A DNA stretch of 64,000 bases from Thiosulfatihalobacter marinus (GTDB lineage: Bacteria > Pseudomonadota > Alphaproteobacteria > Rhodobacterales > Rhodobacteraceae): positions 124,001 to 188,000 of the forward strand of contig NZ_JAECRZ010000005.1 in the NCBI RefSeq assembly GCF_016019955.1, written 5' to 3'. Shown here in pieces: positions 1 through 64,000 of the stretch. A program made the position numbers and the translations under genes. The notes under the pieces are model-generated. The model saw only the letters and a list, made by a program, of their open reading frames with translations. It did not search any database and was not told the origin of the DNA. Position 1 is the stretch's first letter. Each line of letters opens with the position of its first letter.

Positions 1-63
1 GGTCTGTAGAGACCGCGCGCAACAGGGCGCGTCTAAGTGGCTGAAAAAGCGGAAAATTCCGTA

Positions 64-104
64 TCGGCATTGCGTCGGTATTACGTCGGTATTGCGACGG
101 TTAA
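64..104. repeat. 11-bp tandem repeat, locus 1
   Basis: Three consecutive 11-bp units lie at 64-74 (TCGGCATTGCG), 75-85 (TCGGTATTACG) and 86-96 (TCGGTATTGCG), followed by a decayed unit running into GGTTAA. The same unit recurs in tandem near 30280 and 61540. It lies upstream of the MFS gene; function unknown. Confidence 0.8.
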
Positions 105-144
105 TTTTGTTGCGCGGGCGGTGCGCGCGCCCTAGCGTGGCTGG

Positions 145-1362
145 ATGAGCGAACCGGATATTCTTGACAGCCGATACAGCTGGTTGCGGCTGGGTATTAC
201 CCTGGCGATTGCGCTGGTGGGCAATGTCGGCATGTGGGCGGTCGTGGTTGTGATGCCGGCCGTTCAATCCGAGTTCGGGATCGACCGGGCCGACGCCGCG
301 TTGCCCTATACGCTGACCATGGTGGGCTTTGCGCTGGGCAATTTCGCGATTGGCCGCGCCGTGGACCGCTGGGGGATCAGTGTGGCGCTGAGCGCGGCGG
401 CGGTTCTGATCGCGGCCAGCTTTGGACTTGCGGCGGCCAGTCCGACGGTGCTGATGCTGTCGCTGGCGCATTTCTTCCTGGGATTTGGCACGGCGGCGAG
501 TTTCGGGCCGTTGATCGCGGATATTTCGCTGTGGTTCCAGCGCCGCCGGGGCATTGCCGTGGCGGTGGCGGCAAGCGGGAATTACCTGTCGGGCGCGGTG
601 TGGCCGGTGCTGTTGAGCGGGGTGCTGGCCGGGTATGGGTGGCGCGCGGTGTTCGGGGTGCTGGCGGGGCTGACGCTGGTTGTGATGATCCCGCTGGCCC
701 GCGCGCTGCGCCGCCCTGTGCCGCTGGCCTCGGTCGAGGCGCAGGCGGCGGCGCAGCTGGCGCGCCGTGGTCCGGCACCGTTCCGGCCGGTCACGCTGCA
801 ACGGTTGCTGGGGCTGGCCGGGATCGGATGCTGTGTGGCGATGTCGATGCCGCAGGTGCATATCGTGTCGCTGAGCGTGGATCTGGGTTATGGCCAGGCC
901 GCCGGGGCCAGGATGTTGTCGCTGATGCTGATGGGCGGCGTGGTCTCGCGGCTGGTATCGGGGTTCCTGGCGGATCGGCTGGGCGGGGTCGTGACATTGC
1001 TGATCGGGGCGGTGCTGCAATGCGCGGCGCTGTTCCTGTTCCTGCCGTTCGACGGGCTGGTGCCGCTTTATGTGATCAGCCTGATCTTTGGGCTGAGTCA
1101 GGGCGGTATCGTGCCCGCCTATGCGATCGTGGTGCGCGAATACATGCCCGCGCGCGAGGCCGGGGCGCGAGTGGGCTTTGTGATGATGGCAACCATTCTG
1201 GGCATGGCGCTGGGCGGATGGATGACCGGCTGGATCTATGACATGACCGGCAGCTATCAGTGGGCGTTCCTGAACGGGATTGCCTGGAACGTGATGAATA
1301 TCGGCATCATCACGATCATCCTGATGCGGGGGCGGTCGCGCGCTCAACCCGTGGCAGCATGA
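145..1362 (+). CDS. MFS transporter
   Basis: A 405-residue major facilitator superfamily permease, the usual length for a 12-helix carrier. Hydrophobic segments run through the whole protein, with a charged central stretch around residues 185-205 that fits the loop between the two six-helix halves. A basic GRAVDRWG-type loop near residue 70 and a similar ADRLGG loop near 275 match the MFS loop-2 signature in each half. Substrate cannot be read from sequence; the pattern resembles the organic-acid and oxalate/formate antiporter branch, which is only a suggestion. No clear Shine-Dalgarno precedes the ATG. It converges on the cyclase gene with about 33 bases between the stops. Confidence 0.8.
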   Translation: MSEPDILDSRYSWLRLGITLAIALVGNVGMWAVVVVMPAVQSEFGIDRADAALPYTLTMVGFALGNFAIGRAVDRWGISVALSAAAVLIAASFGLAAASPTVLMLSLAHFFLGFGTAASFGPLIADISLWFQRRRGIAVAVAASGNYLSGAVWPVLLSGVLAGYGWRAVFGVLAGLTLVVMIPLARALRRPVPLASVEAQAAAQLARRGPAPFRPVTLQRLLGLAGIGCCVAMSMPQVHIVSLSVDLGYGQAAGARMLSLMLMGGVVSRLVSGFLADRLGGVVTLLIGAVLQCAALFLFLPFDGLVPLYVISLIFGLSQGGIVPAYAIVVREYMPAREAGARVGFVMMATILGMALGGWMTGWIYDMTGSYQWAFLNGIAWNVMNIGIITIILMRGRSRAQPVAA

Positions 1363-1395
1363 GCGCCGCGCCGCATCAGACAACGGCCGGGCGGG

Positions 1396-3135
1396 TTATT
1401 GGGGCATTCCGGCGCGGCGCAGGCCGTCCAGCCAGTGTTCGTGATCGTCCGGGTAGCGGATCGGGACGATGTCGCGCACCATCGTGAGGGTCAGGCCGGG
1501 CATGAGAGCCAGCAGCCGTTTCATCGTGTCCTGCGCATCCTCAAGCTGGCCCTTCATGGCCTGCGCCGCCGCCAGCTGGCGCAGGGCAGAGGCGTAGTTG
1601 GGGTATTCGGCCAGCACTTCGGAACAGATTTCGATGCAGCGGTCATAGTTGCGGTCCAGATAGGCGGCGATGCCGTGGCCGCCGTACCAGAAGGCGCGGT
1701 ACGGGTCGCGGGGACTGAGGGTTGTGGCGTGGATGGCGCTGGTGCGCGCGGCATCGTAATCGCGGCTGAGGCCATGATACGCGGCCAGCACACCATGGGC
1801 ATTGGACAGGTTCGGATTGAGGCGCAGGGCGTTGCGGAGGTGCAGGGGGGCTTTTTCAAAGTCGCGCCCGAACAGGTAGGCCATGCCAAGGACGCTGTGG
1901 GCGGTTGCGTCGGATTCGTCGGTGCGCACGGCGTCCTGGCCGTGGGCGACGGCTTCGGCAATGGCGGCTTTGGTGTCCGGGCGCCAGATATGCAGCATGG
2001 CGTGCAGCTTGGCCAGGGCAAGGATGGAATGCGCGTCCGACAGGCCGGGATCAAGCGCGATGGCGTCGCGGGCATAGATTTGGGCCTTGGCGATGCTGTC
2101 TTCGTTCATGCGCCCGATATGCCAGCGGCCGAGAAGCATTTTCTCCCAGGCGTTGGTTTCGGTTTCCGCCTTGTTGCGCGACCGGTGGGTTTCGGCGTTC
2201 ATGGCCTCGGGGGCGACGGCGGCGACGATGGATTGGGTGATTTCGTCCTGTACGGCGAAGATGTCGTCAAGATCGCGGTCGAACCGCCCGGCCCAGATAT
2301 GCGCGCCGGTTGCGCCCTCGATCAGCTGGGCGGTGACGCGCACCCGGTTGCCGGATTTGCGCACCGAGCCTTCGAGCAGGTAGCGCACGCCCAGGTCGGC
2401 GCAGACGTCCTGGGTGCGGACGGGGGTGCCCTTGTAGGTGAAGCTGGTGTTGCGGGCGATGACGAAGAATTCGCGGAAATGCGACAGTTCGGTGATGATG
2501 TCTTCGGAGATGCCGTCGGAGAAGAACTCCTGATCGGGGTCGCCGGACATGTTGTCGAAGGCCAGCACCACGATGGACGCCTTTTTGAACCGTTCGGTCC
2601 GGGGTTCGCCCGGTGGGGCGGTGGCAGGCGCGGGGGACCATGTGAGGACGCTTACCGGTGTGGCGATGTTCTTGAGCGTTTGCGGGCCGATATCGGTGAA
2701 TTCTTTGGCCAGTTGCGGGGTCAGGTTGGCATGAGCGGTGGCCGAGATCGCGATTCCGCCCGCGGGGGCCATGGATTCCAGCCGGGCGGCGATATTCACG
2801 CCGTCCCCGAAGATGTCGCCGCCCTGGCGGATGATGTCGCCGACATTGAGGCCGATCCGGAATGTGAGCGGTTCGTCCAGCGCGTCGACCGGCGTGGGCG
2901 CGTGGGATTGCAGCGCCAGCGCGCATTGCGTGGCGTCCTGGATGCTGGAGAATTCAACCAGCGCACCGTCGCCCATCAGCTTGACCACGCGCCCGCGATA
3001 CGCCTTGACGGCGGGTTTGAAAACCGAGGTGAGATTTCGGGTGAGCGCGGACAGGGTGGCCTGTTCATCGCGCGACATCAGGCGCGAATAGCCGACGACA
3101 TCGATGGCCAGTATGGCTGCGAGTTTGCGCTGCAA
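1396..3135 (-). CDS. Class III adenylate/guanylate cyclase with TolB-like and TPR regions
   Basis: A 579-residue signalling protein. The first ~170 residues are a class III nucleotidyl cyclase domain that makes cAMP (or cGMP), with the metal-binding aspartates in IDVVGYSRLM (Asp12) and LMGDGALVEF (Asp56) and a GDGVNIAARLE signature further on. Next comes a region resembling the TolB/FlgO-like segment of many alphaproteobacterial cyclases (SIVVLAFDNMSGDPDQEFFSDG), then helical TPR-type repeats to the C terminus. I chose the TTG start at 3133-3135: it has GAGGG about seven bases upstream and gives the family N terminus. Longer in-frame starts add 64 unrelated residues. No membrane segment is seen, so it is probably cytoplasmic, sensing through the TPR or TolB-like part. 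Confidence 0.85.
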   Translation of the reverse strand: MQRKLAAILAIDVVGYSRLMSRDEQATLSALTRNLTSVFKPAVKAYRGRVVKLMGDGALVEFSSIQDATQCALALQSHAPTPVDALDEPLTFRIGLNVGDIIRQGGDIFGDGVNIAARLESMAPAGGIAISATAHANLTPQLAKEFTDIGPQTLKNIATPVSVLTWSPAPATAPPGEPRTERFKKASIVVLAFDNMSGDPDQEFFSDGISEDIITELSHFREFFVIARNTSFTYKGTPVRTQDVCADLGVRYLLEGSVRKSGNRVRVTAQLIEGATGAHIWAGRFDRDLDDIFAVQDEITQSIVAAVAPEAMNAETHRSRNKAETETNAWEKMLLGRWHIGRMNEDSIAKAQIYARDAIALDPGLSDAHSILALAKLHAMLHIWRPDTKAAIAEAVAHGQDAVRTDESDATAHSVLGMAYLFGRDFEKAPLHLRNALRLNPNLSNAHGVLAAYHGLSRDYDAARTSAIHATTLSPRDPYRAFWYGGHGIAAYLDRNYDRCIEICSEVLAEYPNYASALRQLAAAQAMKGQLEDAQDTMKRLLALMPGLTLTMVRDIVPIRYPDDHEHWLDGLRRAGMPQ

Positions 3136-3218
3136 TGTGATCCCTCTGAAATGCGGAGTCGCGACCAGGCCACATTGGCATGGCGGTGGCCAAACACCAA
3201 GCCCGTTGCCCGAAACGA

Positions 3219-3249
3219 AAAACGCCGCTCCGGGTGGGAGCGGCGTTTT
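3219..3249 (-). terminator. Intrinsic terminator after rpmE
   Basis: A 13-bp perfect stem (AAAACGCCGCTCC with GGAGCGGCGTTTT) with a 5-base loop lies 23 bases beyond the rpmE stop. On the minus strand the stem ends in T residues. It should end the ribosomal protein transcript before the cyclase gene. Confidence 0.85.
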
Positions 3250-3271
3250 CGAAATCGAAACGGACAGGTGC

Positions 3272-3493
3272 TTAGAAGCCCAGGCCTTCGTATTTCTTCT
3301 TGAACTTGGATACGCGGCCACCGGCATCCATCAGGCGCGAGGTGCCGCCGGTCCATGCGGGGTGCACTGTCGGATCGACGTCCAGCGCCAGCGTGTCGCC
3401 TTCGCTGCCCCAGGTGGAGCGCATCTGGATGATGGTGCCATCGGTCATTTTGACATCGATGAAGTGGTAGTCGGGATGGATCTCTTTTTTCAT
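3272..3493 (-). CDS. rpmE: 50S ribosomal protein L31
   Basis: A 73-residue large-subunit protein that bridges 50S and 30S. It opens [20 protein letters not shown] and carries [12 protein letters not shown] and a basic [11 protein letters not shown] tail, typical of L31. The CxxC zinc motif of the Zn-binding form is missing: no cysteine is present, so this is a C-minus type, common in alphaproteobacteria. It follows rplS by 11 bases in the same operon and is followed by a strong terminator. Confidence 0.95.
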
Positions 3494-3504
3494 GATACCA
3501 CTCC

Positions 3505-3879
3505 TTACGCTTGCTTGGGCTTGTAGGTGCTGTCTTCGGCGATACGGGCCGATTTACCGCGGCGCGACCGCAGGTAGTACAGCTTGGCGCGGCGCACGCG
3601 GCCACGGCGCACGACGGTGATCGATTCGATATTGGTCGAGAACAGCGGGAACACGCGTTCCACACCTTCGCCAAAGGAAATCTTGCGGACGGTGAACGAC
3701 CCGGCGATGCCCGAACCGTTCTTGCGGCTGATGCAGACGCCTTCGTAGTTCTGCACACGGGTGCGCGAGCCTTCGGTCACCTTGTAGCCGACGCGGATGG
3801 TATCGCCGGCCTTGAAATCGGGGATGTCTTTCCCCAGGGCGGCAATCTGTTCCGCCTCGATCTGTGCGATCAGATTCAT
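3505..3879 (-). CDS. rplS: 50S ribosomal protein L19
   Basis: A 124-residue L19, located at the 30S-50S interface. It starts [12 protein letters not shown] and contains the family core [20 protein letters not shown] and [19 protein letters not shown]. The start at 3879 has AGGAG eight bases upstream; a longer in-frame start at 3915 would add 12 residues unlike the family. In most bacteria rplS directly follows trmD; here 1.8 kb holding an opposite-strand oxidoreductase separates them, so rplS-rpmE probably needs its own promoter. Confidence 0.96.
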
Positions 3880-4368
3880 CTGACCATCTCCTATTCTGCT
3901 CGTGGTTTGGTCCACGAAGTTTGCTGCGCCTCAGAGCTCTTGGTCTTCTTCCGGGTCCGCGTGACCGCGCCCGCCAGAGATCAGGTCGTCGTTTCTTGTG
4001 GCATTGGCCGGCTGCGCCAGATGGGTCGGACGAAGAAGCCCGGGATTGGCAGGATGCAACAGGTCAAACGCCCGGAGCCGCGAAAGCGATTCCGAACAGG
4101 GGTCGTTTACGCAGGATTGGGCGGGGTCGCAAGGGGTTTTGGCGATGCGCGCCGGGAATCGGCATCGGCGCAGGGGAAATCCGCCGGTTACGGGGGGGCT
4201 GGAATTGCTTCTGGCCGGGTTTGCGGCTGGGATCGGGGCAGGCTTGCGGCGGAGCGGGCTGAATTCGGGTGCGGAATTGAGTATTTTGGGAACAATGAAA
4301 GGGGCAGGGATCTGATTGGCGGAGGTTGTGAGCCTGTGTCCGGCAGGAGGTTCCCAGGGGGTGAGCGG
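3880..4368. other. 489-base intergenic region between rplS and the FAD oxidoreductase
   Basis: No convincing gene is seen on either strand. It must hold the outward promoters for rplS (minus) and the oxidoreductase (plus), but I could not pick a clear -35/-10 pair. It contains a short inverted repeat CGTGG/CCACG at 3901-3916 just upstream of the rplS ribosome binding site, and one copy of the GAGTATTT element at 4277-4304. The in-frame extension of the oxidoreductase through this region looks non-coding. Confidence 0.6.
4277..4304 (-). repeat. GAGTATTT intergenic element, copy a
   Basis: On the plus strand it reads TTGAGTATTTTGGGAACAAT followed by GAAAGGGG. It is nearly identical to the copy after bluB (8751-8778) and close to those at 46597 and 26785. 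Copies b, c and d read in the minus-strand sense just after minus-strand stops; this copy has no minus-strand gene directly upstream of it. Confidence 0.75.
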
Positions 4369-5667
4369 ATGGAGAACAGTGTCTGGCAGGACGATGTGCT
4401 GGTGATCGGTGGTGGCACGGCGGGGTTTGGCGCGGCGGTCGCGGCCGGGCGGCTGGGGCTGGATGTGTGTCTGATCGAGGCCACGGGCAAGGTGGGCGGT
4501 GTGATGGCGTTTTGTCCGGGGATGCCCTGGGGCGCGGCCTTTCCTGATGACCGGATTATCGGAGGCATCCTGGAGGAACTGGCCGGACGGCTGTTTGCCA
4601 TGGTGCCCCCGGCGGCGGAGAAGCGGCCTTGTGCGCTGGAGAATTTCGGGCCGGAAATCCTGTATGACCATGATCTGGCGACGCTGGTCATGTTCGAGAT
4701 GCTGGAAGAGGCCGGGGTGCGGGTGCATCTTCATACCATGGCGCTGGCGCCGCATATGGAGGGGCGCCGGGTGGCGGCGGTTGATCTGTGCGACCGGCAT
4801 GGGGTGCGTCGGATCGCGGCCCGGATGGTGATCGATTGTTCGGGGGACGGTGACATCGCGGCCCGCGCCGGGGTGCCCTATACGCTGGGGGATGAGGCGG
4901 GCAGGCTGATGGGGGTGACGCTGAGTTTCCATATGCTGGGTGCGGATTGGGCGCGGGTTTTTGCCGGGGGGGATCCCTATTTCACCCGCCATGCCGCACG
5001 CGGCATTGCCCAGGGGCGTCTGCATCCCGATCTGGCGCAGCTTTATCTGATGAAGGGGTTTCATCGCGACACGGTGTTTTGCAACTCGGTGGTGATCCGC
5101 GATGTCGATGGCACCGATGCGGCGGCGGTCGCGGCGGCAACGCAGGAGGGGCGGCGGCGTTGCCGGCAACTCGCCGGGTTCCTGCGCAGCGATGTGCCGG
5201 GGTTCGAAGCCGCGCGGATGGCCTTTCTGGGGCCAAGCGTGGGGGTGCGCGAAACCCGCAAGCTGGAGGGGATGTACCGGGTGACGGGCGCCGATCTGGC
5301 GGCGGCGACCAAGTTCGAGGACGGGATCGTGTGTTGTGACAATCCGATTGACGATGTGATGCGCGGCGCGGCGATGACCCATGCGGCGATGGTCGGGCAG
5401 GGGGAGTATTACACGATCCCGTTCCGGTCGCTGGTGCCGCGCGGGATCGGGAACCTGATGTTTGCCGGGCGGCTGATCTGTGCCGATCCGGTGGCCTTTG
5501 CCAGCGTGCGCGGGATGCCGCAATGCATGGCGATGGGGCAGGCCGTGGGCACGGCGGCGGCGCTGGCGTTGCGGCGCGGTGTTGCGGTGCAGGATGTGGA
5601 CCGGGGGGTGTTGGTGGCGGCGTTGCAGGAGCAGGGTGTGCGTGGCCTTGGCGGTGTGCCCTTGTAG
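4369..5667 (+). CDS. FAD-dependent oxidoreductase
   Basis: A 432-residue flavoprotein with an N-terminal Rossmann FAD-binding fold (VLVIGGGTAGFGAAVAAGRL, then an acidic LIEATGKVGG turn) and a C-terminal GNLMFAGRLICADPVAFASV segment that normally closes the FAD site. It fits the FAD_oxidored (FAD-dependent dehydrogenase) superfamily; the substrate is not evident. The ATG at 4369 is preceded by AGGGGGTGAG. It lies on the plus strand, against the surrounding ribosomal cluster, between trmD and rplS where most bacteria have no gene. Its stop is 3 bases from the trmD stop, so the two are convergent. It looks like an insertion into the operon, although its base composition matches the neighbours. 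Confidence 0.78.
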   Translation: MENSVWQDDVLVIGGGTAGFGAAVAAGRLGLDVCLIEATGKVGGVMAFCPGMPWGAAFPDDRIIGGILEELAGRLFAMVPPAAEKRPCALENFGPEILYDHDLATLVMFEMLEEAGVRVHLHTMALAPHMEGRRVAAVDLCDRHGVRRIAARMVIDCSGDGDIAARAGVPYTLGDEAGRLMGVTLSFHMLGADWARVFAGGDPYFTRHAARGIAQGRLHPDLAQLYLMKGFHRDTVFCNSVVIRDVDGTDAAAVAAATQEGRRRCRQLAGFLRSDVPGFEAARMAFLGPSVGVRETRKLEGMYRVTGADLAAATKFEDGIVCCDNPIDDVMRGAAMTHAAMVGQGEYYTIPFRSLVPRGIGNLMFAGRLICADPVAFASVRGMPQCMAMGQAVGTAAALALRRGVAVQDVDRGVLVAALQEQGVRGLGGVPL

Positions 5668-5670
5668 CGG

Positions 5671-6468
5671 TCAGTCCTTGCGGCGTGCGGTATAGGCGGA
5701 CCACATGTCGGGGCGGCGGTCGCGGGTGAGTGCCTTGGCCATGTCGTGGCGCCATTTTTCCACGTTGCCGTGATGGCCCGACATCAGCACATCGGGGATG
5801 GCGCGGCCTTTCCATTCGGCGGGGCGGGTGTATTGCGGGTGTTCCAGAAGACCACCCGAGTGGCTTTCATCCTCGATGCTTTCGGCATTGCCCAGCACCG
5901 AGGGCAGCAGGCGCACGGTGGCGTCAATCATGGCCTGGGCGGCGATCTCGCCGCCGGTGAGGACAAAATCGCCAAGCGACACTTCGATGATGTTGTAGTG
6001 ATCCAGCACGCGCTGATCGACGCCTTCAAAGCGGCCACACAGCAGGGTGACGCCGTCGGCCTGGCTCCAGGCGCGGGCCATGTGTTGATCAAAGCGGCGG
6101 CCACGGGGCGACAGGTAAACCAGCGGCCAGGTGCCGCGCGTGCCCTGCATCGTGTGGTCGATCGCGTTGCCCAGCACGTCCGGGCGCAGCACCATGCCGG
6201 CGCCGCCCCCGGCGGGGGTGTCATCGACATTGCGGTGTTTGCCCACGCCAAAATCGCGCAGGTTGGTGGTTTCCAGTTGCCACTTGCCGTCCTTGAGCGC
6301 CTTGCCGGTCAGGCTTTCGCCCAGCACGCCGGGGAAAGCATCGGGGAAAAGGGTGATGATCCGCGCCGTCCAGACCCCGGCAAGCCGGGGCGACCGGGTG
6401 ATCAGCTCGCGCGGTTTGAGCGAGGTGGCGATGGATTTGCGTCCGTGCGATCTGGGCGTGTCACTCAC
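5671..6468 (-). CDS. trmD: tRNA (guanine-37-N1)-methyltransferase
   Basis: A 265-residue SPOUT-class methyltransferase that methylates G37 of tRNAs reading CNN and CGG codons to prevent frameshifting. The catalytic core starts at WTARIITLFPDAFPG (about residue 33), with GGGAGMVLRPDVL and the trefoil-knot SAM site LLCGRFEGVDQRVLDH, VSLGDFVLTGGE. The first ~32 residues are an extension relative to E. coli. The start overlaps the upstream sulfotransferase-like gene by 8 bases, implying coupled translation. C-terminal DVLMSGHHGNVEKWR is typical. Confidence 0.96.
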   Translation of the reverse strand: MSDTPRSHGRKSIATSLKPRELITRSPRLAGVWTARIITLFPDAFPGVLGESLTGKALKDGKWQLETTNLRDFGVGKHRNVDDTPAGGGAGMVLRPDVLGNAIDHTMQGTRGTWPLVYLSPRGRRFDQHMARAWSQADGVTLLCGRFEGVDQRVLDHYNIIEVSLGDFVLTGGEIAAQAMIDATVRLLPSVLGNAESIEDESHSGGLLEHPQYTRPAEWKGRAIPDVLMSGHHGNVEKWRHDMAKALTRDRRPDMWSAYTARRKD

Positions 6469-7273
6469 TGGGTGCGTCCGTTTCGTATCTGGCGATCAGG
6501 GCCTGTTTGGCCTGTTTGCGGGCTTCCCTGTCGCCGATATTGCGGTTGAGGTCCAGCAATTCCTGTAACAGCGCGTCGGGCAGGCGGGTGTTGACCGGGG
6601 GGATCGGCGCGAGTGTTTGGAGGGTGTCATCGGGCACGCCCTGAAGGCGCAGGACGGGTTCCGCCAGGCCCAGCGGCGTGTTGGCCCAGTCTTCGAGCGG
6701 GATGCGGTGCAGGGGGATGGGCGCGATTTTCGCGGCCAGGTCATCCAGCAGCGCATCGAACCGGGCGGCGGGGGCGAAGCGGGTGGTGAATTCGTCCTGC
6801 GACAGCGTCATGGACGAGGATTTCACGTGTTCCCAATAGGCGCTGGTAAGCCAGGATTGCGCCGAACGCGTGGTAAAGACGACATGCAGATCGGGCGCCC
6901 GGTAGCGGCGGTGAAAGGCGGCGACGAGTTCGGGCAGCAGGATCAGCGCGGCGGAATAGTCGCAGATCGCGTCGCGGCCCGGCATGTGGCCCGCCAGTTC
7001 CTCGGCCGAGAGGATCAGCCCGCGGTGGCGATAGGCGGGTTGTTCCGCCAGAAACGTATCGGCGCGGTGCACCATCTTGGCGCGTGTCAGCGGATCGCGC
7101 CACGTGGAATAGCCGCGCGTGGCGTGCAGAATATCCTTGAGGCGGGGTTTCAGCAGCAGGTTGCAGTGGCGTTTGAGCGCCGTTCGGTTGGCCTTGAGAG
7201 TTTGTTGCAGGCTGGAGGTGCCCGTCTTGTGAAATCCGGCATGGATCACGAGCGGGCGGGTGGAAAACGCCAT
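6461..7273 (-). CDS. Sulfotransferase-like protein, copy B of tandem pair
   Basis: A 270-residue protein of uncertain function. Its N terminus, VIHAGFHKTGTSSLQ (residues 9-23), resembles the 5'-phosphosulfate loop of PAPS-dependent sulfotransferases, and residues ~125-135 (VVFTTRSAQSWLTSAYWEH) resemble the R...S 3'-phosphate-binding region. No signal peptide or membrane helix is seen, so it is presumably cytoplasmic. It is a diverged paralogue of the next gene upstream (7275-8078); only 1 base separates them. The gene overlaps trmD by 8 bases and is therefore locked into the rimM-trmD transcript. It could also be another P-loop enzyme or a glycan-modifying protein. Confidence 0.6.
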   Translation of the reverse strand: MAFSTRPLVIHAGFHKTGTSSLQQTLKANRTALKRHCNLLLKPRLKDILHATRGYSTWRDPLTRAKMVHRADTFLAEQPAYRHRGLILSAEELAGHMPGRDAICDYSAALILLPELVAAFHRRYRAPDLHVVFTTRSAQSWLTSAYWEHVKSSSMTLSQDEFTTRFAPAARFDALLDDLAAKIAPIPLHRIPLEDWANTPLGLAEPVLRLQGVPDDTLQTLAPIPPVNTRLPDALLQELLDLNRNIGDREARKQAKQALIARYETDAPSE

Positions 7274-7274
7274 G

Positions 7275-8078
7275 TCAGTCCCCGGTCTTTCCGGTCAGCC
7301 AGATCCGGCGCGCCTGGATCTTGGCCTGCGCGGCGGTGTCGTCATCCAGCGTGGAACGGTTGGTTTCGAGATAGGCCGCCAGCAATTCCTGCGGGGGCGA
7401 AATATTGGCGGGCGGCAGCGGTTCGATCCGGCGGCGGACGCGGCGGGGTGTTTCCAGCACGTCGAGCAGCGCCGCAAGGGGGCCAAGCGGGCGGTCCCCG
7501 AGGGATTCAAGCGGCGTGGCGTGCAGTTTGTGCGGCGCGACGGCGAGGCGGGTGCGCGCGACGATATTGGCCAGATCGGCCGAGGCGGCGTGGCTGGCGC
7601 GATAGCTGTCGAAATCCTGTGTCAGGCGGATGGCGCGCAAATGCTGGGCGTAACAGGAGCGCAACCAGGGTTCGGGGTTGCGGGTGGTGAACAGGAAGGT
7701 CAGCTCTATCGGTGCGTCATAGGCCTGTGTGGCGGTATGGCAGATGGCCTTCATCAGCAAGGGGGCGGCGGCGTATGTGTCCAGCCCGTAGCGCCCCGGC
7801 ATATGGCCCGAGAGGTCTTCGGAACTGAGCAGGGCGGGGCGGGGATCGCCGGCGTCGATCCGAGAGAAGAGGTCGGCCATTTCGGCGGAGAAGATCAGCA
7901 GATCGGCAGGTGTGCGCGAGATCGAATAGGCGCGGGCGGCTTCGCAGGGGCCAGGCATGTTGCGACGGGTGAAGATCTGGTAGTGGCGGCGCAGCGTCTT
8001 GCGGTTGTGGATCAGGGTTTTCTGGACGCTGGTGGTGCCAGTCTTGTGAAACCCGGCATGGATCAGGACCTGTTTCAT
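7275..8078 (-). CDS. Sulfotransferase-like protein, copy A of tandem pair
   Basis: A 267-residue protein starting MKQVLIHAGFHKTGTTSVQK, so the putative PAPS-binding loop is at residues 6-19. A FLFTTRNPEPWLRSCYAQH stretch near the middle matches the equivalent segment of copy B, and both share an EDLSGHMPGR / EELAGHMPGR motif before it. The shared motifs in the same order indicate tandem duplication. The ATG at 8078 is preferred because earlier in-frame codons encode a low-complexity Arg/Ala/Pro leader. It lies about 94 bases after rimM and before copy B and trmD. Function is inferred from the loop only. Confidence 0.6.
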   Translation of the reverse strand: MKQVLIHAGFHKTGTTSVQKTLIHNRKTLRRHYQIFTRRNMPGPCEAARAYSISRTPADLLIFSAEMADLFSRIDAGDPRPALLSSEDLSGHMPGRYGLDTYAAAPLLMKAICHTATQAYDAPIELTFLFTTRNPEPWLRSCYAQHLRAIRLTQDFDSYRASHAASADLANIVARTRLAVAPHKLHATPLESLGDRPLGPLAALLDVLETPRRVRRRIEPLPPANISPPQELLAAYLETNRSTLDDDTAAQAKIQARRIWLTGKTGD

Positions 8079-8172
8079 GGCGCTGCCTTGGGGGTATGGT
8101 GCCGGAGCGGGGGCTGTCCGGCATGGCGCGGCCGGGCGATCAGCGCGGGACCGGGCGGCGCGGGGCACATGG

Positions 8173-8676
8173 TCAGAACAGGCCCTCGGGCGGGTCGACA
8201 ATGATGCGGCCCGTGGCAATGTCGACCGTGGGCACGGCGGCATGAGTGAAGGGCAGGAGCACGGTGGTTTTCAGCCCCGGCCCGTGGATTTCCAGCAGGT
8301 CGGTGGCGCCGTGGTTCTGTACCGATTTCACCTGCCCCAGAACGGTGCCGCCGGTGTCGCGCACCTCCAGCCCGATCAGATCGGCGTGGTAATACTCGTC
8401 TTCGTCGGGGTCGGGCAGGCGGTCACGCGGGACGAACAGGCGCAGGCCCTTGAGCGCGTCGGCCTCTTCCTTGGTGGCGATGCCCGACAGGCGCGCGGCC
8501 AGTCCGTTCTTGATGGCGCGGGTGATGCTGAGGTCGAACTGGCGGTTGCCGTCTTCGGTTTGCAGCGGCGCGTAGGCGGCGATGGCTTCGGCCTGGGCGG
8601 TGAAGCTTTTGAGGCGCACTTCGCCCCGTACGCCGTAAGAGCCGGCAATGGCGCCGACGCAGACCAGTTCGCTCAT
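8173..8676 (-). CDS. rimM: Ribosome maturation factor RimM
   Basis: A 167-residue 16S rRNA processing factor that binds S19 and helps mature the 30S head. The N-terminal RimM barrel opens [20 protein letters not shown], and the PRC-barrel half contains [40 protein letters not shown] and [10 protein letters not shown]. Length and both domains are complete. The ATG at 8676 is supported by the conserved N terminus. In the usual order rpsP-rimM-trmD-rplS it would abut rpsP; here bluB is inserted before it and two sulfotransferase-like genes after it. Confidence 0.96.
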
Positions 8677-8750
8677 CGGGTATCTCCAGCTTTGTGCCTG
8701 TGCCTTTTGTCCTTGATCCGCGACGCGGGTGCAAGGGGTGGGCGGTGCGA

Positions 8751-8778
8751 TTGAGTATTTGGGGAACAATGAAAGGGC
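8751..8778 (-). repeat. GAGTATTT intergenic element, copy b
   Basis: TTGAGTATTTGGGGAACAAT then GAAAGGGC on the plus strand, touching the first base of the bluB stop codon (8778-8780). On the mRNA strand it immediately follows bluB and precedes rimM by about 75 bases. Confidence 0.75.
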
Positions 8779-9407
8779 TAGCGGGTGGTGATCGGCAGGG
8801 TGGTGCGGCGCTGTTCCCAGCCGATCCTGGCGAGTTCGGGGGTTGGCGAGGTTTCCCCGGGCCAGCCGACGCAAAGATAGGCCACGAGCGACCAGCCTGC
8901 CGGGGCGGCGAGATCGCGGGTGAGCCGGTCGGGGTCGAGGATCGAGACCCAGCCGACGCCCAGCCCGTGGGCGCGCGCGGCGAGCCAGAAATGCGTGATC
9001 GCGCCCACCACCGAATAGCGGCGGGTTTCGGGCATGGTGGCCGCGCCCAGCCCGGCGCCCTTGGGGGTGGTATCGTCGCAAAAGACGGCAAGCTGGATCG
9101 GGGCCTCGGCCATGCCGGAGAGTTTCAGCCCGGCATAGGTGGTGGCGCGGTCGCCGTCATAGCCGGCAAGGGCGCGGGCGTTGGCCGTCTGGTAGTTGTC
9201 CAGGGCCGCGGCGCGGGCCGTGTCGCTCTCGACGCGGATCACGCGCCAGGGTTCGGACAGGCCCACGGACGGGGCCAGCACAAAGGCGTCGAGGCACTTC
9301 GCCAGAAGTGCCTCGTTCACCGGGTCGGTGCGAAAGCGCCGCACATCGCGGCGCCATGCCATGAGCCGTGTCAGATCGTCCCGGAAGGCGTGCGAAAATT
9401 CGGTCAT
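8778..9407 (-). CDS. bluB: 5,6-dimethylbenzimidazole synthase
   Basis: A 209-residue flavin-destructase of the nitroreductase fold. BluB uses oxygen to break down reduced FMN and release dimethylbenzimidazole, the lower ligand of vitamin B12. Diagnostic are [15 protein letters not shown] near residue 16 (FMN binding), [18 protein letters not shown] (about residues 44-61) and the C-terminal [13 protein letters not shown]. These separate BluB from generic nitroreductases, although the assignment is by eye. It lies 17 bases upstream of the rpsP stop side and before rimM, an unusual place; no cobalamin riboswitch or other cob gene is visible nearby. Confidence 0.85.
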
Positions 9408-9424
9408 TCCGGGACGGGGCCTGA

Positions 9425-9793
9425 TTATTCTTCGGCCGGGGCTTCTTCGGCGGCTTCGGCGGCCTTGGCCGCTTTCTCTTCGGCGCGGGCCTTGGCTTTC
9501 TGGCCGGGCTCTGCCTTTTTGGGGTTGTTGCGCTCTGACTTGGTCAGGGCCCCGGAGGCTTCGAGGAAGCGGGCGACACGATCGGTGGGCTGGGCGCCCT
9601 GGCCGAGCCAGTATTGCACGCGTTCCATGTCCAGCTTGATGCGGTCTTCGCTGTCCTTGGGCAGGAGCGGGTTGTAGGTGCCCAGCTTCTCGATGAAGCG
9701 GCCATCGCGCGGCATACGGCTGTCCGCCGCGACGACGCGATAGAAGGGACGTTTTTTCGAGCCGCCGCGGGCGAGACGAATTTTCATGGCCAT
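9425..9793 (-). CDS. rpsP: 30S ribosomal protein S16
   Basis: A 122-residue S16, an assembly protein of the 30S body. The core is [38 protein letters not shown] and [20 protein letters not shown]. After about residue 85 comes a Lys/Ala/Glu-rich tail ending [12 protein letters not shown], an extension common in alphaproteobacteria. The start at 9793 (MAMKIR) has AGGAG nine bases upstream. It lies between the chorismate mutase gene (52-base gap) and bluB. Confidence 0.97.
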
Positions 9794-9845
9794 TGGTGTG
9801 TTCTCCTTTGAATGGCGTGTGTTTGGCGCGCGCTGGGCGCACGCC

Positions 9846-10142
9846 CTATGCTTGGTGTTTCTTGTGGTGCTGAATGACTTCGGCGATGATGAAGTTGAGG
9901 AACTTCTTGGCAAATTCGGGATCCAGATCGGCCCGTTTTGCCAGATCTTCAAGCCGCGCGATCTGGGCCGCTTCGCGGTTGGGATCGGACGGGGGAAGGT
10001 CGTGTTCGGCTTTCAGTTTCCCGACAGCCTGGGTGTGTTTGAACCGCTCGCCCAGCGTGTAGACGAGGATGGCATCGAGCCGGTCGATGCTTTCACGATG
10101 TTCCTTGAGCACCTCGGCGGCGCGGGTCACGGCGTCAGTCAA
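9846..10142 (-). CDS. Chorismate mutase (AroQ type)
   Basis: A 98-residue all-helical AroQ domain that converts chorismate to prephenate, the first committed step to phenylalanine and tyrosine. Signature parts are [42 protein letters not shown] and [15 protein letters not shown]. It would supply the prephenate dehydratase encoded at 31146. I chose TTG at 10140-10142, with AAAGG nine bases upstream; it overlaps the preceding GNAT stop by 8 bases. GTG at 10130 is an alternative. Its presence between two GNAT genes and rpsP is part of the expanded ribosomal cluster. Confidence 0.9.
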
Positions 10143-10740
10143 GGGCGTAACCTTTCGGTTTGAACATCGGGTTGGAATAGTGGCTGATCTCCATCTCGAT
10201 GGCGTCGCCGATCTGGCTGGAGCGCAGTTTCTGCGGGCTGGGGTGGCGGTAGACCACGTCGTTGCCGTCGACCGATGCGGCCTCGGGATCCTTGACCGCG
10301 CCAAGGCGTTCGGCCAGGCGGATCGAATCGAGGTTCTTCGGATCGAGATAGGAAACCGCACCTTCCCAGCCCAGTCGGTTATAGAAATACTTGCGCGCGG
10401 CGTGCGTGGCTTCGAGCGCGTAGCCATTGCCGGCAGCGACGGGCCAGATGATCCAGGCAAGTTCGGCCTCGGGCCATTGCGCGGGTTTCCAGCCGCCTGC
10501 CATGCCGTAGGTTTCGTCGGTTTCCTTGTCGTGAATCATCCACATGCCATAGCCGCGAATGTTCCAGTGGCCGATTTCAGCGGCGTAGAGCATCCAGGTT
10601 TCGTAAGGGTTCAGCGGCCCGCCCATGAAACGCGAGCGGTAGGAGGCAAAGGTCGCCTTGAAGGCGGAATAGTCCTCGGCCTCGGGGCCGCGCAGGACCA
10701 GGCGTTGGGTTTCGAGAATGGGGATGTTGCTTGTTGCCAT
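10135..10740 (-). CDS. GNAT N-acetyltransferase (RimJ/RimL-like), second copy
   Basis: A 201-residue acetyl-CoA dependent acetyltransferase. LETQRLVLRGPEAEDYSAF opens the fold, MWMIHDKETDETYGMAGG is the strand 3-4 region, WPVAAGNGYALEATHAARKYFY contains the acetyl-CoA loop, and LDSIRLAERLGAVKDPEA is the terminal strand pair, all typical of the RimJ/RimL branch. The substrate is unknown. It is a paralogue of the gene just upstream, and the two overlap by one base (TAATG). The C-terminal ~30 residues are an extension not seen in the partner. Confidence 0.85.
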   Translation of the reverse strand: MATSNIPILETQRLVLRGPEAEDYSAFKATFASYRSRFMGGPLNPYETWMLYAAEIGHWNIRGYGMWMIHDKETDETYGMAGGWKPAQWPEAELAWIIWPVAAGNGYALEATHAARKYFYNRLGWEGAVSYLDPKNLDSIRLAERLGAVKDPEAASVDGNDVVYRHPSPQKLRSSQIGDAIEMEISHYSNPMFKPKGYALD

Positions 10741-11291
10741 TACGCGTATGCCTCCATGCCGCCGTTGACCAAGGCGTCCGGGCCGAGGTGGCGCCAGATC
10801 TCGATCGTGCCGAATTCCGGGTCTTCGTAGTGTTTTTCGAACGTGGCGCCGAGCCGCCGGGCGACGGCCTTGGAGCCTTCGTTTTCTGGCGCGATCTGGG
10901 AAATCGCCGTGGTCCAGCCAAGCACATCATAGGCGTGTGCGCGTGACGCGATGGCGGCCTCTGTCGCAAAGCCTTTGCCCCATGCGTGGGGCATCAGTGT
11001 CCAGCCGATCTCGCGTTCCAGCCAGCCGTCAGGATACCAGAGCCCGACGCGGCCCAAGTATTGCCCGGTTTTCTTCTCTTCCAGCGCCCAGAAGCCAAAG
11101 CCGCGCAAGGCCCAGTGCCCGATGACCATCGCAATCGAGCGCCACGCGCGATGCGGCGGCATCGGGCCGCCGACAAACCGGGCGTCATCGCTGGCCAGAA
11201 ACGCCTTTTCGAAGGCGATATCGCCCTCGCAAAGTGCGCGCAGGATCAGCCGTTCGGTTTCCAGCGTGGGTATGGAGAAGGTGGTGGACAT
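10740..11291 (-). CDS. GNAT N-acetyltransferase (RimJ/RimL-like), first copy
   Basis: A 183-residue GNAT enzyme with the same layout as its neighbour: LETERLILRALCEGDIAFEK, FWALEEKKTGQYLGRVGLWYP, the acetyl-CoA loop MPHAWGKGFATEAAIASRAHAY and NEGSKAVARRLGATFEKHYE. It follows ffh by 6 bases and precedes the second copy with a one-base overlap, so the three are co-translated. Position next to ribosome and SRP genes makes ribosomal-protein or nascent-protein acetylation conceivable, but this is only inference. Confidence 0.87.
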   Translation of the reverse strand: MSTTFSIPTLETERLILRALCEGDIAFEKAFLASDDARFVGGPMPPHRAWRSIAMVIGHWALRGFGFWALEEKKTGQYLGRVGLWYPDGWLEREIGWTLMPHAWGKGFATEAAIASRAHAYDVLGWTTAISQIAPENEGSKAVARRLGATFEKHYEDPEFGTIEIWRHLGPDALVNGGMEAYA

Positions 11292-11297
11292 GAAGTC

Positions 11298-12818
11298 TTA
11301 CTTTTTCTTTCCAAAGCCGGAGAGACCGGGGGGCAAGCCGCCCATGCCGCCGCCAAGACCGGGCAGGCCACCGGGCAGACCGCCCTTGCCGCCAAGGGCC
11401 TTGGCCGCGGCTTCCATCTGTTTGGGGTCCATGCCCGCGGCCATTTCCTCGGGGCTGGGGCCGCCCTTGCCGAACATGCCGCCAAGCGCCTCCTTGAGCA
11501 TCTTGCCTTTGCCCATCTTGCCCATCTTTTTCATCATGTCCGACATCTGGCGCTGCATTTTCAGCAGCTTGTTGAGGTCGGACACCTCCATGCCAGAGCC
11601 TTTGGCGATGCGCTTTTTGCGGCTGGCCTGAAGGATCTGGGGATTGGCGCGTTCAAGCTTGGTCATGGACTGGATCATGGCGATCTGGCGCACGATCATC
11701 TTGTCGTCGAACCCTGCGTCCTGCACGTTCCTGGCCATTTTCGCCATGCCGGGCATCATGCCCATCACGCCTTCCATGCCGCCCATTTTCTGCATCTGTT
11801 CAAGCTGCATCTTCATGTCATTCATGTTGAAGCGGCCCTTCTGGAACCGCTTCATCATGCGCTCGGCCTGTTCGGCCTCGATGGTTTCCTGCGCCTTTTC
11901 CACAAGGGCGACGATGTCGCCCATGCCCAGGATGCGGCCGGCGATGCGGTCCGGCTCGAAGGTTTCGAGCGCGTCCATCTTTTCGCCCAGGCCGACAAAC
12001 TTGATCGGCTTGCCGGTCACGGCGCGCATGGAAAGCGCCGCGCCGCCGCGCCCGTCACCGTCCATCCGTGTCAGGACCACACCGGAGATGCCGATCTTGC
12101 CGTCAAATTCCTCGGCCACTTCGACGGCGACCTGACCGGTAAGGCCGTCCACGACGAGCAGCGTTTCGCGCGGATTGACCGCGTCGCGCACGTCTTCGAC
12201 CTCTTGCATGAGGGTTTCGTCGATCTGAAGGCGACCGGCGGTATCCAGCATGTAAACGTCATAGCCGCCCAGCGTGGCCTGTTGCCTGGCGCGTTTGGCG
12301 ATCTGAACGGCGTTTTCACCCGGCACGATGGGCAGGGTGTCAACGCCGATCTGCGCGCCCAGAACCTGCAACTGCTGCATGGCGGCGGGGCGGTAGATGT
12401 CAAGGCTGGCCATCAGCACGCGCTTGCCGGCCTTTTCGGTCAGACGTTTGGCAAGCTTGCCGGTGGTGGTGGTTTTACCCGAGCCTTGCAGACCCACCAT
12501 CAGGATCGGGGCGGGCGGATTGTCGATCTTGAGCTCGCCGGGTTCCTCGTTGTTGCCGGCAAGCACATGCCTGAGTTCGTCATGCACGATCTTGACGACC
12601 TGCTGGCCCGGCGTGACCGATTTGGTGACAGATTGTCCGGTGGCCTTTTCCTGGACCGCTTTGACAAAGTCGCGGGCGACAGGCAGCGATACGTCGGCCT
12701 CCAGCAGGGCGACGCGCACCTCGCGCAGGGCGGTTTTCACGTCGTCTTCGGACAGCGCACCCTGTTTGGTGAGGCGGTCGAAGACTCCGGACAGGCGTTC
12801 GCTTAGATTTTCAAACAT
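11298..12818 (-). CDS. ffh: Signal recognition particle protein Ffh
   Basis: A 506-residue SRP54-type GTPase that binds signal sequences on ribosomes and, with SRP RNA and FtsY, delivers membrane proteins to SecYEG. The N domain starts MFENLSERLSGVFDRLTKQG; the GTPase has GLQGSGKTTTTGKLAKRL (G1), DTAGRLQIDE (G3) and the VGLGEKMDALETFEPDR closing motif. The C-terminal M domain is methionine-rich (MKRFQKGRFNMNDMKMQLEQ onward) and ends in a Gly/Pro/Met-rich tail. The RNA partner lies in this window at 35640. A ribosome binding site AAGGAG precedes the ATG. Confidence 0.98.
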   Translation of the reverse strand: MFENLSERLSGVFDRLTKQGALSEDDVKTALREVRVALLEADVSLPVARDFVKAVQEKATGQSVTKSVTPGQQVVKIVHDELRHVLAGNNEEPGELKIDNPPAPILMVGLQGSGKTTTTGKLAKRLTEKAGKRVLMASLDIYRPAAMQQLQVLGAQIGVDTLPIVPGENAVQIAKRARQQATLGGYDVYMLDTAGRLQIDETLMQEVEDVRDAVNPRETLLVVDGLTGQVAVEVAEEFDGKIGISGVVLTRMDGDGRGGAALSMRAVTGKPIKFVGLGEKMDALETFEPDRIAGRILGMGDIVALVEKAQETIEAEQAERMMKRFQKGRFNMNDMKMQLEQMQKMGGMEGVMGMMPGMAKMARNVQDAGFDDKMIVRQIAMIQSMTKLERANPQILQASRKKRIAKGSGMEVSDLNKLLKMQRQMSDMMKKMGKMGKGKMLKEALGGMFGKGGPSPEEMAAGMDPKQMEAAAKALGGKGGLPGGLPGLGGGMGGLPPGLSGFGKKK

Positions 12819-12977
12819 CGCTCACCGGCTCCTTCTCACCGTTTCAATCTGGCCCGAACTTAAGCACGAACCGCTCAAACGCCAATGTCCCCCGTGGGCG
12901 CGACGCGCTGACGGGGGGCGATCCCGGCCACAAGGCCATGGGACCGGAAGCTTGACAGACTCCCGGAGTTGCGGGGC

Positions 12978-13005
12978 GGATAGTGGGTTGTGCGGATGGA
13001 GTCAA
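12978..13005 (-). promoter_or_regulatory. Candidate promoter for the ffh operon
   Basis: On the minus strand TTGACT (13000-13005) and CTATCC (12978-12983) are separated by 16 bases, about 160 bases before the ffh start. The -35 box overlaps the last codons of the neighbouring oxidoreductase gene. Confidence 0.4.
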
Positions 13006-14285
13006 GTGGCGCGGCGGCGCGCGCGCGGCTTTCGGCGCAGGGCGCGGACCGTGCTTTTGCCCAGATAGCCCAGCATGAGCACAAGCGCATTTCGCGACGC
13101 GCGCGGCGCGGGTTCCTGTCCGGCGGCCATCCGATCCATCTGCCAGACATAATATTCGACACGGGCCACCGTGTTGACCAGGTTGATCAGCCAGTTTTGC
13201 GCGTTGATCCCCCAGGATCCGCGGCCAAGGGTCAGGCCGTCTTCGCTGATGCCGATCCGCTCGGCCTGGCCCGAGATCAGCGCGGCGGCGCCATCGGGGT
13301 GGACGCAGATCGGGCGGGCAAGGCCGATCATGTCGATACCGTCTTCGGTCAGGGCCTGTTCCATCGCGGCGCGGCTGCGAAATCCGCCTGTGACCATCAG
13401 CGGAATGTCGACCTCGGCCCGGATCTCGCGTGCGTAGTCGAGGAAAAAGGCCTCGCGCGTGCGGGTGCTGTCGCGCTGGGGCGTGGCGGTTGCAAAGCTC
13501 ATTTCCTCGTAGGTGCCGCCGGAGATTTCCAGCAGGTCGATGCCGTCCTTCTGTAGCCAGCGCGCCACCTGTTTGCATTCGTCCAGCGTGAAGCCGCCTT
13601 TCTGGAAATCCGCCGAGTTGAGCTTGACCCCGATCGGGCAATCCGCGCCGACGGCGGTGCGGGTGGCGGCCACTACGGCGCGCAGGAAGCGGGCGCGGTT
13701 TTCCAGTGTGCCGCCCCATTCGTCGGTGCGCCGGTTGGTGATCGGCGACAGGAACTGGCTGATGAGATAGCCATGGGCGCCGTGGATCTGTACGCCGTCA
13801 AATCCGGCCTTGCGCAGGATGCGGGCGGTTTCGCCATAGCGGCGGATGGCGTCGTGGATATCGTCCGGTGTCATTTCGCGCGGTTTGCCGAACAGGCCGA
13901 GCATCCGCAGCTTTTCCGCCGAGGGCGAGAGCGGATGGGCATTGACCACCATTGGGCATTGGCGGCCCGGGTGGCTGATCTGGACCCAGGCCCGTGCGCT
14001 GCCGGAGCGGGCGGCATCGGCCCAGGCGGTCAGCCCGGCCAGGTCGCGTTCGTCTTCGACCACGACATTGCCCGGGCGTTCGAGATAGCGCCGGTCCACC
14101 ATGACATTGCCGGTCACTTGCAGCCCCAGCCCGCCGGCGGCCCAGCGGCGATAGAGCGTGATGTGGCGCTGTGTCGGGTTGTCGGATTTGTCGGCCATCG
14201 CTTCGGTCATGGCGCTTTTGCCCAGCCGGTTGGGCAGGGTGGTGCCGTTGGGCAGGGTGAGCGGCTGGCGCAGGGGTGTGGTCAT
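13002..14285 (-). CDS. NADH:flavin oxidoreductase, Old Yellow Enzyme family
   Basis: A 427-residue FMN-containing TIM-barrel enzyme that reduces activated C=C bonds with NAD(P)H. LPNGTTLPNRLGKSAMTEAM is the N-terminal flavin-binding strand, GFDGVQIHGAHGYLISQFLS carries the substrate-binding His, followed by NRRTDEWGGTLENRARF, and PLMVTGGFRSRAAMEQAL binds the FMN phosphate. The last ~50 residues form a non-barrel tail with a very basic end (RALRRKPRARRRAT), possibly a membrane or nucleic-acid contact. Physiological substrate unknown. Transcribed divergently from the prolyl-tRNA editing gene with 135 bases between. Confidence 0.9.
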   Translation of the reverse strand: MTTPLRQPLTLPNGTTLPNRLGKSAMTEAMADKSDNPTQRHITLYRRWAAGGLGLQVTGNVMVDRRYLERPGNVVVEDERDLAGLTAWADAARSGSARAWVQISHPGRQCPMVVNAHPLSPSAEKLRMLGLFGKPREMTPDDIHDAIRRYGETARILRKAGFDGVQIHGAHGYLISQFLSPITNRRTDEWGGTLENRARFLRAVVAATRTAVGADCPIGVKLNSADFQKGGFTLDECKQVARWLQKDGIDLLEISGGTYEEMSFATATPQRDSTRTREAFFLDYAREIRAEVDIPLMVTGGFRSRAAMEQALTEDGIDMIGLARPICVHPDGAAALISGQAERIGISEDGLTLGRGSWGINAQNWLINLVNTVARVEYYVWQMDRMAAGQEPAPRASRNALVLMLGYLGKSTVRALRRKPRARRRAT

Positions 14286-14420
14286 GCTGGGCTTTCGGTG
14301 ATTTGCTGAGAGGTTCGGGCGACCTTAGCATGGCGATTGACGGCGTGCGCGCAAAGAGTTGGGGCTTGTTGTCGGGTGCACGGACAGGCAGAAACCGGAG
14401 TATGGGAAAAGGAGGCGACC

Positions 14421-14954
14421 ATGGACGCTTCAAGTGCGTTTCAGGAGAATTTGCCGATCAGTTCGGACGCCTTGTTGCGCAGGCTGCGCGACTGGGGGTT
14501 GGGGTATGAGTTGCACGAGCATGTGCCGTTGCGCACGGTGCAGGAGGCCAAGGCTGTCGAGGCGGCGACGATCGTGCCGGGCGAAAGGGCGCTGCGCATC
14601 AAGAACCTGTATCTGCGGGACAAGAAGAAGCGCAACTATCTGGTCACGCTGGAACAGGACCGCGCGGTTGACCTGAAGGGGCTGGGCGCGCGTTTGGGCG
14701 TGGGCACGCTGAGTTTCGGCTCGCCGGAACGGTTGATGCAGGTGTTGGGGGTGCGGCCCGGCGCGGTGACGCCTTTGGCAATGATCACCGGTGCGGGAAA
14801 CGGTGTAAGGTTTTTTCTGGATGGCGCGGCCCGGGACGCGGAGCGGATTTATATGCATCCGCTTGTCAATGACCGTACGGTGGCGATGAGCCGGGCGGAT
14901 GTGATGACGTTTTTCGAACGGATCGGGGTGACGCCTGAGTGGCTGTTGATTTGA
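14421..14954 (+). CDS. Prolyl-tRNA editing protein (YbaK/ProX-like)
   Basis: A 177-residue YbaK/aa-tRNA deacylase domain, a stand-alone editing factor that hydrolyses mischarged Ala- or Cys-tRNA(Pro). ELHEHVPLRTVQEAKAVE, IKNLYLRDKKKRNYLVTLEQ, LSFGSPERLMQVLGVRPGAV and MITGAGNGVRFFLDGA are typical of the ProX/PrdX branch. The ATG at 14421 follows a strong AAAAGGAGG site; longer in-frame starts are less likely. No prolyl-tRNA synthetase is adjacent. Confidence 0.9.
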   Translation: MDASSAFQENLPISSDALLRRLRDWGLGYELHEHVPLRTVQEAKAVEAATIVPGERALRIKNLYLRDKKKRNYLVTLEQDRAVDLKGLGARLGVGTLSFGSPERLMQVLGVRPGAVTPLAMITGAGNGVRFFLDGAARDAERIYMHPLVNDRTVAMSRADVMTFFERIGVTPEWLLI

Positions 14955-15014
14955 GGGGGGCCAGCCCCCCACATGGAAAATCATGAGATTTTCCATGTTC
15001 CCCCCGGGATATTT
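14955..15014 (+). repeat. Composite palindromic module, copy 1
   Basis: Directly after the stop codon: GGGGGGCCAGCCCCCC (14955-14970), then a perfect 12-bp inverted repeat ACATGGAAAATC / GATTTTCCATGT with ATGA loop (14971-14998), then CCCCCCGGGATATTT (15000-15014). The first and last parts recur exactly at 45287-45320, where the middle inverted repeat is absent. Confidence 0.8.
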
Positions 15015-15031
15015 GGGGCCAAAAGAAGGAA

Positions 15032-15061
15032 GGGGCGCCCGGACGAGCGGGTGCCCCTTTT
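15032..15061 (+). terminator. Intrinsic terminator after the prolyl-tRNA editing gene
   Basis: A 10-bp GC-rich stem (15032-15041 with 15048-15057, one G-T pair), 6-base loop and TTTT tail. It ends 2 bases before the stop codon of the convergent DoxX gene. Confidence 0.75.
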
Positions 15062-15063
15062 GT

Positions 15064-15414
15064 TCAGGCGCGCAGCGGGGATTGGGCGCGATAGGCATAC
15101 AGCACATAGGCGGCCAGCAGCCCCAGGACGATGGCGGGCACCGCGGAGGGACCGAGGATCAGGAGATGGGCCAGCACGGCGCCTGTCATGGTGATGACCA
15201 TAAGCCCGGCGCCGATGAACTGGCGGCCCGGAACCCACAGCAGCACGACGCTGCCCAGTTCGATCAGGGCGGCCGCGTAGCGAAACCACTGGCCGATGCC
15301 GATGGTATCGAAGGCGGCGACCATCATGTCGTTGCCGGTCAGCTTGAAGAGGCTTGCCGCGCCGAAGGCGAGAGTCAGCAGGATCCTGGCGGCGAGAAGT
15401 GTGTATTTCTGCAT
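15064..15414 (-). CDS. DoxX family membrane protein
   Basis: A 116-residue protein with four likely membrane helices, starting MQKYTLLAARILLTLAFGAA. The pattern SLFKLTGNDMMVAAFDTIGIGQWFRYAAALIELGSVVLLWVPG fits the DoxX/DoxD family of small quinone-associated or redox-linked membrane proteins, whose exact role is unsettled. It follows the azoreductase gene by 17 bases in the same direction, so they are probably one operon under the divergent LysR regulator, which suggests a quinone or electrophile stress unit. Confidence 0.82.
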   Translation of the reverse strand: MQKYTLLAARILLTLAFGAASLFKLTGNDMMVAAFDTIGIGQWFRYAAALIELGSVVLLWVPGRQFIGAGLMVITMTGAVLAHLLILGPSAVPAIVLGLLAAYVLYAYRAQSPLRA

Positions 15415-15431
15415 TGATCTGTCCTTTCGGG

Positions 15432-15971
15432 TCAGGCGGCGAGAGCGGTGACGGCGTTGCCGTCCTTGTCGAGGATGGTCACGTCGGTGATACCGACAAA
15501 GCCAAGGATGAAGCGCAGATAGGACGAGGCGAAATCGAAATCCGAACCTAGCGGGGTGCCGCCGGTGGCGATGGTGATGATCGCCTTCTTGCCGTTCAGG
15601 AGGCCCTGGGGACCGGTTTCGGTGTAGTGAAAGGTCACGCCGGCGCGGCCGATCTGATCGATCCATGCCTTGAGGGAGGCGGGCAGCGCGAAATTGTACA
15701 TCGCGGTGCCGATCACGATCGTGTCGGCGGCCTGAAGCTCGGCGACGAGCGTGTCGGACAGGGCCAGGGCCGCGTTTTGGGCCGCTGTGCGGTTTTCCGG
15801 CGGTGTGAAGGTGGCGGAGGTGAACGTTTCGTCCAGAAAGGGCAGGCCGTCGGCGAGATCGCGGCGGATCACGGTGTCGGCGCCCTGTTCGGCGACGATG
15901 GCGGCGGAGGCCTTGCGCGAGGTTGAATCCGCGAAGCGGGCCGAAGCGTCGATATGCAGTAGGGTGGTCAT
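15432..15971 (-). CDS. azoR: FMN-dependent NADH-azoreductase
   Basis: A 179-residue flavodoxin-like enzyme that reduces quinones and azo compounds with NADH. LHIDASARFADSTSRKAS is the FMN phosphate loop, TAMYNFALPASLKAWIDQI is the conserved MYNF flavin-contact segment, and GPQGLLNGKKAIITIATGG is typical of AzoR. It is transcribed divergently from a LysR-type gene across a 111-base region with a perfect inverted repeat, the classical arrangement for LysR control of a quinone-response gene. Confidence 0.9.
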   Translation of the reverse strand: MTTLLHIDASARFADSTSRKASAAIVAEQGADTVIRRDLADGLPFLDETFTSATFTPPENRTAAQNAALALSDTLVAELQAADTIVIGTAMYNFALPASLKAWIDQIGRAGVTFHYTETGPQGLLNGKKAIITIATGGTPLGSDFDFASSYLRFILGFVGITDVTILDKDGNAVTALAA

Positions 15972-16019
15972 GACGGAAAATCCTGTTTGTGTGGCGTTGT
16001 CGTCATGGATGTGGGGCAT

Positions 16020-16071
16020 TGCAAATTCACACACAATGCGAAAAACTGCGCATATAGTGTTGGAATTTGCA
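16020..16071. promoter_or_regulatory. Inverted repeat, candidate LysR operator
   Basis: TGCAAATTC (16020-16028) and its exact complement GAATTTGCA (16063-16071) face each other across 34 bases between azoR and the LysR gene. A TATAGT box (16053-16058) lies between the arms. Two half-sites at this distance could bind a LysR tetramer. Confidence 0.55.
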
Positions 16072-16082
16072 CAGAGAGAGAC

Positions 16083-16964
16083 ATGGAGAACTGGGACGAG
16101 GTCCGGACGGCCTATCAGGTGGCGCGATTGGGAACGGTCAGCGGCGCGGCGGATGTGCTGGGGGTGCACCATGCCACGGTGATCCGTCATATCGATGCGC
16201 TGGAGGCGCAGCTGGGGGTCAAGCTGTTTCAGCGCCACGCACGTGGCTATACCGCCACCGAGGCCGGGCAGGATCTGATGCGCGTGGCGCAGGCGACGGA
16301 CGATCAGTTCGGCCAGCTGGAAGGGCGGATCAAGGGGCGCGGCGCCGAAGTATCGGGGGAGCTGGTGATCACGTCTCTGGGAGGATTCGCCGATCTGATC
16401 ACGCCGATCCTGGCCGATTTTCAGGTGGCGCATCCCGATCTGTTGGTGCGGTTTCTGACCGATGACCGTGTGTTCCGGCTTGAATATGGCGAGGCGCATG
16501 TGGCGATCCGTGCGGGCAACCACCCGGAGATGCAGGACAACGTGGCGCAGGAGCTGGTCGATCTGAAGATGGGTCTGTTCGCGAGCAAGGAGTATGTCGA
16601 ACGCCACGGGGCGCCGGAAACCGAGCAGGATCTGGTGCATCACCGGTTTGTCGGGCATGACAACGAAAACAGCCGAGCGCCGTTCTACGTGTGGCTCAAG
16701 GACAGGGTTCCGCGCGAAAACGTGGTGTTTCGCACTACGTCGGATCGGGCGGTGGTGGCCGCGATCCGGGGGGGAGTCGGGCTTGGGTTTACGGCGCTGA
16801 ATGCCGCCGGTGCCTTTCCCGAGTTGCAGATGGTGCTGCCGCCGCGCCCGGAGTGGTCTTCGCGCATCCGGCTGGTGACGCATGTGGATCTGCACCGCAC
16901 GGCCAAGGTGCAGGCGTTTTTGAAGTTCCTGAAGGAACGCGCACGGGAATGGCCGGGAACATGA
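16083..16964 (+). CDS. LysR-type transcriptional regulator
   Basis: A 293-residue LTTR. The N-terminal winged helix-turn-helix reads ENWDEVRTAYQVARLGTVSG then AADVLGVHHATVIRHIDALE, and the rest is the two-lobe effector domain. The unusual VHHATVIRHI recognition helix resembles the branch of single-gene quinone or toxicant responders. The ATG at 16083 is preferred over an upstream one because the HTH starts here and AGAGAGA precedes it. It probably regulates azoR-doxX divergently and itself; the DMT exporter gene overlaps its end. Confidence 0.92.
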   Translation: MENWDEVRTAYQVARLGTVSGAADVLGVHHATVIRHIDALEAQLGVKLFQRHARGYTATEAGQDLMRVAQATDDQFGQLEGRIKGRGAEVSGELVITSLGGFADLITPILADFQVAHPDLLVRFLTDDRVFRLEYGEAHVAIRAGNHPEMQDNVAQELVDLKMGLFASKEYVERHGAPETEQDLVHHRFVGHDNENSRAPFYVWLKDRVPRENVVFRTTSDRAVVAAIRGGVGLGFTALNAAGAFPELQMVLPPRPEWSSRIRLVTHVDLHRTAKVQAFLKFLKERAREWPGT

Positions 16965-17842
16965 GCGGGGTGGCGCGCGGCCATCTGGCGATGCTGACCT
17001 TTTCGGCTCTGGTGGCGGGATCGTTCTCGCTGGGATCGCTGGCGGCCAACGAGATCGCACCGACCGCGCTGAATGCGGTGCGTTTTCTGATCGCGTCGGT
17101 TGTCATCGGCTGTGCGGCCTGGGCGTCGCGGCGCATGGCGCGCAGCGCGTTTCAGGCGCCGTGGCGCTATCTGGTGCTGGGCGGGTTGTTCGCGGCCTAT
17201 TTCGTGCTGATGTTCGAGGGGTTGAAGACGGCGGCGCCGGTGAGCACGGCTGCGGTGTTCACGCTGACGCCGCTGATGTCGGCCGGGTTCGGCTGGATCC
17301 TGTTGCGACAGGTCACGACGAAACGCATGGCGGTGGCACTGACCATCGGCGCGGCGGGGGCGGTCTGGGTGATTTTTCGCGCCGATCTTGCGGCGCTGGT
17401 GCGGTTTCGCGTGGGGCAGGGGGAGATCTATTATTTCTTCGGCTGCATCGCCCATGCCGCCTATACGCCGATGGTGCGCAAGCTGAACCGGGGCGAGGCG
17501 CCGGTGGTGTTCACCTTTGGCATGTTGCTGGCGGGGCTGTTCCTGTTGACGGTCTACGGTTGGGGCGACATACGCGCAACCGATTGGGCCGGATTGCCGA
17601 CGATCGTGTGGATCACGGTGGTCTATCTGTCGATCTTTGCCAGCGCCGCGACCTTTGTGTTGTTACAGTTCGCCACGCTGCAACTGCCCAGTGCCAAAGT
17701 GATGGCCTATACCTATCTGGTGCCAAGCTGGGTGGCGTTGTGGGAGATTGGGCTTGGCCATGGCGCGCCGAATGTCCTGGTGTTGGCGGGGGTGGCGCTG
17801 ACGGTGGTGGCGTTGTTGCTGTTGTTGCGCAACGAGCATTAG
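16961..17842 (+). CDS. DMT superfamily transporter (EamA)
   Basis: A roughly 293-residue permease with ten likely membrane helices in two EamA repeats: SALVAGSFSLGSLAANEIAP opens the first and IYYFFGCIAHAAYTPMVRKL the second. Members export amino acids, metabolites or drugs. The ATG at 16961 overlaps the LysR stop (ATGA); an alternative ATG four codons earlier at 16949 has AGGA twelve bases upstream. Overlap with the regulator suggests it belongs to the same response, perhaps efflux of an electrophile; the substrate is unknown. Confidence 0.85.
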   Translation: MSGVARGHLAMLTFSALVAGSFSLGSLAANEIAPTALNAVRFLIASVVIGCAAWASRRMARSAFQAPWRYLVLGGLFAAYFVLMFEGLKTAAPVSTAAVFTLTPLMSAGFGWILLRQVTTKRMAVALTIGAAGAVWVIFRADLAALVRFRVGQGEIYYFFGCIAHAAYTPMVRKLNRGEAPVVFTFGMLLAGLFLLTVYGWGDIRATDWAGLPTIVWITVVYLSIFASAATFVLLQFATLQLPSAKVMAYTYLVPSWVALWEIGLGHGAPNVLVLAGVALTVVALLLLLRNEH

Positions 17843-17861
17843 CGGTGCTCTGTCGGGTGCC

Positions 17862-17912
17862 GCCGCCCCGGGGCACGCGCCCGCCCACCCACCCCGCGTG
17901 CCCCGGGGCGGC
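17862..17912. terminator. 18-bp perfect stem-loop between convergent genes
   Basis: The arms 17862-17879 and 17895-17912 are perfect complements (18 bp, almost all G/C) with a 15-base C-rich loop. It touches the arsR stop codon and lies 19 bases after the DMT stop. No U-run follows on either strand, so it may be a bidirectional terminator or an mRNA end-protecting hairpin. Confidence 0.65.
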
Positions 17913-18254
17913 TCAGGATTCGGGGGGATCGCGCAGTTCCGTTTCCAGAAACCGCTCGAACGCGTCGAGATTGACCGGTTCGAACTGACCGAACCCCTGC
18001 ATCCACACGCTGGCGGCGCGCAGCGCGTCCGGTTCGAGCTTGCACCATTTAACCCGGCCGCGCTTTTCCTGGGAGATCAGCCCGGCGCGGGAGAGGATCG
18101 CGAGATGCTTGGAGATCGCGGCGAGCGAGATGTCGAAAGGGTCTGCCACATCTGTCACCGCCATGTCGTCTTCGAGCAGCATGGTCAGGATCGCGCGGCG
18201 TGTGGGATCGGCCAGCGCGGCAAAGACAGTATCAAGGGCAGATGTATCGGTCAC
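17913..18254 (-). CDS. ArsR family transcriptional regulator
   Basis: A 113-residue winged-helix repressor. VFAALADPTRRAILTMLLED starts the HTH and DISLAAISKHLAILSRAGLI is the recognition region, followed by the GRVKWCKLEP wing. Metal-binding cysteine pairs of true ArsR are absent, so it is probably of the metal-independent branch often paired with SRPBCC or oxidoreductase genes. Translation starts at GTG (18252-18254). A palindrome lies just upstream, suggesting autoregulation. Its target is not obvious; the next gene in its direction is the convergent DMT exporter. Confidence 0.88.
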   Translation of the reverse strand: MTDTSALDTVFAALADPTRRAILTMLLEDDMAVTDVADPFDISLAAISKHLAILSRAGLISQEKRGRVKWCKLEPDALRAASVWMQGFGQFEPVNLDAFERFLETELRDPPES

Positions 18255-18256
18255 AG

Positions 18257-18272
18257 TTTCGCCTAAGCGAAA
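18257..18272. promoter_or_regulatory. Palindrome upstream of arsR, candidate operator
   Basis: TTTCGCCTAAGCGAAA: 6-bp arms TTTCGC/GCGAAA around CTAA, ending 3 bases before the arsR GTG start. A repressor bound here would block its own transcription or initiation. Confidence 0.5.
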
Positions 18273-18328
18273 AGGGGCGGCGCGGTCAAGTCGCCGCGCC
18301 CAACCCCGGTATCACAAGACAGGTATCT

Positions 18329-19201
18329 TCAGAAGTTCAGCACCTTGTAGCCGACCTGAACCGACCAGTCCGCCGGAGCATCGCCGCCAAACAGGACACC
18401 TGGTTTGATGAAAACCTGTCCGTCGCCACCAAATGCCCGGCCAGTCAGCATGCCAAATGTGACCTGAAGGCTGCCAAAGGTGTCGTTGTTTTCCCAGTCA
18501 TGAATGATGGCTGGGTCAAACGTCATGTAATATTTGGAATTGGCCAGCTTGGGGACATAGTAGAAATCGACTGTGGTGGTGTTGACATCTACGCCGCTGC
18601 TGTTGCCGCCTTCCAGGCCGAATGTCTGAACCCAGGCCGGTGCAAAGATCGACCCGTTGTCGAGGAACCACGCGTAAAACAGCGTCGTTTCCATTGCGTA
18701 TTGGCCGTACCCGGACGTGGCCGTTTCCGCGGTGTCTAGGAACAACTCTGCGGTGAACGCCGCGCCGTTCCTTTCCGTCAGGTGAAACACGTCGATATAG
18801 GTCAGGCTGATGTCGCCCAGGCGCATTTCGTCTCCGCCGAGCCCTGTTGCGCTGTTGGCACCGGAGGGGCCGCCGAAATTGGGGGCGCGGTTGAAGGGGC
18901 TGTCGGACACGGGCAGCGTAAAGCGAAAAGCCTTGCTGCCGTCGCCAATGGGCTTGGTGTAGAACAGCTCCAAAAGGCCGGTATTCAGCGTCGAATTGAT
19001 CTGGTTGTATTGATACTGCATCCCCATTTGCGTGGTGAGCAGGGTCGGGTTGGTCCCGTTGTTGATCTCTTCCACGGCCTCCTGAACCTGGTTCAGGTTA
19101 GAGCCGTCCTGGGCGTTGGCTGTGGGGACAATCGCCATGTAAACCGACAAGGCGACGGCAAGGTTGGTCAGGGTCGCCAAGAGTGACGGAAGCTTTTTCA
19201 C
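18329..19201 (-). CDS. Putative outer-membrane beta-barrel protein
   Basis: A 290-residue exported protein not clearly assigned to a named family. The GTG start (19199-19201, GGAG seven bases upstream) gives a signal peptide KKLPSLLATLTNLAVALSVY to TANAQ with cleavage before DGSNL. The mature part has alternating hydrophobic/polar strands rich in aromatics (LELFYTKPIGDGSKAFRFTL, YAWFLDNGSIFAPAWVQTFG) and ends SVQVGYKVLNF; a terminal Phe is the usual C-terminal sorting signal of outer-membrane barrels. The layout resembles the MetA-pathway phenol degradation / transporter barrel group. It lies 138 bases after the amidohydrolase gene, same strand, and both look less GC-rich than the surroundings by eye. 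Confidence 0.65.
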   Translation of the reverse strand: MKKLPSLLATLTNLAVALSVYMAIVPTANAQDGSNLNQVQEAVEEINNGTNPTLLTTQMGMQYQYNQINSTLNTGLLELFYTKPIGDGSKAFRFTLPVSDSPFNRAPNFGGPSGANSATGLGGDEMRLGDISLTYIDVFHLTERNGAAFTAELFLDTAETATSGYGQYAMETTLFYAWFLDNGSIFAPAWVQTFGLEGGNSSGVDVNTTTVDFYYVPKLANSKYYMTFDPAIIHDWENNDTFGSLQVTFGMLTGRAFGGDGQVFIKPGVLFGGDAPADWSVQVGYKVLNF

Positions 19202-19339
19202 TTTGGTCTCCAGAGATGGAAATGCACCTTGGGAACTGGCCAAGGGCGCGAAATGGCTGAAGGCGTGCGCCGTGGCGTGCGGGAACGTACCGTACGCAAT
19301 ATCGCGCCGCAACCATGGTGGCCGCGCCGCGATCAGGAT

Positions 19340-20257
19340 TTAGTCAAGCGCGGTCTTGTAGATCACGCCGTCCTTCATGATCAGGTCGAAATTGCCATGC
19401 GGATCCGCGAGCAGATTGATATTTTCCAGCGGATTGCCGTTTACGAGGATCAGATCGGCATAGGCGCCTTCCGCGATCACGCCCAGCGGGCCCTGTTGAT
19501 ACGGGTGGCGCGGGCCGGAGAGGGCCAGCAATTCGGCGTTGGTCGAGGTGGCCATCTTCAGGATCTCGAATGGCGTATACCAGCGTTGCAGCTTGGCGAG
19601 GAAGGCTCCCTGTCGTTCAGCCAGCCTGGGGTCGAACAGGATGTCGGTGCCAAAAGCGACTTTCACGCCGATCTCCTTGGCCAGCGTATAGGTCTGGTCC
19701 GTTCCATTGGTGACATCGATCCATTTCTGCTGGCTGGTTGGATCGTCAAAGGAAAAACCGTCTTCGTCATCCAAAAGCGGCTGTACCGACAGCCAGACAT
19801 CGAATTCCTTCATCATTTCCATTGTTTCGCGACTCATCAGGAAGCCGTGTTCGACAGACTTGATGCCGGCCTTGATCGCTGTCTGCACGGCGGCATCGGA
19901 AAACAGGTGCGAGGCGACATAGGTGTTGTAAGTCTCGGCCACTTCGACAAAGGCCTTCAGTTCCTCAAACGTGTATTGGCTGACATCCAGCGGGTCATAG
20001 ACAGAGGACACGCCGCCGCCACCGGAGATCTTGAGCTGGGTGGCGCCCATGCGCATGACCTCGCGGGATCGCTTGATCACATCTGGTACGCCGTCGGCCA
20101 TTGCCATGAGACCGGTTGCGTACCAGTACCACTGGCTGTCGCCCGGGTTGGTGGGCACGGATTGATAGGGACGATAGTCGAAATGGCCACCGGTCTGGCC
20201 AATGGGTGGACCCGAGGGCAGGATTCGCGGGCCGATCAGTTCGCCGGCGTCGATCAT
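19340..20257 (-). CDS. Amidohydrolase, C-terminal part (after -1 frameshift)
   Basis: 305 residues covering the rest of an imidazolonepropionase-like metal-dependent hydrolase. It begins MIDAGELIGPRILPSGPPIG, which in homologues is mid-protein. It carries the metal-bridging Lys candidate (GATQLKISGGGG), the zinc-ligand His residues in YVASHLFSDA and KSVEHGFLMS, and the catalytic Asp in VAFGTDILFD. Its ATG overlaps the stop of the N-terminal part (ATGA). On its own it lacks the HxH metal site, so it can be active only if fused to, or assembled with, the upstream product. Substrate unknown; relatives include dipeptidases and ochratoxin- or organophosphate-type hydrolases. Confidence 0.75.
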   Translation of the reverse strand: MIDAGELIGPRILPSGPPIGQTGGHFDYRPYQSVPTNPGDSQWYWYATGLMAMADGVPDVIKRSREVMRMGATQLKISGGGGVSSVYDPLDVSQYTFEELKAFVEVAETYNTYVASHLFSDAAVQTAIKAGIKSVEHGFLMSRETMEMMKEFDVWLSVQPLLDDEDGFSFDDPTSQQKWIDVTNGTDQTYTLAKEIGVKVAFGTDILFDPRLAERQGAFLAKLQRWYTPFEILKMATSTNAELLALSGPRHPYQQGPLGVIAEGAYADLILVNGNPLENINLLADPHGNFDLIMKDGVIYKTALD

Positions 20258-20691
20258 TTTTTTCGTGGCAAAGGGTTGCCGCCCACGTCGCGCACCGAGG
20301 TAAAGCCCCGCATCAAGGTGGCCTCGGCCCCTTTGGCACCACGGATGGCGACTTCCAGAATGTCACCCGTCACCACGGTGCTTTGGGCGGTGCAGCAATA
20401 CGAGACATGCCAGTGTACATCGATCAGACCGGGTATCATCGTGCGCCCGCCACCATCGATCACGGTGGCGCCCGCGACGGCCAGCGGCTCTGTCGAGATG
20501 GCGCTGATAAGGTTGCCTGTGACCACGACATTCGCATTCTCGATCATGGTTTCGTTCACGCCGTCGAATACGTTGACGTTGGTGAACAGCGTCGGCAGAT
20601 CCTCGGCGGCGTGGGCGCCCGACGCAAATAGCGCGGCCGCGGCAATTCCGGCGCTGGCGGTTCTTCCGAGAGAATGGAAAAGCGAAGACAT
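20254..20691 (-). CDS. Amidohydrolase, N-terminal part (exported)
   Basis: 145 residues starting MSSLFHSLGRTASAGIAAAA, a signal peptide with probable cleavage after GAHAA. AAGGAG lies eight bases before the ATG at 20691. The mature part holds the small beta-sandwich (NVNVFDGVNETMIENANVVV) and GLIDVHWHV with the HxH metal ligands, then GFTSVRDVGGNPLPRKK and a TGA stop. Alignment from memory to this family continues without a gap into the downstream frame if the ribosome slips -1 on the A7 run. Together the parts span 19340-20691, full family length, with all expected metal ligands. Confidence 0.75.
   Translation of the reverse strand: MSSLFHSLGRTASAGIAAAALFASGAHAAEDLPTLFTNVNVFDGVNETMIENANVVVTGNLISAISTEPLAVAGATVIDGGGRTMIPGLIDVHWHVSYCCTAQSTVVTGDILEVAIRGAKGAEATLMRGFTSVRDVGGNPLPRKK
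20257..20263 (-). other. A7 slippery site between the amidohydrolase frames
   Basis: On the minus strand the codons are CGA AAA AAA TGA. A -1 slip on A AAA AAA changes the next codon to ATG and restores ...RKKMIDAGEL, which matches the spacing of homologues. One A more in the genome would give the same result. No strong downstream stem-loop was recognised. Confidence 0.6.
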
Positions 20692-21174
20692 GAATTGGCT
20701 CCTTGTCGTGATCTTGTCGCGTCCGGCATGAACCGGCAATGAATGTCTGGTCAACAGCTGGCCGGGAAAGGCCGGGCGGTTTGCGAAAGTTCGTTTCCCT
20801 TACCGAACATCCGAACCTGTGCATCCGAACCCGTGCGGGTTCTGGTTTGCATCAAGGGCGGTGTCCCGGACGGCTTGGGAACGCGTTAATTGCGTGACAG
20901 TGCCAAATGGCGTTCAGCGACGCAACCGTTGCCAGCGTGACAACAAGGCTGGCGTGGCGTCACGCGAACAAGATTCAACCGGATCGTTGAATATGGGAAA
21001 TCAGCGCAAATCGGCCCCGGGCACCCTGCGACGGAATCTCCCCTGCGGTGGATGGGCGCTTTTTTATGAATTTTTTCAGAAGGTTGGCGCGCCGTATGTG
21101 GCTCTGTCTTGCGCATTGACTCGGGGCTTTGCGCACCGTAGCAATGCGCCAACGTCAGCAGGGGGCAATCGCGC
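20692..21174. other. 483-base intergenic region upstream of atpI
   Basis: No gene is supported here. It contains several small inverted repeats: GAACCCG/CGGGTTC (20827-20842) and ATTCAAC/GTTGAAT (20973-20992). A T-rich stretch lies near 21060-21077, followed by the candidate atp promoter. It must also carry the amidohydrolase promoter on the minus strand. Confidence 0.6.
21116..21144 (+). promoter_or_regulatory. Candidate promoter of the F0 ATP synthase operon
   Basis: TTGACT (21116-21121) and TAGCAA (21139-21144) are spaced by 17 bases, about 30 bases before the atpI start. Confidence 0.45.
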
Positions 21175-21504
21175 GTGACCGACCCGGACCAGAAAGATCG
21201 CATGAAGCGTCTGGAGGACCGGATCGAGGCGGCCCGCAAGGCCCAGGCCCCGACGCCCCGCGTTGACGAGCACTATTCGGCGGCCAATCTGGCCTGGCGC
21301 ATGGTGATTGAACTGGTGGCCGGTCTTGGGATCGGTTTTGGCATCGGATACGGGCTGGACCTGCTGTTTGGCACCCTGCCCATCCTGATGGTGCTGTTTA
21401 CAATGCTGGGTCTGGCCGCGGGTATCAAGACGATGCTGCGCAGCGCCAAGGAGATCCAGGACGCACAAGCGGCCGAGGCGGCCGGGAAAAATGAGAGGGA
21501 TTGA
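21175..21504 (+). CDS. atpI: ATP synthase accessory protein AtpI
   Basis: A 109-residue membrane protein with two helices ([20 protein letters not shown] and [20 protein letters not shown]) behind a charged N terminus. AtpI helps assemble the c-ring and is the usual first gene of the alphaproteobacterial F0 operon. It starts at GTG, with a GGGGG stretch upstream; an internal ATG at 21202 is possible. Its stop lies 2 bases before the proposed atpB start. Confidence 0.88.
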
Positions 21505-21506
21505 AC

Positions 21507-22250
21507 GTGGCAGTCGATAAAAGCGGTCTGGTTTTCAAGCCGATGGATCAGTTCGTCGTGAAGCCCCTTTTTGGTGGTGATCATGTTGGCTTGTTCACCG
21601 TCACCAACGTGACATTCTGGATGGCGCTGGCCGTGGTTGCCGTTGTCGCCATGATGGTGCTGGGCACCCGGCGCCGCGCGATCGTGCCAAGCCGTGGTCA
21701 GTCCGTCGCGGAACTGGCCTATGGCTTTATCTACAAGATGGTCGAGGACGTGGCCGGCAAGGATGCGGTCAAGTTCTTTCCCTACGTGATGACGCTGTTC
21801 ATGTTCATCGTCATGGCCAACTTCCTTGGCCTGTTGCCGATGTCGTTCACGACCACGTCGCAATTCGCGGTGACGGTGGTTCTGGCGCTGATGGTGTTCG
21901 TGACGGTGACAGTCGTTGGGTTCGTCAAGAACGGCACCGCGTTCCTGGGTCTGTTCTGGGTGACGAGCGCGCCGCTGGCGCTGCGTCCGGTCCTGGCGAT
22001 CATCGAACTGATTTCCTATTTTGTCCGCCCGGTCAGCCATTCCATTCGTCTTGCGGGCAACCTGATGGCGGGCCATGCGGTGGTCAAGGTGTTCGCGGGC
22101 TTTGCCGCGATTGCCGCTGTCAGCCCGATTTCGGTGGTGGCTATCACCGCGATGCTTGGGCTGGAGACCCTGGTGGCCTTTATCCAGGCCTACGTGTTCA
22201 CGATCCTGACCTGTGTTTATCTGAAGGACGCATTGCATCCGTCGCACTAA
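21507..22250 (+). CDS. atpB: F0 ATP synthase subunit a
   Basis: A 247-residue integral membrane protein forming the proton half-channels. The essential helix contains [20 protein letters not shown], with the Arg that faces the c-ring carboxylate, and the last helix reads [27 protein letters not shown] place the start at GTG 21507 (AGAGGGA seven bases upstream) rather than TTG 21501, which overlaps the atpI stop. The F1 genes are not in this window; the F0/F1 split is normal for the group. Confidence 0.95.
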
Positions 22251-22254
22251 GGGC

Positions 22255-22274
22255 GGTGCGTGACATCACGCACC
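22255..22274. repeat. REP-like palindrome between atpB and atpE
   Basis: GGTGCGTGACATCACGCACC, a 9-bp perfect inverted repeat with CA centre, starting 5 bases after the atpB stop and followed by CTACC. It can fold in mRNA between atpB and atpE. Similar GTGCGTGA...TCACGCAC palindromes are, as far as I recall, dispersed in Rhodobacteraceae genomes. Confidence 0.65.
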
Positions 22275-22336
22275 CTACCGCAGGTCGCAACCTCATCACT
22301 TTGAATTCCAACTTCCAATCGTAAGGAGATACCCCA

Positions 22337-22561
22337 ATGGAAGGTCAACTCGCACATATCGGCGCAGGTCTCGCAGCAATCGGTTCGGGCGCAGCCGCAA
22401 TCGGTGTGGGCAACGTGGCAGGCAACTACCTGGCCGGCGCCCTGCGCAACCCCTCGGCAGCTGCTTCGCAGACCGCCACCCTGTTCATCGGTATCGCATT
22501 CGCGGAAGCACTGGGCATCTTCTCGTTCCTGGTCGCACTTCTGCTGATGTTCGCTGTATAA
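22337..22561 (+). CDS. atpE: F0 ATP synthase subunit c
   Basis: A 74-residue hairpin protein; 10 or more copies form the rotor ring. Helix 1 carries the Gly-rich [21 protein letters not shown] motif region, the polar loop is LRNPSA, and helix 2 ([20 protein letters not shown]) has the proton-carrying Glu. AAGGAG stands just upstream. It is bracketed by a palindrome before and a stem-loop after, which could raise its transcript level relative to a and b. Confidence 0.97.
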
Positions 22562-22587
22562 GCCTTACTGAACTTGTATCCTTACGG

Positions 22588-22615
22588 CCGGGTGGTGGTG
22601 TAATCCCCCACCCGG
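22588..22615 (+). other. Stem-loop downstream of atpE
   Basis: CCGGGTGG (22588-22595) pairs with CCACCCGG (22608-22615) across a 12-base loop. No U-run follows. It is probably an mRNA-stabilising or partial attenuation structure. Confidence 0.5.
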
Positions 22616-22645
22616 TGTAACCGGAAGTTCACGAAGGAGGGCGCC

Positions 22646-23191
22646 ATGGCGACCGACATCACAAAGGTTTCAAGCCACAACGCTGAAGCCGCCGCCTCTG
22701 CACCGGGCATGCCGCAGCTCGATTTCTCGAACTGGGGCAACCAGATTTTCTGGCTTCTGATCACGCTGGTCGTGATCTACCTTGTCCTGTCGCGCATTGC
22801 GCTGCCGCGCATCGCCGCCGTTCTGGCCGAGCGCCAGGGGACCATCACGAATGATATTGCCGCAGCCGAAGAGCTGAAGGCGAAGGCTGTCGAAGCTGAA
22901 GACGCCTATAACAAGGCTCTGGCCGAGGCGCGCGCCGAGGCGCAGCGGATCGTGGCCGAGGCCAAGGCCGAGATCCAGGCTGATCTGGATGCGGCGACCG
23001 AAAAGGCCGACGCAGAGATTTCCGCCAAAGCCGCCGAATCGGAGAAGGCAATTTCGGAAATCCGTGCCGGTGCGCTGGAAAGCATCAAGGACGTGGCCAA
23101 CGACACGGCCGTTGCTCTTGTGGCTGCTCTGGGAACCCAGGCGAAAGAAGCCGACGTGACCAAAGCCGTCGCCACACGGATGAAAGGGTAA
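22646..23191 (+). CDS. atpF': F0 ATP synthase subunit b'
   Basis: A 181-residue peripheral stalk subunit: one membrane helix ([20 protein letters not shown]) followed by a long charged coiled coil rich in Ala, Glu and Lys. It forms a heterodimer with subunit b, an arrangement seen in photosynthetic and related alphaproteobacteria. AAGGAGG precedes the ATG. It is separated from atpF by only 4 bases. Confidence 0.94.
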
Positions 23192-23195
23192 GCCA

Positions 23196-23756
23196 ATGCG
23201 CAAACTGACGACAGTCGCCGCCCTGCTGGCCGCCAGCCCGGCCTTTGCCGCGCCCGGCACGCCGTTCTTTTCGCTGAAGAACACCGATTTCATCGTGGTG
23301 CTGGCGTTCCTGCTGTTCATCGCGGTGCTGGTCTATTTCAAGGTCCCCAGCTTGCTGGCCGGAATGCTGGACAAGCGTGCGGAAGGCATTCAGTCGGACC
23401 TGGACGAGGCGCGCGCGCTGCGTGAGGAGGCCCAGACCGTTCTGGCGTCCTATGAGCGCAAGCAAAAGGAAGTGCAGGAACAGGCCGATCGCATCGTTGA
23501 ACATGCCAAGGCCGAAGCCGCCACCGCTGCCGAACTGGCCAAGGCGGACCTGGCCAAGTCCATCGCGCGCCGTCTGGCCGCGGCGGAAGACCAGATCGCT
23601 TCTGCCCAGGCCGCCGCGGTCAAGGAAGTACGCGATCAGGCTATCGTGGTTGCCATCGGTGCGGCCCGGGATGTGATCGCCAAGCAGATGACGGCAGCCG
23701 ATGCCAACAAGCTGATCGAGGCGGGCATTTCCGAAGCCGACGCCAAACTGCACTGA
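23196..23756 (+). CDS. atpF: F0 ATP synthase subunit b
   Basis: A 186-residue stalk subunit. A cleavable signal-like N terminus ([20 protein letters not shown]) precedes the membrane helix [17 protein letters not shown], then a coiled coil reaching F1. The signal-like leader is typical of alphaproteobacterial b subunits. It is the last gene of the operon and is followed by a strong terminator. Confidence 0.94.
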
Positions 23757-23776
23757 GCCGTGTCGCAATCGCACGC

Positions 23777-23806
23777 AAAAACCCGGCCAATTGGCCGGGT
23801 TTTTTT
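23777..23806 (+). terminator. Intrinsic terminator of the F0 operon
   Basis: ACCCGGCCAATTGGCCGGGT (23781-23800) is a perfect palindrome flanked by AAAA and followed by a run of T. It lies 21 bases after the atpF stop. Confidence 0.92.
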
Positions 23807-23876
23807 GTGCTGTGCCCAGTTCCTGCCAAAATTTCGTGATGTCTTGCGGGCCGATCGCAGCGCCGGGGAGGATCAC

Positions 23877-24263
23877 ATGCGCAGGATGGTGATATCTGGA
23901 ATGGCAGGATTGGCAGGTCTGGCCGGGTGTGCGGGCACCACTTTGGTCACGACGCAACCCGCCGAGGCAACGCCACGCGAATTGTTTTGGGCCAAGAATA
24001 CACTTGCCGAGCAAACTCTGGATCCGGGCGCGGCCCGATTTCGCGACCTGTATGTGGCGGACCTTGGCAATGGTGATCGGGTGTATTGCGGTGAGATGAA
24101 CGCAGGAAACGGCGTTGGCGGGTTCCAGGGGTTTCAGCCGTTCTATATGCGTCAGGGAAAGGGCGTGGTGAAGGCGTTGAACCAGGGCGCGGAGCGCGCC
24201 GCGTTTTCGGCGGAGAAATGTGCCGAGGCGAAATCGGGCGCACTGCGGATCAACGAGGGTTGA
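23877..24263 (+). CDS. Small lipoprotein of unknown function
   Basis: 128 residues beginning MRRMVISGMAGLAGLAG with a lipobox LAGC at residues 15-18, so it is likely lipid-anchored, facing the periplasm. The mature part contains FRDLYVADLGNGDRVYCGEMNAGNGVGGFQGFQPFYM, reminiscent of small proteins that describe a conserved YCGEVNAKNxxGGYxGFxxF motif in proteobacteria; the role is unknown. Two cysteines after the lipid Cys could form a disulfide. The ATG at 23877 has GGGGAGG eight bases upstream. A 191-base gap to the convergent RNase gene shows no clear structure. Confidence 0.72.
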   Translation: MRRMVISGMAGLAGLAGCAGTTLVTTQPAEATPRELFWAKNTLAEQTLDPGAARFRDLYVADLGNGDRVYCGEMNAGNGVGGFQGFQPFYMRQGKGVVKALNQGAERAAFSAEKCAEAKSGALRINEG

Positions 24264-24454
24264 CCCGCCTGCGGGAAGCAGGGCCGAATCGCCGGGGCCG
24301 CGACAATGCCAGGAAATGCTGACCTACTGCATTGAAAGGTTTTGCCGTGGTGGACGCATGGATGCGATACCGGCCGTCGTTGTTGCGGGGCAGATTATCT
24401 GAAAGCGGACGTGCCCGGCGGCGCAGGGCGGGGGATCTTGGCAACGTCGCGCGG

Positions 24455-25096
24455 TCAGCGGACCGGTTCAAACCGGGCATTTCCAAGCGAGCAATCCTTG
24501 ATCACATCGCGCCCGCAGGCGACCGGATCGAGGTTTTTTGACAGGCAGACGCGCGCTTCCTGGATGTATCCGTCCCGGCAGGTGATGGTCAGCATGTCCT
24601 TGTCCAGTTGGGGGTTGGCCTTGAGAAACGCCTCTTCCACGATTGCGGCGGGCAGGCGCACGGGCTTGTCGAGCCGCCGAAAGACCTCTGGCCGGTTGAT
24701 GCTGTCATAGGCGGTGCGGGACAGGGTGAAATAGTCTTCTGCCGGCAGGCCCGTGCAACGGCCATGTTTCTTCCACTGATACCAAGCCAGGCCGGCGGTG
24801 CCCATGATATCGGTCATCCCCTCGGTCACGCCGCGCGGCGGGTTGCGTTGGGTCGTGCGGCAAAAGGCGGGCCAGCCGCGATCGTATTGCGGCCACAGCC
24901 CGTGCAGTACCCAGCCCCGGTCCTGACGCGGATCGCATTGCGGTGATTGGCGCGCATCGCCCTCCAATGCGCACCAGTTGGGCGACCAGCTTAGGGCCAG
25001 CACGTAATAATCGAACGCGCCGGCCGGATCGCCGTCGGCCCGGGCAGGGGAGGTGCCCATGATCAGGGCCAGCAGCATGGTGCCAAGGATGCGCAT
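24455..25096 (-). CDS. Ribonuclease T2 family protein
   Basis: A 213-residue secreted endoribonuclease that cleaves RNA through a 2',3'-cyclic phosphate. A signal peptide (MRILGTMLLALIMGTSPARA) gives a periplasmic enzyme. Both catalytic motifs are intact: CAS I GWVLHGLWPQ with His65 and CAS II WKKHGRC with His111. Six or more cysteines could form disulfides. Likely used to scavenge extracellular or periplasmic RNA; the nucleotidase encoded at 33753 could act on its cyclic products if that enzyme is also exported. Confidence 0.93.
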   Translation of the reverse strand: MRILGTMLLALIMGTSPARADGDPAGAFDYYVLALSWSPNWCALEGDARQSPQCDPRQDRGWVLHGLWPQYDRGWPAFCRTTQRNPPRGVTEGMTDIMGTAGLAWYQWKKHGRCTGLPAEDYFTLSRTAYDSINRPEVFRRLDKPVRLPAAIVEEAFLKANPQLDKDMLTITCRDGYIQEARVCLSKNLDPVACGRDVIKDCSLGNARFEPVR

Positions 25097-25102
25097 TCAC
25101 TC

Positions 25103-25131
25103 TTTCCTTATCGGTTTGGGAACACTATATA
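25103..25131 (+). promoter_or_regulatory. Weak candidate promoter of trcR
   Basis: TATATA at 25126-25131 makes a good -10 box, but the -35 at 17-base spacing (TTTCCT, 25103-25108) matches poorly. An activator or different sigma factor may be needed. Confidence 0.3.
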
Positions 25132-25228
25132 GGCGCCAAGTTCCCCGACAACGGAAACTCGCATCTGGTTCCAGATGCCGCCTGCAAGGTCAGGCAGCGG
25201 GGAAGATTTGGGTTAAGGAGAGAAGCAT

Positions 25229-25993
25229 ATGTCAAAATTGCTGCACCCCAAGGCCACCGCTGTCTGGCTGGTGGACAACACGACGATCAGCTTCAAGCAG
25301 ATCGCGGATTTCGTGGGCATGCACGAGCTGGAGGTTCAGGGGATTGCCGATGGCGACGTGGCCACCGGGGTCAAGGGGTTTGACCCGGTTGCCAACAGCC
25401 AGCTAACCCAGGAAGAGATCGATCAGGCCGAGAAGAATCCGCTCTACAAGATGAAGCTCAAGTTCAATGCGGCCGCGCAGGGCGAGGAAAAACGCCGTGG
25501 TCCGCGCTATACGCCATTGTCCAAGCGGCAGGATCGTCCGGCGTCGATCCTGTGGCTGGTGAAGTTTCACCCGGAACTGAGCGACGGCCAGATCAGCAAG
25601 CTGGTGGGCACCACCAAGCCGACGATCCAGGCGATCCGCGAGCGGACCCATTGGAACATCGCCAATATCCAGCCGATCGACCCGGTGGCGCTGGGTCTGT
25701 GCAAACAGTCCGAGCTGGACGCGGTCGTGCAGAAAGCCGCCGCCAAGAAGGCCGCCGAGGGCGAGGTCATGAATGACGACGAGCGCCGCAAGCTGGTCTC
25801 GACCGAGCAGTCGCTGGAGATGGACGCCGAACCCCGGATCCCGACCGCCATCGAAGGGCTGGAAACCTTCAGCCTGAGCGATGACAGGGATGACGAGGAA
25901 GACAAGCGTTCCGACCAAGATTACCGCGACGCGGACAGCTTCTTCAACCTGCCCGGTGGCGATGACGAGGAAGAAGACGAACAGCCGCGCTGA
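25229..25993 (+). CDS. trcR: Cell cycle transcriptional regulator TrcR (DUF1013)
   Basis: A 254-residue alphaproteobacterial DUF1013 protein. It opens MSKLLHPKATAVWLVDNTTI with ISFKQIADFVGMHELEVQGI, a helix-turn-helix-like segment, and a second such segment DGQISKLVGTTKPTIQAIRE near residue 125. The C terminus is strongly acidic (DDRDDEEDKRSDQD and an Asp/Glu-rich end), as usual in the family. The name comes from its proposed role in cell-cycle transcription in alphaproteobacteria; direct targets here are unknown. Preceded by AAGGAGAGAAG. Confidence 0.88.
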   Translation: MSKLLHPKATAVWLVDNTTISFKQIADFVGMHELEVQGIADGDVATGVKGFDPVANSQLTQEEIDQAEKNPLYKMKLKFNAAAQGEEKRRGPRYTPLSKRQDRPASILWLVKFHPELSDGQISKLVGTTKPTIQAIRERTHWNIANIQPIDPVALGLCKQSELDAVVQKAAAKKAAEGEVMNDDERRKLVSTEQSLEMDAEPRIPTAIEGLETFSLSDDRDDEEDKRSDQDYRDADSFFNLPGGDDEEEDEQPR

Positions 25994-26016
25994 CGACGCG
26001 CGATGCAAATGAAGTT

Positions 26017-26043
26017 GGCCGCCCCGTTTCGGGCGGCCTTTTT
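26017..26043 (+). terminator. Intrinsic terminator of trcR
   Basis: GGCCGCCC (26017-26024) pairs with GGGCGGCC (26031-26038), loop CGTTTC, then TTTTT. It is 24 bases beyond the stop. Confidence 0.85.
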
Positions 26044-26074
26044 CGTTTCGGCATAGGCCCCGGGTGTGATCGCA

Positions 26075-26133
26075 GGCTCAGCTTGCTGAGCCGGGCCCAA
26101 CGCTTTGTCGGGCAGCTTTGCTGCCTGTCAAAG
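26075..26133. terminator. Two adjacent hairpins between trcR and recR
   Basis: GGCTCAG/CTGAGCC (26075-26092, loop CTTG), then GGCAGC/GCTGCC (26111-26125, loop TTT), whose stem extends by CTTTG/CAAAG (26103-26133) past an internal loop. The second lies 17 bases after the recR stop and may end recR transcription on the minus strand. Confidence 0.5.
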
Positions 26134-26149
26134 GGGCGGGAGCCGTTCG

Positions 26150-26740
26150 TTACAGGGGTTTGCGCGCCTTCAGGGCGGCGCTGATCGTGCCTTCGTCGAG
26201 ATAGTCCAGCTCGCCACCCACCGGGACGCCCTGGGCCAGGGAGGTCAGCCGCACGCGATCTTCCAGCTGGTCGACGATGTAATGGGCCGTGGTTTGCCCG
26301 TCCACGGTGGCGTTCAGCGCCAGGATCACTTCGGTGATGTTCTCGCTGGTGACCCTGTCAAGCAGCCGGGGGATGGAGAGGTCTTCGGGGCCGACCCCTT
26401 CGAGCGCGGACAACGTTCCGCCCAGTACGTGGTACCGCCCTTTGAAGACGCCGGCACGCTCCATCGCCCAAAGATCCGAGACATCCTCGACCACACAGAT
26501 TTCGCCCGTGGCGCGTTTGTCGGACTGGCAGATGTCACAGATTTCGCGGGTGCCGACATTGCCGCAGTTCAGGCATTCGCGCGCCGTCAGCGCGACCTGT
26601 TGCATCGCCTCTGCCAGCGGCGTCAGCAAGAGGGCGCGTTTGCGGATCAGGTGCAGCACCGCGCGCCGCGCCGAGCGCGGCCCCAGACCGGGAAGCCGGG
26701 CCATCATCTCGATCAGAGTGTCAATTTCCGACTGGCTCAT
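26150..26740 (-). CDS. recR: Recombination protein RecR
   Basis: A 196-residue RecR that acts with RecF/RecO to load RecA at gapped DNA. The N-terminal helix-hairpin-helix is [17 protein letters not shown], the zinc finger is [16 protein letters not shown], and the Toprim domain begins [21 protein letters not shown]-terminal [15 protein letters not shown] is typical. ATG at 26740 gives the usual N terminus; ATG at 26752 is possible. It follows ybaB by 85 bases, the common dnaX-ybaB-recR order, here with a membrane-protein gene between dnaX and ybaB. Confidence 0.96.
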
Positions 26741-26784
26741 GTGATGCCCCATGCCCTGCGGCGCGCCGGTGGGACGCGCCGGAT

Positions 26785-26812
26785 TTTGAGTATTTTCAGC
26801 AAGATGAAGGGC
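26785..26812 (-). repeat. GAGTATTT intergenic element, copy d
   Basis: Plus strand TTTGAGTATTTTCAGCAAGA then TGAAGGGC, 13 bases after the ybaB stop in the minus direction, between ybaB and recR. Confidence 0.65.
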
Positions 26813-26825
26813 AGGATGCGCAAAC

Positions 26826-27170
26826 CTAGAAGGGCAGCTTGATGTCCTTGGGCAGGCCAAGGCTTTCGGCAATGCCGTTCAGTTCCTGCTGTGCGCGTTC
26901 GGCGGCCTTGGTCTGGGCGTCCTTGATGGCGGCGAGGATCAGGTCTTCGACCACTTCCTTGTCATCGCCGTTGAAGATCGACGGGTCGATATCCAGCCCC
27001 TTGAGTTCGCCCTTGGCCGAGGCGGTCGCCTTGACAAGTCCGGCGCCGCTTTGGCCTGTGACCATGATAGTGTGCAGTTCGTCCTGCATTTCGGACATCT
27101 TGGCCTGCATTTCCTGGGCCTGTTTCATCATCTTGGCCATGTCGCCAAGATTGCCGAGTCCCTTGAGCAT
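26826..27170 (-). CDS. ybaB: YbaB/EbfC nucleoid-associated protein
   Basis: A 114-residue small DNA-binding protein. [20 protein letters not shown] is the helical arm and [20 protein letters not shown] then [20 protein letters not shown] is the beta core, matching the family. It is thought to form a tweezer-like dimer on DNA. The usual neighbours dnaX and recR are both present. Confidence 0.94.
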
Positions 27171-27239
27171 GTCGGTTCTCCTGAATGTGGTTTCGAGGTT
27201 TAGATACGGGGGCGGGGGCGTGGGAACAAGGGGGCACGC

Positions 27240-27719
27240 TCAACTGGCGGCAAGCAGAACGGCGGCGACGGAAACGGCGGTTGATACCACGATGATGATC
27301 CAGTGTCCGGTTGCAATGGAATACCAATAGGTGTCACGCCCTTTCTTGCCTTCGCGGAATACGTTGAAGTGATCGATGGTTATGTCGCGGAAATCTCCGC
27401 CAACGCGGTGGCGGATTTCGGCCACGGTGCGGCGGTGGCTGAAGAGTTCCTGCTGGAAACCGGAAAGGAGGTACAGCCCGACACCGCCGATCAGCAGGGG
27501 CACCGCGAAGAAATAGATTTCGAATTCGACCTCCCGGAGGGCCACGAAGCCGACGACGAGGGCCTGAAGGGTGACGATCCAGCGGCAGAGATCGAAAATC
27601 GAGCGTTTCCGGTCCCAGATTGCGGTCACAAAATCCCAGTAGAGCAGCTCGAACTGTTTTTCGCGACTGAGTGGCGGGTCGGTTTCGGGTGTCGCGGGGG
27701 CAGGGGGAATGGTTGACAT
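27240..27719 (-). CDS. Small membrane protein of unknown function
   Basis: 159 residues. The N-terminal third is polar (REKQFELLYWDFVTAIWDRK), then two closely spaced membrane helices (LQALVVGFVALREVEFEIYF and AVPLLIGGVGLYLLSGF), a hydrophilic stretch with VAEIRHRVGGDFRDITID, and a C-terminal helix (WIIIVVSTAVSVAAVLLAAS). I do not recognise the family. It lies between dnaX and ybaB, 28 bases from dnaX, so it is in the same transcript. The start at 27719 (MSTIPPAP) is the first ATG after the dnaX stop in frame; no strong ribosome site is seen. Confidence 0.65.
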   Translation of the reverse strand: MSTIPPAPATPETDPPLSREKQFELLYWDFVTAIWDRKRSIFDLCRWIVTLQALVVGFVALREVEFEIYFFAVPLLIGGVGLYLLSGFQQELFSHRRTVAEIRHRVGGDFRDITIDHFNVFREGKKGRDTYWYSIATGHWIIIVVSTAVSVAAVLLAAS

Positions 27720-27747
27720 TGCGCGCCTCGGGTTGCGGTGAAAGACC

Positions 27748-29496
27748 TCAGTCTTCTTCGAAGGGATCCCATTCGTCTTCGACTTCGGGCAGTGCCTCGG
27801 CCATGGCTTCGGCGGCGATGTCCTTTTGGGTGCGGATCTCGGCGATCTCGGCCTTTGGGAAAACCGACAGCACGGCCTGTACCATGGGGTGGGCGCGGGC
27901 TGCGTCCTTGCGGGCGTGGTGTTCGGCGTTGCGGATTTCGTCGATGGTTTTGCCACCGCCTTCGTTCACGACGATCACCGCCCAGCGGTTGCCGGTCCAG
28001 CGTTGCAGGGCGGTGCCCAGCCTTTGCGAGAAATCGCGGGGTGCGTCTTGGGTGGGTTCAAATTCGATCCGGCCGGGCGCATAGGACACCAGGCGGATGT
28101 ATTTTTCGACTTCGACACCGAGCACGCCGTCGCGGTTGCGGCGGATGAGTTCGATCACGTGCTCGAAGGTGGCATAGCGGGCGAGTGCGTTTTCGGCATC
28201 CGTGGCCAGCGCGGTGGCCGCGCCGCCGCTGCCGCCCGACGTTGCCCCCCCGCCGGACTGCGCCGACAGGCCCTGGCCGCCGTTTCCAGGCGCCGCGCCG
28301 CCGCCGCCATCTGGTGTTGTCGGTGGGCGAGGCGTGTCCTGGAGTTTGCGCACCAGGTCTTCGGGGCTGGGAAGGTCGGCCACATGGGTCAGGCGGATGA
28401 TAGCCATCTCGGCGGCCATCATGGCGTTGGGCGCGCTGGCGACTTCGTCCAATGACTTGAGCAGCATCTGCCACATGCGGGTAAGTACGCGCATGGGCAG
28501 GGTGTTGGCCATGGTCTGGCCGCGGACACGCTCGTCGGGCGACACGGTGGGATCGTCGGCGGCGACCGGCGTGACCTTGACCACCGAGACCCAGTGGGTG
28601 ATTTCGGCCAGATCGCGCAGCACGGCCATGGGATCGGCGCCGTCGGCATATTGCGCGGACAATTCGCCCAGCGCGCCGCTGGCATCGCCGCGCAGGATCA
28701 TGTCGAACAGGTCAAGCACCCGGCCCCGATCGGCCAGCCCCAGCATGGCGCGGACCTGTTGGGCGGTGGTTTCCCCAGCGCCGTGGCTGATCGCCTGATC
28801 CAGCAACGAGGTGGCGTCGCGGGCCGAGCCTTCGGCGGCGCGGGTGATCATGGCCAGCGCGTCATCAGCGATTTCAGCGCCTTCCGCGGCGGCGATGCGG
28901 CGCAGCATGGCGATCATGTCTTCGGGTTCGATGCGACGCAGGTCGAAACGCTGGCAGCGCGACAGCACCGTGACCGGCACCTTGCGGATTTCGGTGGTCG
29001 CGAAGATGAACTTCACATGCGCGGGCGGTTCCTCCAGCGTCTTGAGCAGCGCGTTGAAAGCGTTGTTCGAGAGCATGTGCACTTCGTCGATGATATAGAT
29101 CTTGTATCGCGCCGAGGCGGCACGATAATGAACGGAATCAATGATTTCGCGGATGTCGCCCACGCCGGTGCGCGAGGCGGCGTCCATCTCCATCACGTCG
29201 ACATGGCGGCCTTCCATGATCGCGACGCAGTGTTCGCACTGGCCGCAGGGATCGGTGGTGGGGCCGCCGGTTCCATCGGGGCCGACACAGTTCATGCCTT
29301 TGGCGATGATCCGTGCGGTGGTGGTTTTGCCGGTGCCCCGGATGCCCGTCATGATAAAGGCCTGGGCGATCCGGTCGGCGGCAAAGGCGTTTTTCAGGGT
29401 GCGCACCATGGCATCCTGCCCGACCAGATCAGCAAAGGTTTCGGGGCGGTACTTGCGCGCGAGAACCTGGTAGGCGGGGGAAGGGGTGTCGCTCAT
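27748..29496 (-). CDS. dnaX: DNA polymerase III subunits gamma and tau
   Basis: A 582-residue clamp-loader ATPase. MSDTPSPAYQVLARKYRPETFADLVGQDAM opens the AAA+ domain (first 20 residues diagnostic), Walker A is GIRGTGKTTTA, the zinc site includes CGQCEHC, the DEVHMLS box follows, then the SRC motif in VTVLSRCQRFDLRR. A Pro/Gly-rich linker (about residues 385-435) leads to the tau-type C-terminal domain. No A-rich slippery heptamer was seen at the position used by E. coli to make gamma, so a short form is not predicted by that mechanism. Confidence 0.96.
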   Translation of the reverse strand: MSDTPSPAYQVLARKYRPETFADLVGQDAMVRTLKNAFAADRIAQAFIMTGIRGTGKTTTARIIAKGMNCVGPDGTGGPTTDPCGQCEHCVAIMEGRHVDVMEMDAASRTGVGDIREIIDSVHYRAASARYKIYIIDEVHMLSNNAFNALLKTLEEPPAHVKFIFATTEIRKVPVTVLSRCQRFDLRRIEPEDMIAMLRRIAAAEGAEIADDALAMITRAAEGSARDATSLLDQAISHGAGETTAQQVRAMLGLADRGRVLDLFDMILRGDASGALGELSAQYADGADPMAVLRDLAEITHWVSVVKVTPVAADDPTVSPDERVRGQTMANTLPMRVLTRMWQMLLKSLDEVASAPNAMMAAEMAIIRLTHVADLPSPEDLVRKLQDTPRPPTTPDGGGGAAPGNGGQGLSAQSGGGATSGGSGGAATALATDAENALARYATFEHVIELIRRNRDGVLGVEVEKYIRLVSYAPGRIEFEPTQDAPRDFSQRLGTALQRWTGNRWAVIVVNEGGGKTIDEIRNAEHHARKDAARAHPMVQAVLSVFPKAEIAEIRTQKDIAAEAMAEALPEVEDEWDPFEED

Positions 29497-29742
29497 TTTG
29501 GGCCTTTGTGCGGGATTCGGACGGTCTGTGAGACAGTAGGGGGCGGGGCGGGGCAGGTCCAGCCCGGAGCGGGCCGGGGATTGCGCGGACGGAGACTGGC
29601 AAAACACGGAAGGCGCGCGCGCGGGCGGTGATGTTGATGGGGGCGTGCTTGGCATTTTCGCGCGGCCTGTCACAGTGGTACATGGCAGAGGGTGCGGCGC
29701 GGGGTTTCCGAGGCAAGCAGGAGCGCCTTGGGGAGACAAGAA

Positions 29743-30252
29743 ATGGCGTTTGAGATCAGTGATTTGAAGGTAGGCTCTGGGCGGCTGGGCCTGGGCCCGC
29801 TGCCCGGCGCGGATGGTGATTTCGCCCAGGATTTCGCACGGCTTACGGGATGGGCGCCGGGGCTGGTGATCAGCATGACGGAGACTGAAGAGATGCACCG
29901 GGCCGGCGCGGCGGGGCTGGGCGCGGCGCTGGCGGGGGCCGGCATTGACTGGGTGCACCTGCCGATCCGCGATTTTGGCGCCCCGGATGCGGGGACCGGG
30001 GCGCGCTGGCCGGAGATATCGCCACGGGTGCACGCCCTGCTGGACAGGGGCGGGCGGGGGCTGGTGCATTGCAGGGGCGGGTGCGGGCGGTCGGGGATGA
30101 TCGTGCTGCGGCTGATGGTGGAGCGCGGCGAAGATCCCGAAGCGGCGCTGGCGCGGCTGCGCGCGGTGCGGCCCTGTGCGGTAGAGACCGACGCGCAGCG
30201 GAACTGGGCGATTTCGCACCGGTCGGGCGCGCGCGGCGATTCGACAGGTTAA
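29743..30252 (+). CDS. Dual-specificity/tyrosine phosphatase-like protein
   Basis: A 169-residue cysteine phosphatase. The signature VHCRGGCGRSG gives catalytic Cys110 and Arg116, with a general acid Asp at about 77 in PIRDFGAPD. MTETEEMHRAGAAGLGAALA precedes it. The gene resembles small cyclin-dependent kinase inhibitor 3-type or protein-tyrosine phosphatases found in alphaproteobacteria; substrate unknown. The ATG at 29743 has GGGGAGA seven bases upstream. It is divergent from dnaX. The 253 bases after it hold 11-bp repeats and the convergent cytochrome terminator. Confidence 0.85.
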   Translation: MAFEISDLKVGSGRLGLGPLPGADGDFAQDFARLTGWAPGLVISMTETEEMHRAGAAGLGAALAGAGIDWVHLPIRDFGAPDAGTGARWPEISPRVHALLDRGGRGLVHCRGGCGRSGMIVLRLMVERGEDPEAALARLRAVRPCAVETDAQRNWAISHRSGARGDSTG

Positions 30253-30279
30253 CGGCGTTGTTGTGCAGGGATCTGCGTG

Positions 30280-30320
30280 TTGGTATCACGTCGGTATTGC
30301 GTTGGTATCGCGTCGGTTGG
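30280..30320. repeat. 11-bp tandem repeat, locus 2
   Basis: Units TTGGTATCACG (30280-30290), TCGGTATTGCG (30291-30301), TTGGTATCGCG (30302-30312), then a decayed TCGGTTGG. It lies 28 bases after the phosphatase stop; a GGTTAAC occurs just upstream at 30247-30253. Confidence 0.85.
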
Positions 30321-30453
30321 CGCGTCTGGGAAGGCGAAGATTAAGCCACCGTGCGCAAGGGGGTGTCAGGAAAGATTAACAGTTGGTTTCGAAAGCCGCG
30401 CGCTTTGGCAAGCGGCGACGCGCGGTCCGTCGCGGGGCAGGGTGCGGGCACAA

Positions 30454-30484
30454 GAAAGGCCGCTGCGGCGCGCAGCGGCCTTTC
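30454..30484 (-). terminator. Intrinsic terminator of the cytochrome c gene
   Basis: GAAAGGCCGCTGCG and CGCAGCGGCCTTTC form a 14-bp perfect stem with a GCG loop, 21 bases after the cytochrome stop. On the minus strand the stem ends in TTTC, so the U-tract is short. It is symmetric enough to work for both strands. Confidence 0.8.
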
Positions 30485-30505
30485 GGGAATCGGTGCCAAT
30501 GGGGA

Positions 30506-31036
30506 TCAGTCGTCGAGGCTGTCCAGATAGGCGATCAGGTTGGCGCGGTCGGTTGCCTTTTTCAGGCCCGAGAACGTCATCTTGGTGCCGGGCGCAAATC
30601 CTTTGGGGTTGGCCAGGAACCCGTCCAGGTTTTCGGGGGTCCAGGTATCGGCCACGGCCACAAGGTTGCCGGAATAGCCATAACCTTCCACCGAACCGAC
30701 GGCCCGGCCGACGACGCCGTAAAGATACGGGCCGGTGGCGTTTTCGCCAGCGTTGACCTTGTGGCACGCCTTGCACTTGCTGTAGACCTTGGCGCCTTTT
30801 TCGATGTCGGCCGCAGCCAGCAACTCTTCCAGGCTGGGGCCGTCCTCGACTTCGGCCTCGGCGGAGGAGTCATTGCCCTCTACCTCGATCGTATAGGCCT
30901 GCTTGGCATAGCCTTCGCCTTTGCCCTTGGGACCGGTGTGGTAAAGCGATTCGGCGGCCCAAGCGCCCAACAGGTAAATCAGCAGGGCACCACAGAAAGC
31001 GCCCAGGACTTTTGTCAGTGTCATCGTGTCGAACAT
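30506..31036 (-). CDS. Membrane-anchored cytochrome c552-type protein
   Basis: A 176-residue class I cytochrome c. An uncleaved N-terminal anchor (MTLTKVLGAFCGALLIYLLG AWAA, about residues 5-28) is followed by an acidic linker and a heme domain with CKACH at 88-92 and the axial Met at 153 in PGTKMTFSGL. It matches the CycM/c552 type that carries electrons from the bc1 complex to terminal oxidases. It is divergently transcribed from prephenate dehydratase. Confidence 0.9.
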   Translation of the reverse strand: MFDTMTLTKVLGAFCGALLIYLLGAWAAESLYHTGPKGKGEGYAKQAYTIEVEGNDSSAEAEVEDGPSLEELLAAADIEKGAKVYSKCKACHKVNAGENATGPYLYGVVGRAVGSVEGYGYSGNLVAVADTWTPENLDGFLANPKGFAPGTKMTFSGLKKATDRANLIAYLDSLDD

Positions 31037-31145
31037 GCTACGTTTCCATCTCGTGGCGTTTGCGGGGTATCTATCCGCTTCCCCTAAGTGATGGCAAGGT
31101 ATAGTTACCGCGACCAAACGCCCAAGCGGCGAGAAAAAGGCGGAA

Positions 31146-31991
31146 ATGACCGAAATGACCAAACGCATCGCCTTTCAGGGCGAACCCGGCGCCTATTCGC
31201 ACCAGGCCTGTCTGGAGGCCTATCCCGACCTGGAGGCGCTGCCGTGCCAATCGTTCGAGGACGTGATCGGGGCGGTGCGCCGGGGGGATGCGGAACTGGC
31301 CATGTTGCCGATCGAGAATTCGACCTATGGACGGGTCGCCGATATTCACCGCCTGCTGCCCGAAAGCGGGCTGCATATCGTGGATGAGGCCTTTGTGCGG
31401 GTGCGGATCTGTCTGATGGGGCTGCCCGGCGTCACGCTGGAAGAGATCGACACGGTGCGCGCGCATCTGGTGCTGTTGCCGCAATCTGCCAATTTCCTGA
31501 AGATGCACGGGATTCACGGGGTCGCCGCGGCAGACAGCGCCGGCGCGGCGCGCGAACTGGCCGAAAGCCGGCATCGCAACCAGGGGGTCCTGGCCTCGTC
31601 CCTGGCGGCGGAGATCTATGGGCTGAACGTGCTGGCCGCCGATATCGAGGACCACGGGCACAACACGACGCGGTTCGTGATCATGTCGCGCGAACCGGAT
31701 TACACGCGGCGCGGCGAAATCGAGATGATGACGACCTTCGTGTTCGAGGTGCGCAACATTCCGGCGGCGCTTTACAAGGCGATGGGCGGGTTTGCCACCA
31801 ACGGGGTGAACATGACCAAGCTGGAAAGCTATATGGTGGACGGATCGTTCACGGCGACACGGTTTTATGCCGATATCGAGGGCCATCCCGAAGATGCCCC
31901 GGTGCGCCGCGCGCTGGAAGAGCTGGACTATTTCACCAACTCGCTGAACATCCTGGGGGTTTATCCGGCGGTGCAGGCGCGCCACATGTAG
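31146..31991 (+). CDS. pheA: Prephenate dehydratase
   Basis: A 281-residue monofunctional enzyme converting prephenate to phenylpyruvate in phenylalanine synthesis. The catalytic domain opens RIAFQGEPGAYSHQACLEAY, has LPIENSTYGRVADIHRLL, and DHGHNTTRFVIMSREP with the essential TRF motif. A C-terminal ACT domain (about residues 200-275; NIPAALYKAMGGFATNGVNM, KLESYM) should bind Phe for feedback inhibition. The partner chorismate mutase is separate, encoded at 9846. Confidence 0.95.
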   Translation: MTEMTKRIAFQGEPGAYSHQACLEAYPDLEALPCQSFEDVIGAVRRGDAELAMLPIENSTYGRVADIHRLLPESGLHIVDEAFVRVRICLMGLPGVTLEEIDTVRAHLVLLPQSANFLKMHGIHGVAAADSAGAARELAESRHRNQGVLASSLAAEIYGLNVLAADIEDHGHNTTRFVIMSREPDYTRRGEIEMMTTFVFEVRNIPAALYKAMGGFATNGVNMTKLESYMVDGSFTATRFYADIEGHPEDAPVRRALEELDYFTNSLNILGVYPAVQARHM

Positions 31992-32006
31992 CGCGCGCTC
32001 CGCCGG

Positions 32007-32474
32007 TCAGGCGCGGCGGGCGTAGCGCTCTTCCATGTCGCGGCCCAGCCCGGCAACGCGCTTGTCCAGCCGCTGGGTCAGCGTGCTGCGCGCCAGTTTC
32101 AGCGATTGCAGCAGCAGGCGCGCGGACAGGGTGTTGGCCTTGAGCCCGGACCAGATATTGAGCCGGGTGCGGGTGCGCGACAGCGCCACCAGTTCCAGGC
32201 GAATCTCTGAATCGATGCCGGCCACGGCGGCGGCCAGGCGGATTTCGTTGGGGCGGTCATATTCAGTGATCGCGATGGTCATTTCGCGCGGCTTGCCACG
32301 AAAGCTGAAACTGGCCTGCCAGCGAGCGCCCACGCCGGGGCGGGCCAGATCGTCAAGCCGAGTCACCTCGGCGCCGCGGCGCAGGGCGGCGCGTTCGAAT
32401 TGTTCGAAATCCGTCAGCATTTCAAAGGCCTGGTCAATCGGAACGTCGATATCGTCGCGTGAGGTGAATTCCAT
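32007..32474 (-). CDS. SRPBCC family protein
   Basis: A 155-residue START/polyketide-cyclase-like fold. MEFTSRDDIDVPIDQAFEML is the typical first strand and helix, RPGVGARWQASFSFRGKPRE the mid-sheet, and a long C-terminal helix (LLLQSLKLARSTLTQRLDKR) closes the cavity. Such proteins bind hydrophobic ligands; the ligand here is unknown. No signal peptide. It ends 15 bases from the convergent prephenate dehydratase stop and follows nudC by 90 bases. Confidence 0.78.
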   Translation of the reverse strand: MEFTSRDDIDVPIDQAFEMLTDFEQFERAALRRGAEVTRLDDLARPGVGARWQASFSFRGKPREMTIAITEYDRPNEIRLAAAVAGIDSEIRLELVALSRTRTRLNIWSGLKANTLSARLLLQSLKLARSTLTQRLDKRVAGLGRDMEERYARRA

Positions 32475-32564
32475 GACTGCCTGCCCTTGTTACGTGTCGC
32501 GGGGTTTATTGGTGCTGGTGGCCGCCGGTGCCTGCCGCTGCTGCCTTGCGTGGGTATATTTGCC

Positions 32565-33533
32565 CTAATCCAGCCGGTCCGCAAGCCAGTTGCGCAGGAT
32601 GAAATGCGCAATCGCGCCCTTGCGCGGCTGTTTGAACACGGGATGGCCGCCGGCAAAAACCTGCATCATTTCCTCGCGGGTGAGCCAGAGCGCGTCTTCG
32701 AGTTCCGCCGGATCAAGGGTGATATCCTCATCAAGCGCGATACCGCGACAGCCGAACATGAGAGAGGAGGGATAGGGCCAGGGCTGGCTGGAGAGATAGT
32801 CGACGCGGCCAACGCGGATGCCGGCCTCTTCCAGAACCTCGCGGCGCACGGCGGCCTCGATCGGTTCGCCGGGTTCGACAAAACCGGCCAGCAGGGAATA
32901 CATGCCATCGGGCCAGCCCGGCGAGCGGCCCATAAGCACCTTGTTGCCATGGGTGATCAGCATGATGACCACCGGATCGGTGCGCGGGAAATGGGAGGTG
33001 TTGCAGGCCGGGCAGTTGCGCTGCCAGCCGGACATGGCCATGCGGCTTTCGTTGCCGCAGGCGGCGCAGAACCGGTGCGAGCGATGCCAGCCAAAGATGG
33101 CGCGGGCGGTGGCGGCCAGTTCGGCGTCGCGCGGCGAAAGCCGGGCCATGATGCCGCGCAGTTCGGCAAACAGGTGATCGTCGGGCAGGGCCGGGTGGTG
33201 TTGAAGGCTGGCGTCAAAGAACTGGCGCAGGCTGTTTTCGTCCAGGGTTTCAGGCGCCCAGGCGCTGACATCGCGGGCAAAGACGGCGCCGGTTTCCTCG
33301 CGTCCCAGAAAGATCGGGGGGACACGCAGGCCGGCAAAGAGCGGGTGATCGAGCGGCAGGCGCACAAGGGTGTTCAGATCGGCGCCCGCGCAAAGCGGTT
33401 TGCCCCGCCAGAGCGCGATGGCAAGGCTGGCGGGATCGGCGCGCAGGGCATCCATGGCGGTTTTGTCGCCGCGCAACTCGGCGGCGCGATCCAGCGACGA
33501 TCCGCCAAAGGTGACTGTTTCCGCGTGTTTCAT
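32565..33533 (-). CDS. nudC: NAD(+) diphosphatase / NADH pyrophosphatase
   Basis: A 322-residue Nudix hydrolase that splits NAD(H) to NMN(H) and AMP and, in E. coli, removes NAD caps from RNA. The zinc ribbon is Cys156, Cys159, Cys174, Cys177 (FCAACG, CPACN) and the Nudix box spans about 217-239 (GFVEPGEPIEAAVRREVLEE). The SQPWPYPSSLM motif after it is the NADH-specific signature. The ATG at 33533 is taken; 17 extra upstream residues look non-coding. Confidence 0.95.
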   Translation of the reverse strand: MKHAETVTFGGSSLDRAAELRGDKTAMDALRADPASLAIALWRGKPLCAGADLNTLVRLPLDHPLFAGLRVPPIFLGREETGAVFARDVSAWAPETLDENSLRQFFDASLQHHPALPDDHLFAELRGIMARLSPRDAELAATARAIFGWHRSHRFCAACGNESRMAMSGWQRNCPACNTSHFPRTDPVVIMLITHGNKVLMGRSPGWPDGMYSLLAGFVEPGEPIEAAVRREVLEEAGIRVGRVDYLSSQPWPYPSSLMFGCRGIALDEDITLDPAELEDALWLTREEMMQVFAGGHPVFKQPRKGAIAHFILRNWLADRLD

Positions 33534-33752
33534 GCCGGTCTCCTGCTTTGGAGGTGGCTTGCCAGTTTGCGGCGCGGGGAGCAATCAAAACCTCGGACAG
33601 AGTAACGGGAGTGTTGCGCGGTATCCTCGCTTTATGGTTGAATTGACGCCGGAACGATCATGGCTTGCGCGCGCGGCCTCGCGAGGCGAGCCTGTTGAAA
33701 ACAGCAGAAGAAGGGCGATGGAAATGCAGGAAAACACGCGGCAGGTACGATT

Positions 33753-35642
33753 ATGAGGCGCGCACGGGTCGGGCTGACGATTCTGGCGACAAGCGATCTT
33801 CACGCGGCGATGCTGGCCTATGATTACTTCGCCGACCGGCCGGGCCGGGGCGGCTCTCTGGCCCGGCTGGCCACGATGATCGGCGCGGCGCGACAGGATG
33901 CGGGGGCCTGTCTGTTGCTGGACAATGGCGATTTCCTGCTGGGCACGCCGCTGGCGGATGCGCATCTGCCGGCCGGGGCGGGGCGGAAAAACCCGGTCAT
34001 CGCGGCGATGACGGCGCTGGGCTATGACGCGGCGGCGCTGGGCAATCACGAGTTTGATCTGGAGCGCGACGACTTGCGCGCGATTCTGGGCGAGGCGGAT
34101 TTCCCGCTGTTATGCGCCAATCTGCGCCCGTTGCCCGGTGGCGGGTATGAGGGCCTGTGGCAGGACGGGGTGGTGATCCCGGTCAGGGCGCGGGACACGG
34201 CAGGGCGCGCGGTAACGGTGGGGGTGGGTGTGTTCGGTGTTCTGCCGCCGCAGGTGATGCAGTGGGACGGGCGGCGTGTGACCGGGCGGCTGGAGGCCGA
34301 GGACATTGCCAGCGCCGCCGCGCGCGCGGCGCAGGGACTGCGCGCGGCGGGGGCGGACCTGGTGGTGGCGCTGGCCCATAGCGGCATTTCGGCGGCCCCG
34401 CATGTGGCAGGCGCGGAGAACGCGGCATCGGCGGTGGCGCGGCTGGACACGGTGGATGCGGTGGTCGCGGGCCATGTGCACAAGGTCTTTCCCGGTCCGT
34501 GGGGGCCAGAGGCGCCCGGAATCGATAGTGACCGGGGCATGTTGCACGGCACGCCGACGGTAATGCCGGGCACGTCCGGGTCGCATCTTGGCCGGCTGGA
34601 CCTGACGCTGGAACGCAAGGGGGCGCGCTGGGCGGTGGCCGGATTTGTCAGCCGGGCCGAGCCGTCACGCGATGTGCCCGAGGATCCCGGCTTGCTGGGG
34701 CTTCTGTCGGGGGCGCACCGGCACACGCTGGACATGACGCAAACCGTGCTTGGGCATCTGGACGCGCTGGTGCACAGCTATTTCGCGATGGTTCGCGATG
34801 ACCGGTCGGTGCGGCTTGTGGCCGAGGCCAAGCTGGCGCATTTGCAGCGCGCGCTGAGCGGCACGCCGTTGCAGGGGCTGCCGCTTCTGGCGTCGGTCGC
34901 GCCGATGAAATGCGGCGGGCGGGCCGGGGCCGAGCATTACACGGATATTCCCGCCGGACCTGTGGCGCGCCGGGCAATCGCGGATATGCAGTTCTTTTCC
35001 AACGAGTTGAGCGTGCTGAGGTTAACCGGTGCCGAGCTTCTGGAGTGGTTGGAAATGTCCGCCAGCCTGTATAACCGGCTGCTGCCGGGGCGGTATGATC
35101 AGCGCCTGTTCGAGCGCGACGTGGCGCCCTATAACCGCGAGTCGGTTTACGGGATGACCTATGAGATCGATCTGTCCCGGCCCGCGCGCTATGACCCGGA
35201 GGGGCGGTTGGCCGATCCGGCTGCGCACCGGATCATCGGGGCGCAGCTGGCCGGGCGCGCGCTGGACCCGGACCGGGAGGTGCTGCTGGCCACGAACGCC
35301 TATCGCGCCGGGGGCGGAGGACATTTCCCGCATGCAACAGCCGAGCGGGCGGTAACGCTGGAGCCGGTCGGCATCCGTGATCTTCTGACCCGCCATTTGC
35401 AGACCGGCCGGGGCCGGACCGATGCGGCGATCCGCAGTTGGCGGTTTGCCGAACTGGCCGACACTTGCGCGGTGTTCGAAACCGGCGCCGGCGCCGTACA
35501 GGCGGCGCTGCCACCCGACCGGCGCCTGCATGATCTGGGACCGGTCAGCGAGGGATATCGCCGTTATCTTCTGGATTTGACGCCCGGATTGGCGCAGGGA
35601 CGGCTTGCACAGCGCCGGATGCGGGGTTATATGCCGTCCTGA
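33753..35642 (+). CDS. 5'-nucleotidase / 2',3'-cyclic phosphodiesterase family protein
   Basis: A 629-residue binuclear metallophosphatase. The N-terminal catalytic domain has ILATSDLHAAML, LLLDNGDFLLGTPLAD, AALGNHEFDLERDD, VALAHSGI and AGHVHKVFPG, the metal-ligand motifs in order. The C-terminal nucleotide-binding domain has VYGMTYEIDLSRPARYD and LATNAYRAGGGGHF. This matches the CpdB group (2',3'-cyclic nucleotide phosphodiesterase/3'-nucleotidase). Unlike E. coli CpdB I see no signal peptide: the first residues MRRARVGLTILATSD go straight into the catalytic strand, so it may be cytoplasmic or the true start may lie elsewhere. Its stop codon overlaps the SRP RNA gene. Confidence 0.85.
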   Translation: MRRARVGLTILATSDLHAAMLAYDYFADRPGRGGSLARLATMIGAARQDAGACLLLDNGDFLLGTPLADAHLPAGAGRKNPVIAAMTALGYDAAALGNHEFDLERDDLRAILGEADFPLLCANLRPLPGGGYEGLWQDGVVIPVRARDTAGRAVTVGVGVFGVLPPQVMQWDGRRVTGRLEAEDIASAAARAAQGLRAAGADLVVALAHSGISAAPHVAGAENAASAVARLDTVDAVVAGHVHKVFPGPWGPEAPGIDSDRGMLHGTPTVMPGTSGSHLGRLDLTLERKGARWAVAGFVSRAEPSRDVPEDPGLLGLLSGAHRHTLDMTQTVLGHLDALVHSYFAMVRDDRSVRLVAEAKLAHLQRALSGTPLQGLPLLASVAPMKCGGRAGAEHYTDIPAGPVARRAIADMQFFSNELSVLRLTGAELLEWLEMSASLYNRLLPGRYDQRLFERDVAPYNRESVYGMTYEIDLSRPARYDPEGRLADPAAHRIIGAQLAGRALDPDREVLLATNAYRAGGGGHFPHATAERAVTLEPVGIRDLLTRHLQTGRGRTDAAIRSWRFAELADTCAVFETGAGAVQAALPPDRRLHDLGPVSEGYRRYLLDLTPGLAQGRLAQRRMRGYMPS

Positions 35643-35735
35643 GAGGTTGGCGCGGGCAGGCGCCTCGCCAACCCGGTCAGATCCGGAAGGAAGCAGCCGT
35701 AACGAGCCCCGCTTGGGTCGTTGTCCAGCCTCTCA
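35640..35735 (+). ncRNA. ffs: Signal recognition particle RNA (4.5S)
   Basis: A 96-base small SRP RNA. The conserved domain IV core GGTCAGATCCGGAAGGAAGC lies at 35675-35694, followed by AGCCGTAACGAG, which form the symmetric and asymmetric internal loops bound by Ffh. The ends pair (TGAGAGGTTGG with CCAGCCTCTCA). It begins at or inside the stop codon of the upstream nucleotidase gene. It may have its own promoter inside that gene or be processed from a longer transcript. It is the RNA partner of Ffh (11298-12818). Confidence 0.95.
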
Positions 35736-35861
35736 CCTTAATTCCCCCTTGATACCGGATGACGGGACGCGCGAGTTCGTGCCGGCGGGCGCCGGGTGGG
35801 GTGGTGCCGACCCGGACGCATGCGAAACCTTGCTTTCACGGCCTGTTCACGCATTCGGAAC

Positions 35862-35891
35862 TTGAATGTCGCCGGCAAGCACCCTTAGCTA
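35862..35891 (+). promoter_or_regulatory. Candidate promoter of the yejABEF-type operon
   Basis: TTGAAT (35862-35867) and TAGCTA (35886-35891, spacing 18) or TTAGCT (35885-35890, spacing 17), about 45 bases before the first ATG. Confidence 0.4.
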
Positions 35892-35934
35892 GGGAATAAC
35901 GAAAAAAAACACTCGACAGTCAGGGGAAAACGCC

Positions 35935-37869
35935 ATGAGCCAGAGCCGCGTTGCGTACAGGACCGCCCAACCTATGGAGATCCTGAACCGATGGTTCATT
36001 GCGGGGGCCGCGGCGGTGGCGTTGATGCTGGCCGCCGGGAGCGTGCGCGCCGCAGAGGACGGGATTATCCGCAGTCACGGTTATTCCTATTTCGGCGATC
36101 TGACATACCCGGCGGATTACCCCTATTTCGACTATGTGAACCCGGATGCCCCCAAGGGCGGCGAAATCTCGCTTTGGGCGCCGGGCACGTTCGATTCGCT
36201 CAACCCCTACAGCCGCAAGGGCCGGGGCGGGCGCTATAGCTGGATCATGTATGAAAGCCTGCTGGGGGATGCGCCCACCGGCGGATCCGCGCCGGCGGAT
36301 GTGTATGGCGAATCCTACGGGCTGTTGGCCGAACGGCTGGAATATGACGAGGACAAGACCTGGGTGATTTTCTACATGCGGCCCGAGGCGCGGTTTTCGG
36401 ACGGGACGCCGGTGACGGCGCAGGACGTGGTGTTTTCGCACAACCTGCTGCTGGAGCAGGGGCTTCCGTCCTATGCGCAGGCGGTGAAGAAGTTGGTGCT
36501 GAGCGCCGAGGCGCTGGACGATTACAGGGTCAAGTTCACCTTTGCCGAGGGTATTTCGCGCCGCAGCCTGATCGACCAGGTGGGCGGGGTGCCGGTGTGG
36601 TCCAAAAAATGGTTCGAGGAGACCGGCGCACGCCTGGACGAGCCACGGCTGGACACATCGCCGGGTTCGGGCCCCTACATGGTGGAAAGCTATGACGTGA
36701 ACCGGCGCATCGTCTACAAGCGCAACCCGGATTACTGGGGCCGCGATCTGCCGATCAACCGGGGGCGGCACAATTTCGACCGCATCCGCATCGAGTATTT
36801 CGCCGATGATTCAGCCGCGTTCGAGGCGTTCAAGGCCGGGGAATACACGTTCCGGGCGGAAGGCAATTCCAAGCAATGGGCCACGGGCTATGATTTCCCC
36901 GGCGTCGAGAAGGGATGGGTGAAGAAGGAAGAGCTGCCCGATGGCACGCCGCCAACCCCGAGTGGCATCATCTTCAATCTGGGCAGGGAGGTGCTCAGGG
37001 ATCGGCGGGTGCGCGAGGCGATTTCGCTGGGCTACAATTTCGAATGGACCAATGAATCCCTGCAATTCGGCCTGTTCAAGCAGCGCAATTCCTTTGTGCA
37101 GGGTGCGCCGCACGAAGCCATGGGCCTGCCCGAGGGCAAGGAGCGCGCCTTGCTGGAAAGTCTGGGAGACCTGGTGCCGGAAGAGATCCTGAACGAACCG
37201 GCGGTGATGGCGCATACATCCAGCCCCAAGCGCGAGATTGACCGGGGCAACCTGCGCAAGGCGTCTCGATTGCTGGATGCGGCGGGCTGGATCGTGGGCG
37301 ACGACGGGATGCGGCGCAACGACCGGGGCGAAACCCTGACGCTGGTGTTTCCCTATCCGTCTTCATCGTCGGCCACGCTGGGCGCGTTTATCGAGGTGTT
37401 CGTGCAGAACCTGCAACGCATGGGGATCGACGCGGTTCAGGAAAAGGTGGACCCGGCACAATATACGTTGCGCGAGCGGGAGCGCGACTATGATCTGGTC
37501 TTTGACAGCTATGTGGCGTTCCTGGACACCGGCACGGGACTATTCCAGCGCTACGGATCCGCCGAGGCCGCGTTTTCGCTGTTCAACCCGGCCGGGCTGG
37601 CCAGCCCGCTGGTGGACAAGATCATCGAGGTTTCGCTGCAAACCGAAACCCGCGAGGATCGCGACGTGGCGCTGATGGCGCTGGACCGGGTGCTGCGCTG
37701 GGAACGGTTCATGATCCCGGTCTGGTACAATGACAGCTCCTGGGTGGCCTATTACGACCAGTATGAATACCCCGATCCGTTGCCGCGCTATTCCGTGGGC
37801 ACGCTGGATTTCTGGTGGTTCAACGCCGAGAAGGCCGCGCGCCTGAAGGCCGAAGGCGCGTTGAGGTAA
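35935..37869 (+). CDS. yejA: ABC transporter substrate-binding protein, YejA-like
   Basis: A 644-residue family 5 periplasmic binding protein, longer than average as for YejA. A signal peptide around residues 14-40 ([20 protein letters not shown] to VRAAED) follows a 13-residue polar leader. [20 protein letters not shown] is the diagnostic YejA-type start of the mature fold, with [20 protein letters not shown] further on. It binds oligopeptides or microcin C-like compounds for the permease encoded next. The ATG at 35935 has AGGGG nine bases upstream; an internal ATG at 35974 has none. Confidence 0.88.
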
Positions 37870-37876
37870 TCCCGGC

Positions 37877-38980
37877 ATGGGCGCCTATATATTACGACGG
37901 CTGTTGCTGATCATTCCGACGCTGTTGGGGATCATGATCATCAACTTTGCGCTGGTGCAGTTCGTGCCCGGTGGCCCGGTCGAGCAGGTCATCGCCCAGA
38001 TCCAGGGGCAGGGCGACGTGTTCGAGGGCTTTGCCGGGGGCGGGCAGGATGCCGGAGTCATGGAAACCGACAATTTTGCCGGCAGCGCGGGTGGTAGTAA
38101 ATATGCCGGGGCGCAGGGGCTGCCGCCGGAATTCATCGCCCAGCTGGAAAAGGAGTTCGGTTTCGACAAGCCGCCGGTTACACGGTTTCTGATGATGTTG
38201 TGGAACTATGCGCGGCTGGATTTCGGCGAGAGCTATTTTCGCAAGATCAGCGTGACGGATCTGGTGCTGGAAAAGATGCCGGTCAGCATCACGCTGGGCC
38301 TTTGGTCGACGCTGATTGCCTATCTGGTGTCGATCCCGCTGGGCATCCGCAAGGCAGTCAGGGACGGCTCGCCCTTTGATACCTGGACGAGCGGGGCGAT
38401 TATCGTGGCCTATGCCATTCCCGGTTTCCTGTTCGCGATCATGCTGCTGGTGCTGTTCGCGGGCGGGTCGTACTGGAAGCTGTTTCCGCTGAGGGGGCTG
38501 ACCTCGGACAATTTTGATGACCTGACGATGATCGGCAAGCTTCTGGACTATCTGTGGCATATCACGCTGCCGGTTCTGGCCTCGACCATCGCGGCCTTTG
38601 CCACGCTGACGCTGCTGACCAAGAATTCGTTCCTGGACGAGATCAAGAAACACTATGTGATGACCGCGCGGGCCAAGGGGCTGAGTGAGAAGCGGGTGCT
38701 TTACGGGCATGTGTTCCGCAACGCGATGCTGATCGTGATCGCGGGTTTCCCGGCGGTGTTCATCGGGGTGTTCTTTGGCGGTTCGGTGCTGATCGAGACA
38801 ATCTTTTCGCTGGACGGGCTGGGGCGGCTTGGGTTTGAGGCCGCGGTGGCGCGGGATTATCCGGTGATCTTTGGCACGCTGTTCATTTTCGGGCTGATCG
38901 GGCTGGTTGTCGGTATCCTGTCGGACCTGATGTATGTGCTGGTCGATCCGCGCATCGACTTTGAAAAGCGGGAGGGGTGA
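37877..38980 (+). CDS. yejB: ABC transporter permease, YejB-like
   Basis: A 367-residue inner-membrane permease. It starts [20 protein letters not shown] as do DppB-type permeases, has the extra periplasmic loop between helices 1 and 2 typical of YejB (about residues 40-80), and the cytoplasmic EAA loop [20 protein letters not shown] that contacts the ATPase. It is 7 bases from yejA and separated from yejE by a few bases. Confidence 0.93.
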
Positions 38981-38984
38981 CGCG

Positions 38985-40091
38985 ATGGCATTGTCCCCTC
39001 TCAATCAGCGCCGCTGGCGCAACTTCAAACGCAACCGGCGGGCGTTCTGGTCGCTGATCATTTTCGTGATCGCCTTTGGCGTATCGCTGTTCGCCGAGGT
39101 GCTGGCCAATGACCGGCCCATCGTGGTGAGCTATCGCGGCGAGATCTACACGCCGGTATTCAGCTTCTATCCCGAAACCGCGTTTGGCGGCGATTTCAAG
39201 ACCGAGGCCGATTACAAGGATCCGGTGGTGCAATGCCTGATCCGGACCGGCGGCGTGGATCTGTGTTTTGACGCGCCCGAGGAGATCATTCAGGAGGTCG
39301 CGGCGGGGACGTTCAGCGAGGACGGGTTCTACAAGGGATGGGCGCTTTGGCCGCTGATCCCCTATGCCTATAACACGCCGGTGGACCGTCCCGGCGCCGC
39401 GCCGCTGCCGCCCAGTGCGCAGAACTGGCTGGGCACGGATGACCGCAAGCGCGACGTGGTGGCGCGGGTGCTGTACGGCTTTCGCCTGTCGATCTTCTTT
39501 ACCCTGATCGTGACCACGCTGGCCAGTGTGGTGGGCATCATCGCGGGCGCGGTGCAGGGCTATTTCGGCGGCTGGCTGGACCTGATCTTTCAGCGGGTGA
39601 TCGAGATATGGGGGGCGACGCCCAGCCTGTATATCATCATCATCCTGTTTGCCGTGCTGGGGCGCAGTTTCTGGCTGCTTGTCTTTTTGACGGTGCTGTT
39701 TGGCTGGACCGCGCTGGTGGGGGTGGTGCGGGCCGAGTTCCTGCGCGCGCGCAATCTGGAATATGTGCGCGCGGCCAAGGCGCTGGGCGTGTCCAACCGC
39801 ACGATCATGTTCCGCCACATGCTGCCCAACGCGATGGTGGCGACGGTGACGATGTTGCCCTTCATCGTAACGGGGACGATCAGCACGCTGGCCGGGCTGG
39901 ATTTCCTGGGCTTTGGCCTGCCGTCAACCGCGCCGAGCCTTGGGGAACTGACGCTTCAGGCCAAGCAGAACCTGCAAGCGCCATGGCTGGGGTTCACGGC
40001 GTTTTTCACCTTTGCCATCATGCTGTCGCTTCTGGTCTTCATCTTTGAAGGCGTGCGCGACGCGTTTGACCCGAGAAAGACCTTTTCATGA
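38985..40091 (+). CDS. yejE: ABC transporter permease, YejE-like
   Basis: A 368-residue permease partner of YejB. The N terminus NQRRWRNFKRNRRAFWSLII is typical of the DppC/YejE N-terminal segment, followed by a large periplasmic insertion (GEIYTPVFSFYPETAFGGDF region) characteristic of YejE. The EAA loop is AAKALGVSNRTIMFRHMLPN. GGGAGGGG precedes the ATG at 38985. The end overlaps yejF by four bases (ATGA). Confidence 0.93.
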   Translation: MALSPLNQRRWRNFKRNRRAFWSLIIFVIAFGVSLFAEVLANDRPIVVSYRGEIYTPVFSFYPETAFGGDFKTEADYKDPVVQCLIRTGGVDLCFDAPEEIIQEVAAGTFSEDGFYKGWALWPLIPYAYNTPVDRPGAAPLPPSAQNWLGTDDRKRDVVARVLYGFRLSIFFTLIVTTLASVVGIIAGAVQGYFGGWLDLIFQRVIEIWGATPSLYIIIILFAVLGRSFWLLVFLTVLFGWTALVGVVRAEFLRARNLEYVRAAKALGVSNRTIMFRHMLPNAMVATVTMLPFIVTGTISTLAGLDFLGFGLPSTAPSLGELTLQAKQNLQAPWLGFTAFFTFAIMLSLLVFIFEGVRDAFDPRKTFS

Positions 40092-41683
40092 GCATTCTTG
40101 AAGTGAAGGACTTGCGGGTCGGGTTCCGGCAGGACGGGCGCGTGGTGGAGGCGGTCAGGGGGGTGTCCTTTTCGCTGGACCGGGGCGAGACCGTCGCGCT
40201 GGTGGGCGAGAGTGGATCGGGAAAATCGGTGACGGCGCTGAGCACGGTGTCCTTGCTGCCGGGCAGCGCCGAGGTTTCGGGCAGTGTCACCTATGACGGT
40301 CAGGAGATGATCGGCGCGTCGGATGCCCGGCTGCGCGATGTGCGGGGCAATGACATTTCGTTCATCTTCCAGGAGCCGATGACCTCGCTCAATCCGCTGC
40401 ACACGCTGGAAAAACAGCTGGCCGAAAGTCTGGCGTTGCATCAGGGGATCGTGGGCGAGGCGGCGCGGGCACGCATCGTTGAGCTGATGGAGAAAGTGGG
40501 CATTCGCGACGCGCAAAGCCGGCTGGGCGCCTATCCGCACCAGTTGAGCGGCGGGCAGCGGCAACGGGTGATGATCGCCATGGCGCTGGCCAACAAGCCC
40601 GATGTGCTGATCGCGGATGAGCCGACGACGGCGCTGGATGTGACCATCCAGGCGCAGATCCTGGAATTGCTGGCCGATCTGAAGGCCCAGGAGGGGATGG
40701 GGCTTTTGTTCATCACCCATGATCTGGGCATCGTGCGGCGCATTGCCGACAAGGTCTGCGTGATGAAGGATGGCGAGATTGTCGAGGCCGGGGCGGTGGA
40801 CGAGATTTTCGCCAATCCGCAGCATCCCTATACGCGGAAATTGTTGAGCGCGCGGGCGGTGGGCGCGCCCGATCCGGTGGCGCCCGAAGCGCCGGTGGTG
40901 GCAGAGACAGAAGACCTGAAGGTGTGGTTCCCGATCCAGCGCGGCTTTTTCAAGAAGACCGTGGGCCATGTGAAGGCGGTGAACGAGGCGACGATCCTGG
41001 TGCGGGCCGGCGAAACGCTTGGCATTGTCGGGGAAAGCGGATCGGGCAAGACGACGCTGGCGCTGGCGATCATGCGGCTGATCGCCTCGCAAGGCCGGAT
41101 CGTGTTTGACGGGCAGGACGTGCGCCAATGGTCGACCCGCGAATTGCGCAACCTGCGCAAGCATATGCAGATCGTGTTTCAGGACCCGTTCGGCAGCCTG
41201 TCGCCGCGCATGACCTGTGAACAGATCATCGCCGAGGGGCTGGGGGTGCATGGCAACCCCGGCGGGCGCGACACGCGGGCGCTGGTGGGCGAGGTGATGG
41301 AAGAGGTCGGGCTGGACCCGGCCATGATGGACCGGTACCCGCACGAGTTTTCCGGCGGGCAGCGCCAGCGTATCGCGATTGCGCGGGCGATGATCCTGCG
41401 CCCCAAGCTGTTGGTCCTGGACGAGCCGACAAGCGCGCTGGACATGACGGTCCAGGTGCAGATCGTGGATCTGTTGCGCGATTTACAGCGCAAATACGGG
41501 CTGGCCTATCTGTTCATCAGCCATGACCTGCACGTGGTGCGCGCCATGAGTCACAAGATCATGGTGATGAAGGCGGGCGATGTGGTGGAACAGGGCGAGG
41601 CGCAGGCGCTGTTTGCCGCGCCACAGACCGAATACACCCGCGCCCTGTTGGCGGCGGCGCCGGATCTGCGGGCCGAAGCCTAG
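40088..41683 (+). CDS. yejF: ABC transporter ATP-binding protein, YejF-like (two ATPase domains)
   Basis: A 531-residue fusion of two nucleotide-binding domains. Domain 1: Walker [13 protein letters not shown], signature [15 protein letters not shown], Walker [14 protein letters not shown]. Domain 2: [43 protein letters not shown]. Each is followed by the oligopeptide/dipeptide C-terminal extension (PYTRKLLSA and EYTRALLAA). It powers the YejABE importer, which in enterobacteria takes up peptides and microcin C. Confidence 0.94.
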
Positions 41684-41692
41684 GGGCTGACC

Positions 41693-42100
41693 CTAACGCA
41701 GGATCGGCACACCACCGGGGCCGCGCTGGCGCTCGACCACGCTGGCGCGCAGGCTGCGCCCGATCGTGTGGGCCAGCGCCGACCAGGCGGCGGCCTGATC
41801 GGGGCGAAGTTCCTGTTTCAGGGTCATGTCGAACAGGCCAAGCCAGGGATCGAACATGCCCGGGCGGACGTTTTTCGCCTGCTGGTGCGCCTGTGCCGGG
41901 TTGCCGTCATAGCTGCGTTCGAAAAGGATGGCATTGGCCCAGAAGCGGGTGATCTTTGCCTCATGCGCAGGCCAGTCGGTGACGTGGGCGGCAAAGACCG
42001 GGCCGAGGCCGGGATGCTGGCGGATCCGGGCATAAAAGGCGGCAACAACACGGGCGATTTCATCGCGGGTGATGTCAAAACGGGGCGGAATGGGGGGCAT
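41693..42100 (-). CDS. Group III truncated hemoglobin
   Basis: A 135-residue heme protein of the short 2-over-2 globin fold. ITRDEIARVVAAFYARIRQH, GPVFAAHVTDWPAHEAKITR, FWANAILFERSYDGNP and AHQQAKNVRPGMFDPWLGLF are typical of group III, with the proximal His expected in the HQQA segment. These bind O2 and NO; a role in NO or oxygen handling is inferred. ATG at 42100 has AAGG eight bases upstream. Its stop is 9 bases from the yejF stop, convergent. Confidence 0.88.
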   Translation of the reverse strand: MPPIPPRFDITRDEIARVVAAFYARIRQHPGLGPVFAAHVTDWPAHEAKITRFWANAILFERSYDGNPAQAHQQAKNVRPGMFDPWLGLFDMTLKQELRPDQAAAWSALAHTIGRSLRASVVERQRGPGGVPILR

Positions 42101-42183
42101 GGGCAAAGCCTTGTGTTCGGTGTGGCCACATTAGTGGCGCGACGGGGCAGGGAAAAGGGCCAAAGCGCCGCGTTTCAAGCCTC

Positions 42184-42212
42184 TGGACGCTGGTTTCGGG
42201 CGGGCCTATAAG
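42184..42212 (+). promoter_or_regulatory. Candidate promoter of ileS
   Basis: TGGACG (42184-42189) and TATAAG (42207-42212) with a 17-base spacer, matching 4/6 and 5/6 of the sigma-70 consensus. It implies a leader of about 140 bases before ileS. Confidence 0.5.
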
Positions 42213-42357
42213 GCGGGCATGATGTTGCCGATTGCCGCAATCATTATTCGAATTACATGCCCGGCGCTCTGAAGCACGAGCCGCCGGGACAAGGCGTATG
42301 GGATACCGCGCCGCCCAGTTTTCCTGACATGATCCGACAAGATGAAGGACGCCGAAG

Positions 42358-45267
42358 ATGTGCGCCGACACGCCTGAATACAAAGACACGCTGAACCTGC
42401 CGAAAACCGATTTCCCGATGCGCGCGGGCCTGCCCAAGCGCGAGCCGGGCTGGTTGGCGCGGTGGGAGCAGATCGGGGTTTACGACAAGCTGCGCGAGAA
42501 GCAAGGGCGCAAGCCGTTCACGTTGCATGACGGACCGCCCTATGCCAACGGGCACCTGCATATCGGCCACGCGCTGAACAAGACGATCAAGGACATGATC
42601 GTGCGCAGCCACCAGATGATGGGCTTTGACAGCCGCTACGTGCCGGGCTGGGATTGCCATGGTTTGCCGATCGAGTGGAAGATCGAGGAGCAATACCGCG
42701 CCAGGGGCAAGGACAAGGATGCGGTGGACGTGGTGGAATTCCGTCAGGAATGCCGCGCCTTCGCCGACAAATGGGTGGACATCCAGCGCGAGGAATTCAA
42801 GCGGCTGGGCGTTACCGGCAACTGGGAAAACCCCTATCTGACGATGGATTACCATGCCGAGGCGGTGATTGCCGGGGAGTTCATGAAATTCCTGATGAAC
42901 GGCACGCTGTATCAGGGCAGCAAGCCCGTGATGTGGTCGCCGGTGGAAAAGACCGCGCTGGCCGAGGCCGAGATCGAGTATCACGACCACAAGAGCCATA
43001 CGATCTGGGTGAAATTCCCCATCGTGCGCGCGGTAGAGCCGACCGGGGCGCGTTCGTCGTTGATGGGGGTGAATGTGGTGATCTGGACCACGACACCCTG
43101 GACGATTCCGTCCAACCGGGCGGTGGCGTTCAACCCCGAGCTGTCCTATGGGCTGTACAAGGTGACGGCGGCGCCCGAGGGCAATTGGGCGCAGAAGGGC
43201 GATCATTATCTTCTGGCCGACAATCTGGCCGAGGATGTGATGAAGGCGGCCAAGGTTGAAGACTACATCCGCAAGCGCGATGTGTCTGCGGCGCAGCTGG
43301 ACCTGACGATCTGTGCGCATCCGCTGCGCGGCGTCGGGGGCGGCGACGGCGAGTGGGATTACGACGTGCCGATGCTGCCCGGTGATCATGTCACCGACGA
43401 GGCCGGAACCGGGTTTGTGCATACCGCGCCCAGCCATGGGGCGGACGACTTTATCCTGGGCGTCAAGCATGGGTTGACGATGACCCATAACGTGATCGAG
43501 GACGGATCGTTCCGCGCGTCGCTGCCGCTGTTCGGGGGCGAGGTGATCATCACGGACAAGGGCAAGGAAGGCGGCGCCAATACGGCCGTGATCAACGCCC
43601 TGGCCGGGGTTGGCGCCTTGATCGCGCGGGGCCGGGTGACGCATAGCTACCCGCATTCCTGGCGCTCCAAGGCGCCGGTGATCTTTCGCAATACGCCACA
43701 ATGGTTTGCCGCCGTGGATCGCGAGATCGAGGACGGCATGGGCACCTATGGCGACACGATCCGCGAACGCGCGTTGCGCTCGATCGACGAATTGGTGACG
43801 TGGACGCCGCAGACCGGGCGCAACCGGCTGTATGCGATGATCGAAAGCCGCCCCGACTGGGTGCTGTCGCGCCAGCGGGCCTGGGGGGTGCCGCTGACCT
43901 GTTTTGTCAGGAAAGATGCGCTGCCGACCGATCCCGATTTTCTGTTGCGCGATCCGGCGGTAAATGCGCGGATCGTCGCGGCGTTCGAGGCCGATGGCGC
44001 GGATTGCTGGTATGGCGAGGGTGCGAAGGAGCGGTTCCTGGGCAGTGATTACAACGCGGATGAATGGGAGCAGGTGTTTGACGTTCTGGATGTGTGGTTC
44101 GATTCCGGTTCGACCCATGCCTTTGTGCTGCGCGACCGCGAAGACGGGACCGGGGACGGGATTGCCGATGTCTACATGGAAGGCACCGACCAGCATCGCG
44201 GCTGGTTCCATTCCTCGCTGCTGCAAGCCTGTGGCACCCGGGGGCGCGCGCCCTATCGCAACGTGGTGACGCATGGGTTCACGCTGGACGAGAAGGGCAA
44301 CAAGATGTCCAAATCGCTTGGTAATACCATCGTGCCCGAAAAGATCGTGCAGCAATATGGCGCCGATATCCTGCGGTTGTGGGTGGCGCAGACGGATTAC
44401 ACCGCCGACCAGCGGATCGGGCCGGAAATCCTGAAAGGGGTGGCGGACAGCTATCGCCGTCTTCGCAACACGATGCGGTTCATGCTGGGGTCACTGTCGG
44501 AATTTTCCGAGGCGGATCGCGTGGACGTGGCGGATATGCCCGAGCTGGAACGCTGGGTGCTGCACCGGCTGGCGGAACTGGATCACAAGGTGCGCACGGG
44601 CTATGCGTCGTTCGATTTCCAGGGTGTGTTCAGCGCGGTTTTCAACTTTGCCACGGTGGACCTGTCGTCGTTCTATTTCGATATCCGCAAGGATGTGCTG
44701 TATTGCGACGGCGATACCGCACGGCGTCGGGCGGCGCGCACGGTGCTGGATATTCTGTATCACCGACTGACGACCTGGCTGGCGCCGATCCTGGTGTTCA
44801 CCATGGAAGAGGTCTGGCTGGAGCGGTTCCCGGGCGATGACAGTTCGGTACATCTGGCGGATTTCCCGGACACGCCGGCGGATTGGCTGGACGAACCGCT
44901 GGCGGCGAAATGGGCGAAAGTGCGCGAAGTGCGCCGGGTTGTGACGGCGGCGCTGGAGGTGCAGCGCACCGACAAGGTGATCGGTGCCTCGCTGGAGGCG
45001 GCCCCGGTGGTGCATGTGCGCGACGCGGCGGTGCTGGAAGCGTTGAAGAGCGTGAAATTCGCCGATGTGTGCATCACCTCGGATGTGGCGCTGACCGGCG
45101 ATCCGATGCCGGCAGAGGCGTTTCGTCTGCCGGAAACCGAAGGCGTGGGCGTGGTGTTCGAGAAGGCGGAAGGGCAAAAATGCCAGCGCTGCTGGAAGAT
45201 CCTGCCGGATGTCGGCCGTCACGGGCATGCGGCGGTGTGCGGGCGCTGTGATGCGGCGTTGAGCTGA
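42358..45267 (+). CDS. ileS: Isoleucyl-tRNA synthetase
   Basis: A 969-residue class I synthetase that charges tRNA(Ile). The HIGH motif is in PPYANGHLHIGHALNKTIKD, KMSKS in GNKMSKSLGNTIVPEKIV. The editing domain (about residues 200-400) contains WTTTPWTIPSNRAVAFNPEL and GTGFVHTAPSHGADDF. A C-terminal zinc finger reads CQRCWKILPDVG and CGRC, as in bacterial-type IleS. Full length. The gene is preceded by 257 bases with a candidate promoter; no T-box-like structure was recognised. Confidence 0.98.
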   Translation: MCADTPEYKDTLNLPKTDFPMRAGLPKREPGWLARWEQIGVYDKLREKQGRKPFTLHDGPPYANGHLHIGHALNKTIKDMIVRSHQMMGFDSRYVPGWDCHGLPIEWKIEEQYRARGKDKDAVDVVEFRQECRAFADKWVDIQREEFKRLGVTGNWENPYLTMDYHAEAVIAGEFMKFLMNGTLYQGSKPVMWSPVEKTALAEAEIEYHDHKSHTIWVKFPIVRAVEPTGARSSLMGVNVVIWTTTPWTIPSNRAVAFNPELSYGLYKVTAAPEGNWAQKGDHYLLADNLAEDVMKAAKVEDYIRKRDVSAAQLDLTICAHPLRGVGGGDGEWDYDVPMLPGDHVTDEAGTGFVHTAPSHGADDFILGVKHGLTMTHNVIEDGSFRASLPLFGGEVIITDKGKEGGANTAVINALAGVGALIARGRVTHSYPHSWRSKAPVIFRNTPQWFAAVDREIEDGMGTYGDTIRERALRSIDELVTWTPQTGRNRLYAMIESRPDWVLSRQRAWGVPLTCFVRKDALPTDPDFLLRDPAVNARIVAAFEADGADCWYGEGAKERFLGSDYNADEWEQVFDVLDVWFDSGSTHAFVLRDREDGTGDGIADVYMEGTDQHRGWFHSSLLQACGTRGRAPYRNVVTHGFTLDEKGNKMSKSLGNTIVPEKIVQQYGADILRLWVAQTDYTADQRIGPEILKGVADSYRRLRNTMRFMLGSLSEFSEADRVDVADMPELERWVLHRLAELDHKVRTGYASFDFQGVFSAVFNFATVDLSSFYFDIRKDVLYCDGDTARRRAARTVLDILYHRLTTWLAPILVFTMEEVWLERFPGDDSSVHLADFPDTPADWLDEPLAAKWAKVREVRRVVTAALEVQRTDKVIGASLEAAPVVHVRDAAVLEALKSVKFADVCITSDVALTGDPMPAEAFRLPETEGVGVVFEKAEGQKCQRCWKILPDVGRHGHAAVCGRCDAALS

Positions 45268-45286
45268 TTGTGAGGCCGGGGGGCCA

Positions 45287-45335
45287 GGGGGGCCAGCCCC
45301 CCGGACCCCCCGGGATATTTTCGGCCAAGAGAAGA
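45287..45335 (+). repeat. Composite palindromic module, copy 2
   Basis: GGGGGGCCAGCCCCCC (45287-45302), GGA, then CCCCCCGGGATATTT (45306-45320) and TCGGCCAAGAGAAGA. The two modules are identical to those at 14955-15014 but lack the 28-base inverted repeat between them. It lies 19 bases after the ileS stop and may act as its terminator. Confidence 0.8.
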
Positions 45336-45382
45336 CAGGGCGTTTCGGTTGCCGGACGCCTTTTTCGCTGGCAGGGTGGGGC

Positions 45383-45841
45383 ATGGCACAATGTTGGATG
45401 GATAGCCCTTTGGGTGTGTTGCGCATCGTCGAGGCGGATGGTGCGATTGTGCGGCTGGATTGGGGCGGCGCGCCGGGCGTATCGGCACCGGGCGCGTTGT
45501 TGCGCGAGGCCGAGCGGCAGGTGGCGGCATATTTTGATGGCATGTTGGAGGTGTTCGATTTGCCGTTGCGGGTGCGCGGGTCGGATTTCCAGGAGGCGGT
45601 TTGTGCGGCAATCTGGGCAATACCGTTCGGCCACACGCGCAGCTATGGCGAGATCGCGGCCGATCTGGGGGCGACGGCGCAGGCGGTGGGGCAGGCTTGT
45701 GGTGGCAATCCGATCCCGATCATCATTCCGTGCCATCGGGTGATGGGCGCCAGGGGGCTGACCGGATTTTCAGGGGCTGGTGGGGTGGAGAGCAAGGTTT
45801 GGCTGTTGCGCCATGAGGGCGCGGGCGGGTTCCTGATCTAG
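45383..45841 (+). CDS. ogt: Methylated-DNA--protein-cysteine methyltransferase
   Basis: A 152-residue suicide enzyme that removes methyl groups from O6-methylguanine. The acceptor is Cys117 in IIIPCHRVMG; the DNA-binding helix-turn-helix and Arg finger lie in IPFGHTRSYGEIAADLG then ATAQAVGQACGGNP. The N-terminal domain is short, as in Ogt. Its stop overlaps that of the convergent pcs gene by four bases (45838-45841). Confidence 0.94.
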   Translation: MAQCWMDSPLGVLRIVEADGAIVRLDWGGAPGVSAPGALLREAERQVAAYFDGMLEVFDLPLRVRGSDFQEAVCAAIWAIPFGHTRSYGEIAADLGATAQAVGQACGGNPIPIIIPCHRVMGARGLTGFSGAGGVESKVWLLRHEGAGGFLI

Positions 45842-46533
45842 AGTTTCTCGCGATAGATCAGTTGTTGCGCGGCGCCGGCGACCAGCAGGTAGGCCGATGT
45901 GGCCACGAGGCCCCAATGGGCCCAGCTTTCGGGATGGAAATCGACCCAGGCGGCCCAGCCGGCAAAGAATGTCCAGGCCACTGCCATGGGAAGGGAGACC
46001 AGGCGCCAGCGCTCTGTCCGCACCGGGTGGATGAACTTGATCGGCAGGAACATCGCGATGGCCAGCACCGTGACCAGGCCGAGGCTGACCCAGAAATTCG
46101 GTTCGATCGCGAAGATCACGATCACCAGCATGTTCCAGCAGCCTGGAAAGCCGGAGAAGGAATTATCGCGTGTTTTCATGCGGGTATCGGCGAAGTAGAG
46201 CGCCGATGTGAAGGTGATGACGATGATCGCGAACCAGCCTGTCCAGCCATCCATCAGCCCGGATTTGAACAGGGCGAAGGCGGGGATGAAGACATAGGTG
46301 AGATAGTCGATGATCAGGTCGAGAAGCACGCCATCGAATTCGGGGGCGTGTTTCTTGACGTGGAAGCGGCGTGCCATCGGGCCGTCAAATCCGTCGACGA
46401 TGAAGGCGACCACGAGCCACAGAAACATGAGGCTCCATTTGTCCTCTACGGCGGCGAGCATGGCGAGCATGGCAAAAACCGCGCCGGTGGCGGTGAACAG
46501 GTGTACGGAGAGGGCGCGCGCGTGGGATGTCAT
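45838..46533 (-). CDS. pcs: Phosphatidylcholine synthase
   Basis: A 231-residue membrane enzyme that joins CDP-diacylglycerol and choline to make phosphatidylcholine in one step, a pathway typical of alphaproteobacteria. The CDP-alcohol phosphotransferase motif is DGFDGPMARRF with downstream EFDGVLLDLIID (metal-binding Asp residues). About seven membrane helices. HLFTATGAVFAMLAMLAAVE and SFSGFPGCWNMLVIVIFAIE match Pcs rather than PgsA. ATG at 46533 is taken; a TTG at 46551 would add six residues. Confidence 0.93.
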   Translation of the reverse strand: MTSHARALSVHLFTATGAVFAMLAMLAAVEDKWSLMFLWLVVAFIVDGFDGPMARRFHVKKHAPEFDGVLLDLIIDYLTYVFIPAFALFKSGLMDGWTGWFAIIVITFTSALYFADTRMKTRDNSFSGFPGCWNMLVIVIFAIEPNFWVSLGLVTVLAIAMFLPIKFIHPVRTERWRLVSLPMAVAWTFFAGWAAWVDFHPESWAHWGLVATSAYLLVAGAAQQLIYREKL

Positions 46534-46596
46534 GGGGTGTTCATGCCGCAAAAGGGAGAGTGGTGCAACGGGCGCGGAGGGTGGAATGCCTTTGGC

Positions 46597-46624
46597 AAGA
46601 GTATTTGAGGAACATTGAAAGGGC
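46597..46624 (-). repeat. GAGTATTT intergenic element, copy c
   Basis: Plus strand AAGAGTATTTGAGGAACATT then GAAAGGGC, ending 3 bases before the stop codon of the minus-strand dehydrogenase gene (46627). Same position relative to the gene end as copy b. Confidence 0.75.
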
Positions 46625-46626
46625 GA

Positions 46627-47436
46627 TCAGCGTCTTTGAGCGAGGGTGCGGAGTGTCGCCTGAACGGTTTCGGGGAGGGTGGTGTCGGACTGTGGTGGCG
46701 CCGCGTCAAGCGCGGAGGCGATATCCTTGACCAGGATGGAGATGGAATTGTCCGCGCCGTGGCCGTCGCGGGCGAACTCGATATCGTTGAAGTGGGAAGC
46801 GAACCAGTTCTGCCCGGAGGATGTGTGGATCAGGTTCAGAAGGGCTGTTTCGTCGATCCCGTTGGCATCGGCCCAGTCCAGGACGAGGCGTGTCATGGCG
46901 GTGTTGGATGCGGCGAGAAGGTTGTTGAGCACCTTGGCCTGCATGCCGCTGCCATATGGTCCCATGCGGTGAAAATGCGCGCCCATGGCATCGAACAGGG
47001 GCTGGTGGCGGTCCAGCGCGGCGCTGTCGCCGCCAAGCATGAAAGACAGCCGCGCCTGTTGTGCGGCGATGGCGGCGCCGGACATGGGCGCGTCGATCAG
47101 GGTGAGGTGGTCGGGGAGCCTGTGGCGCAGGGCGGTCACGTAGCGCGGGCTGAGGGTGGAGGAGATGATCACGGTTTGCAGATGCGGCGCGGTTGCGAGG
47201 TTTTGTGCGCCAAACAGCACGTCATCGGTTTGGGCAATGTCCCGCACCACGGTGATCAGGGTTTGCACGTGATCGGCAAAATCCGGCAGCGCGCGCATAT
47301 GTGGGGCCAGCGGGCCAAACGCGGCGGGCGGGCGCACATCGTAACCCAGTGCGTTGAACCCGGCGGCGCGAAGCGCGGCGAGCATGGGTGCGCCCATGCG
47401 GCCACATCCTGCAACGCCGATGCCGGTCAGGGACAT
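46627..47436 (-). CDS. NAD(P)-dependent oxidoreductase, 3-hydroxyisobutyrate dehydrogenase family
   Basis: A 269-residue beta-hydroxyacid dehydrogenase. The Rossmann loop GIGVAGCGRMGAPMLAAL begins the NAD(P) domain, the substrate motif is DAPMSGAAIAAQQARL, and the catalytic Lys lies in MQAKVLNNLLAASN, all in usual order. Substrate not determinable (3-hydroxyisobutyrate, tartronate semialdehyde or a related acid). It is the last gene of the yidC-MOSC-engB run; its start is 4 bases after the engB stop. Confidence 0.87.
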   Translation of the reverse strand: MSLTGIGVAGCGRMGAPMLAALRAAGFNALGYDVRPPAAFGPLAPHMRALPDFADHVQTLITVVRDIAQTDDVLFGAQNLATAPHLQTVIISSTLSPRYVTALRHRLPDHLTLIDAPMSGAAIAAQQARLSFMLGGDSAALDRHQPLFDAMGAHFHRMGPYGSGMQAKVLNNLLAASNTAMTRLVLDWADANGIDETALLNLIHTSSGQNWFASHFNDIEFARDGHGADNSISILVKDIASALDAAPPQSDTTLPETVQATLRTLAQRR

Positions 47437-47440
47437 GGGA

Positions 47441-48094
47441 TCAGTCCAGACCGGCGACGATCGCGCGCAGGGTGGCGATGCCGTCACCCTTTTCCGAGCT
47501 GGTGAGCACGATCTCGGGGAAGGCGGCGGGGTGTTTGGCGAGCTTTTCGCGGACCTGTTTCAACACCTTGTCGCGGTCTTGTGTCTTGACCTTGTCGGCC
47601 TTGGTCAGCACGGCCTGGAACGTGACGGCGGCGCTATCGAGCAGGGACATGATTTCCTCGTCGACGGATTTGATGCCGTGGCGGGTGTCGATCAGGACAA
47701 AGGCGCGGCGCAGGTTGACCCGGCCGGAGAGGTATTGTTTGAGCAGCCTTTGCCATTTTTCAACCACGGCGAGCGGCGCGTTGGCGAAGCCATAGCCGGG
47801 CAGGTCGACGAGATAGTGGCTGTCGGTCAGGGTGAAGAAATTGATTTCCTGGGTCCGCCCCGGTGTGTTGGAGGCGCGAGCCAGCCCCTTGCGTCCGGTG
47901 AGCGCGTTGATCAGGCTGGATTTGCCCACGTTGGAGCGGCCTGCGAAGCAGACCTCGATCCGGTCGGCGGGGGGCAGGCCGGACATGGCGACCACGCCTT
48001 TGAGAAACGCGCTGTTGGAGCCGTCAAACAGTTTGCGGCCCCGTTCGAGCGCGAACGGGTCGGGATCGGCGGCCAGGGGGAAGGGCAGTTGCAT
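47441..48094 (-). CDS. engB: Ribosome biogenesis GTP-binding protein EngB/YsxC
   Basis: A 217-residue Ras-like GTPase needed for 50S assembly. G1 is AGRSNVGKSSLINAL, G2 NTPGRTQEINFF, G3 DLPGYGFA, G4 LTKADK and G5 TSSEKGDG. The ATG at 48094 overlaps the MOSC gene stop by one base. yidC-engB linkage is common in bacteria; here a MOSC gene sits between. Confidence 0.96.
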   Translation of the reverse strand: MQLPFPLAADPDPFALERGRKLFDGSNSAFLKGVVAMSGLPPADRIEVCFAGRSNVGKSSLINALTGRKGLARASNTPGRTQEINFFTLTDSHYLVDLPGYGFANAPLAVVEKWQRLLKQYLSGRVNLRRAFVLIDTRHGIKSVDEEIMSLLDSAAVTFQAVLTKADKVKTQDRDKVLKQVREKLAKHPAAFPEIVLTSSEKGDGIATLRAIVAGLD

Positions 48095-48837
48095 CAAAGC
48101 ACCTTTACGCTGTCGCCGGTGGCGATCCCGCCGGATTTGGAGACCACGGCGTAGACGCCAAAGTCCTGATGGCCCAGCGCGTCGTTCAACACGCCAAGCG
48201 TGTCGGCATCGCGTTTGCCGGTATCGGGGTTTGCGGTGGTGGCCAGGCAGCGGGTGATCCGCTCTTGCACGGTAAGTTCGGCGGTGCCGATGCGCAGGGT
48301 CTTGCCCAGCCAGTCGAATTCCTCCCACGGGGCGAAACCGTCCAGCCAGATGTTGCCGCGCCAGCGTTCGGTGGAGAGGGGGCGGCCAAGCCGCCCTTCG
48401 ATCGCGCGGTGGGATGCGGTGGTGTGGATCGAGACCGAGGCGAAGGCGGTGTCGGTCATGCCGTGGTCGCCCGCGGGAACAAGCCGGGCCGAGGCGGCGC
48501 GGTCCGCTGGCATCAGCGGGCGCACCCATTGGATCAGCTTGTCACCCTGGATGGCCGGATCGAGGGTGAGATCCCACAGATCGGGGTGGCGCAGGGTGAG
48601 CCTGCCGGTGGCTTCGTCTGTTTGCGCGGTGATTGCCATGAGTGCGGGGGCTTTGGCCGCGCGGGAGAAATTGGCGCAGGGCGCCCATTTGCCGCCTGTC
48701 GTTCTGGCCTGCGCATGGGCCACGGCCCAGCGGCGATCCCCCGGGAAGGTCTGGCCTTCGTTCAGGGTGGCACGGTCCACGGGCTCGCGCCCGTGGGCCT
48801 TGATCGGATGCCGCCACAGTGCCGCGACGCGGCCCAT
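48094..48837 (-). CDS. MOSC domain protein
   Basis: A 247-residue protein with an N-terminal MOSC_N-like segment (ALWRHPIKAHGREPVDRATL, then FPGDRRWAVAHA) and a C-terminal MOSC barrel (RWRGNIWLDGFAPWEEFDWL, IGTAELTVQERITRCLATTA, NPDTGKRDAD) with the conserved Cys. MOSC proteins handle sulfur carried to molybdenum cofactor or N-hydroxylated substrates; the actual substrate is unknown. It overlaps yidC and engB by one base at each end, so it is tightly co-translated with them. Confidence 0.87.
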   Translation of the reverse strand: MGRVAALWRHPIKAHGREPVDRATLNEGQTFPGDRRWAVAHAQARTTGGKWAPCANFSRAAKAPALMAITAQTDEATGRLTLRHPDLWDLTLDPAIQGDKLIQWVRPLMPADRAASARLVPAGDHGMTDTAFASVSIHTTASHRAIEGRLGRPLSTERWRGNIWLDGFAPWEEFDWLGKTLRIGTAELTVQERITRCLATTANPDTGKRDADTLGVLNDALGHQDFGVYAVVSKSGGIATGDSVKVL

Positions 48838-50654
48838 CACTTGGTGTCCGACTTGGGCTTGCGCTTGAAGGACGACTTGATGTTGCCGAACACGTCGGGT
48901 TTGTAGCCGTGGATACGCATGATCGTGTATTGCTGCGTGAAGGTGATCACGTTGTTGGTGATCCAGTAGAGCACCAGCCCGCTGGCAAAGCTGCCGAGCA
49001 TGAACATGAAGATCCAGGGCATCCAGGCAAAGATCATCTGTTGCGTGGGATCGGTGGGCGCCGGGTTCAGTTTCTGTTGCAGCCACATGGAGATGCCCAG
49101 CAGGATCGGCAGCACGCCCAGGCTGATGATCGCGATGATCGACCCGGGATCGGGCGGCGTGAAGGGCAGCAGGCCAAACAGGTTGAGAATCGAGGAGGGA
49201 TCCGGCGAGGACAGGTCGGTGATCCAGCCGATCCAGGGTGCATGACGCAGTTCCAGGGTGACGAAGATCACCTTGTAGAGCGAAAAGAAGATCGGGATCT
49301 GGATCAGGATTGGCAGGCAGCCCGAGGCGGGGTTCACCTTTTCCTTCTTGTATAGCTCCATCATCGCCTGCTGCATCTTCTGGCGATCGCCCCCGGCCTG
49401 TTCCTTGAGCTTCTCCATTTGTGGCTGAAGCTCTTTCATCTTGGCCATGGAGGCGTAGGATTTATAGGCCAGCGGGAAGACGATGATCTTGATCGTGATG
49501 GTCAGGCCGATGATCGCCCAACCCATGTTGCCGATAATGCCGTTCAGCCAGTGCAACACGGCAAAAATCGGTTTGGTCAGGAAAAAGAACCAGCCCCAAT
49601 CGATCGAGTCGATGAACCCGGCGACACCGCTTTTGTTCTGGTAGTCACGGATGGTGGCCCATTCCTTGGCCCCGGCGAACAATTGCGACGAGGCGGAAAT
49701 GGTCTGGCCCTGCGCCACGGTTTGCGTGGGCATCACCGCCTCGGTCTGGTAGATGTCGCGGGTCTCGTCGTATTTGGCAACGGATTTGAACGCACTTCCG
49801 GGCTGGGGCACAAGCGTGGCCATCCAGTAGTGATCGGTAAAGCCGATCCAGCCGTTTTCGGAGACCTGCGTCACTTCGGCGGCCGCACCCTCGCGCGGGT
49901 CAAAGGCGAAATCGGTCATGCCGGAATACTTGGTTTCGGTCAGTTCGCCATCGGACATGGCGACCAGGCCCTCATGCAGGATGAAGAAGCTTTTGAGATC
50001 CTCAGGTTCGCCATGGCGGGCGAGGATGCCGTAAGGGGCAAGCGACACGGTGCCTGCGCCAGTGTTTTCCACAGTCTGCTTGACCGAGAACATGAAGTTC
50101 TGATCCAGCGACACGGTGCGGCGGAAGACGAGGCCGGCGCCATTGTCCCATTTCAGCGTGACAGGGGTGGATTCGGTGAGCGTGTCACCGGATTCCACCA
50201 CCCATTCGGTATTGGCGCCGGGCACCTGTTCCAGGGTTAGCCCCGCACCTGGCGCCCAGCCATAGAGCGCATAATAGGCGTTTGGCCGGTTCGATGGTTT
50301 GAGCAGCGAAACGATCGGGGCGTTTTCGTCCAGGGAAACGCGGTAATCGTTCAGTTTAAGGTCGTCTATACGTCCGCCGACCAGCGAGATCGAGCCGCTG
50401 AGCCGCGCGGTGGCGATATCGACGCGCGGCGCATCTGGCGCGGCCTGGGCATCGGTGACGGCAATTTCCGCAGGCGGCGCGGTGGACGGGGCCGTTGCGG
50501 CAGGGGCCAGAGGCGTTGTCCCGTCCGTCGCGGTGATGGCGGCGTTGGGATCCTCGACCGCCGGTTCCGGGGGAGGGAACATGACAAACCAAACCAGGAT
50601 CACGACAAAGCTGAGCGCGGTCGCGAGGATGAGGTTCTTGTTCTGATCGTCCAT
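48837..50654 (-). CDS. yidC: Membrane protein insertase YidC
   Basis: A 605-residue Oxa1-family insertase. Helix 1 is NLILATALSFVVILVWFVMF, followed by a Pro/Ala-rich linker and a large periplasmic beta domain (about residues 90-340). The core has WGWFFFLTKPIFAVLHWLNG, ELQPQMEKLKEQAGGDRQKM, VNPASGCLPILIQIPIFFSL and the last helices, with a basic C-terminal tail KRKPKSDTK. It inserts proteins alone or with SecYEG. AGGTGG precedes the ATG. rnpA is not adjacent, and yidD lies 3.4 kb away. Confidence 0.97.
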   Translation of the reverse strand: MDDQNKNLILATALSFVVILVWFVMFPPPEPAVEDPNAAITATDGTTPLAPAATAPSTAPPAEIAVTDAQAAPDAPRVDIATARLSGSISLVGGRIDDLKLNDYRVSLDENAPIVSLLKPSNRPNAYYALYGWAPGAGLTLEQVPGANTEWVVESGDTLTESTPVTLKWDNGAGLVFRRTVSLDQNFMFSVKQTVENTGAGTVSLAPYGILARHGEPEDLKSFFILHEGLVAMSDGELTETKYSGMTDFAFDPREGAAAEVTQVSENGWIGFTDHYWMATLVPQPGSAFKSVAKYDETRDIYQTEAVMPTQTVAQGQTISASSQLFAGAKEWATIRDYQNKSGVAGFIDSIDWGWFFFLTKPIFAVLHWLNGIIGNMGWAIIGLTITIKIIVFPLAYKSYASMAKMKELQPQMEKLKEQAGGDRQKMQQAMMELYKKEKVNPASGCLPILIQIPIFFSLYKVIFVTLELRHAPWIGWITDLSSPDPSSILNLFGLLPFTPPDPGSIIAIISLGVLPILLGISMWLQQKLNPAPTDPTQQMIFAWMPWIFMFMLGSFASGLVLYWITNNVITFTQQYTIMRIHGYKPDVFGNIKSSFKRKPKSDTK

Positions 50655-50766
50655 TGCGGTGGGCCACCTGTCTCTTGAAACGTTGGGGTGGTTCAACAGA
50701 GGTGCGCCCGAAAGGTCAAGGGGATTGTGGCCGATATGTGGGGCCGGACGGGTCCGATCGGCGGGT

Positions 50767-52323
50767 TCACCCCGACTTTCGGCGGATTTGGGGCGGAGTG
50801 CAGACCCTGGCGCGATGTTTCTCGATCCAGCCAAGCGTATCGGCAAACGGCATCGGGCGGGCGATACCGAAGCCCTGGACATGACGGCAGCCAAGTTGCG
50901 ACAGCATGGTGTGTTCGCCGGCATGCTCAACCCCTTCGGCCAGCGTTTCCAGGCCCAGCCGTTCGGCCATGGTGACAATGGCGGCGATCATGCGCTGTTG
51001 TTCCGGGTCGGTATCGACATGGGTCACGAAGGAGCGGTCGATCTTCAGCCGGGCGATCGGCAGGCGGCGAATCGACGAGATCGAGGCGTGGCCGGTGCCA
51101 AAATCGTCCAGGTCGATTGTGCAGCCCAGCCCCGCCAGCGCCTCGACATTGCGCACCACCATGTCGTCGGGCGCGCCGGCGATCACGTTTTCCAGGATCT
51201 CGACGGTCAGGCGGGCGGGATCGAGATCGGTCCGGTCCAGTTCCCAGCGGACGCGATCCAGCAGCGAGGGGCTGCGTAATTCGTCACCCGAGAAATTCAC
51301 GCCGACGGTGGGCACGTTCAGACCGGCCTCGTCCCAGGCGCGAATCGCATTCAGCGCCTGGCTCAGCATGAAATCGGCCAGTCGCGCCATTTGCCCGGTT
51401 TGGGAGAGCACAGCCAGGAATTCGTGCGGCGCGAGGATGCCACGGGTGGGGTGCTCCCAGCGGGCCAGCACCTCGAAGCCGGTGACCTGGCCGGTATCGG
51501 TGGAAATCTGGGGCTGGTACCACGCGCGGATCTGGTCGCGGTCCAGAGTGCGCGCGGCCTCGCCCTCGGTTTTGCGGCGGGTGGTCACGCGGTGGCGCAT
51601 GTCGGCGGTATAGGCGCGGATGTTGGAATCGCCGGCGCGGCGCGCCTCGTTCATGGCCATTTCGGCCGATTGGGTCAGGGTTGTCGCGGTGGCGTCGCGC
51701 AGGCGTGAGGCCAGGCAGAAGCCGATCGAGCTTGTGGACAGGATCGACGCCCGGCGCAGCGGCACAGGTTCCTCGATGGCGGTTTGCAGCCGCACGGCCA
51801 GTTGCAGCGCGCTTTCCAGATCCAGAAGCCGCACCGGATCCAGCGCGATGAGAAAGGTGGCATCGCCCGAGCGCGCGACAAGATCGTCGCTGCGCAAGGC
51901 GCCCCGGATGCGATCGGCGGTGTAGCGCAGCACTGCATCGGCATCCTGATCGCCATGTGTATCGCGGATCTGCGCGAATCCGTCGATCCTGATGGAAAAC
52001 ACCGCCGTTGTGCGCCCGCTTTGGGGCAGCGAGCGGGCCAGCGCCGCCATCTTGCGACCAAAGGCGGCGGGCAGCAAAAGCCCGGTCAACCCGTCGCTGT
52101 CCGTGGGCGCGCGGCGAGGCGCGTCCGGCAGCGCGCCGCGTTGCACCAGCAAAAGCAGGGGCAGCAGCAACGCCGCCACCAGCAGCCCGGTTTCGCCGCC
52201 GGCCATCCAGGCAGCCAGTGTCACCACGGGCAGGGCTATTGGCAGGGCGCGCCAGACCGCCCCCGCGTTTTGCGTGGTCCTGCGAAGGGTATTCACCAGC
52301 GAGTCGGGGCGCAGCGGCATCAA
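50767..52323 (-). CDS. Membrane GGDEF/EAL protein, probable c-di-GMP phosphodiesterase
   Basis: 518 residues. Two membrane helices (about 25-60) are followed by a GGDEF domain whose active site reads ARSGDATF, so GGDEF has become SGDAT and cyclase activity is unlikely. The EAL domain looks complete: FEVLARW (the EAL motif as EVL), GVNFS, EILEN, IDLDDFGTG, LKIDRS and LAEGVEH carry the expected metal ligands and catalytic Lys and Glu. It should therefore break down c-di-GMP, with the degenerate domain perhaps sensing GTP. It has no close operon partner. Confidence 0.88.
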   Translation of the reverse strand: MMPLRPDSLVNTLRRTTQNAGAVWRALPIALPVVTLAAWMAGGETGLLVAALLLPLLLLVQRGALPDAPRRAPTDSDGLTGLLLPAAFGRKMAALARSLPQSGRTTAVFSIRIDGFAQIRDTHGDQDADAVLRYTADRIRGALRSDDLVARSGDATFLIALDPVRLLDLESALQLAVRLQTAIEEPVPLRRASILSTSSIGFCLASRLRDATATTLTQSAEMAMNEARRAGDSNIRAYTADMRHRVTTRRKTEGEAARTLDRDQIRAWYQPQISTDTGQVTGFEVLARWEHPTRGILAPHEFLAVLSQTGQMARLADFMLSQALNAIRAWDEAGLNVPTVGVNFSGDELRSPSLLDRVRWELDRTDLDPARLTVEILENVIAGAPDDMVVRNVEALAGLGCTIDLDDFGTGHASISSIRRLPIARLKIDRSFVTHVDTDPEQQRMIAAIVTMAERLGLETLAEGVEHAGEHTMLSQLGCRHVQGFGIARPMPFADTLGWIEKHRARVCTPPQIRRKSG

Positions 52324-52381
52324 ACATGTCCAGAATGGCGTCGATTCCCATCAAGGGTACGGCCACATGTTGAGCCGTCCG

Positions 52382-53275
52382 TTAACGCAGCTTCGGAATT
52401 CCCGTATCAATTTGTTCAAATTTGACGGATCCGCGCATCAGCCCGGCGAAATCGAACAGTTTCGGATCCAGCATGTGGCTGGGGCGGATGTTCATCAGTG
52501 CCCGGAACATGACCTGCCGCCGGCCGGGGCTGTTTTTCTCCCAGCCGTCCAGAATTTGCTTTACCTGCTGGCGTTGCAGCCCGTCCTGGCTGCCGCACAG
52601 GTCGCAGGGGATGATGGGATAGGCCATGTCGCGGGCGAATTTTTCGCAATCGGCCTCGGCCACATGGGCCAGAGGGCGCAGGACAAAGAGATCGCCCTCT
52701 TCATTGACCAGTTTGGGCGGCATGGTGGCCAGCCGCCCGCCGTGAAAGAGATTCATGAAGAAGGTTTCCAGGATGTCGTCGCGGTGGTGGCCCAGCACCA
52801 CCGCCGAACAGCCCTCTTCGCGCGCGATTCGATAAAGATTGCCGCGCCGCAGCCGCGAGCACAGCGCACAGAAGGTGCGCCCCTCGGGCACTTTGTCCTT
52901 CACGATGGAATAGGTGTCCTGGTATTCGATCCGGTGCGGCACCCCCATCTTTTCCAGGAACGCGGGCAGGACAGTGGCCGGAAAGCCCGGCTGGCCCTGA
53001 TCCAGGTTACAGGCCAGCAGATCCACCGGCAGCAGGCCGCGCCATTGCAGTTCGTGCAGTACCGCCAGCAGGGTATAGCTGTCCTTGCCGCCGGACAGGC
53101 AGATCAGCCATTTCGGCCGTGCGCCGTCAGGCGAGCGGGCGTCCTGTTCGATCATGCCGTACTGGTCGATCGCCTCACGCGCCTGACGCACGATGCGTTT
53201 GCGCAGTTTCCTGAAGCCGGCCGAGGATGGGGCGCCGTAAAACAGGGGGTGGATATCGTCTGGATCGTCAAGCAT
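52382..53275 (-). CDS. ttcA: tRNA 2-thiocytidine(32) synthetase TtcA
   Basis: A 297-residue PP-loop ATPase with an iron-sulfur cluster that thiolates C32 of tRNA. The PP loop is SGGKDS (61-66), and the cluster ligands are Cys136/Cys139 (CALC) and Cys224/Cys227 (CDLC region). C-terminal [20 protein letters not shown] is typical. No partner in operon. Confidence 0.95.
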
Positions 53276-53365
53276 GGGGCGCCATATGCCAGTTGCAGAG
53301 CACCTTGGGAAGACGTGATCGATATCTGCTCCGCCAGGCAGGCCCGGCTGAGGACATGCGCGGAG

Positions 53366-53869
53366 TTACCCGGCCTGTTCGGCGTTGCATTTGCGGGCCA
53401 GTTCCAGCGCCTTCTTGGTGCCCGAGAGATCGACGATGAAGGCGTATTCCTTTTCCGGGAAAACCGTCATCGTATAGGCGTTGGCGATATCGTCAAACAC
53501 CTTCGGGTCGTCGGTCAGCACATAGCCGCCCGAATAGCCCTTGGTGATGTTGCCGCGCATTCCGGTGGCCTCGCCCATATAGATATTGTCGCCGATCAGC
53601 ACGGCCACGGCGGATTTGCTACCGCGTTGGATATCGGTCTTGGCCTTGGTGAAGACGCCGATAAAGGCCATGCCGCGATCCCTGGTCAGGCCCATCTGCA
53701 CGACGTTGTCGAAATCGTCCTTGGCCTCGACCATGCAGGATTTCTTTTCGGTGTCGACATAAACGTTCCAGCCCTCGATGGCGCCGTAGCCTGTGAATTT
53801 TTCGGCCAGGGCGGCGTTGGCGAGCAAGCCGGCGGTGAGGGTGAGGGCGATTTTGGTGGCAATGCGCAT
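53366..53869 (-). CDS. Exported protein of unknown function
   Basis: A 167-residue protein with signal peptide MRIATKIALTLTAGLLANAA cleaved after ALA, so periplasmic. The mature part has GYGAIEGWNVYVDTEKKSCM, FIGVFTKAKTDIQ and a C-terminal FIVDLSGTKKALELARKCNA, resembling small invasion-associated-locus-B-like or DUF-type periplasmic proteins of alphaproteobacteria; function unknown. Two cysteines (about 45 and 162) could pair. The ATG at 53869 is chosen because the signal peptide begins there. Confidence 0.7.
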   Translation of the reverse strand: MRIATKIALTLTAGLLANAALAEKFTGYGAIEGWNVYVDTEKKSCMVEAKDDFDNVVQMGLTRDRGMAFIGVFTKAKTDIQRGSKSAVAVLIGDNIYMGEATGMRGNITKGYSGGYVLTDDPKVFDDIANAYTMTVFPEKEYAFIVDLSGTKKALELARKCNAEQAG

Positions 53870-54006
53870 GGGGAAAGCTCCTGGTTGAAAAATGCTTTTG
53901 CGACTCATGGCAAGGTTAGCGCTTGTGACGTTAGGAATTACGCGGGGCCGTGTCCAGAGCCGCAAGTCTTTGGAGGGAACGATCGAGCAGGGGGCTGGCC
54001 AGGCGG

Positions 54007-54246
54007 TTATGAGGGCGGATCGTCGCGCGGCGGGACCGGATCGTAGCCGCTGCTGCCCAGCGGATGACAGCGCCCGATGCGGCGCAGGGTCAGCCAGCTG
54101 CCCTTGAGCGCGCCGTGTTTGTCAAGCGCCTCCAGCGCATAGGCCGAGCAGGTGGGCTGATAGCGGCAGTTGAATCCGACCCAGGGGCTGAAGATCAGCC
54201 GGTAGGCGCGCACCGGCAGGGCGGCGATATGGGCGAGCGGGGACAT
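54007..54246 (-). CDS. yidD: Membrane protein insertion efficiency factor YidD
   Basis: A 79-residue DUF37 protein that assists Yid[21 protein letters not shown] and [15 protein letters not shown] are the diagnostic motifs, followed by [18 protein letters not shown]. It is usually between rnpA and yidC; here it directly follows truA (5-base gap) and neither rnpA nor yidC adjoins. Confidence 0.94.
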
Positions 54247-54251
54247 GGGGG

Positions 54252-55070
54252 CTATGTAGGGTCTTGGCGCGCGGGTGGAAAGGGGTCGTGCCCGTGGCGC
54301 GCGGGCGAAAAGGGGTCATGCCCGTAGCCGACACCCGCCAGGTAAAGGCCGTGGGGTGGGCAGACCGGACCACAGGCGGCGCGGTTGCGTGCCGCGAGCG
54401 CGGCGGCGACATCGTCGGGTGCCCAGGCCCCGGCGCCCACCCGCTCGAGCGTGCCGACAAAACTGCGCACCTGGTTGTGCAGAAACGAGCGCGCGCGCAC
54501 GTCGAAATGGATCTCTGGCCCCCAAAGGGTTTCGACGCGGCTGACCGTCAGCCGGTCCAGGGTCTTGAGCGGGCTGGCGGCCTGGCAGATCGAACTGCGG
54601 AAGGTGGTGAAATCGTGATGCCCGATCAGGCGGTCGGCCCCGGCCTGCATCGCGGCGGCATCAAGTTCGTGGTTGACCTGCCAGACCAGCCCGGCCTGAT
54701 GAGTCGCGGGCGCGCGGCGCATGAGCAGGCGAAAGAGATAGCGCCGCTGGATGGCGGAAAACCTTGCGTGCCAGTCCTCTTGGACGCGCGCGCAGGCGAC
54801 AATCGCCACGGGGGCAGGTTTGAGATGGTGGTTCAGCGCCTCGGACAGGCGGAACGGATCCCAGTCGCGCATCATGTCGCAATGGGCCACCTGCGCCAGC
54901 GCATGCACCCCGGCATCGGTGCGCCCGGCGGCGGCGATGGTGTGGGCGCGCGGCTCCAGCCGGGCCAGCGCGGCCTCGATCGCGCCCTGCACCGAGGGCT
55001 GATCGGCCTGCCGTTGCCAACCGGCAAAGAGTTTTCCGTGGTATTCGACTTTGAGCGCGTATCTGGGCAT
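54252..55070 (-). CDS. truA: tRNA pseudouridine(38-40) synthase TruA
   Basis: A 272-residue enzyme that isomerises U38-U40. [20 protein letters not shown] opens the fold; the catalytic Asp is in [33 protein letters not shown] closes the core. After the normal end (GLYLAGVGY) there is a 23-residue tail with two copies of a 10-residue repeat, (Y/H)GHDPF(S/P)PAR, encoded by tandem 30-bp copies (54266-54325). It follows the expected start at 55070. Confidence 0.95.
54266..54325 (-). repeat. 30-bp tandem duplication in the 3' end of truA
   Basis: Copies at 54266-54295 and 54296-54325 differ at three positions. They add ten codons each to the end of truA. Confidence 0.85.
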
Positions 55071-55179
55071 GGTGTTGCGATAGCGCATAAAAAGGGGGAA
55101 TTGAAGCGGGTGTCGCCCACTGGAAAAGGGTGTGGGCAGGGACTAGGTTTCTGGGGAAACAGGCAAAGGGGCCGGCAGT

Positions 55180-56595
55180 TTGGTCATATCCACAATAGCC
55201 GAAAGCGTGACGCGCGGCATGGAAGCCGTGGGCGACACGGTGTCGGAGGCGTTTTTCGAGCCGGTAATCCGGCTGGGCGTGACCGGGCTGGCGCGCTCAG
55301 GCAAGACGGTGTTCATCACCTCGCTGGTCGCCAACCTGTTGGATCGGGGGCGGATGCCCCAATTGCTGGCCGCGTCCGAGGGGCGGATCGAGGCCGCCTA
55401 TTTGCAACCCCAGCCCGACGATACGGTGCCCCGGTTCGACTATGAAACCCATCTGGCGGCGCTGACCGGGCCGGCGCCGCACTGGCCCGACAGCACACGG
55501 GCGATCAGCGAATTGCGCCTGTCGCTGCGGGTGCGGCCTTCGGGGCTGCTTGCGGGGTTGCAGGGGCCGCGCACGGTGCATCTGGACATTGTGGATTACC
55601 CCGGCGAGTGGCTGCTGGATCTGGGGCTACTGGACAAGAGCTATGCCGCGTGGAGCGCGGATGTGCTGGCGCGGATCGCGACCCGCGACGAGGCCGGGGC
55701 GTTTCGCGCGCTGGTGGCGGGCACCGATGCCGGGGCGGTGTTGGACGAGCCGGCGGCCAAGGCGCTGGCGGCGGGATTTACCGCCTATCTGCACGCCGCG
55801 CGTGCGGGCGGGTATCACGACTGCACGCCGGGGCGGTTTCTTTTGCCCGGTGATCTGGACGGTTCGCCCGTGCTGACATTCGCGCCGCTGCCGCCGCTGG
55901 AACGGGCGGCGAAGCGGTCGTTGTGGCGGGCGTTTGAACGGCGGTTCGAGAGCTACAAGGCGCAGGTGATAAAGCCGTTCTTTCGCGACCATTTCGCGCG
56001 GATCGACCGGCAGGTGGTGTTGGTGGATGCGCTGGGCGCGATCCATTCGGGGCCGCGCGCGGTGGAAGACATGCGCGCCGGACTGGCCGAGACCCTGGCG
56101 GCGTTTCGCCCCGGACGGAACGCATTCGTGACGCGGCTCTTGCGGGGCAGGCGGGTTGAGAAGATCCTGTTTGCCGCCACCAAGGCGGACCATCTGCACC
56201 ATACCCAGCACCCCAGGCTGACCGCGATCATGCAGGCGCTGACGCGGGACGCGGCGGACCGGGCACAGTTTGCCGGGGCCGGGACCCGGGCGCTGTCGCT
56301 TGCCGCATTGCGGGCCACGGTCGAGGAAACCGTGAGCCATGAAGGGCGTTCGCTGGACTGTGTGCGGGGCCGGTTGCTGGAGAGTGGACGGCAGGCAGCG
56401 TTCTATCCGGGCGCATTGCCCGAAGACCCGTCGGCGCTGTTGGTTCCGGCGCGAAAAGGCGCGGAAAAATGGCTGGACCAGGATTATGAAGTGATGAAAT
56501 TCGCCCCGGCGCCGCTGAGCCTGCGCCCCGGCGAGGGGCCGCCCCATATCCGGCTGGACCGGGCGGCAGAATTCCTGATTGGAGACCGGTTGTGA
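55180..56595 (+). CDS. ycjX: YcjX family P-loop protein (DUF463)
   Basis: A 471-residue YcjX-like protein. The P-loop GLARSGKTVFITSLVANLL (about 36-54) follows the amphipathic N terminus, and VHLDIVDYPGEWLLDLGLLD contains the Walker B region. Members are stress-induced putative NTPases. It begins at TTG 55180, with AAAGGGG eight bases upstream. The end overlaps the next gene by 4 bases, and the pair corresponds to ycjX-ycjF of enterobacteria. Confidence 0.88.
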   Translation: MVISTIAESVTRGMEAVGDTVSEAFFEPVIRLGVTGLARSGKTVFITSLVANLLDRGRMPQLLAASEGRIEAAYLQPQPDDTVPRFDYETHLAALTGPAPHWPDSTRAISELRLSLRVRPSGLLAGLQGPRTVHLDIVDYPGEWLLDLGLLDKSYAAWSADVLARIATRDEAGAFRALVAGTDAGAVLDEPAAKALAAGFTAYLHAARAGGYHDCTPGRFLLPGDLDGSPVLTFAPLPPLERAAKRSLWRAFERRFESYKAQVIKPFFRDHFARIDRQVVLVDALGAIHSGPRAVEDMRAGLAETLAAFRPGRNAFVTRLLRGRRVEKILFAATKADHLHHTQHPRLTAIMQALTRDAADRAQFAGAGTRALSLAALRATVEETVSHEGRSLDCVRGRLLESGRQAAFYPGALPEDPSALLVPARKGAEKWLDQDYEVMKFAPAPLSLRPGEGPPHIRLDRAAEFLIGDRL

Positions 56596-57575
56596 CCAAT
56601 GGCCCTGTATTGATCGATCTTGAGGATCGCCCGTCGCCGGATGTGGCCGAGGCCGCGCCGGTGCCCGATCTGGCCGTGCCGGACGGGCAGGCGATGCAGG
56701 TGGCCGCACGGTTGGGCGCGCGCCGCCCGTCGCGGCTGGCGCGGTGGTTCTGGGGCCTGCTGGTGGCGTTTCTGGGCGCGGCCGCGTCGGTGGCGGCGTG
56801 GGATTTCGCAACCGGGCTGATGGCGCGCGCGCCTGTGCTGGGCTGGGCGGTCACGGGGATCGGGGGGGCGCTGTTGCTGGTGGCGCTGGCGGTGATCCTG
56901 CGTGAAATGGCCGGTTTTGCACGGCTGCGCCGGGTGGACCGGCTGCGCCATGCGGCGGATGCGGCGGTTGTGGCGGGTGATCTGGGCGCGGCGCGCGCGG
57001 TGGTGGACCAGCTGGCGCGGTTCTACCGGGGGCGCGACGATACCGCCTGGGGGCGCCAGCGGCTGGCGGAGCGGCGGGCCGAGGTGATGGATGGCGATGC
57101 GTTGCTGGCGCTGGCCGAGGCGGAGCTGCTGGCCCCGCTGGACGCGGCGGCGCAGCGCGAGGTGGAAGCGGCGGCGCGGCAGGTGGCGACGGTGACGGCG
57201 CTGGTGCCGCTGGCGTTGGCCGATGTGGCGGCGGCGCTGACCGCCAATATGCGCATGATCCGGCGGGTGGCGGAGATTTACGGCGGACGGGCCGGGACGC
57301 TGGGCAGTTGGCGGTTGTTCCGGGCGGTGATGACCCATCTTGTGGCCACCGGCGCGGTGGCGGCAGGGGATGACCTGATCGGGGCGCTGGCCGGGGGCGG
57401 GATTCTGTCCAAGCTGAGCCGCCGGTTTGGCGAAGGTCTGGTCAATGGCGCGCTGACCGCGCGTGTGGGGGTTGCGGCGATGGATGTGTGCCGCCCGCTG
57501 CCCTTTGGCGCGGGGCGTCAGCCGCGTGTGAGCGGGCTGGTGAAACGGGCGCTGACCGGGCTGTTCGACCGCTAG
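56592..57575 (+). CDS. ycjF: YcjF family membrane protein (DUF697)
   Basis: A 327-residue inner-membrane protein with two helices (ARWFWGLLVAFLGAAASVAA and LGWAVTGIGGALLLVALAVI) and a C-terminal DUF697 region containing VTALVPLALADVAAALTANM and MRMIRRVAEIYGGRAGTLGS. Starts at GTG 56592, overlapping the ycjX stop. The pair is conserved; the function is not known, perhaps envelope stress. Confidence 0.85.
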   Translation: MTNGPVLIDLEDRPSPDVAEAAPVPDLAVPDGQAMQVAARLGARRPSRLARWFWGLLVAFLGAAASVAAWDFATGLMARAPVLGWAVTGIGGALLLVALAVILREMAGFARLRRVDRLRHAADAAVVAGDLGAARAVVDQLARFYRGRDDTAWGRQRLAERRAEVMDGDALLALAEAELLAPLDAAAQREVEAAARQVATVTALVPLALADVAAALTANMRMIRRVAEIYGGRAGTLGSWRLFRAVMTHLVATGAVAAGDDLIGALAGGGILSKLSRRFGEGLVNGALTARVGVAAMDVCRPLPFGAGRQPRVSGLVKRALTGLFDR

Positions 57576-57587
57576 GCGCGCGCTCTT

Positions 57588-57605
57588 CGCGCCCTTGCGG
57601 GCGCG
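57588..57605. other. GC-rich hairpin after ycjF
   Basis: CGCGCCC (57588-57594) pairs with GGGCGCG (57599-57605), loop TTGC. No U-run follows, so it is a weak terminator candidate. Confidence 0.4.
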
Positions 57606-57663
57606 TCTCGCGGATTTGATCTGGCGCAAGGCCGGGTGCGGGAACGCCAGCCATGGTGGCGCC

Positions 57664-58374
57664 ATGAAGGAACACGGGCATTCCCAATCCGAAGTCGAGG
57701 CCCGCATTGGCGCACCGCCGGGGCGGGGCTATTTGCGGGACGTGGTGTATGGCGGCATCGACGGATCGGTCACGACCTTTGCGATTGTCGCGGGGGTGGC
57801 CGGGGCCGGGTTGTCGCCGGTGATCATCGTGGCGCTGGGGCTGGCCAATGTGCTGGCGGACGGATTTTCCATGGCGGCCGGGAATTATTCCGGCACCAAG
57901 GCCGAGCTGGATCACGCGCGCCGGTTGCGCGCCGTAGAGCGGCGGCATCTGCGCGAGGACCCCGAGGGCGAGCGGCGCGAGATCCGCGAGATCCTGCGGC
58001 GCAAGGGGTTGGAGGGCGGTGTGCTGGAGGCTGCGGCCAGTGCGATCGCCGCCAACGAGGAGGCGGCGATTCAACTGATGCTGGAGGGGGAATACGGGCT
58101 GGCGGGGGTGGAACCGCACCCGATGCGCGCCGCTGTGGCGACGTTTCTGGCCTTTCTGCTGGCGGGTCTGGTGCCGCTGTTGCCGTTCGTTTTGGGCATG
58201 GCCGGGGCGTTTGCCTGGTCGTCATCGATGACGGGGGTGGTGTTTTTCGCCATCGGGGCGCTCAAGTCGCGCTGGTCACCGGAACCTTGGTGGCGCTCGG
58301 GCGCCGAGACCCTGCTGATTGGCGGAGTGGCGGCGGGGATCGCGTTTTTCGTGGGATCGCTTTTCAATCTGTAA
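57664..58374 (+). CDS. VIT1/CCC1 family metal transporter
   Basis: A 236-residue membrane protein of the vacuolar iron transporter family. VVYGGIDGSVTTFAIVAGVA opens the first helix, MAAGNYSGTKAELDHARRL follows in the second, with a cytoplasmic charged helix-rich loop (RREIREILRRKGL) holding metal-binding Glu residues, and three C-terminal helices. Members carry Fe2+ or Mn2+ out of the cytoplasm. Start at ATG 57664. Its last 11 bases overlap the end of the next, convergent gene. Confidence 0.86.
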   Translation: MKEHGHSQSEVEARIGAPPGRGYLRDVVYGGIDGSVTTFAIVAGVAGAGLSPVIIVALGLANVLADGFSMAAGNYSGTKAELDHARRLRAVERRHLREDPEGERREIREILRRKGLEGGVLEAAASAIAANEEAAIQLMLEGEYGLAGVEPHPMRAAVATFLAFLLAGLVPLLPFVLGMAGAFAWSSSMTGVVFFAIGALKSRWSPEPWWRSGAETLLIGGVAAGIAFFVGSLFNL

Positions 58375-59293
58375 GGCCGGGCAGGTCCAGGCAGATCAGG
58401 GCGTGATCGCTGGCATGGGGGCGGTGCGTGCCCACGCCGGGCAGGCGCGCAGTGCCGGCGCGCGCGGCCTCGTGGCCCAGACCCTGCCGGAAGATTTGCG
58501 GCACGGCCTCTGGCCAGGCGGCGGCCAGCGCGGGCGAGGCGAGCAGCACGTCGGGCGCGGCGTGAAAGCTGCCGTCCGGGGCGCGGTAGGTCCAGCGGTC
58601 CTGGTCCGGCAGGCGCTGCATCAGGTCCACGCTGAACCCGCCGCGAAGCGGTTGCGCGGCGCCATGGCCGGCATGGGCCTCGTTCAGATCGCCCAGGATC
58701 AGCCAATGGGCCGTTGCCGGATCGGGAAAACGGGTTTCGATGATATGGCGGATGGCAAGTGCTTCGAGGTGGCGGACCTGTGCGGTGGCAGGAGTGTCGG
58801 GATAGGGGGCCTTGAGGTGGCAAATGAACATCGCAAGGCCGGGCAGGGCCACTTCGAGACAGTCGCGGCGAAAGATGCGGGCGGCCGGATCGATGCCCGG
58901 CGGAACCGGCAGGCCGGCGCGCATGGCGGTGAGATCGGCATGGGAGATCACCGCAAGGGGCGGCTGGCGCGCCATCACCGCAAGATCGAAGCCGCGCCCG
59001 TCATTGCCCGGCAGGCAGGTGCGGTGGGGATAGGGCGCGGTGCCGGTCCGGGCCAGGTGATGATCGTGGAAATGATCCAGCGTGGGCTGGTCGAACACCT
59101 CTTGCAGGGCAAGCATGTCGGGGTTGGCCCGGGCGATGATCTGCGCCGTCAGTGCGCGGTCCCGGGCATCCAGAAGCGGCGCGGCGGGGGTGGTATCGGC
59201 GGGTGTGTCCCGGTCACGCGCCCCGTCAAGGCGCGGCCCCGAAGGCCCGCGCCTGAGGCGCATGTTCTGCACATTGAAACTCGCCAGTCGCAT
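58364..59293 (-). CDS. Endonuclease/exonuclease/phosphatase family protein
   Basis: A 309-residue EEP-fold hydrolase. MRLASFNVQNMRLRR (metal Asn), LALQEVFDQPTLDHFHD (metal Glu), HWLILGDLNEAHAG (catalytic Asp/Asn) and RPHASDHALICLDL (catalytic Asp-His) are all present. Substrate may be DNA, phosphoinositide-like lipid or a nucleotide; it is not resolvable here. Cytoplasmic, no signal seen. It precedes hemN in the reverse direction but is separated from it by 24 bases, same strand, so may be its operon partner. Confidence 0.85.
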   Translation of the reverse strand: MRLASFNVQNMRLRRGPSGPRLDGARDRDTPADTTPAAPLLDARDRALTAQIIARANPDMLALQEVFDQPTLDHFHDHHLARTGTAPYPHRTCLPGNDGRGFDLAVMARQPPLAVISHADLTAMRAGLPVPPGIDPAARIFRRDCLEVALPGLAMFICHLKAPYPDTPATAQVRHLEALAIRHIIETRFPDPATAHWLILGDLNEAHAGHGAAQPLRGGFSVDLMQRLPDQDRWTYRAPDGSFHAAPDVLLASPALAAAWPEAVPQIFRQGLGHEAARAGTARLPGVGTHRPHASDHALICLDLPGLTD

Positions 59294-59317
59294 CGCGGCC
59301 CCTTTTTCGGGGCGGGA

Positions 59318-60673
59318 TCAGATCGCCGAGCTGTGCCCCGCCTTGTCCAGATCATAGGCATCCAGCGCGCGCGCGACCATGCGGGTCAGCGGGCGTGCTC
59401 TTGGTGGAATGAACAGCCCGTCCGGCGTGAGCGTCAGCATGTCGGGGAACTGGGCCATGACATCGGCATACAGGGTGTTCAGCCGGTCGGGCGTGATGGC
59501 AAACCGGTCGAGAATTTCGGCCGAATCGATGCGGAAATCGCACATCAGAGCCTCAATCAGGCGGCCCCGCAGCTTGTCTTCGTCCGAGAACAAATGCCCG
59601 CGCGACGTAGAGAACTGACCGTCGCGGATCTTGCCCGTATGGGCCGAAGTGGCCGGAGCGTTCTGGGCATAGCCCTGCGGGAAGCGGGCAATCGACGATG
59701 CGCCAACGCCGATCAGCACGTCGGCGGTATCGTCGGTATAGCCCTGAAAGTTGCGCCGCAGCGTGCCGTTTTCCAGCGCCACGGACAGGCCGTCTTCTCT
59801 GGTGGCGAAATGGTCGATGCCGATCTCGACGTAATTGTCCCACATGAACAGTTTGCGCGCGGTTTCGAACAGCGCGAGCCGTTCCTGCGGCGTGGGCAGG
59901 GCATCGGACGGGATCATCTGCTGGCGCTTGGCCATCCAGGGGACATGGGCATAGCCATACAGCGCCACGCGATCGGGCGAGAGCGAGAGCAGCTTTTGCA
60001 CGCTTTCGGTGATTCGGGCCTGGCTCTGGTGCGGCAGGCCGAACAGGATGTCGGCGTTCAGCGATTTGACACCATGGGCGCGGATCGCCTCGACCGCGTC
60101 GCGGGTAATGTCATAGCCCTGGATGCGGCCGATGGTTTTCTGGATCTCGTCGTCGAAATCCTGCACCCCGATCGAGGCCCGGTTCATGCCCGATTTCGCG
60201 AGCACGGCAAGGCGCGCGTCGTCGATCTCGTTGGGGTCGATCTCGACCGAAAACTCGCCACCCTCGGCCATGGGGGCGACATCGAAAATGGCGCCGGCCA
60301 GGTCTTCCATCATGCCCGGTTCCAGCAGCGTCGGCGTGCCGCCGCCCCAGTGCAGGCGGGACAATGTGACACCCTGCGGCAGCGTTTGGCCGAGCAGGGC
60401 CAGCTCGGTCTTGAGGGTTTCCAGATAGGCCGCCACCGGCGAGGCGCTGGCGGTGCCTTGCGTGCGGCAGGCGCAGAACCAGCACAGGCGCCGGCAGAAG
60501 GGCACGTGGACATAAAGCGAGACCTGCGACCCGGCGGGGATCGCGCGGATCCAGGAGGCGTAGATATCGGGCGTCACGTCATTGTTGAAATGAGGCGCGG
60601 TGGGGTAGCTGGTGTAGCGCGGCACTTTGGCGTCGAACAGACCCAGCTTTGCCAATTGAGTTTTCGTTTCCAT
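59318..60673 (-). CDS. hemN: Oxygen-independent coproporphyrinogen III oxidase
   Basis: A 451-residue radical SAM enzyme that makes protoporphyrinogen IX from coproporphyrinogen III without oxygen. The cluster motif is Cys60, Cys64, Cys67 (CRRLCWFC), in VPFCRRLCWFCACRT, and the GGGTPTLL and SVEIDPNEI segments follow. It is divergent from fnrL with an FNR box between, so it is expected to be induced at low oxygen. Confidence 0.96.
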   Translation of the reverse strand: METKTQLAKLGLFDAKVPRYTSYPTAPHFNNDVTPDIYASWIRAIPAGSQVSLYVHVPFCRRLCWFCACRTQGTASASPVAAYLETLKTELALLGQTLPQGVTLSRLHWGGGTPTLLEPGMMEDLAGAIFDVAPMAEGGEFSVEIDPNEIDDARLAVLAKSGMNRASIGVQDFDDEIQKTIGRIQGYDITRDAVEAIRAHGVKSLNADILFGLPHQSQARITESVQKLLSLSPDRVALYGYAHVPWMAKRQQMIPSDALPTPQERLALFETARKLFMWDNYVEIGIDHFATREDGLSVALENGTLRRNFQGYTDDTADVLIGVGASSIARFPQGYAQNAPATSAHTGKIRDGQFSTSRGHLFSDEDKLRGRLIEALMCDFRIDSAEILDRFAITPDRLNTLYADVMAQFPDMLTLTPDGLFIPPRARPLTRMVARALDAYDLDKAGHSSAI

Positions 60674-60709
60674 GAGACTAGGCTTAGCCGCAACATGTCA
60701 GGGGCCTCC

Positions 60710-60723
60710 TTGACCCAGATCAA
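60710..60723. promoter_or_regulatory. FNR box between hemN and fnrL
   Basis: TTGACCCAGATCAA, a near-perfect FNR/FnrL site (TTGAN6TCAA). It lies 8 bases before the fnrL ATG and 36 bases before hemN, so it could activate hemN and repress fnrL. Confidence 0.85.
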
Positions 60724-60731
60724 GCGCGAAT

Positions 60732-61484
60732 ATGAACAAAGTTACAGACGACCTTCACCATGCCTCGCAGGATTGCGGGAGCTGCCCGATCCGGCACCGG
60801 GCGGTTTGCGCCCGTTGCGACTCTGACGAGTTGGAGCGGCTGGAAGAGATCAAGTATTATCGCAGCTTCGAAGCGGGGCAGACGGTGATCTGGTCGGGCG
60901 ACCGGATGGACTTCGTGGGCTCGGTGGTGTCGGGCATCGCCTCGCTGACCCAGACCATGGAAGACGGGCGCACACAGATGGTGGGCCTGTTGCTGCCCAG
61001 TGATTTCGTGGGCCGGCCCGGGCGGCTGTCGGCGGCCTATGACGTTGTGGCCACGACCGACCTGGTGATGTGCTGTTTCCGCAAGAAGCCGTTCGAGGCG
61101 ATGATGTTGGAGACCCCGCATATCGCGCAGCGCCTGCTGGAGATGACTCTGGACGAGCTGGACGCGGCGCGCGAATGGATGCTGGTGCTGGGCCGCAAGA
61201 CGGCGCGCGAGAAGATTGCGAGCCTGTTGTCGATCATTGCACGGCGGGATGCGTCGCTGAAGCTGAACGGGACACAGGGGCCGCTGGTGTTCGACCTGCC
61301 GCTGACCCGCGAGGCGATGGCGGATTATCTGGGGCTGACGCTTGAAACGGTAAGCCGGCAGATGTCGGCGCTGAAACGGGACGGGGTGATCCGGCTGGAA
61401 GGCAAGCGCCATGTCACGATCCCCGATTTCACCCGGTTGATGACCGAGGCCGGGGACGACAATGACGGCGGGATGATGGCCTAG
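60732..61484 (+). CDS. fnrL: Oxygen-responsive transcriptional regulator FnrL
   Basis: A 250-residue CRP/FNR regulator carrying a [4Fe-4S] sensor. The cluster ligands are probably Cys15, Cys18 and Cys26 (or Cys29) plus a Cys in the middle; DCGSCPIRHRAVCARC is the N-terminal motif. The cNMP-like barrel follows and the HTH reads LTREAMADYLGLTLETVSRQ. It activates low-oxygen genes including hemN and ccoNOQP; both lie beside it with FNR boxes. Oxygen destroys the cluster. Confidence 0.95.
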   Translation: MNKVTDDLHHASQDCGSCPIRHRAVCARCDSDELERLEEIKYYRSFEAGQTVIWSGDRMDFVGSVVSGIASLTQTMEDGRTQMVGLLLPSDFVGRPGRLSAAYDVVATTDLVMCCFRKKPFEAMMLETPHIAQRLLEMTLDELDAAREWMLVLGRKTAREKIASLLSIIARRDASLKLNGTQGPLVFDLPLTREAMADYLGLTLETVSRQMSALKRDGVIRLEGKRHVTIPDFTRLMTEAGDDNDGGMMA

Positions 61485-61528
61485 CGCCGAATCGCGGTTA
61501 ACCTATTGAAACTTTGTCATATCGTGGA

Positions 61529-61561
61529 TCGGCAAACCGTCGGTATCGCGTTGGTATTGCG
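61529..61561. repeat. 11-bp tandem repeat, locus 3
   Basis: A decayed unit TCGGCAAACCG (61529-61539) then TCGGTATCGCG (61540-61550) and TTGGTATTGCG (61551-61561), between fnrL and usp. A GGTTAAC occurs just upstream at 61496-61502. Confidence 0.82.
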
Positions 61562-61629
61562 GCGGCGGAGATCGCCTGAATCCGGCGTTTAACACATCGC
61601 GCGCGGGCCTGGCGATTTCGAAGCCGTCG

Positions 61630-61661
61630 GGCGCCAGGGCATTTTGAAACGCCCGGGCGCC
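61630..61661 (-). other. Stem-loop downstream of usp
   Basis: GGCGCCAGGGC (61630-61640) pairs with GCCCGGGCGCC (61651-61661), 10 of 11 positions, loop of 10. It starts 9 bases past the usp stop, without a U-run. Confidence 0.5.
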
Positions 61662-61669
61662 GTCAGATA

Positions 61670-62509
61670 TCAATGTGCGAGGAAGACCGGGATGTCGGCC
61701 TGTTCCAGCATGTTGCGGGTCGCGCCGCCCAGGATCGCCTCGCGGAAGCGCGAGTGGCCATAGGCGCCCATCACCACCATGTCACAGGACGTGTCGCGCG
61801 CATGGCGCATCAGCACATCCGAAATGCGCGGCAGGGTCTTGGAGAGCACGTCCACCTCGACCCGGACGCCGTGGCGCGACAGGTATTGCGACAACAGCCC
61901 GCCCGGATCAGAGCGGTTCGGGCCGTGCGTGGGCGGGTCGATCACCACCACGCGCACCAGATCGGCCTGTTGCAGGAAGGGCAGGGCCGCGCGCACCGCG
62001 ACCAGTGCCTCGGCGCTTTCGTTCCAGCCAACGGAGATCTGTTTGGGCGCGGTCAGCGGCGGGGCATTGTCGGGCACCATCAGCACCGGGGCCTGGCCCT
62101 CGAACAGCGCCGCCTCCAGCGTGGGTTCCAGTTCGGCGCCGCGATCCTCGCCATAGGGTTTGGGCAGGATCACCAGATCGGCGAACCGCGCATGGGCCGC
62201 CACATGGCGCCCCAGATCGGCAATCTGGGCGACGCCGCTATCCGTGGCCCAGCGAATGCCGGAAGCCTTGAGCAGGTCGCGCGCCGCCGATTCGACGGCC
62301 TCGGATTCCGCCTGTGCGAGGCTGAGTGTTTCCTGAAGAATCATCGCACTGGCACCCGCGTAATAATACCCGGCCTGGCTGCGATCGACGCCAAGGCAGA
62401 GCACGTCGTAATGGGCATCCTGCGCCCCGGCCAGCGCAATCCCCTGGGCAACCGGGCCGGCGGCCAGGCTGGGATCGGTCAGCACGGTCAGCAGAGATTT
62501 ATAGGCCAT
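61670..62509 (-). CDS. Universal stress protein (tandem Usp domains)
   Basis: A 279-residue protein with two UspA domains. The C-terminal half has the ATP-binding signature [20 protein letters not shown] (G-2x-G-9x-G(S/T) type) and [20 protein letters not shown]; the N-terminal half is degenerate, lacking that motif. Stress-response ATP-binding protein; in related genomes it stands between fnrL and ccoNOQP. It shares the promoter region of ccoN, whose FNR box may also affect it. Confidence 0.88.
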
Positions 62510-62623
62510 CTGGGCACTCCCGTGTTTTCAAAAGGTATAGGTTACATGTAGCTTTGCCTGTGAGGGGCAGTCGCCCCCCGTCCGGTGTGATTTCGATAGG
62601 GGCGCATTTCGGATCGCGACGCT

Positions 62624-62637
62624 TTGATGCAGATCAA
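62624..62637. promoter_or_regulatory. FNR box upstream of ccoN
   Basis: TTGATGCAGATCAA, a perfect TTGAT-N4-ATCAA site, 93 bases before the ccoN ATG and 114 bases from the usp start. It should activate the cbb3 oxidase operon under low oxygen. A TATAAC box (62676-62681) lies downstream. Confidence 0.88.
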
Positions 62638-62730
62638 GGCACCTTTTTCGCTGCAACCGCAAAAAGCGGTCAGTCTATAACAGCCAGGGCACAGTCGAGT
62701 CGTGTCCGGCAAAGACGTAAGGGACGCAAA

Positions 62731-64000
62731 ATGGTTAATTACATCAAGCTGATCGCGCTTGGTCTCGTCACGCTGTTCGCGATGATGGGGATCAATTTCG
62801 CGCGTGACGTGGCCTATCAGTTCCATGCCATTATCGTGGCATTGGTTGCTGGTGGCCTGTTTATCTGGACTCTGCGGGGCATCGGCACAAAAGTGTCGCA
62901 CCCACAGGACGAATACATGGATGGCGTGATCCGCGCCGGCGTGATCGCCACCGCCCTGTGGGGTGTTGTCGGCTTTCTGGCCGGTGTTTTCATCGCCTTT
63001 CAGCTGGCATTTCCGGCTCTGAATTTCGAATGGGCTCAGGGCTATGCCAACTTTGGCCGCCTTCGCCCGCTGCATACGTCGGCGGTGATTTTCGCGTTTG
63101 GCGGCAACGCGCTTATCGCGTCGTCGTTCTATGTGGTGCAGCGCACCAGCGCGGCGCGCCTGTGGGGCGGCAATCTGGCGTGGTTCGTGTTCTGGGGCTA
63201 TCAGCTGTTCATCGTGCTGGCCGCGACCGGCTATCTGCTGGGCGGTACCCAGTCCAAGGAATACGCGGAGCCTGAATGGTACGTGGACCTGTGGCTGACA
63301 ATTGTTTGGGTGGCCTATCTGGCGGTCTTCCTGGGCACGGTTATCAAGCGCAAGGAACCCCACATTTATGTGGCGAACTGGTTCTACCTGGCCTTTATCG
63401 TGACCATTGCCATGCTGCATGTGGTCAACAACATGACCATTCCGGTCAGCATCTGGGGATCAAAATCGGTCATCGTCTGGGCCGGGGTCCAGGATGCGAT
63501 GATCCAGTGGTGGTACGGTCACAACGCCGTCGGCTTTTTCCTGACCGCGGGCTTTTTGGGGATGATGTACTACTTCATCCCGAAACAGGCCGAGCGTCCG
63601 GTTTTCTCGTACAAGCTGTCGATCATTCACTTCTGGGCGCTGATCTTTCTGTATATCTGGGCCGGTCCGCACCATTTGCACTATACCGCGCTGCCTGACT
63701 GGGCCTCGACGCTGGGCATGGTGTTCTCGGTGGTCCTGTGGATGCCGTCCTGGGGTGGCATGATCAACGGTCTGATGACGCTGAGTGGCGCCTGGGACAA
63801 GCTGCGCACCGACCCGGTGATCCGTATGATGGTGATCTCTGTCGGGTTTTACGGCATGTCGACCTTTGAAGGCCCGATGATGTCGATCCGCGCGGTGAAC
63901 TCGCTGTCGCACTACACTGACTGGACCATTGGCCACGTGCATTCCGGTGCGCTGGGCTGGAACGGCATGATCACCTTTGGTGTGCTGTATTTCCTGGTAC
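62731..64000 (+). CDS. ccoN: cbb3-type cytochrome c oxidase subunit I (partial)
   Basis: The first ~423 residues of CcoN, cut by the window end. This catalytic subunit holds the low- and high-spin hemes and CuB of a high-affinity proton-pumping oxidase. [20 protein letters not shown] starts the first helix; [20 protein letters not shown] has a low-spin heme His, [20 protein letters not shown] and [15 protein letters not shown] hold CuB-ligand histidines. About ten helices are visible. TAAGGGACGC precedes the ATG. Confidence 0.97.

Follow-up and report, generated by a model that had tools for sequence, protein, structure and literature searches.

A probable one-base deletion upstream of an A7 run splits an exported amidohydrolase gene in Thiosulfatihalobacter marinus

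In the 64,000-nt stretch of Thiosulfatihalobacter marinus DNA analysed here (hereafter the window), the gene for an exported amidohydrolase is interrupted by a change of reading frame, which is very probably due to a one-base deletion confined to this sequence, the gene having either been inactivated very recently or been deposited with a sequence error. The alignments with homologues show where the break lies, that one base is missing, and that the relatives examined do not share the break; the missing base itself may stem from a real mutation or from a sequence error. In the proposed course of events, one base would have been lost at about 20270-20275, the ribosome would then read six codons off the family frame and stop at the TGA that follows the A's, and most likely no working full-length enzyme would be made. 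The gene would then be either a fresh pseudogene of this strain or one in whose deposited sequence an indel error was made. As such, a one-base indel in a gene of this kind is ordinary.

The initial annotation had described two overlapping ORFs, with a signal-peptide start and an HxH motif in the first, together with a CGA AAA AAA TGA junction containing seven A's and an overlap of the TGA stop with the next ATG, all of which were confirmed in the sequence, the signal-peptide-like start being judged by eye (Table 1). The C-terminal ORF as listed occupies 19340-20257 of the minus strand, and its ATG overlaps the stop of the N-terminal ORF in the four letters ATGA. At the junction, the N-terminal frame reads VRDVGGNPLPRKK and then stops, and the C-terminal frame, read upstream of its ATG, gives RQPFATKKMIDAGE. 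In the latter frame, PFATKKMIDAG was found to begin upstream of the supposed start, and this is the sequence that homologues carry after VRDVGGN. Since both translations match consecutive parts of one family, the two ORFs can be regarded as one split gene, and on these alignments chance is ruled out.

Table 1 Features of the broken amidohydrolase gene, with positions counted from the first letter of the window
Feature	Positions	Strand	Remarks
N-terminal ORF, broken amidohydrolase	20254-20691	-	Signal-peptide-like start, HxH (HWH), VRDVGGN; last six codons PLPRKK off the family frame
Frame-parting site	20270-20275	-	One base short relative to 27 of 27 orthologues; exact position within short runs ambiguous
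A7 run	20257-20263	-	Read in the downstream frame as Lys-Lys and the first letter of an internal Met codon
C-terminal part as read in its own frame (FATKKMIDAG to the stop)	19340-20272	-	Lys, His, His, and Asp aligned with PDB 3feq

With respect to family identity, the N-terminal part matched positions 1-59 of the Pfam profile Amidohydro_1 (PF01979) with 24.9 bits, just 0.1 short of the cut-off of 25, and the C-terminal part matched positions 76-343 with 76.7 bits (cut-off 25). The top model for both parts was NCBIfam NF051886, Xaa-Pro dipeptidase (positions 7-107 with 57.6 bits and 119-398 with 154 bits, respectively); both scores lie far beneath the cut-off of this model (500 bits), and membership of this narrower family is not claimed. 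Moreover, residues 7-111 of PDB 3feq matched the N-terminal part and residues 119-409 the C-terminal part, with the HWH of the former and the Lys, His, EHG, and FGTD of the latter aligned with this structure. The HxH, Lys, His, His, and Asp are the metal ligands, and the prolidase-like amidohydrolases 3feq/3n2c and 3mkv carry the label COG1228. These are the closest solved structures to both parts, with the metal-ligand positions kept, but the window gene differs from them in its export-signal-like start and in its frame break. The intact gene would encode an exported, metal-dependent, prolidase-like amidohydrolase of about 450 residues.

Homologous loci were collected solely from close relatives, using peptide patterns, and from the best 30 places across 25 genomes of the genus, with one genome sampled per species. 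From the resulting 105 loci, two of the own genome and five partial matches (L082, 84%; L101, 75%; L085, 65%; L097, 58%; L104, 36%) were set aside, and 98 were read. Three of the partial matches (L082, L085, and L101) had at least 59% identity and did not reach the junction; L101 and L085 start only past it, at the end of a contig or close to one. Six duplicates were present within the 98 (L042, L072, L083, L086, L091, and L092); from about 100 residues upstream of the C-terminal part to the end of the gene, L003 was identical to L042, L004 to L083, L005 to L086, and L006 to L092. These pairs link genomes of the same genus to named records, namely G002 to Shimia aestuarii (L004 and L083), G001 to Shimia abyssi (L006 and L092), and G022 and G023 to uncultured Shimia (L003 and L042, L005 and L086), which makes Shimia, or the group in which GTDB places it, the probable genus. 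All 39 homologues that had at least 59% identity and reached the junction (38 distinct, L042 being included) read straight across it, HxH site and junction sharing one frame, and none of them was split at the window site. Among the rows below 50% identity, 16 were without HxH by a simple pattern; of three of these that were inspected, L018 is truncated by the edge of the locus, L029 has its N- and C-terminal parts in one frame, and L011 is broken, at a site other than that of the window.

The position of the break was given by a DNA alignment of the junction with 27 orthologues of at least 68% identity (26 distinct, L042 again being included), in which the window row contained a single gap just before TTTGCC. 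The window was one base shorter than every one of these orthologues, 7-12 bases upstream of the A7 run, and across the 141 columns of the alignment no other indel was seen, nor any column with an orthologue gap opposite a window base. The protein alignment was in agreement with this placement. In the 39 homologues, all of which carry GGN, the seven residues that follow were, in order, P (24), S (9), T (4), A (1), or V (1); F (38) or L (1); A (30) or S (9); T (18), I (14), V (4), or L (3); K (36), H (2), or A (1); K (32) or R (7); and M (28), L (6), or A (5). Frame 0 of the window fits the family up to GGN and one proline, and reads P-L-P-R where the homologues mostly have [PST]-F-[AS]-[TIVL]. 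As the downstream frame fits the family from F onward, upstream of the A's, the two frames part at the site given in Table 1 and not at the A7 run.

These results bear on several claims of the initial annotation. It had placed the frame change at the A7 run, which is contradicted by the family sequence F-A-T-K-K-M being already in the downstream frame upstream of the run. Its suggestion that one base is missing, through recent loss or through an error of sequencing, was supported, but not the homopolymer as the site of the missing base. It had also taken a -1 slip at the run to restore the expected spacing after VRDVGGN; the length of the slip product would indeed match the family, yet its sequence would have Leu-Pro-Arg in place of Phe-Ala-Thr, and neither Pro nor Arg was present there in any of the 39 homologues. 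Eight A's, which it had suggested looking for in homologues, were found at none of the 39 junctions with at least 59% identity.

The A7 run itself, in the downstream frame, is read within Thr-Lys-Lys-Met. Lys-Lys-Met was present in 20 of the 39 homologues, encoded with AAG AAG in 14, with mixed codons in five, and with the same A7 in one (L046, an unbroken gene). In the long ORFs of the contig, Lys was encoded by AAA 504 times and by AAG 771 times, and in its predicted genes AAA AAA accounted for 5 of 72 Lys-Lys pairs, with A7 occurring twice in 206,184 nt. The run is uncommon, yet it needs no special explanation, and it is probably a bystander of the break.

Programmed slippage, ribosomal (-1) or transcriptional, on A7 would yield the full-length enzyme, and the slippery heptamer A_AAA_AAA does stand in the 0 frame, in the right phase and directly before TGA. 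One paper lists A_AAA_AAA among the commonest motifs in insertion sequences, with A_AA.A_AA.G or A_AA.A_AA.A making up 72% of the heptamers in IS1 and IS3 family elements (PMC4066793). Nevertheless, this explanation, which the initial annotation had also offered, is very improbable, since neither the run nor the split, whose conservation it had proposed to check, is conserved: A7 occurred in one of the 39 homologues, in which the gene is unbroken, and the split in none. In addition, the 83- and 58-nt stretches downstream folded no better than their shuffles (z 0.41 and 1.13), giving no indication of a nested structure, and the L-P-R of the slip product would replace F (38 of 39), A or S (39 of 39), and T, I, V, or L (39 of 39). 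The same paper reports that the three best heptamers (ending in A_AA.G) reached about 0.3% without a stimulator in E. coli, rising to no more than 3.7% when the 3' context was altered (PMC4066793). Furthermore, the length at which selection against A or T runs appears is described as variable, a large share of genomes having it at nine (PMC1088944), which likewise speaks against programmed slippage. A related possibility is an accidental partial rescue, in which an upstream deletion broke the gene and the nearby A7 lets a few ribosomes or transcripts slip back. The phase of the heptamer is right for this too, and frame correction on oligo-A is known for the chloroplast atpB of Oenothera, where an A run likewise lies near a one-base indel (PMC8254509, available text). 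In Oenothera, however, the indel lies inside a tract of 11 A's and the full-length product was detected, whereas in the window it lies outside a tract of seven A's and is seen in the sequence alone; moreover, with deletions of one or two bases, the residual activity in an E. coli reporter was about 5% according to the same text (PMC8254509). The sequence arguments against programmed slippage apply here as well, and the rescue is considered improbable.

A pair of coupled polypeptides acting as a split enzyme, also put forward in the initial annotation, would account for TGA overlapping ATG, an arrangement often seen where genes are coupled. However, the ATG taken as the downstream start corresponds to an internal Met codon in 28 of the 39 homologues, all of which run through it, so the overlap needs no selection. 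With none of the 39 split at the site, and with a signal-peptide-like start on the N-terminal part and none on the C-terminal part, which would direct the two products to different compartments, the probability of a split enzyme is next to nil. A one-base deletion confined to this sequence also has points against it. The gene shows no further decay, which a long-dead gene should show; the slippery heptamer, a common one in insertion sequences (PMC4066793), is in the right phase; and three changed residues do not prove the slip product inactive.

As for decay, among the columns in which the other 27 rows do not vary, the window departed at one of 32 in the N-terminal part and at one of 123 in the C-terminal part, within the range of the orthologues' own departures (0 to 7 and 0 to 11, respectively). 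With the two parts kept separate in this comparison with 27 other rows, no decay was seen besides the frame break. The nearest sequence to the N-terminal part was L044 (dN 0.196, dS 1.09) and the nearest to the C-terminal part was L032 (dN 0.099, dS 0.95), and because the closest orthologues are this distant, with a synonymous distance of about 1, a recent loss could not show as decay. The junction region had one match in the own genome (66 contigs), as did the C-terminal part at E 1e-30.

The reliability of the assembly was assessed by comparing 228 kb of the own contig with 280 kb of a relative from the genus (G002). With our own gene predictor, one of the 92 G002 genes with a counterpart was flagged as split, a case that was also one of six flags raised in a crude first run and that was interpreted as an ORF extended upstream, its first part lying opposite a longer ORF on the other strand; frameshifts were accordingly counted in none of the 92, a result still compatible with a rate near 3%. 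In the reverse direction, five splits were flagged in four of 88 own genes (flags as raised). In the crude run, 6 of the 211 G002 ORFs covered had seemed split in the own contig, with 8 splits among 227 in reverse (again flags as raised). In five of these six, a longer ORF overlaps an antisense, shadow, or extended one, and the sixth was antisense to the atpI/atpB ORFs, so that these six flags are probably not real frameshifts. The comparison with G002 weakly favours a genuine mutation over a sequence error. Antonov et al. 2013 expect sequencing errors, not indel mutations, to underlie unclustered frameshifts validated by BLASTp; where BLASTp and Pfam both give confirmation, they expect either a working gene with a sequencing error or a pseudogene with an indel (PMC3711429). 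The window gene resembles the singleton frameshifted prokaryotic genes described there in having a homology-supported frame transition that is absent from the relatives examined, with no difference of note (PMC3711429).

If the loss is real, the strain would be left without any close copy of this exported hydrolase. Should slippage at the A7 run, improbably, make up for the deletion by chance, the broken gene would still yield a full-length enzyme with slight changes. A frame break next to a homopolymer is not necessarily caused by it; what decides is which frame agrees with the family in the residues immediately before the homopolymer. The importance of the case beyond annotation is little.

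Several other irregular loci were met among the relatives. In a relative from the genus (G024), a homologue at 1060-1560 of L011 has its N-terminal part in another frame than its C-terminal part, at a different place. One of the 39 homologues, at 4641-5010 of L063 (Pseudoruegeria aquimaris), is broken upstream of HxH, passing from frame 1 to frame 3 at about 4800-4815, a site that differs from that of the window. In L097 (Zhouia amylolytica, 5300-5480), the junction is in one frame and a C-terminal frame change lies at about 5381-5396. In L082, a Rhodobacteraceae MAG, the 84% match starts only at residue 92 of the C-terminal part (about 5001), and the 5 kb upstream are present but non-matching, so this locus may be rearranged or wrongly assembled. 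With regard to the neighbourhood, in which only genes with a clean translation are reliable, the amidohydrolase adjoins ATP synthase genes and an ArsR-like gene in the window (17913-23756) as well as in L033 and L038, the loci of Shimia biformata and Falsiruegeria mediterranea (neighbour names read by eye). Upstream of the gene, at 20808-20836 of the window, a 14-base unit is repeated 2.1 times.
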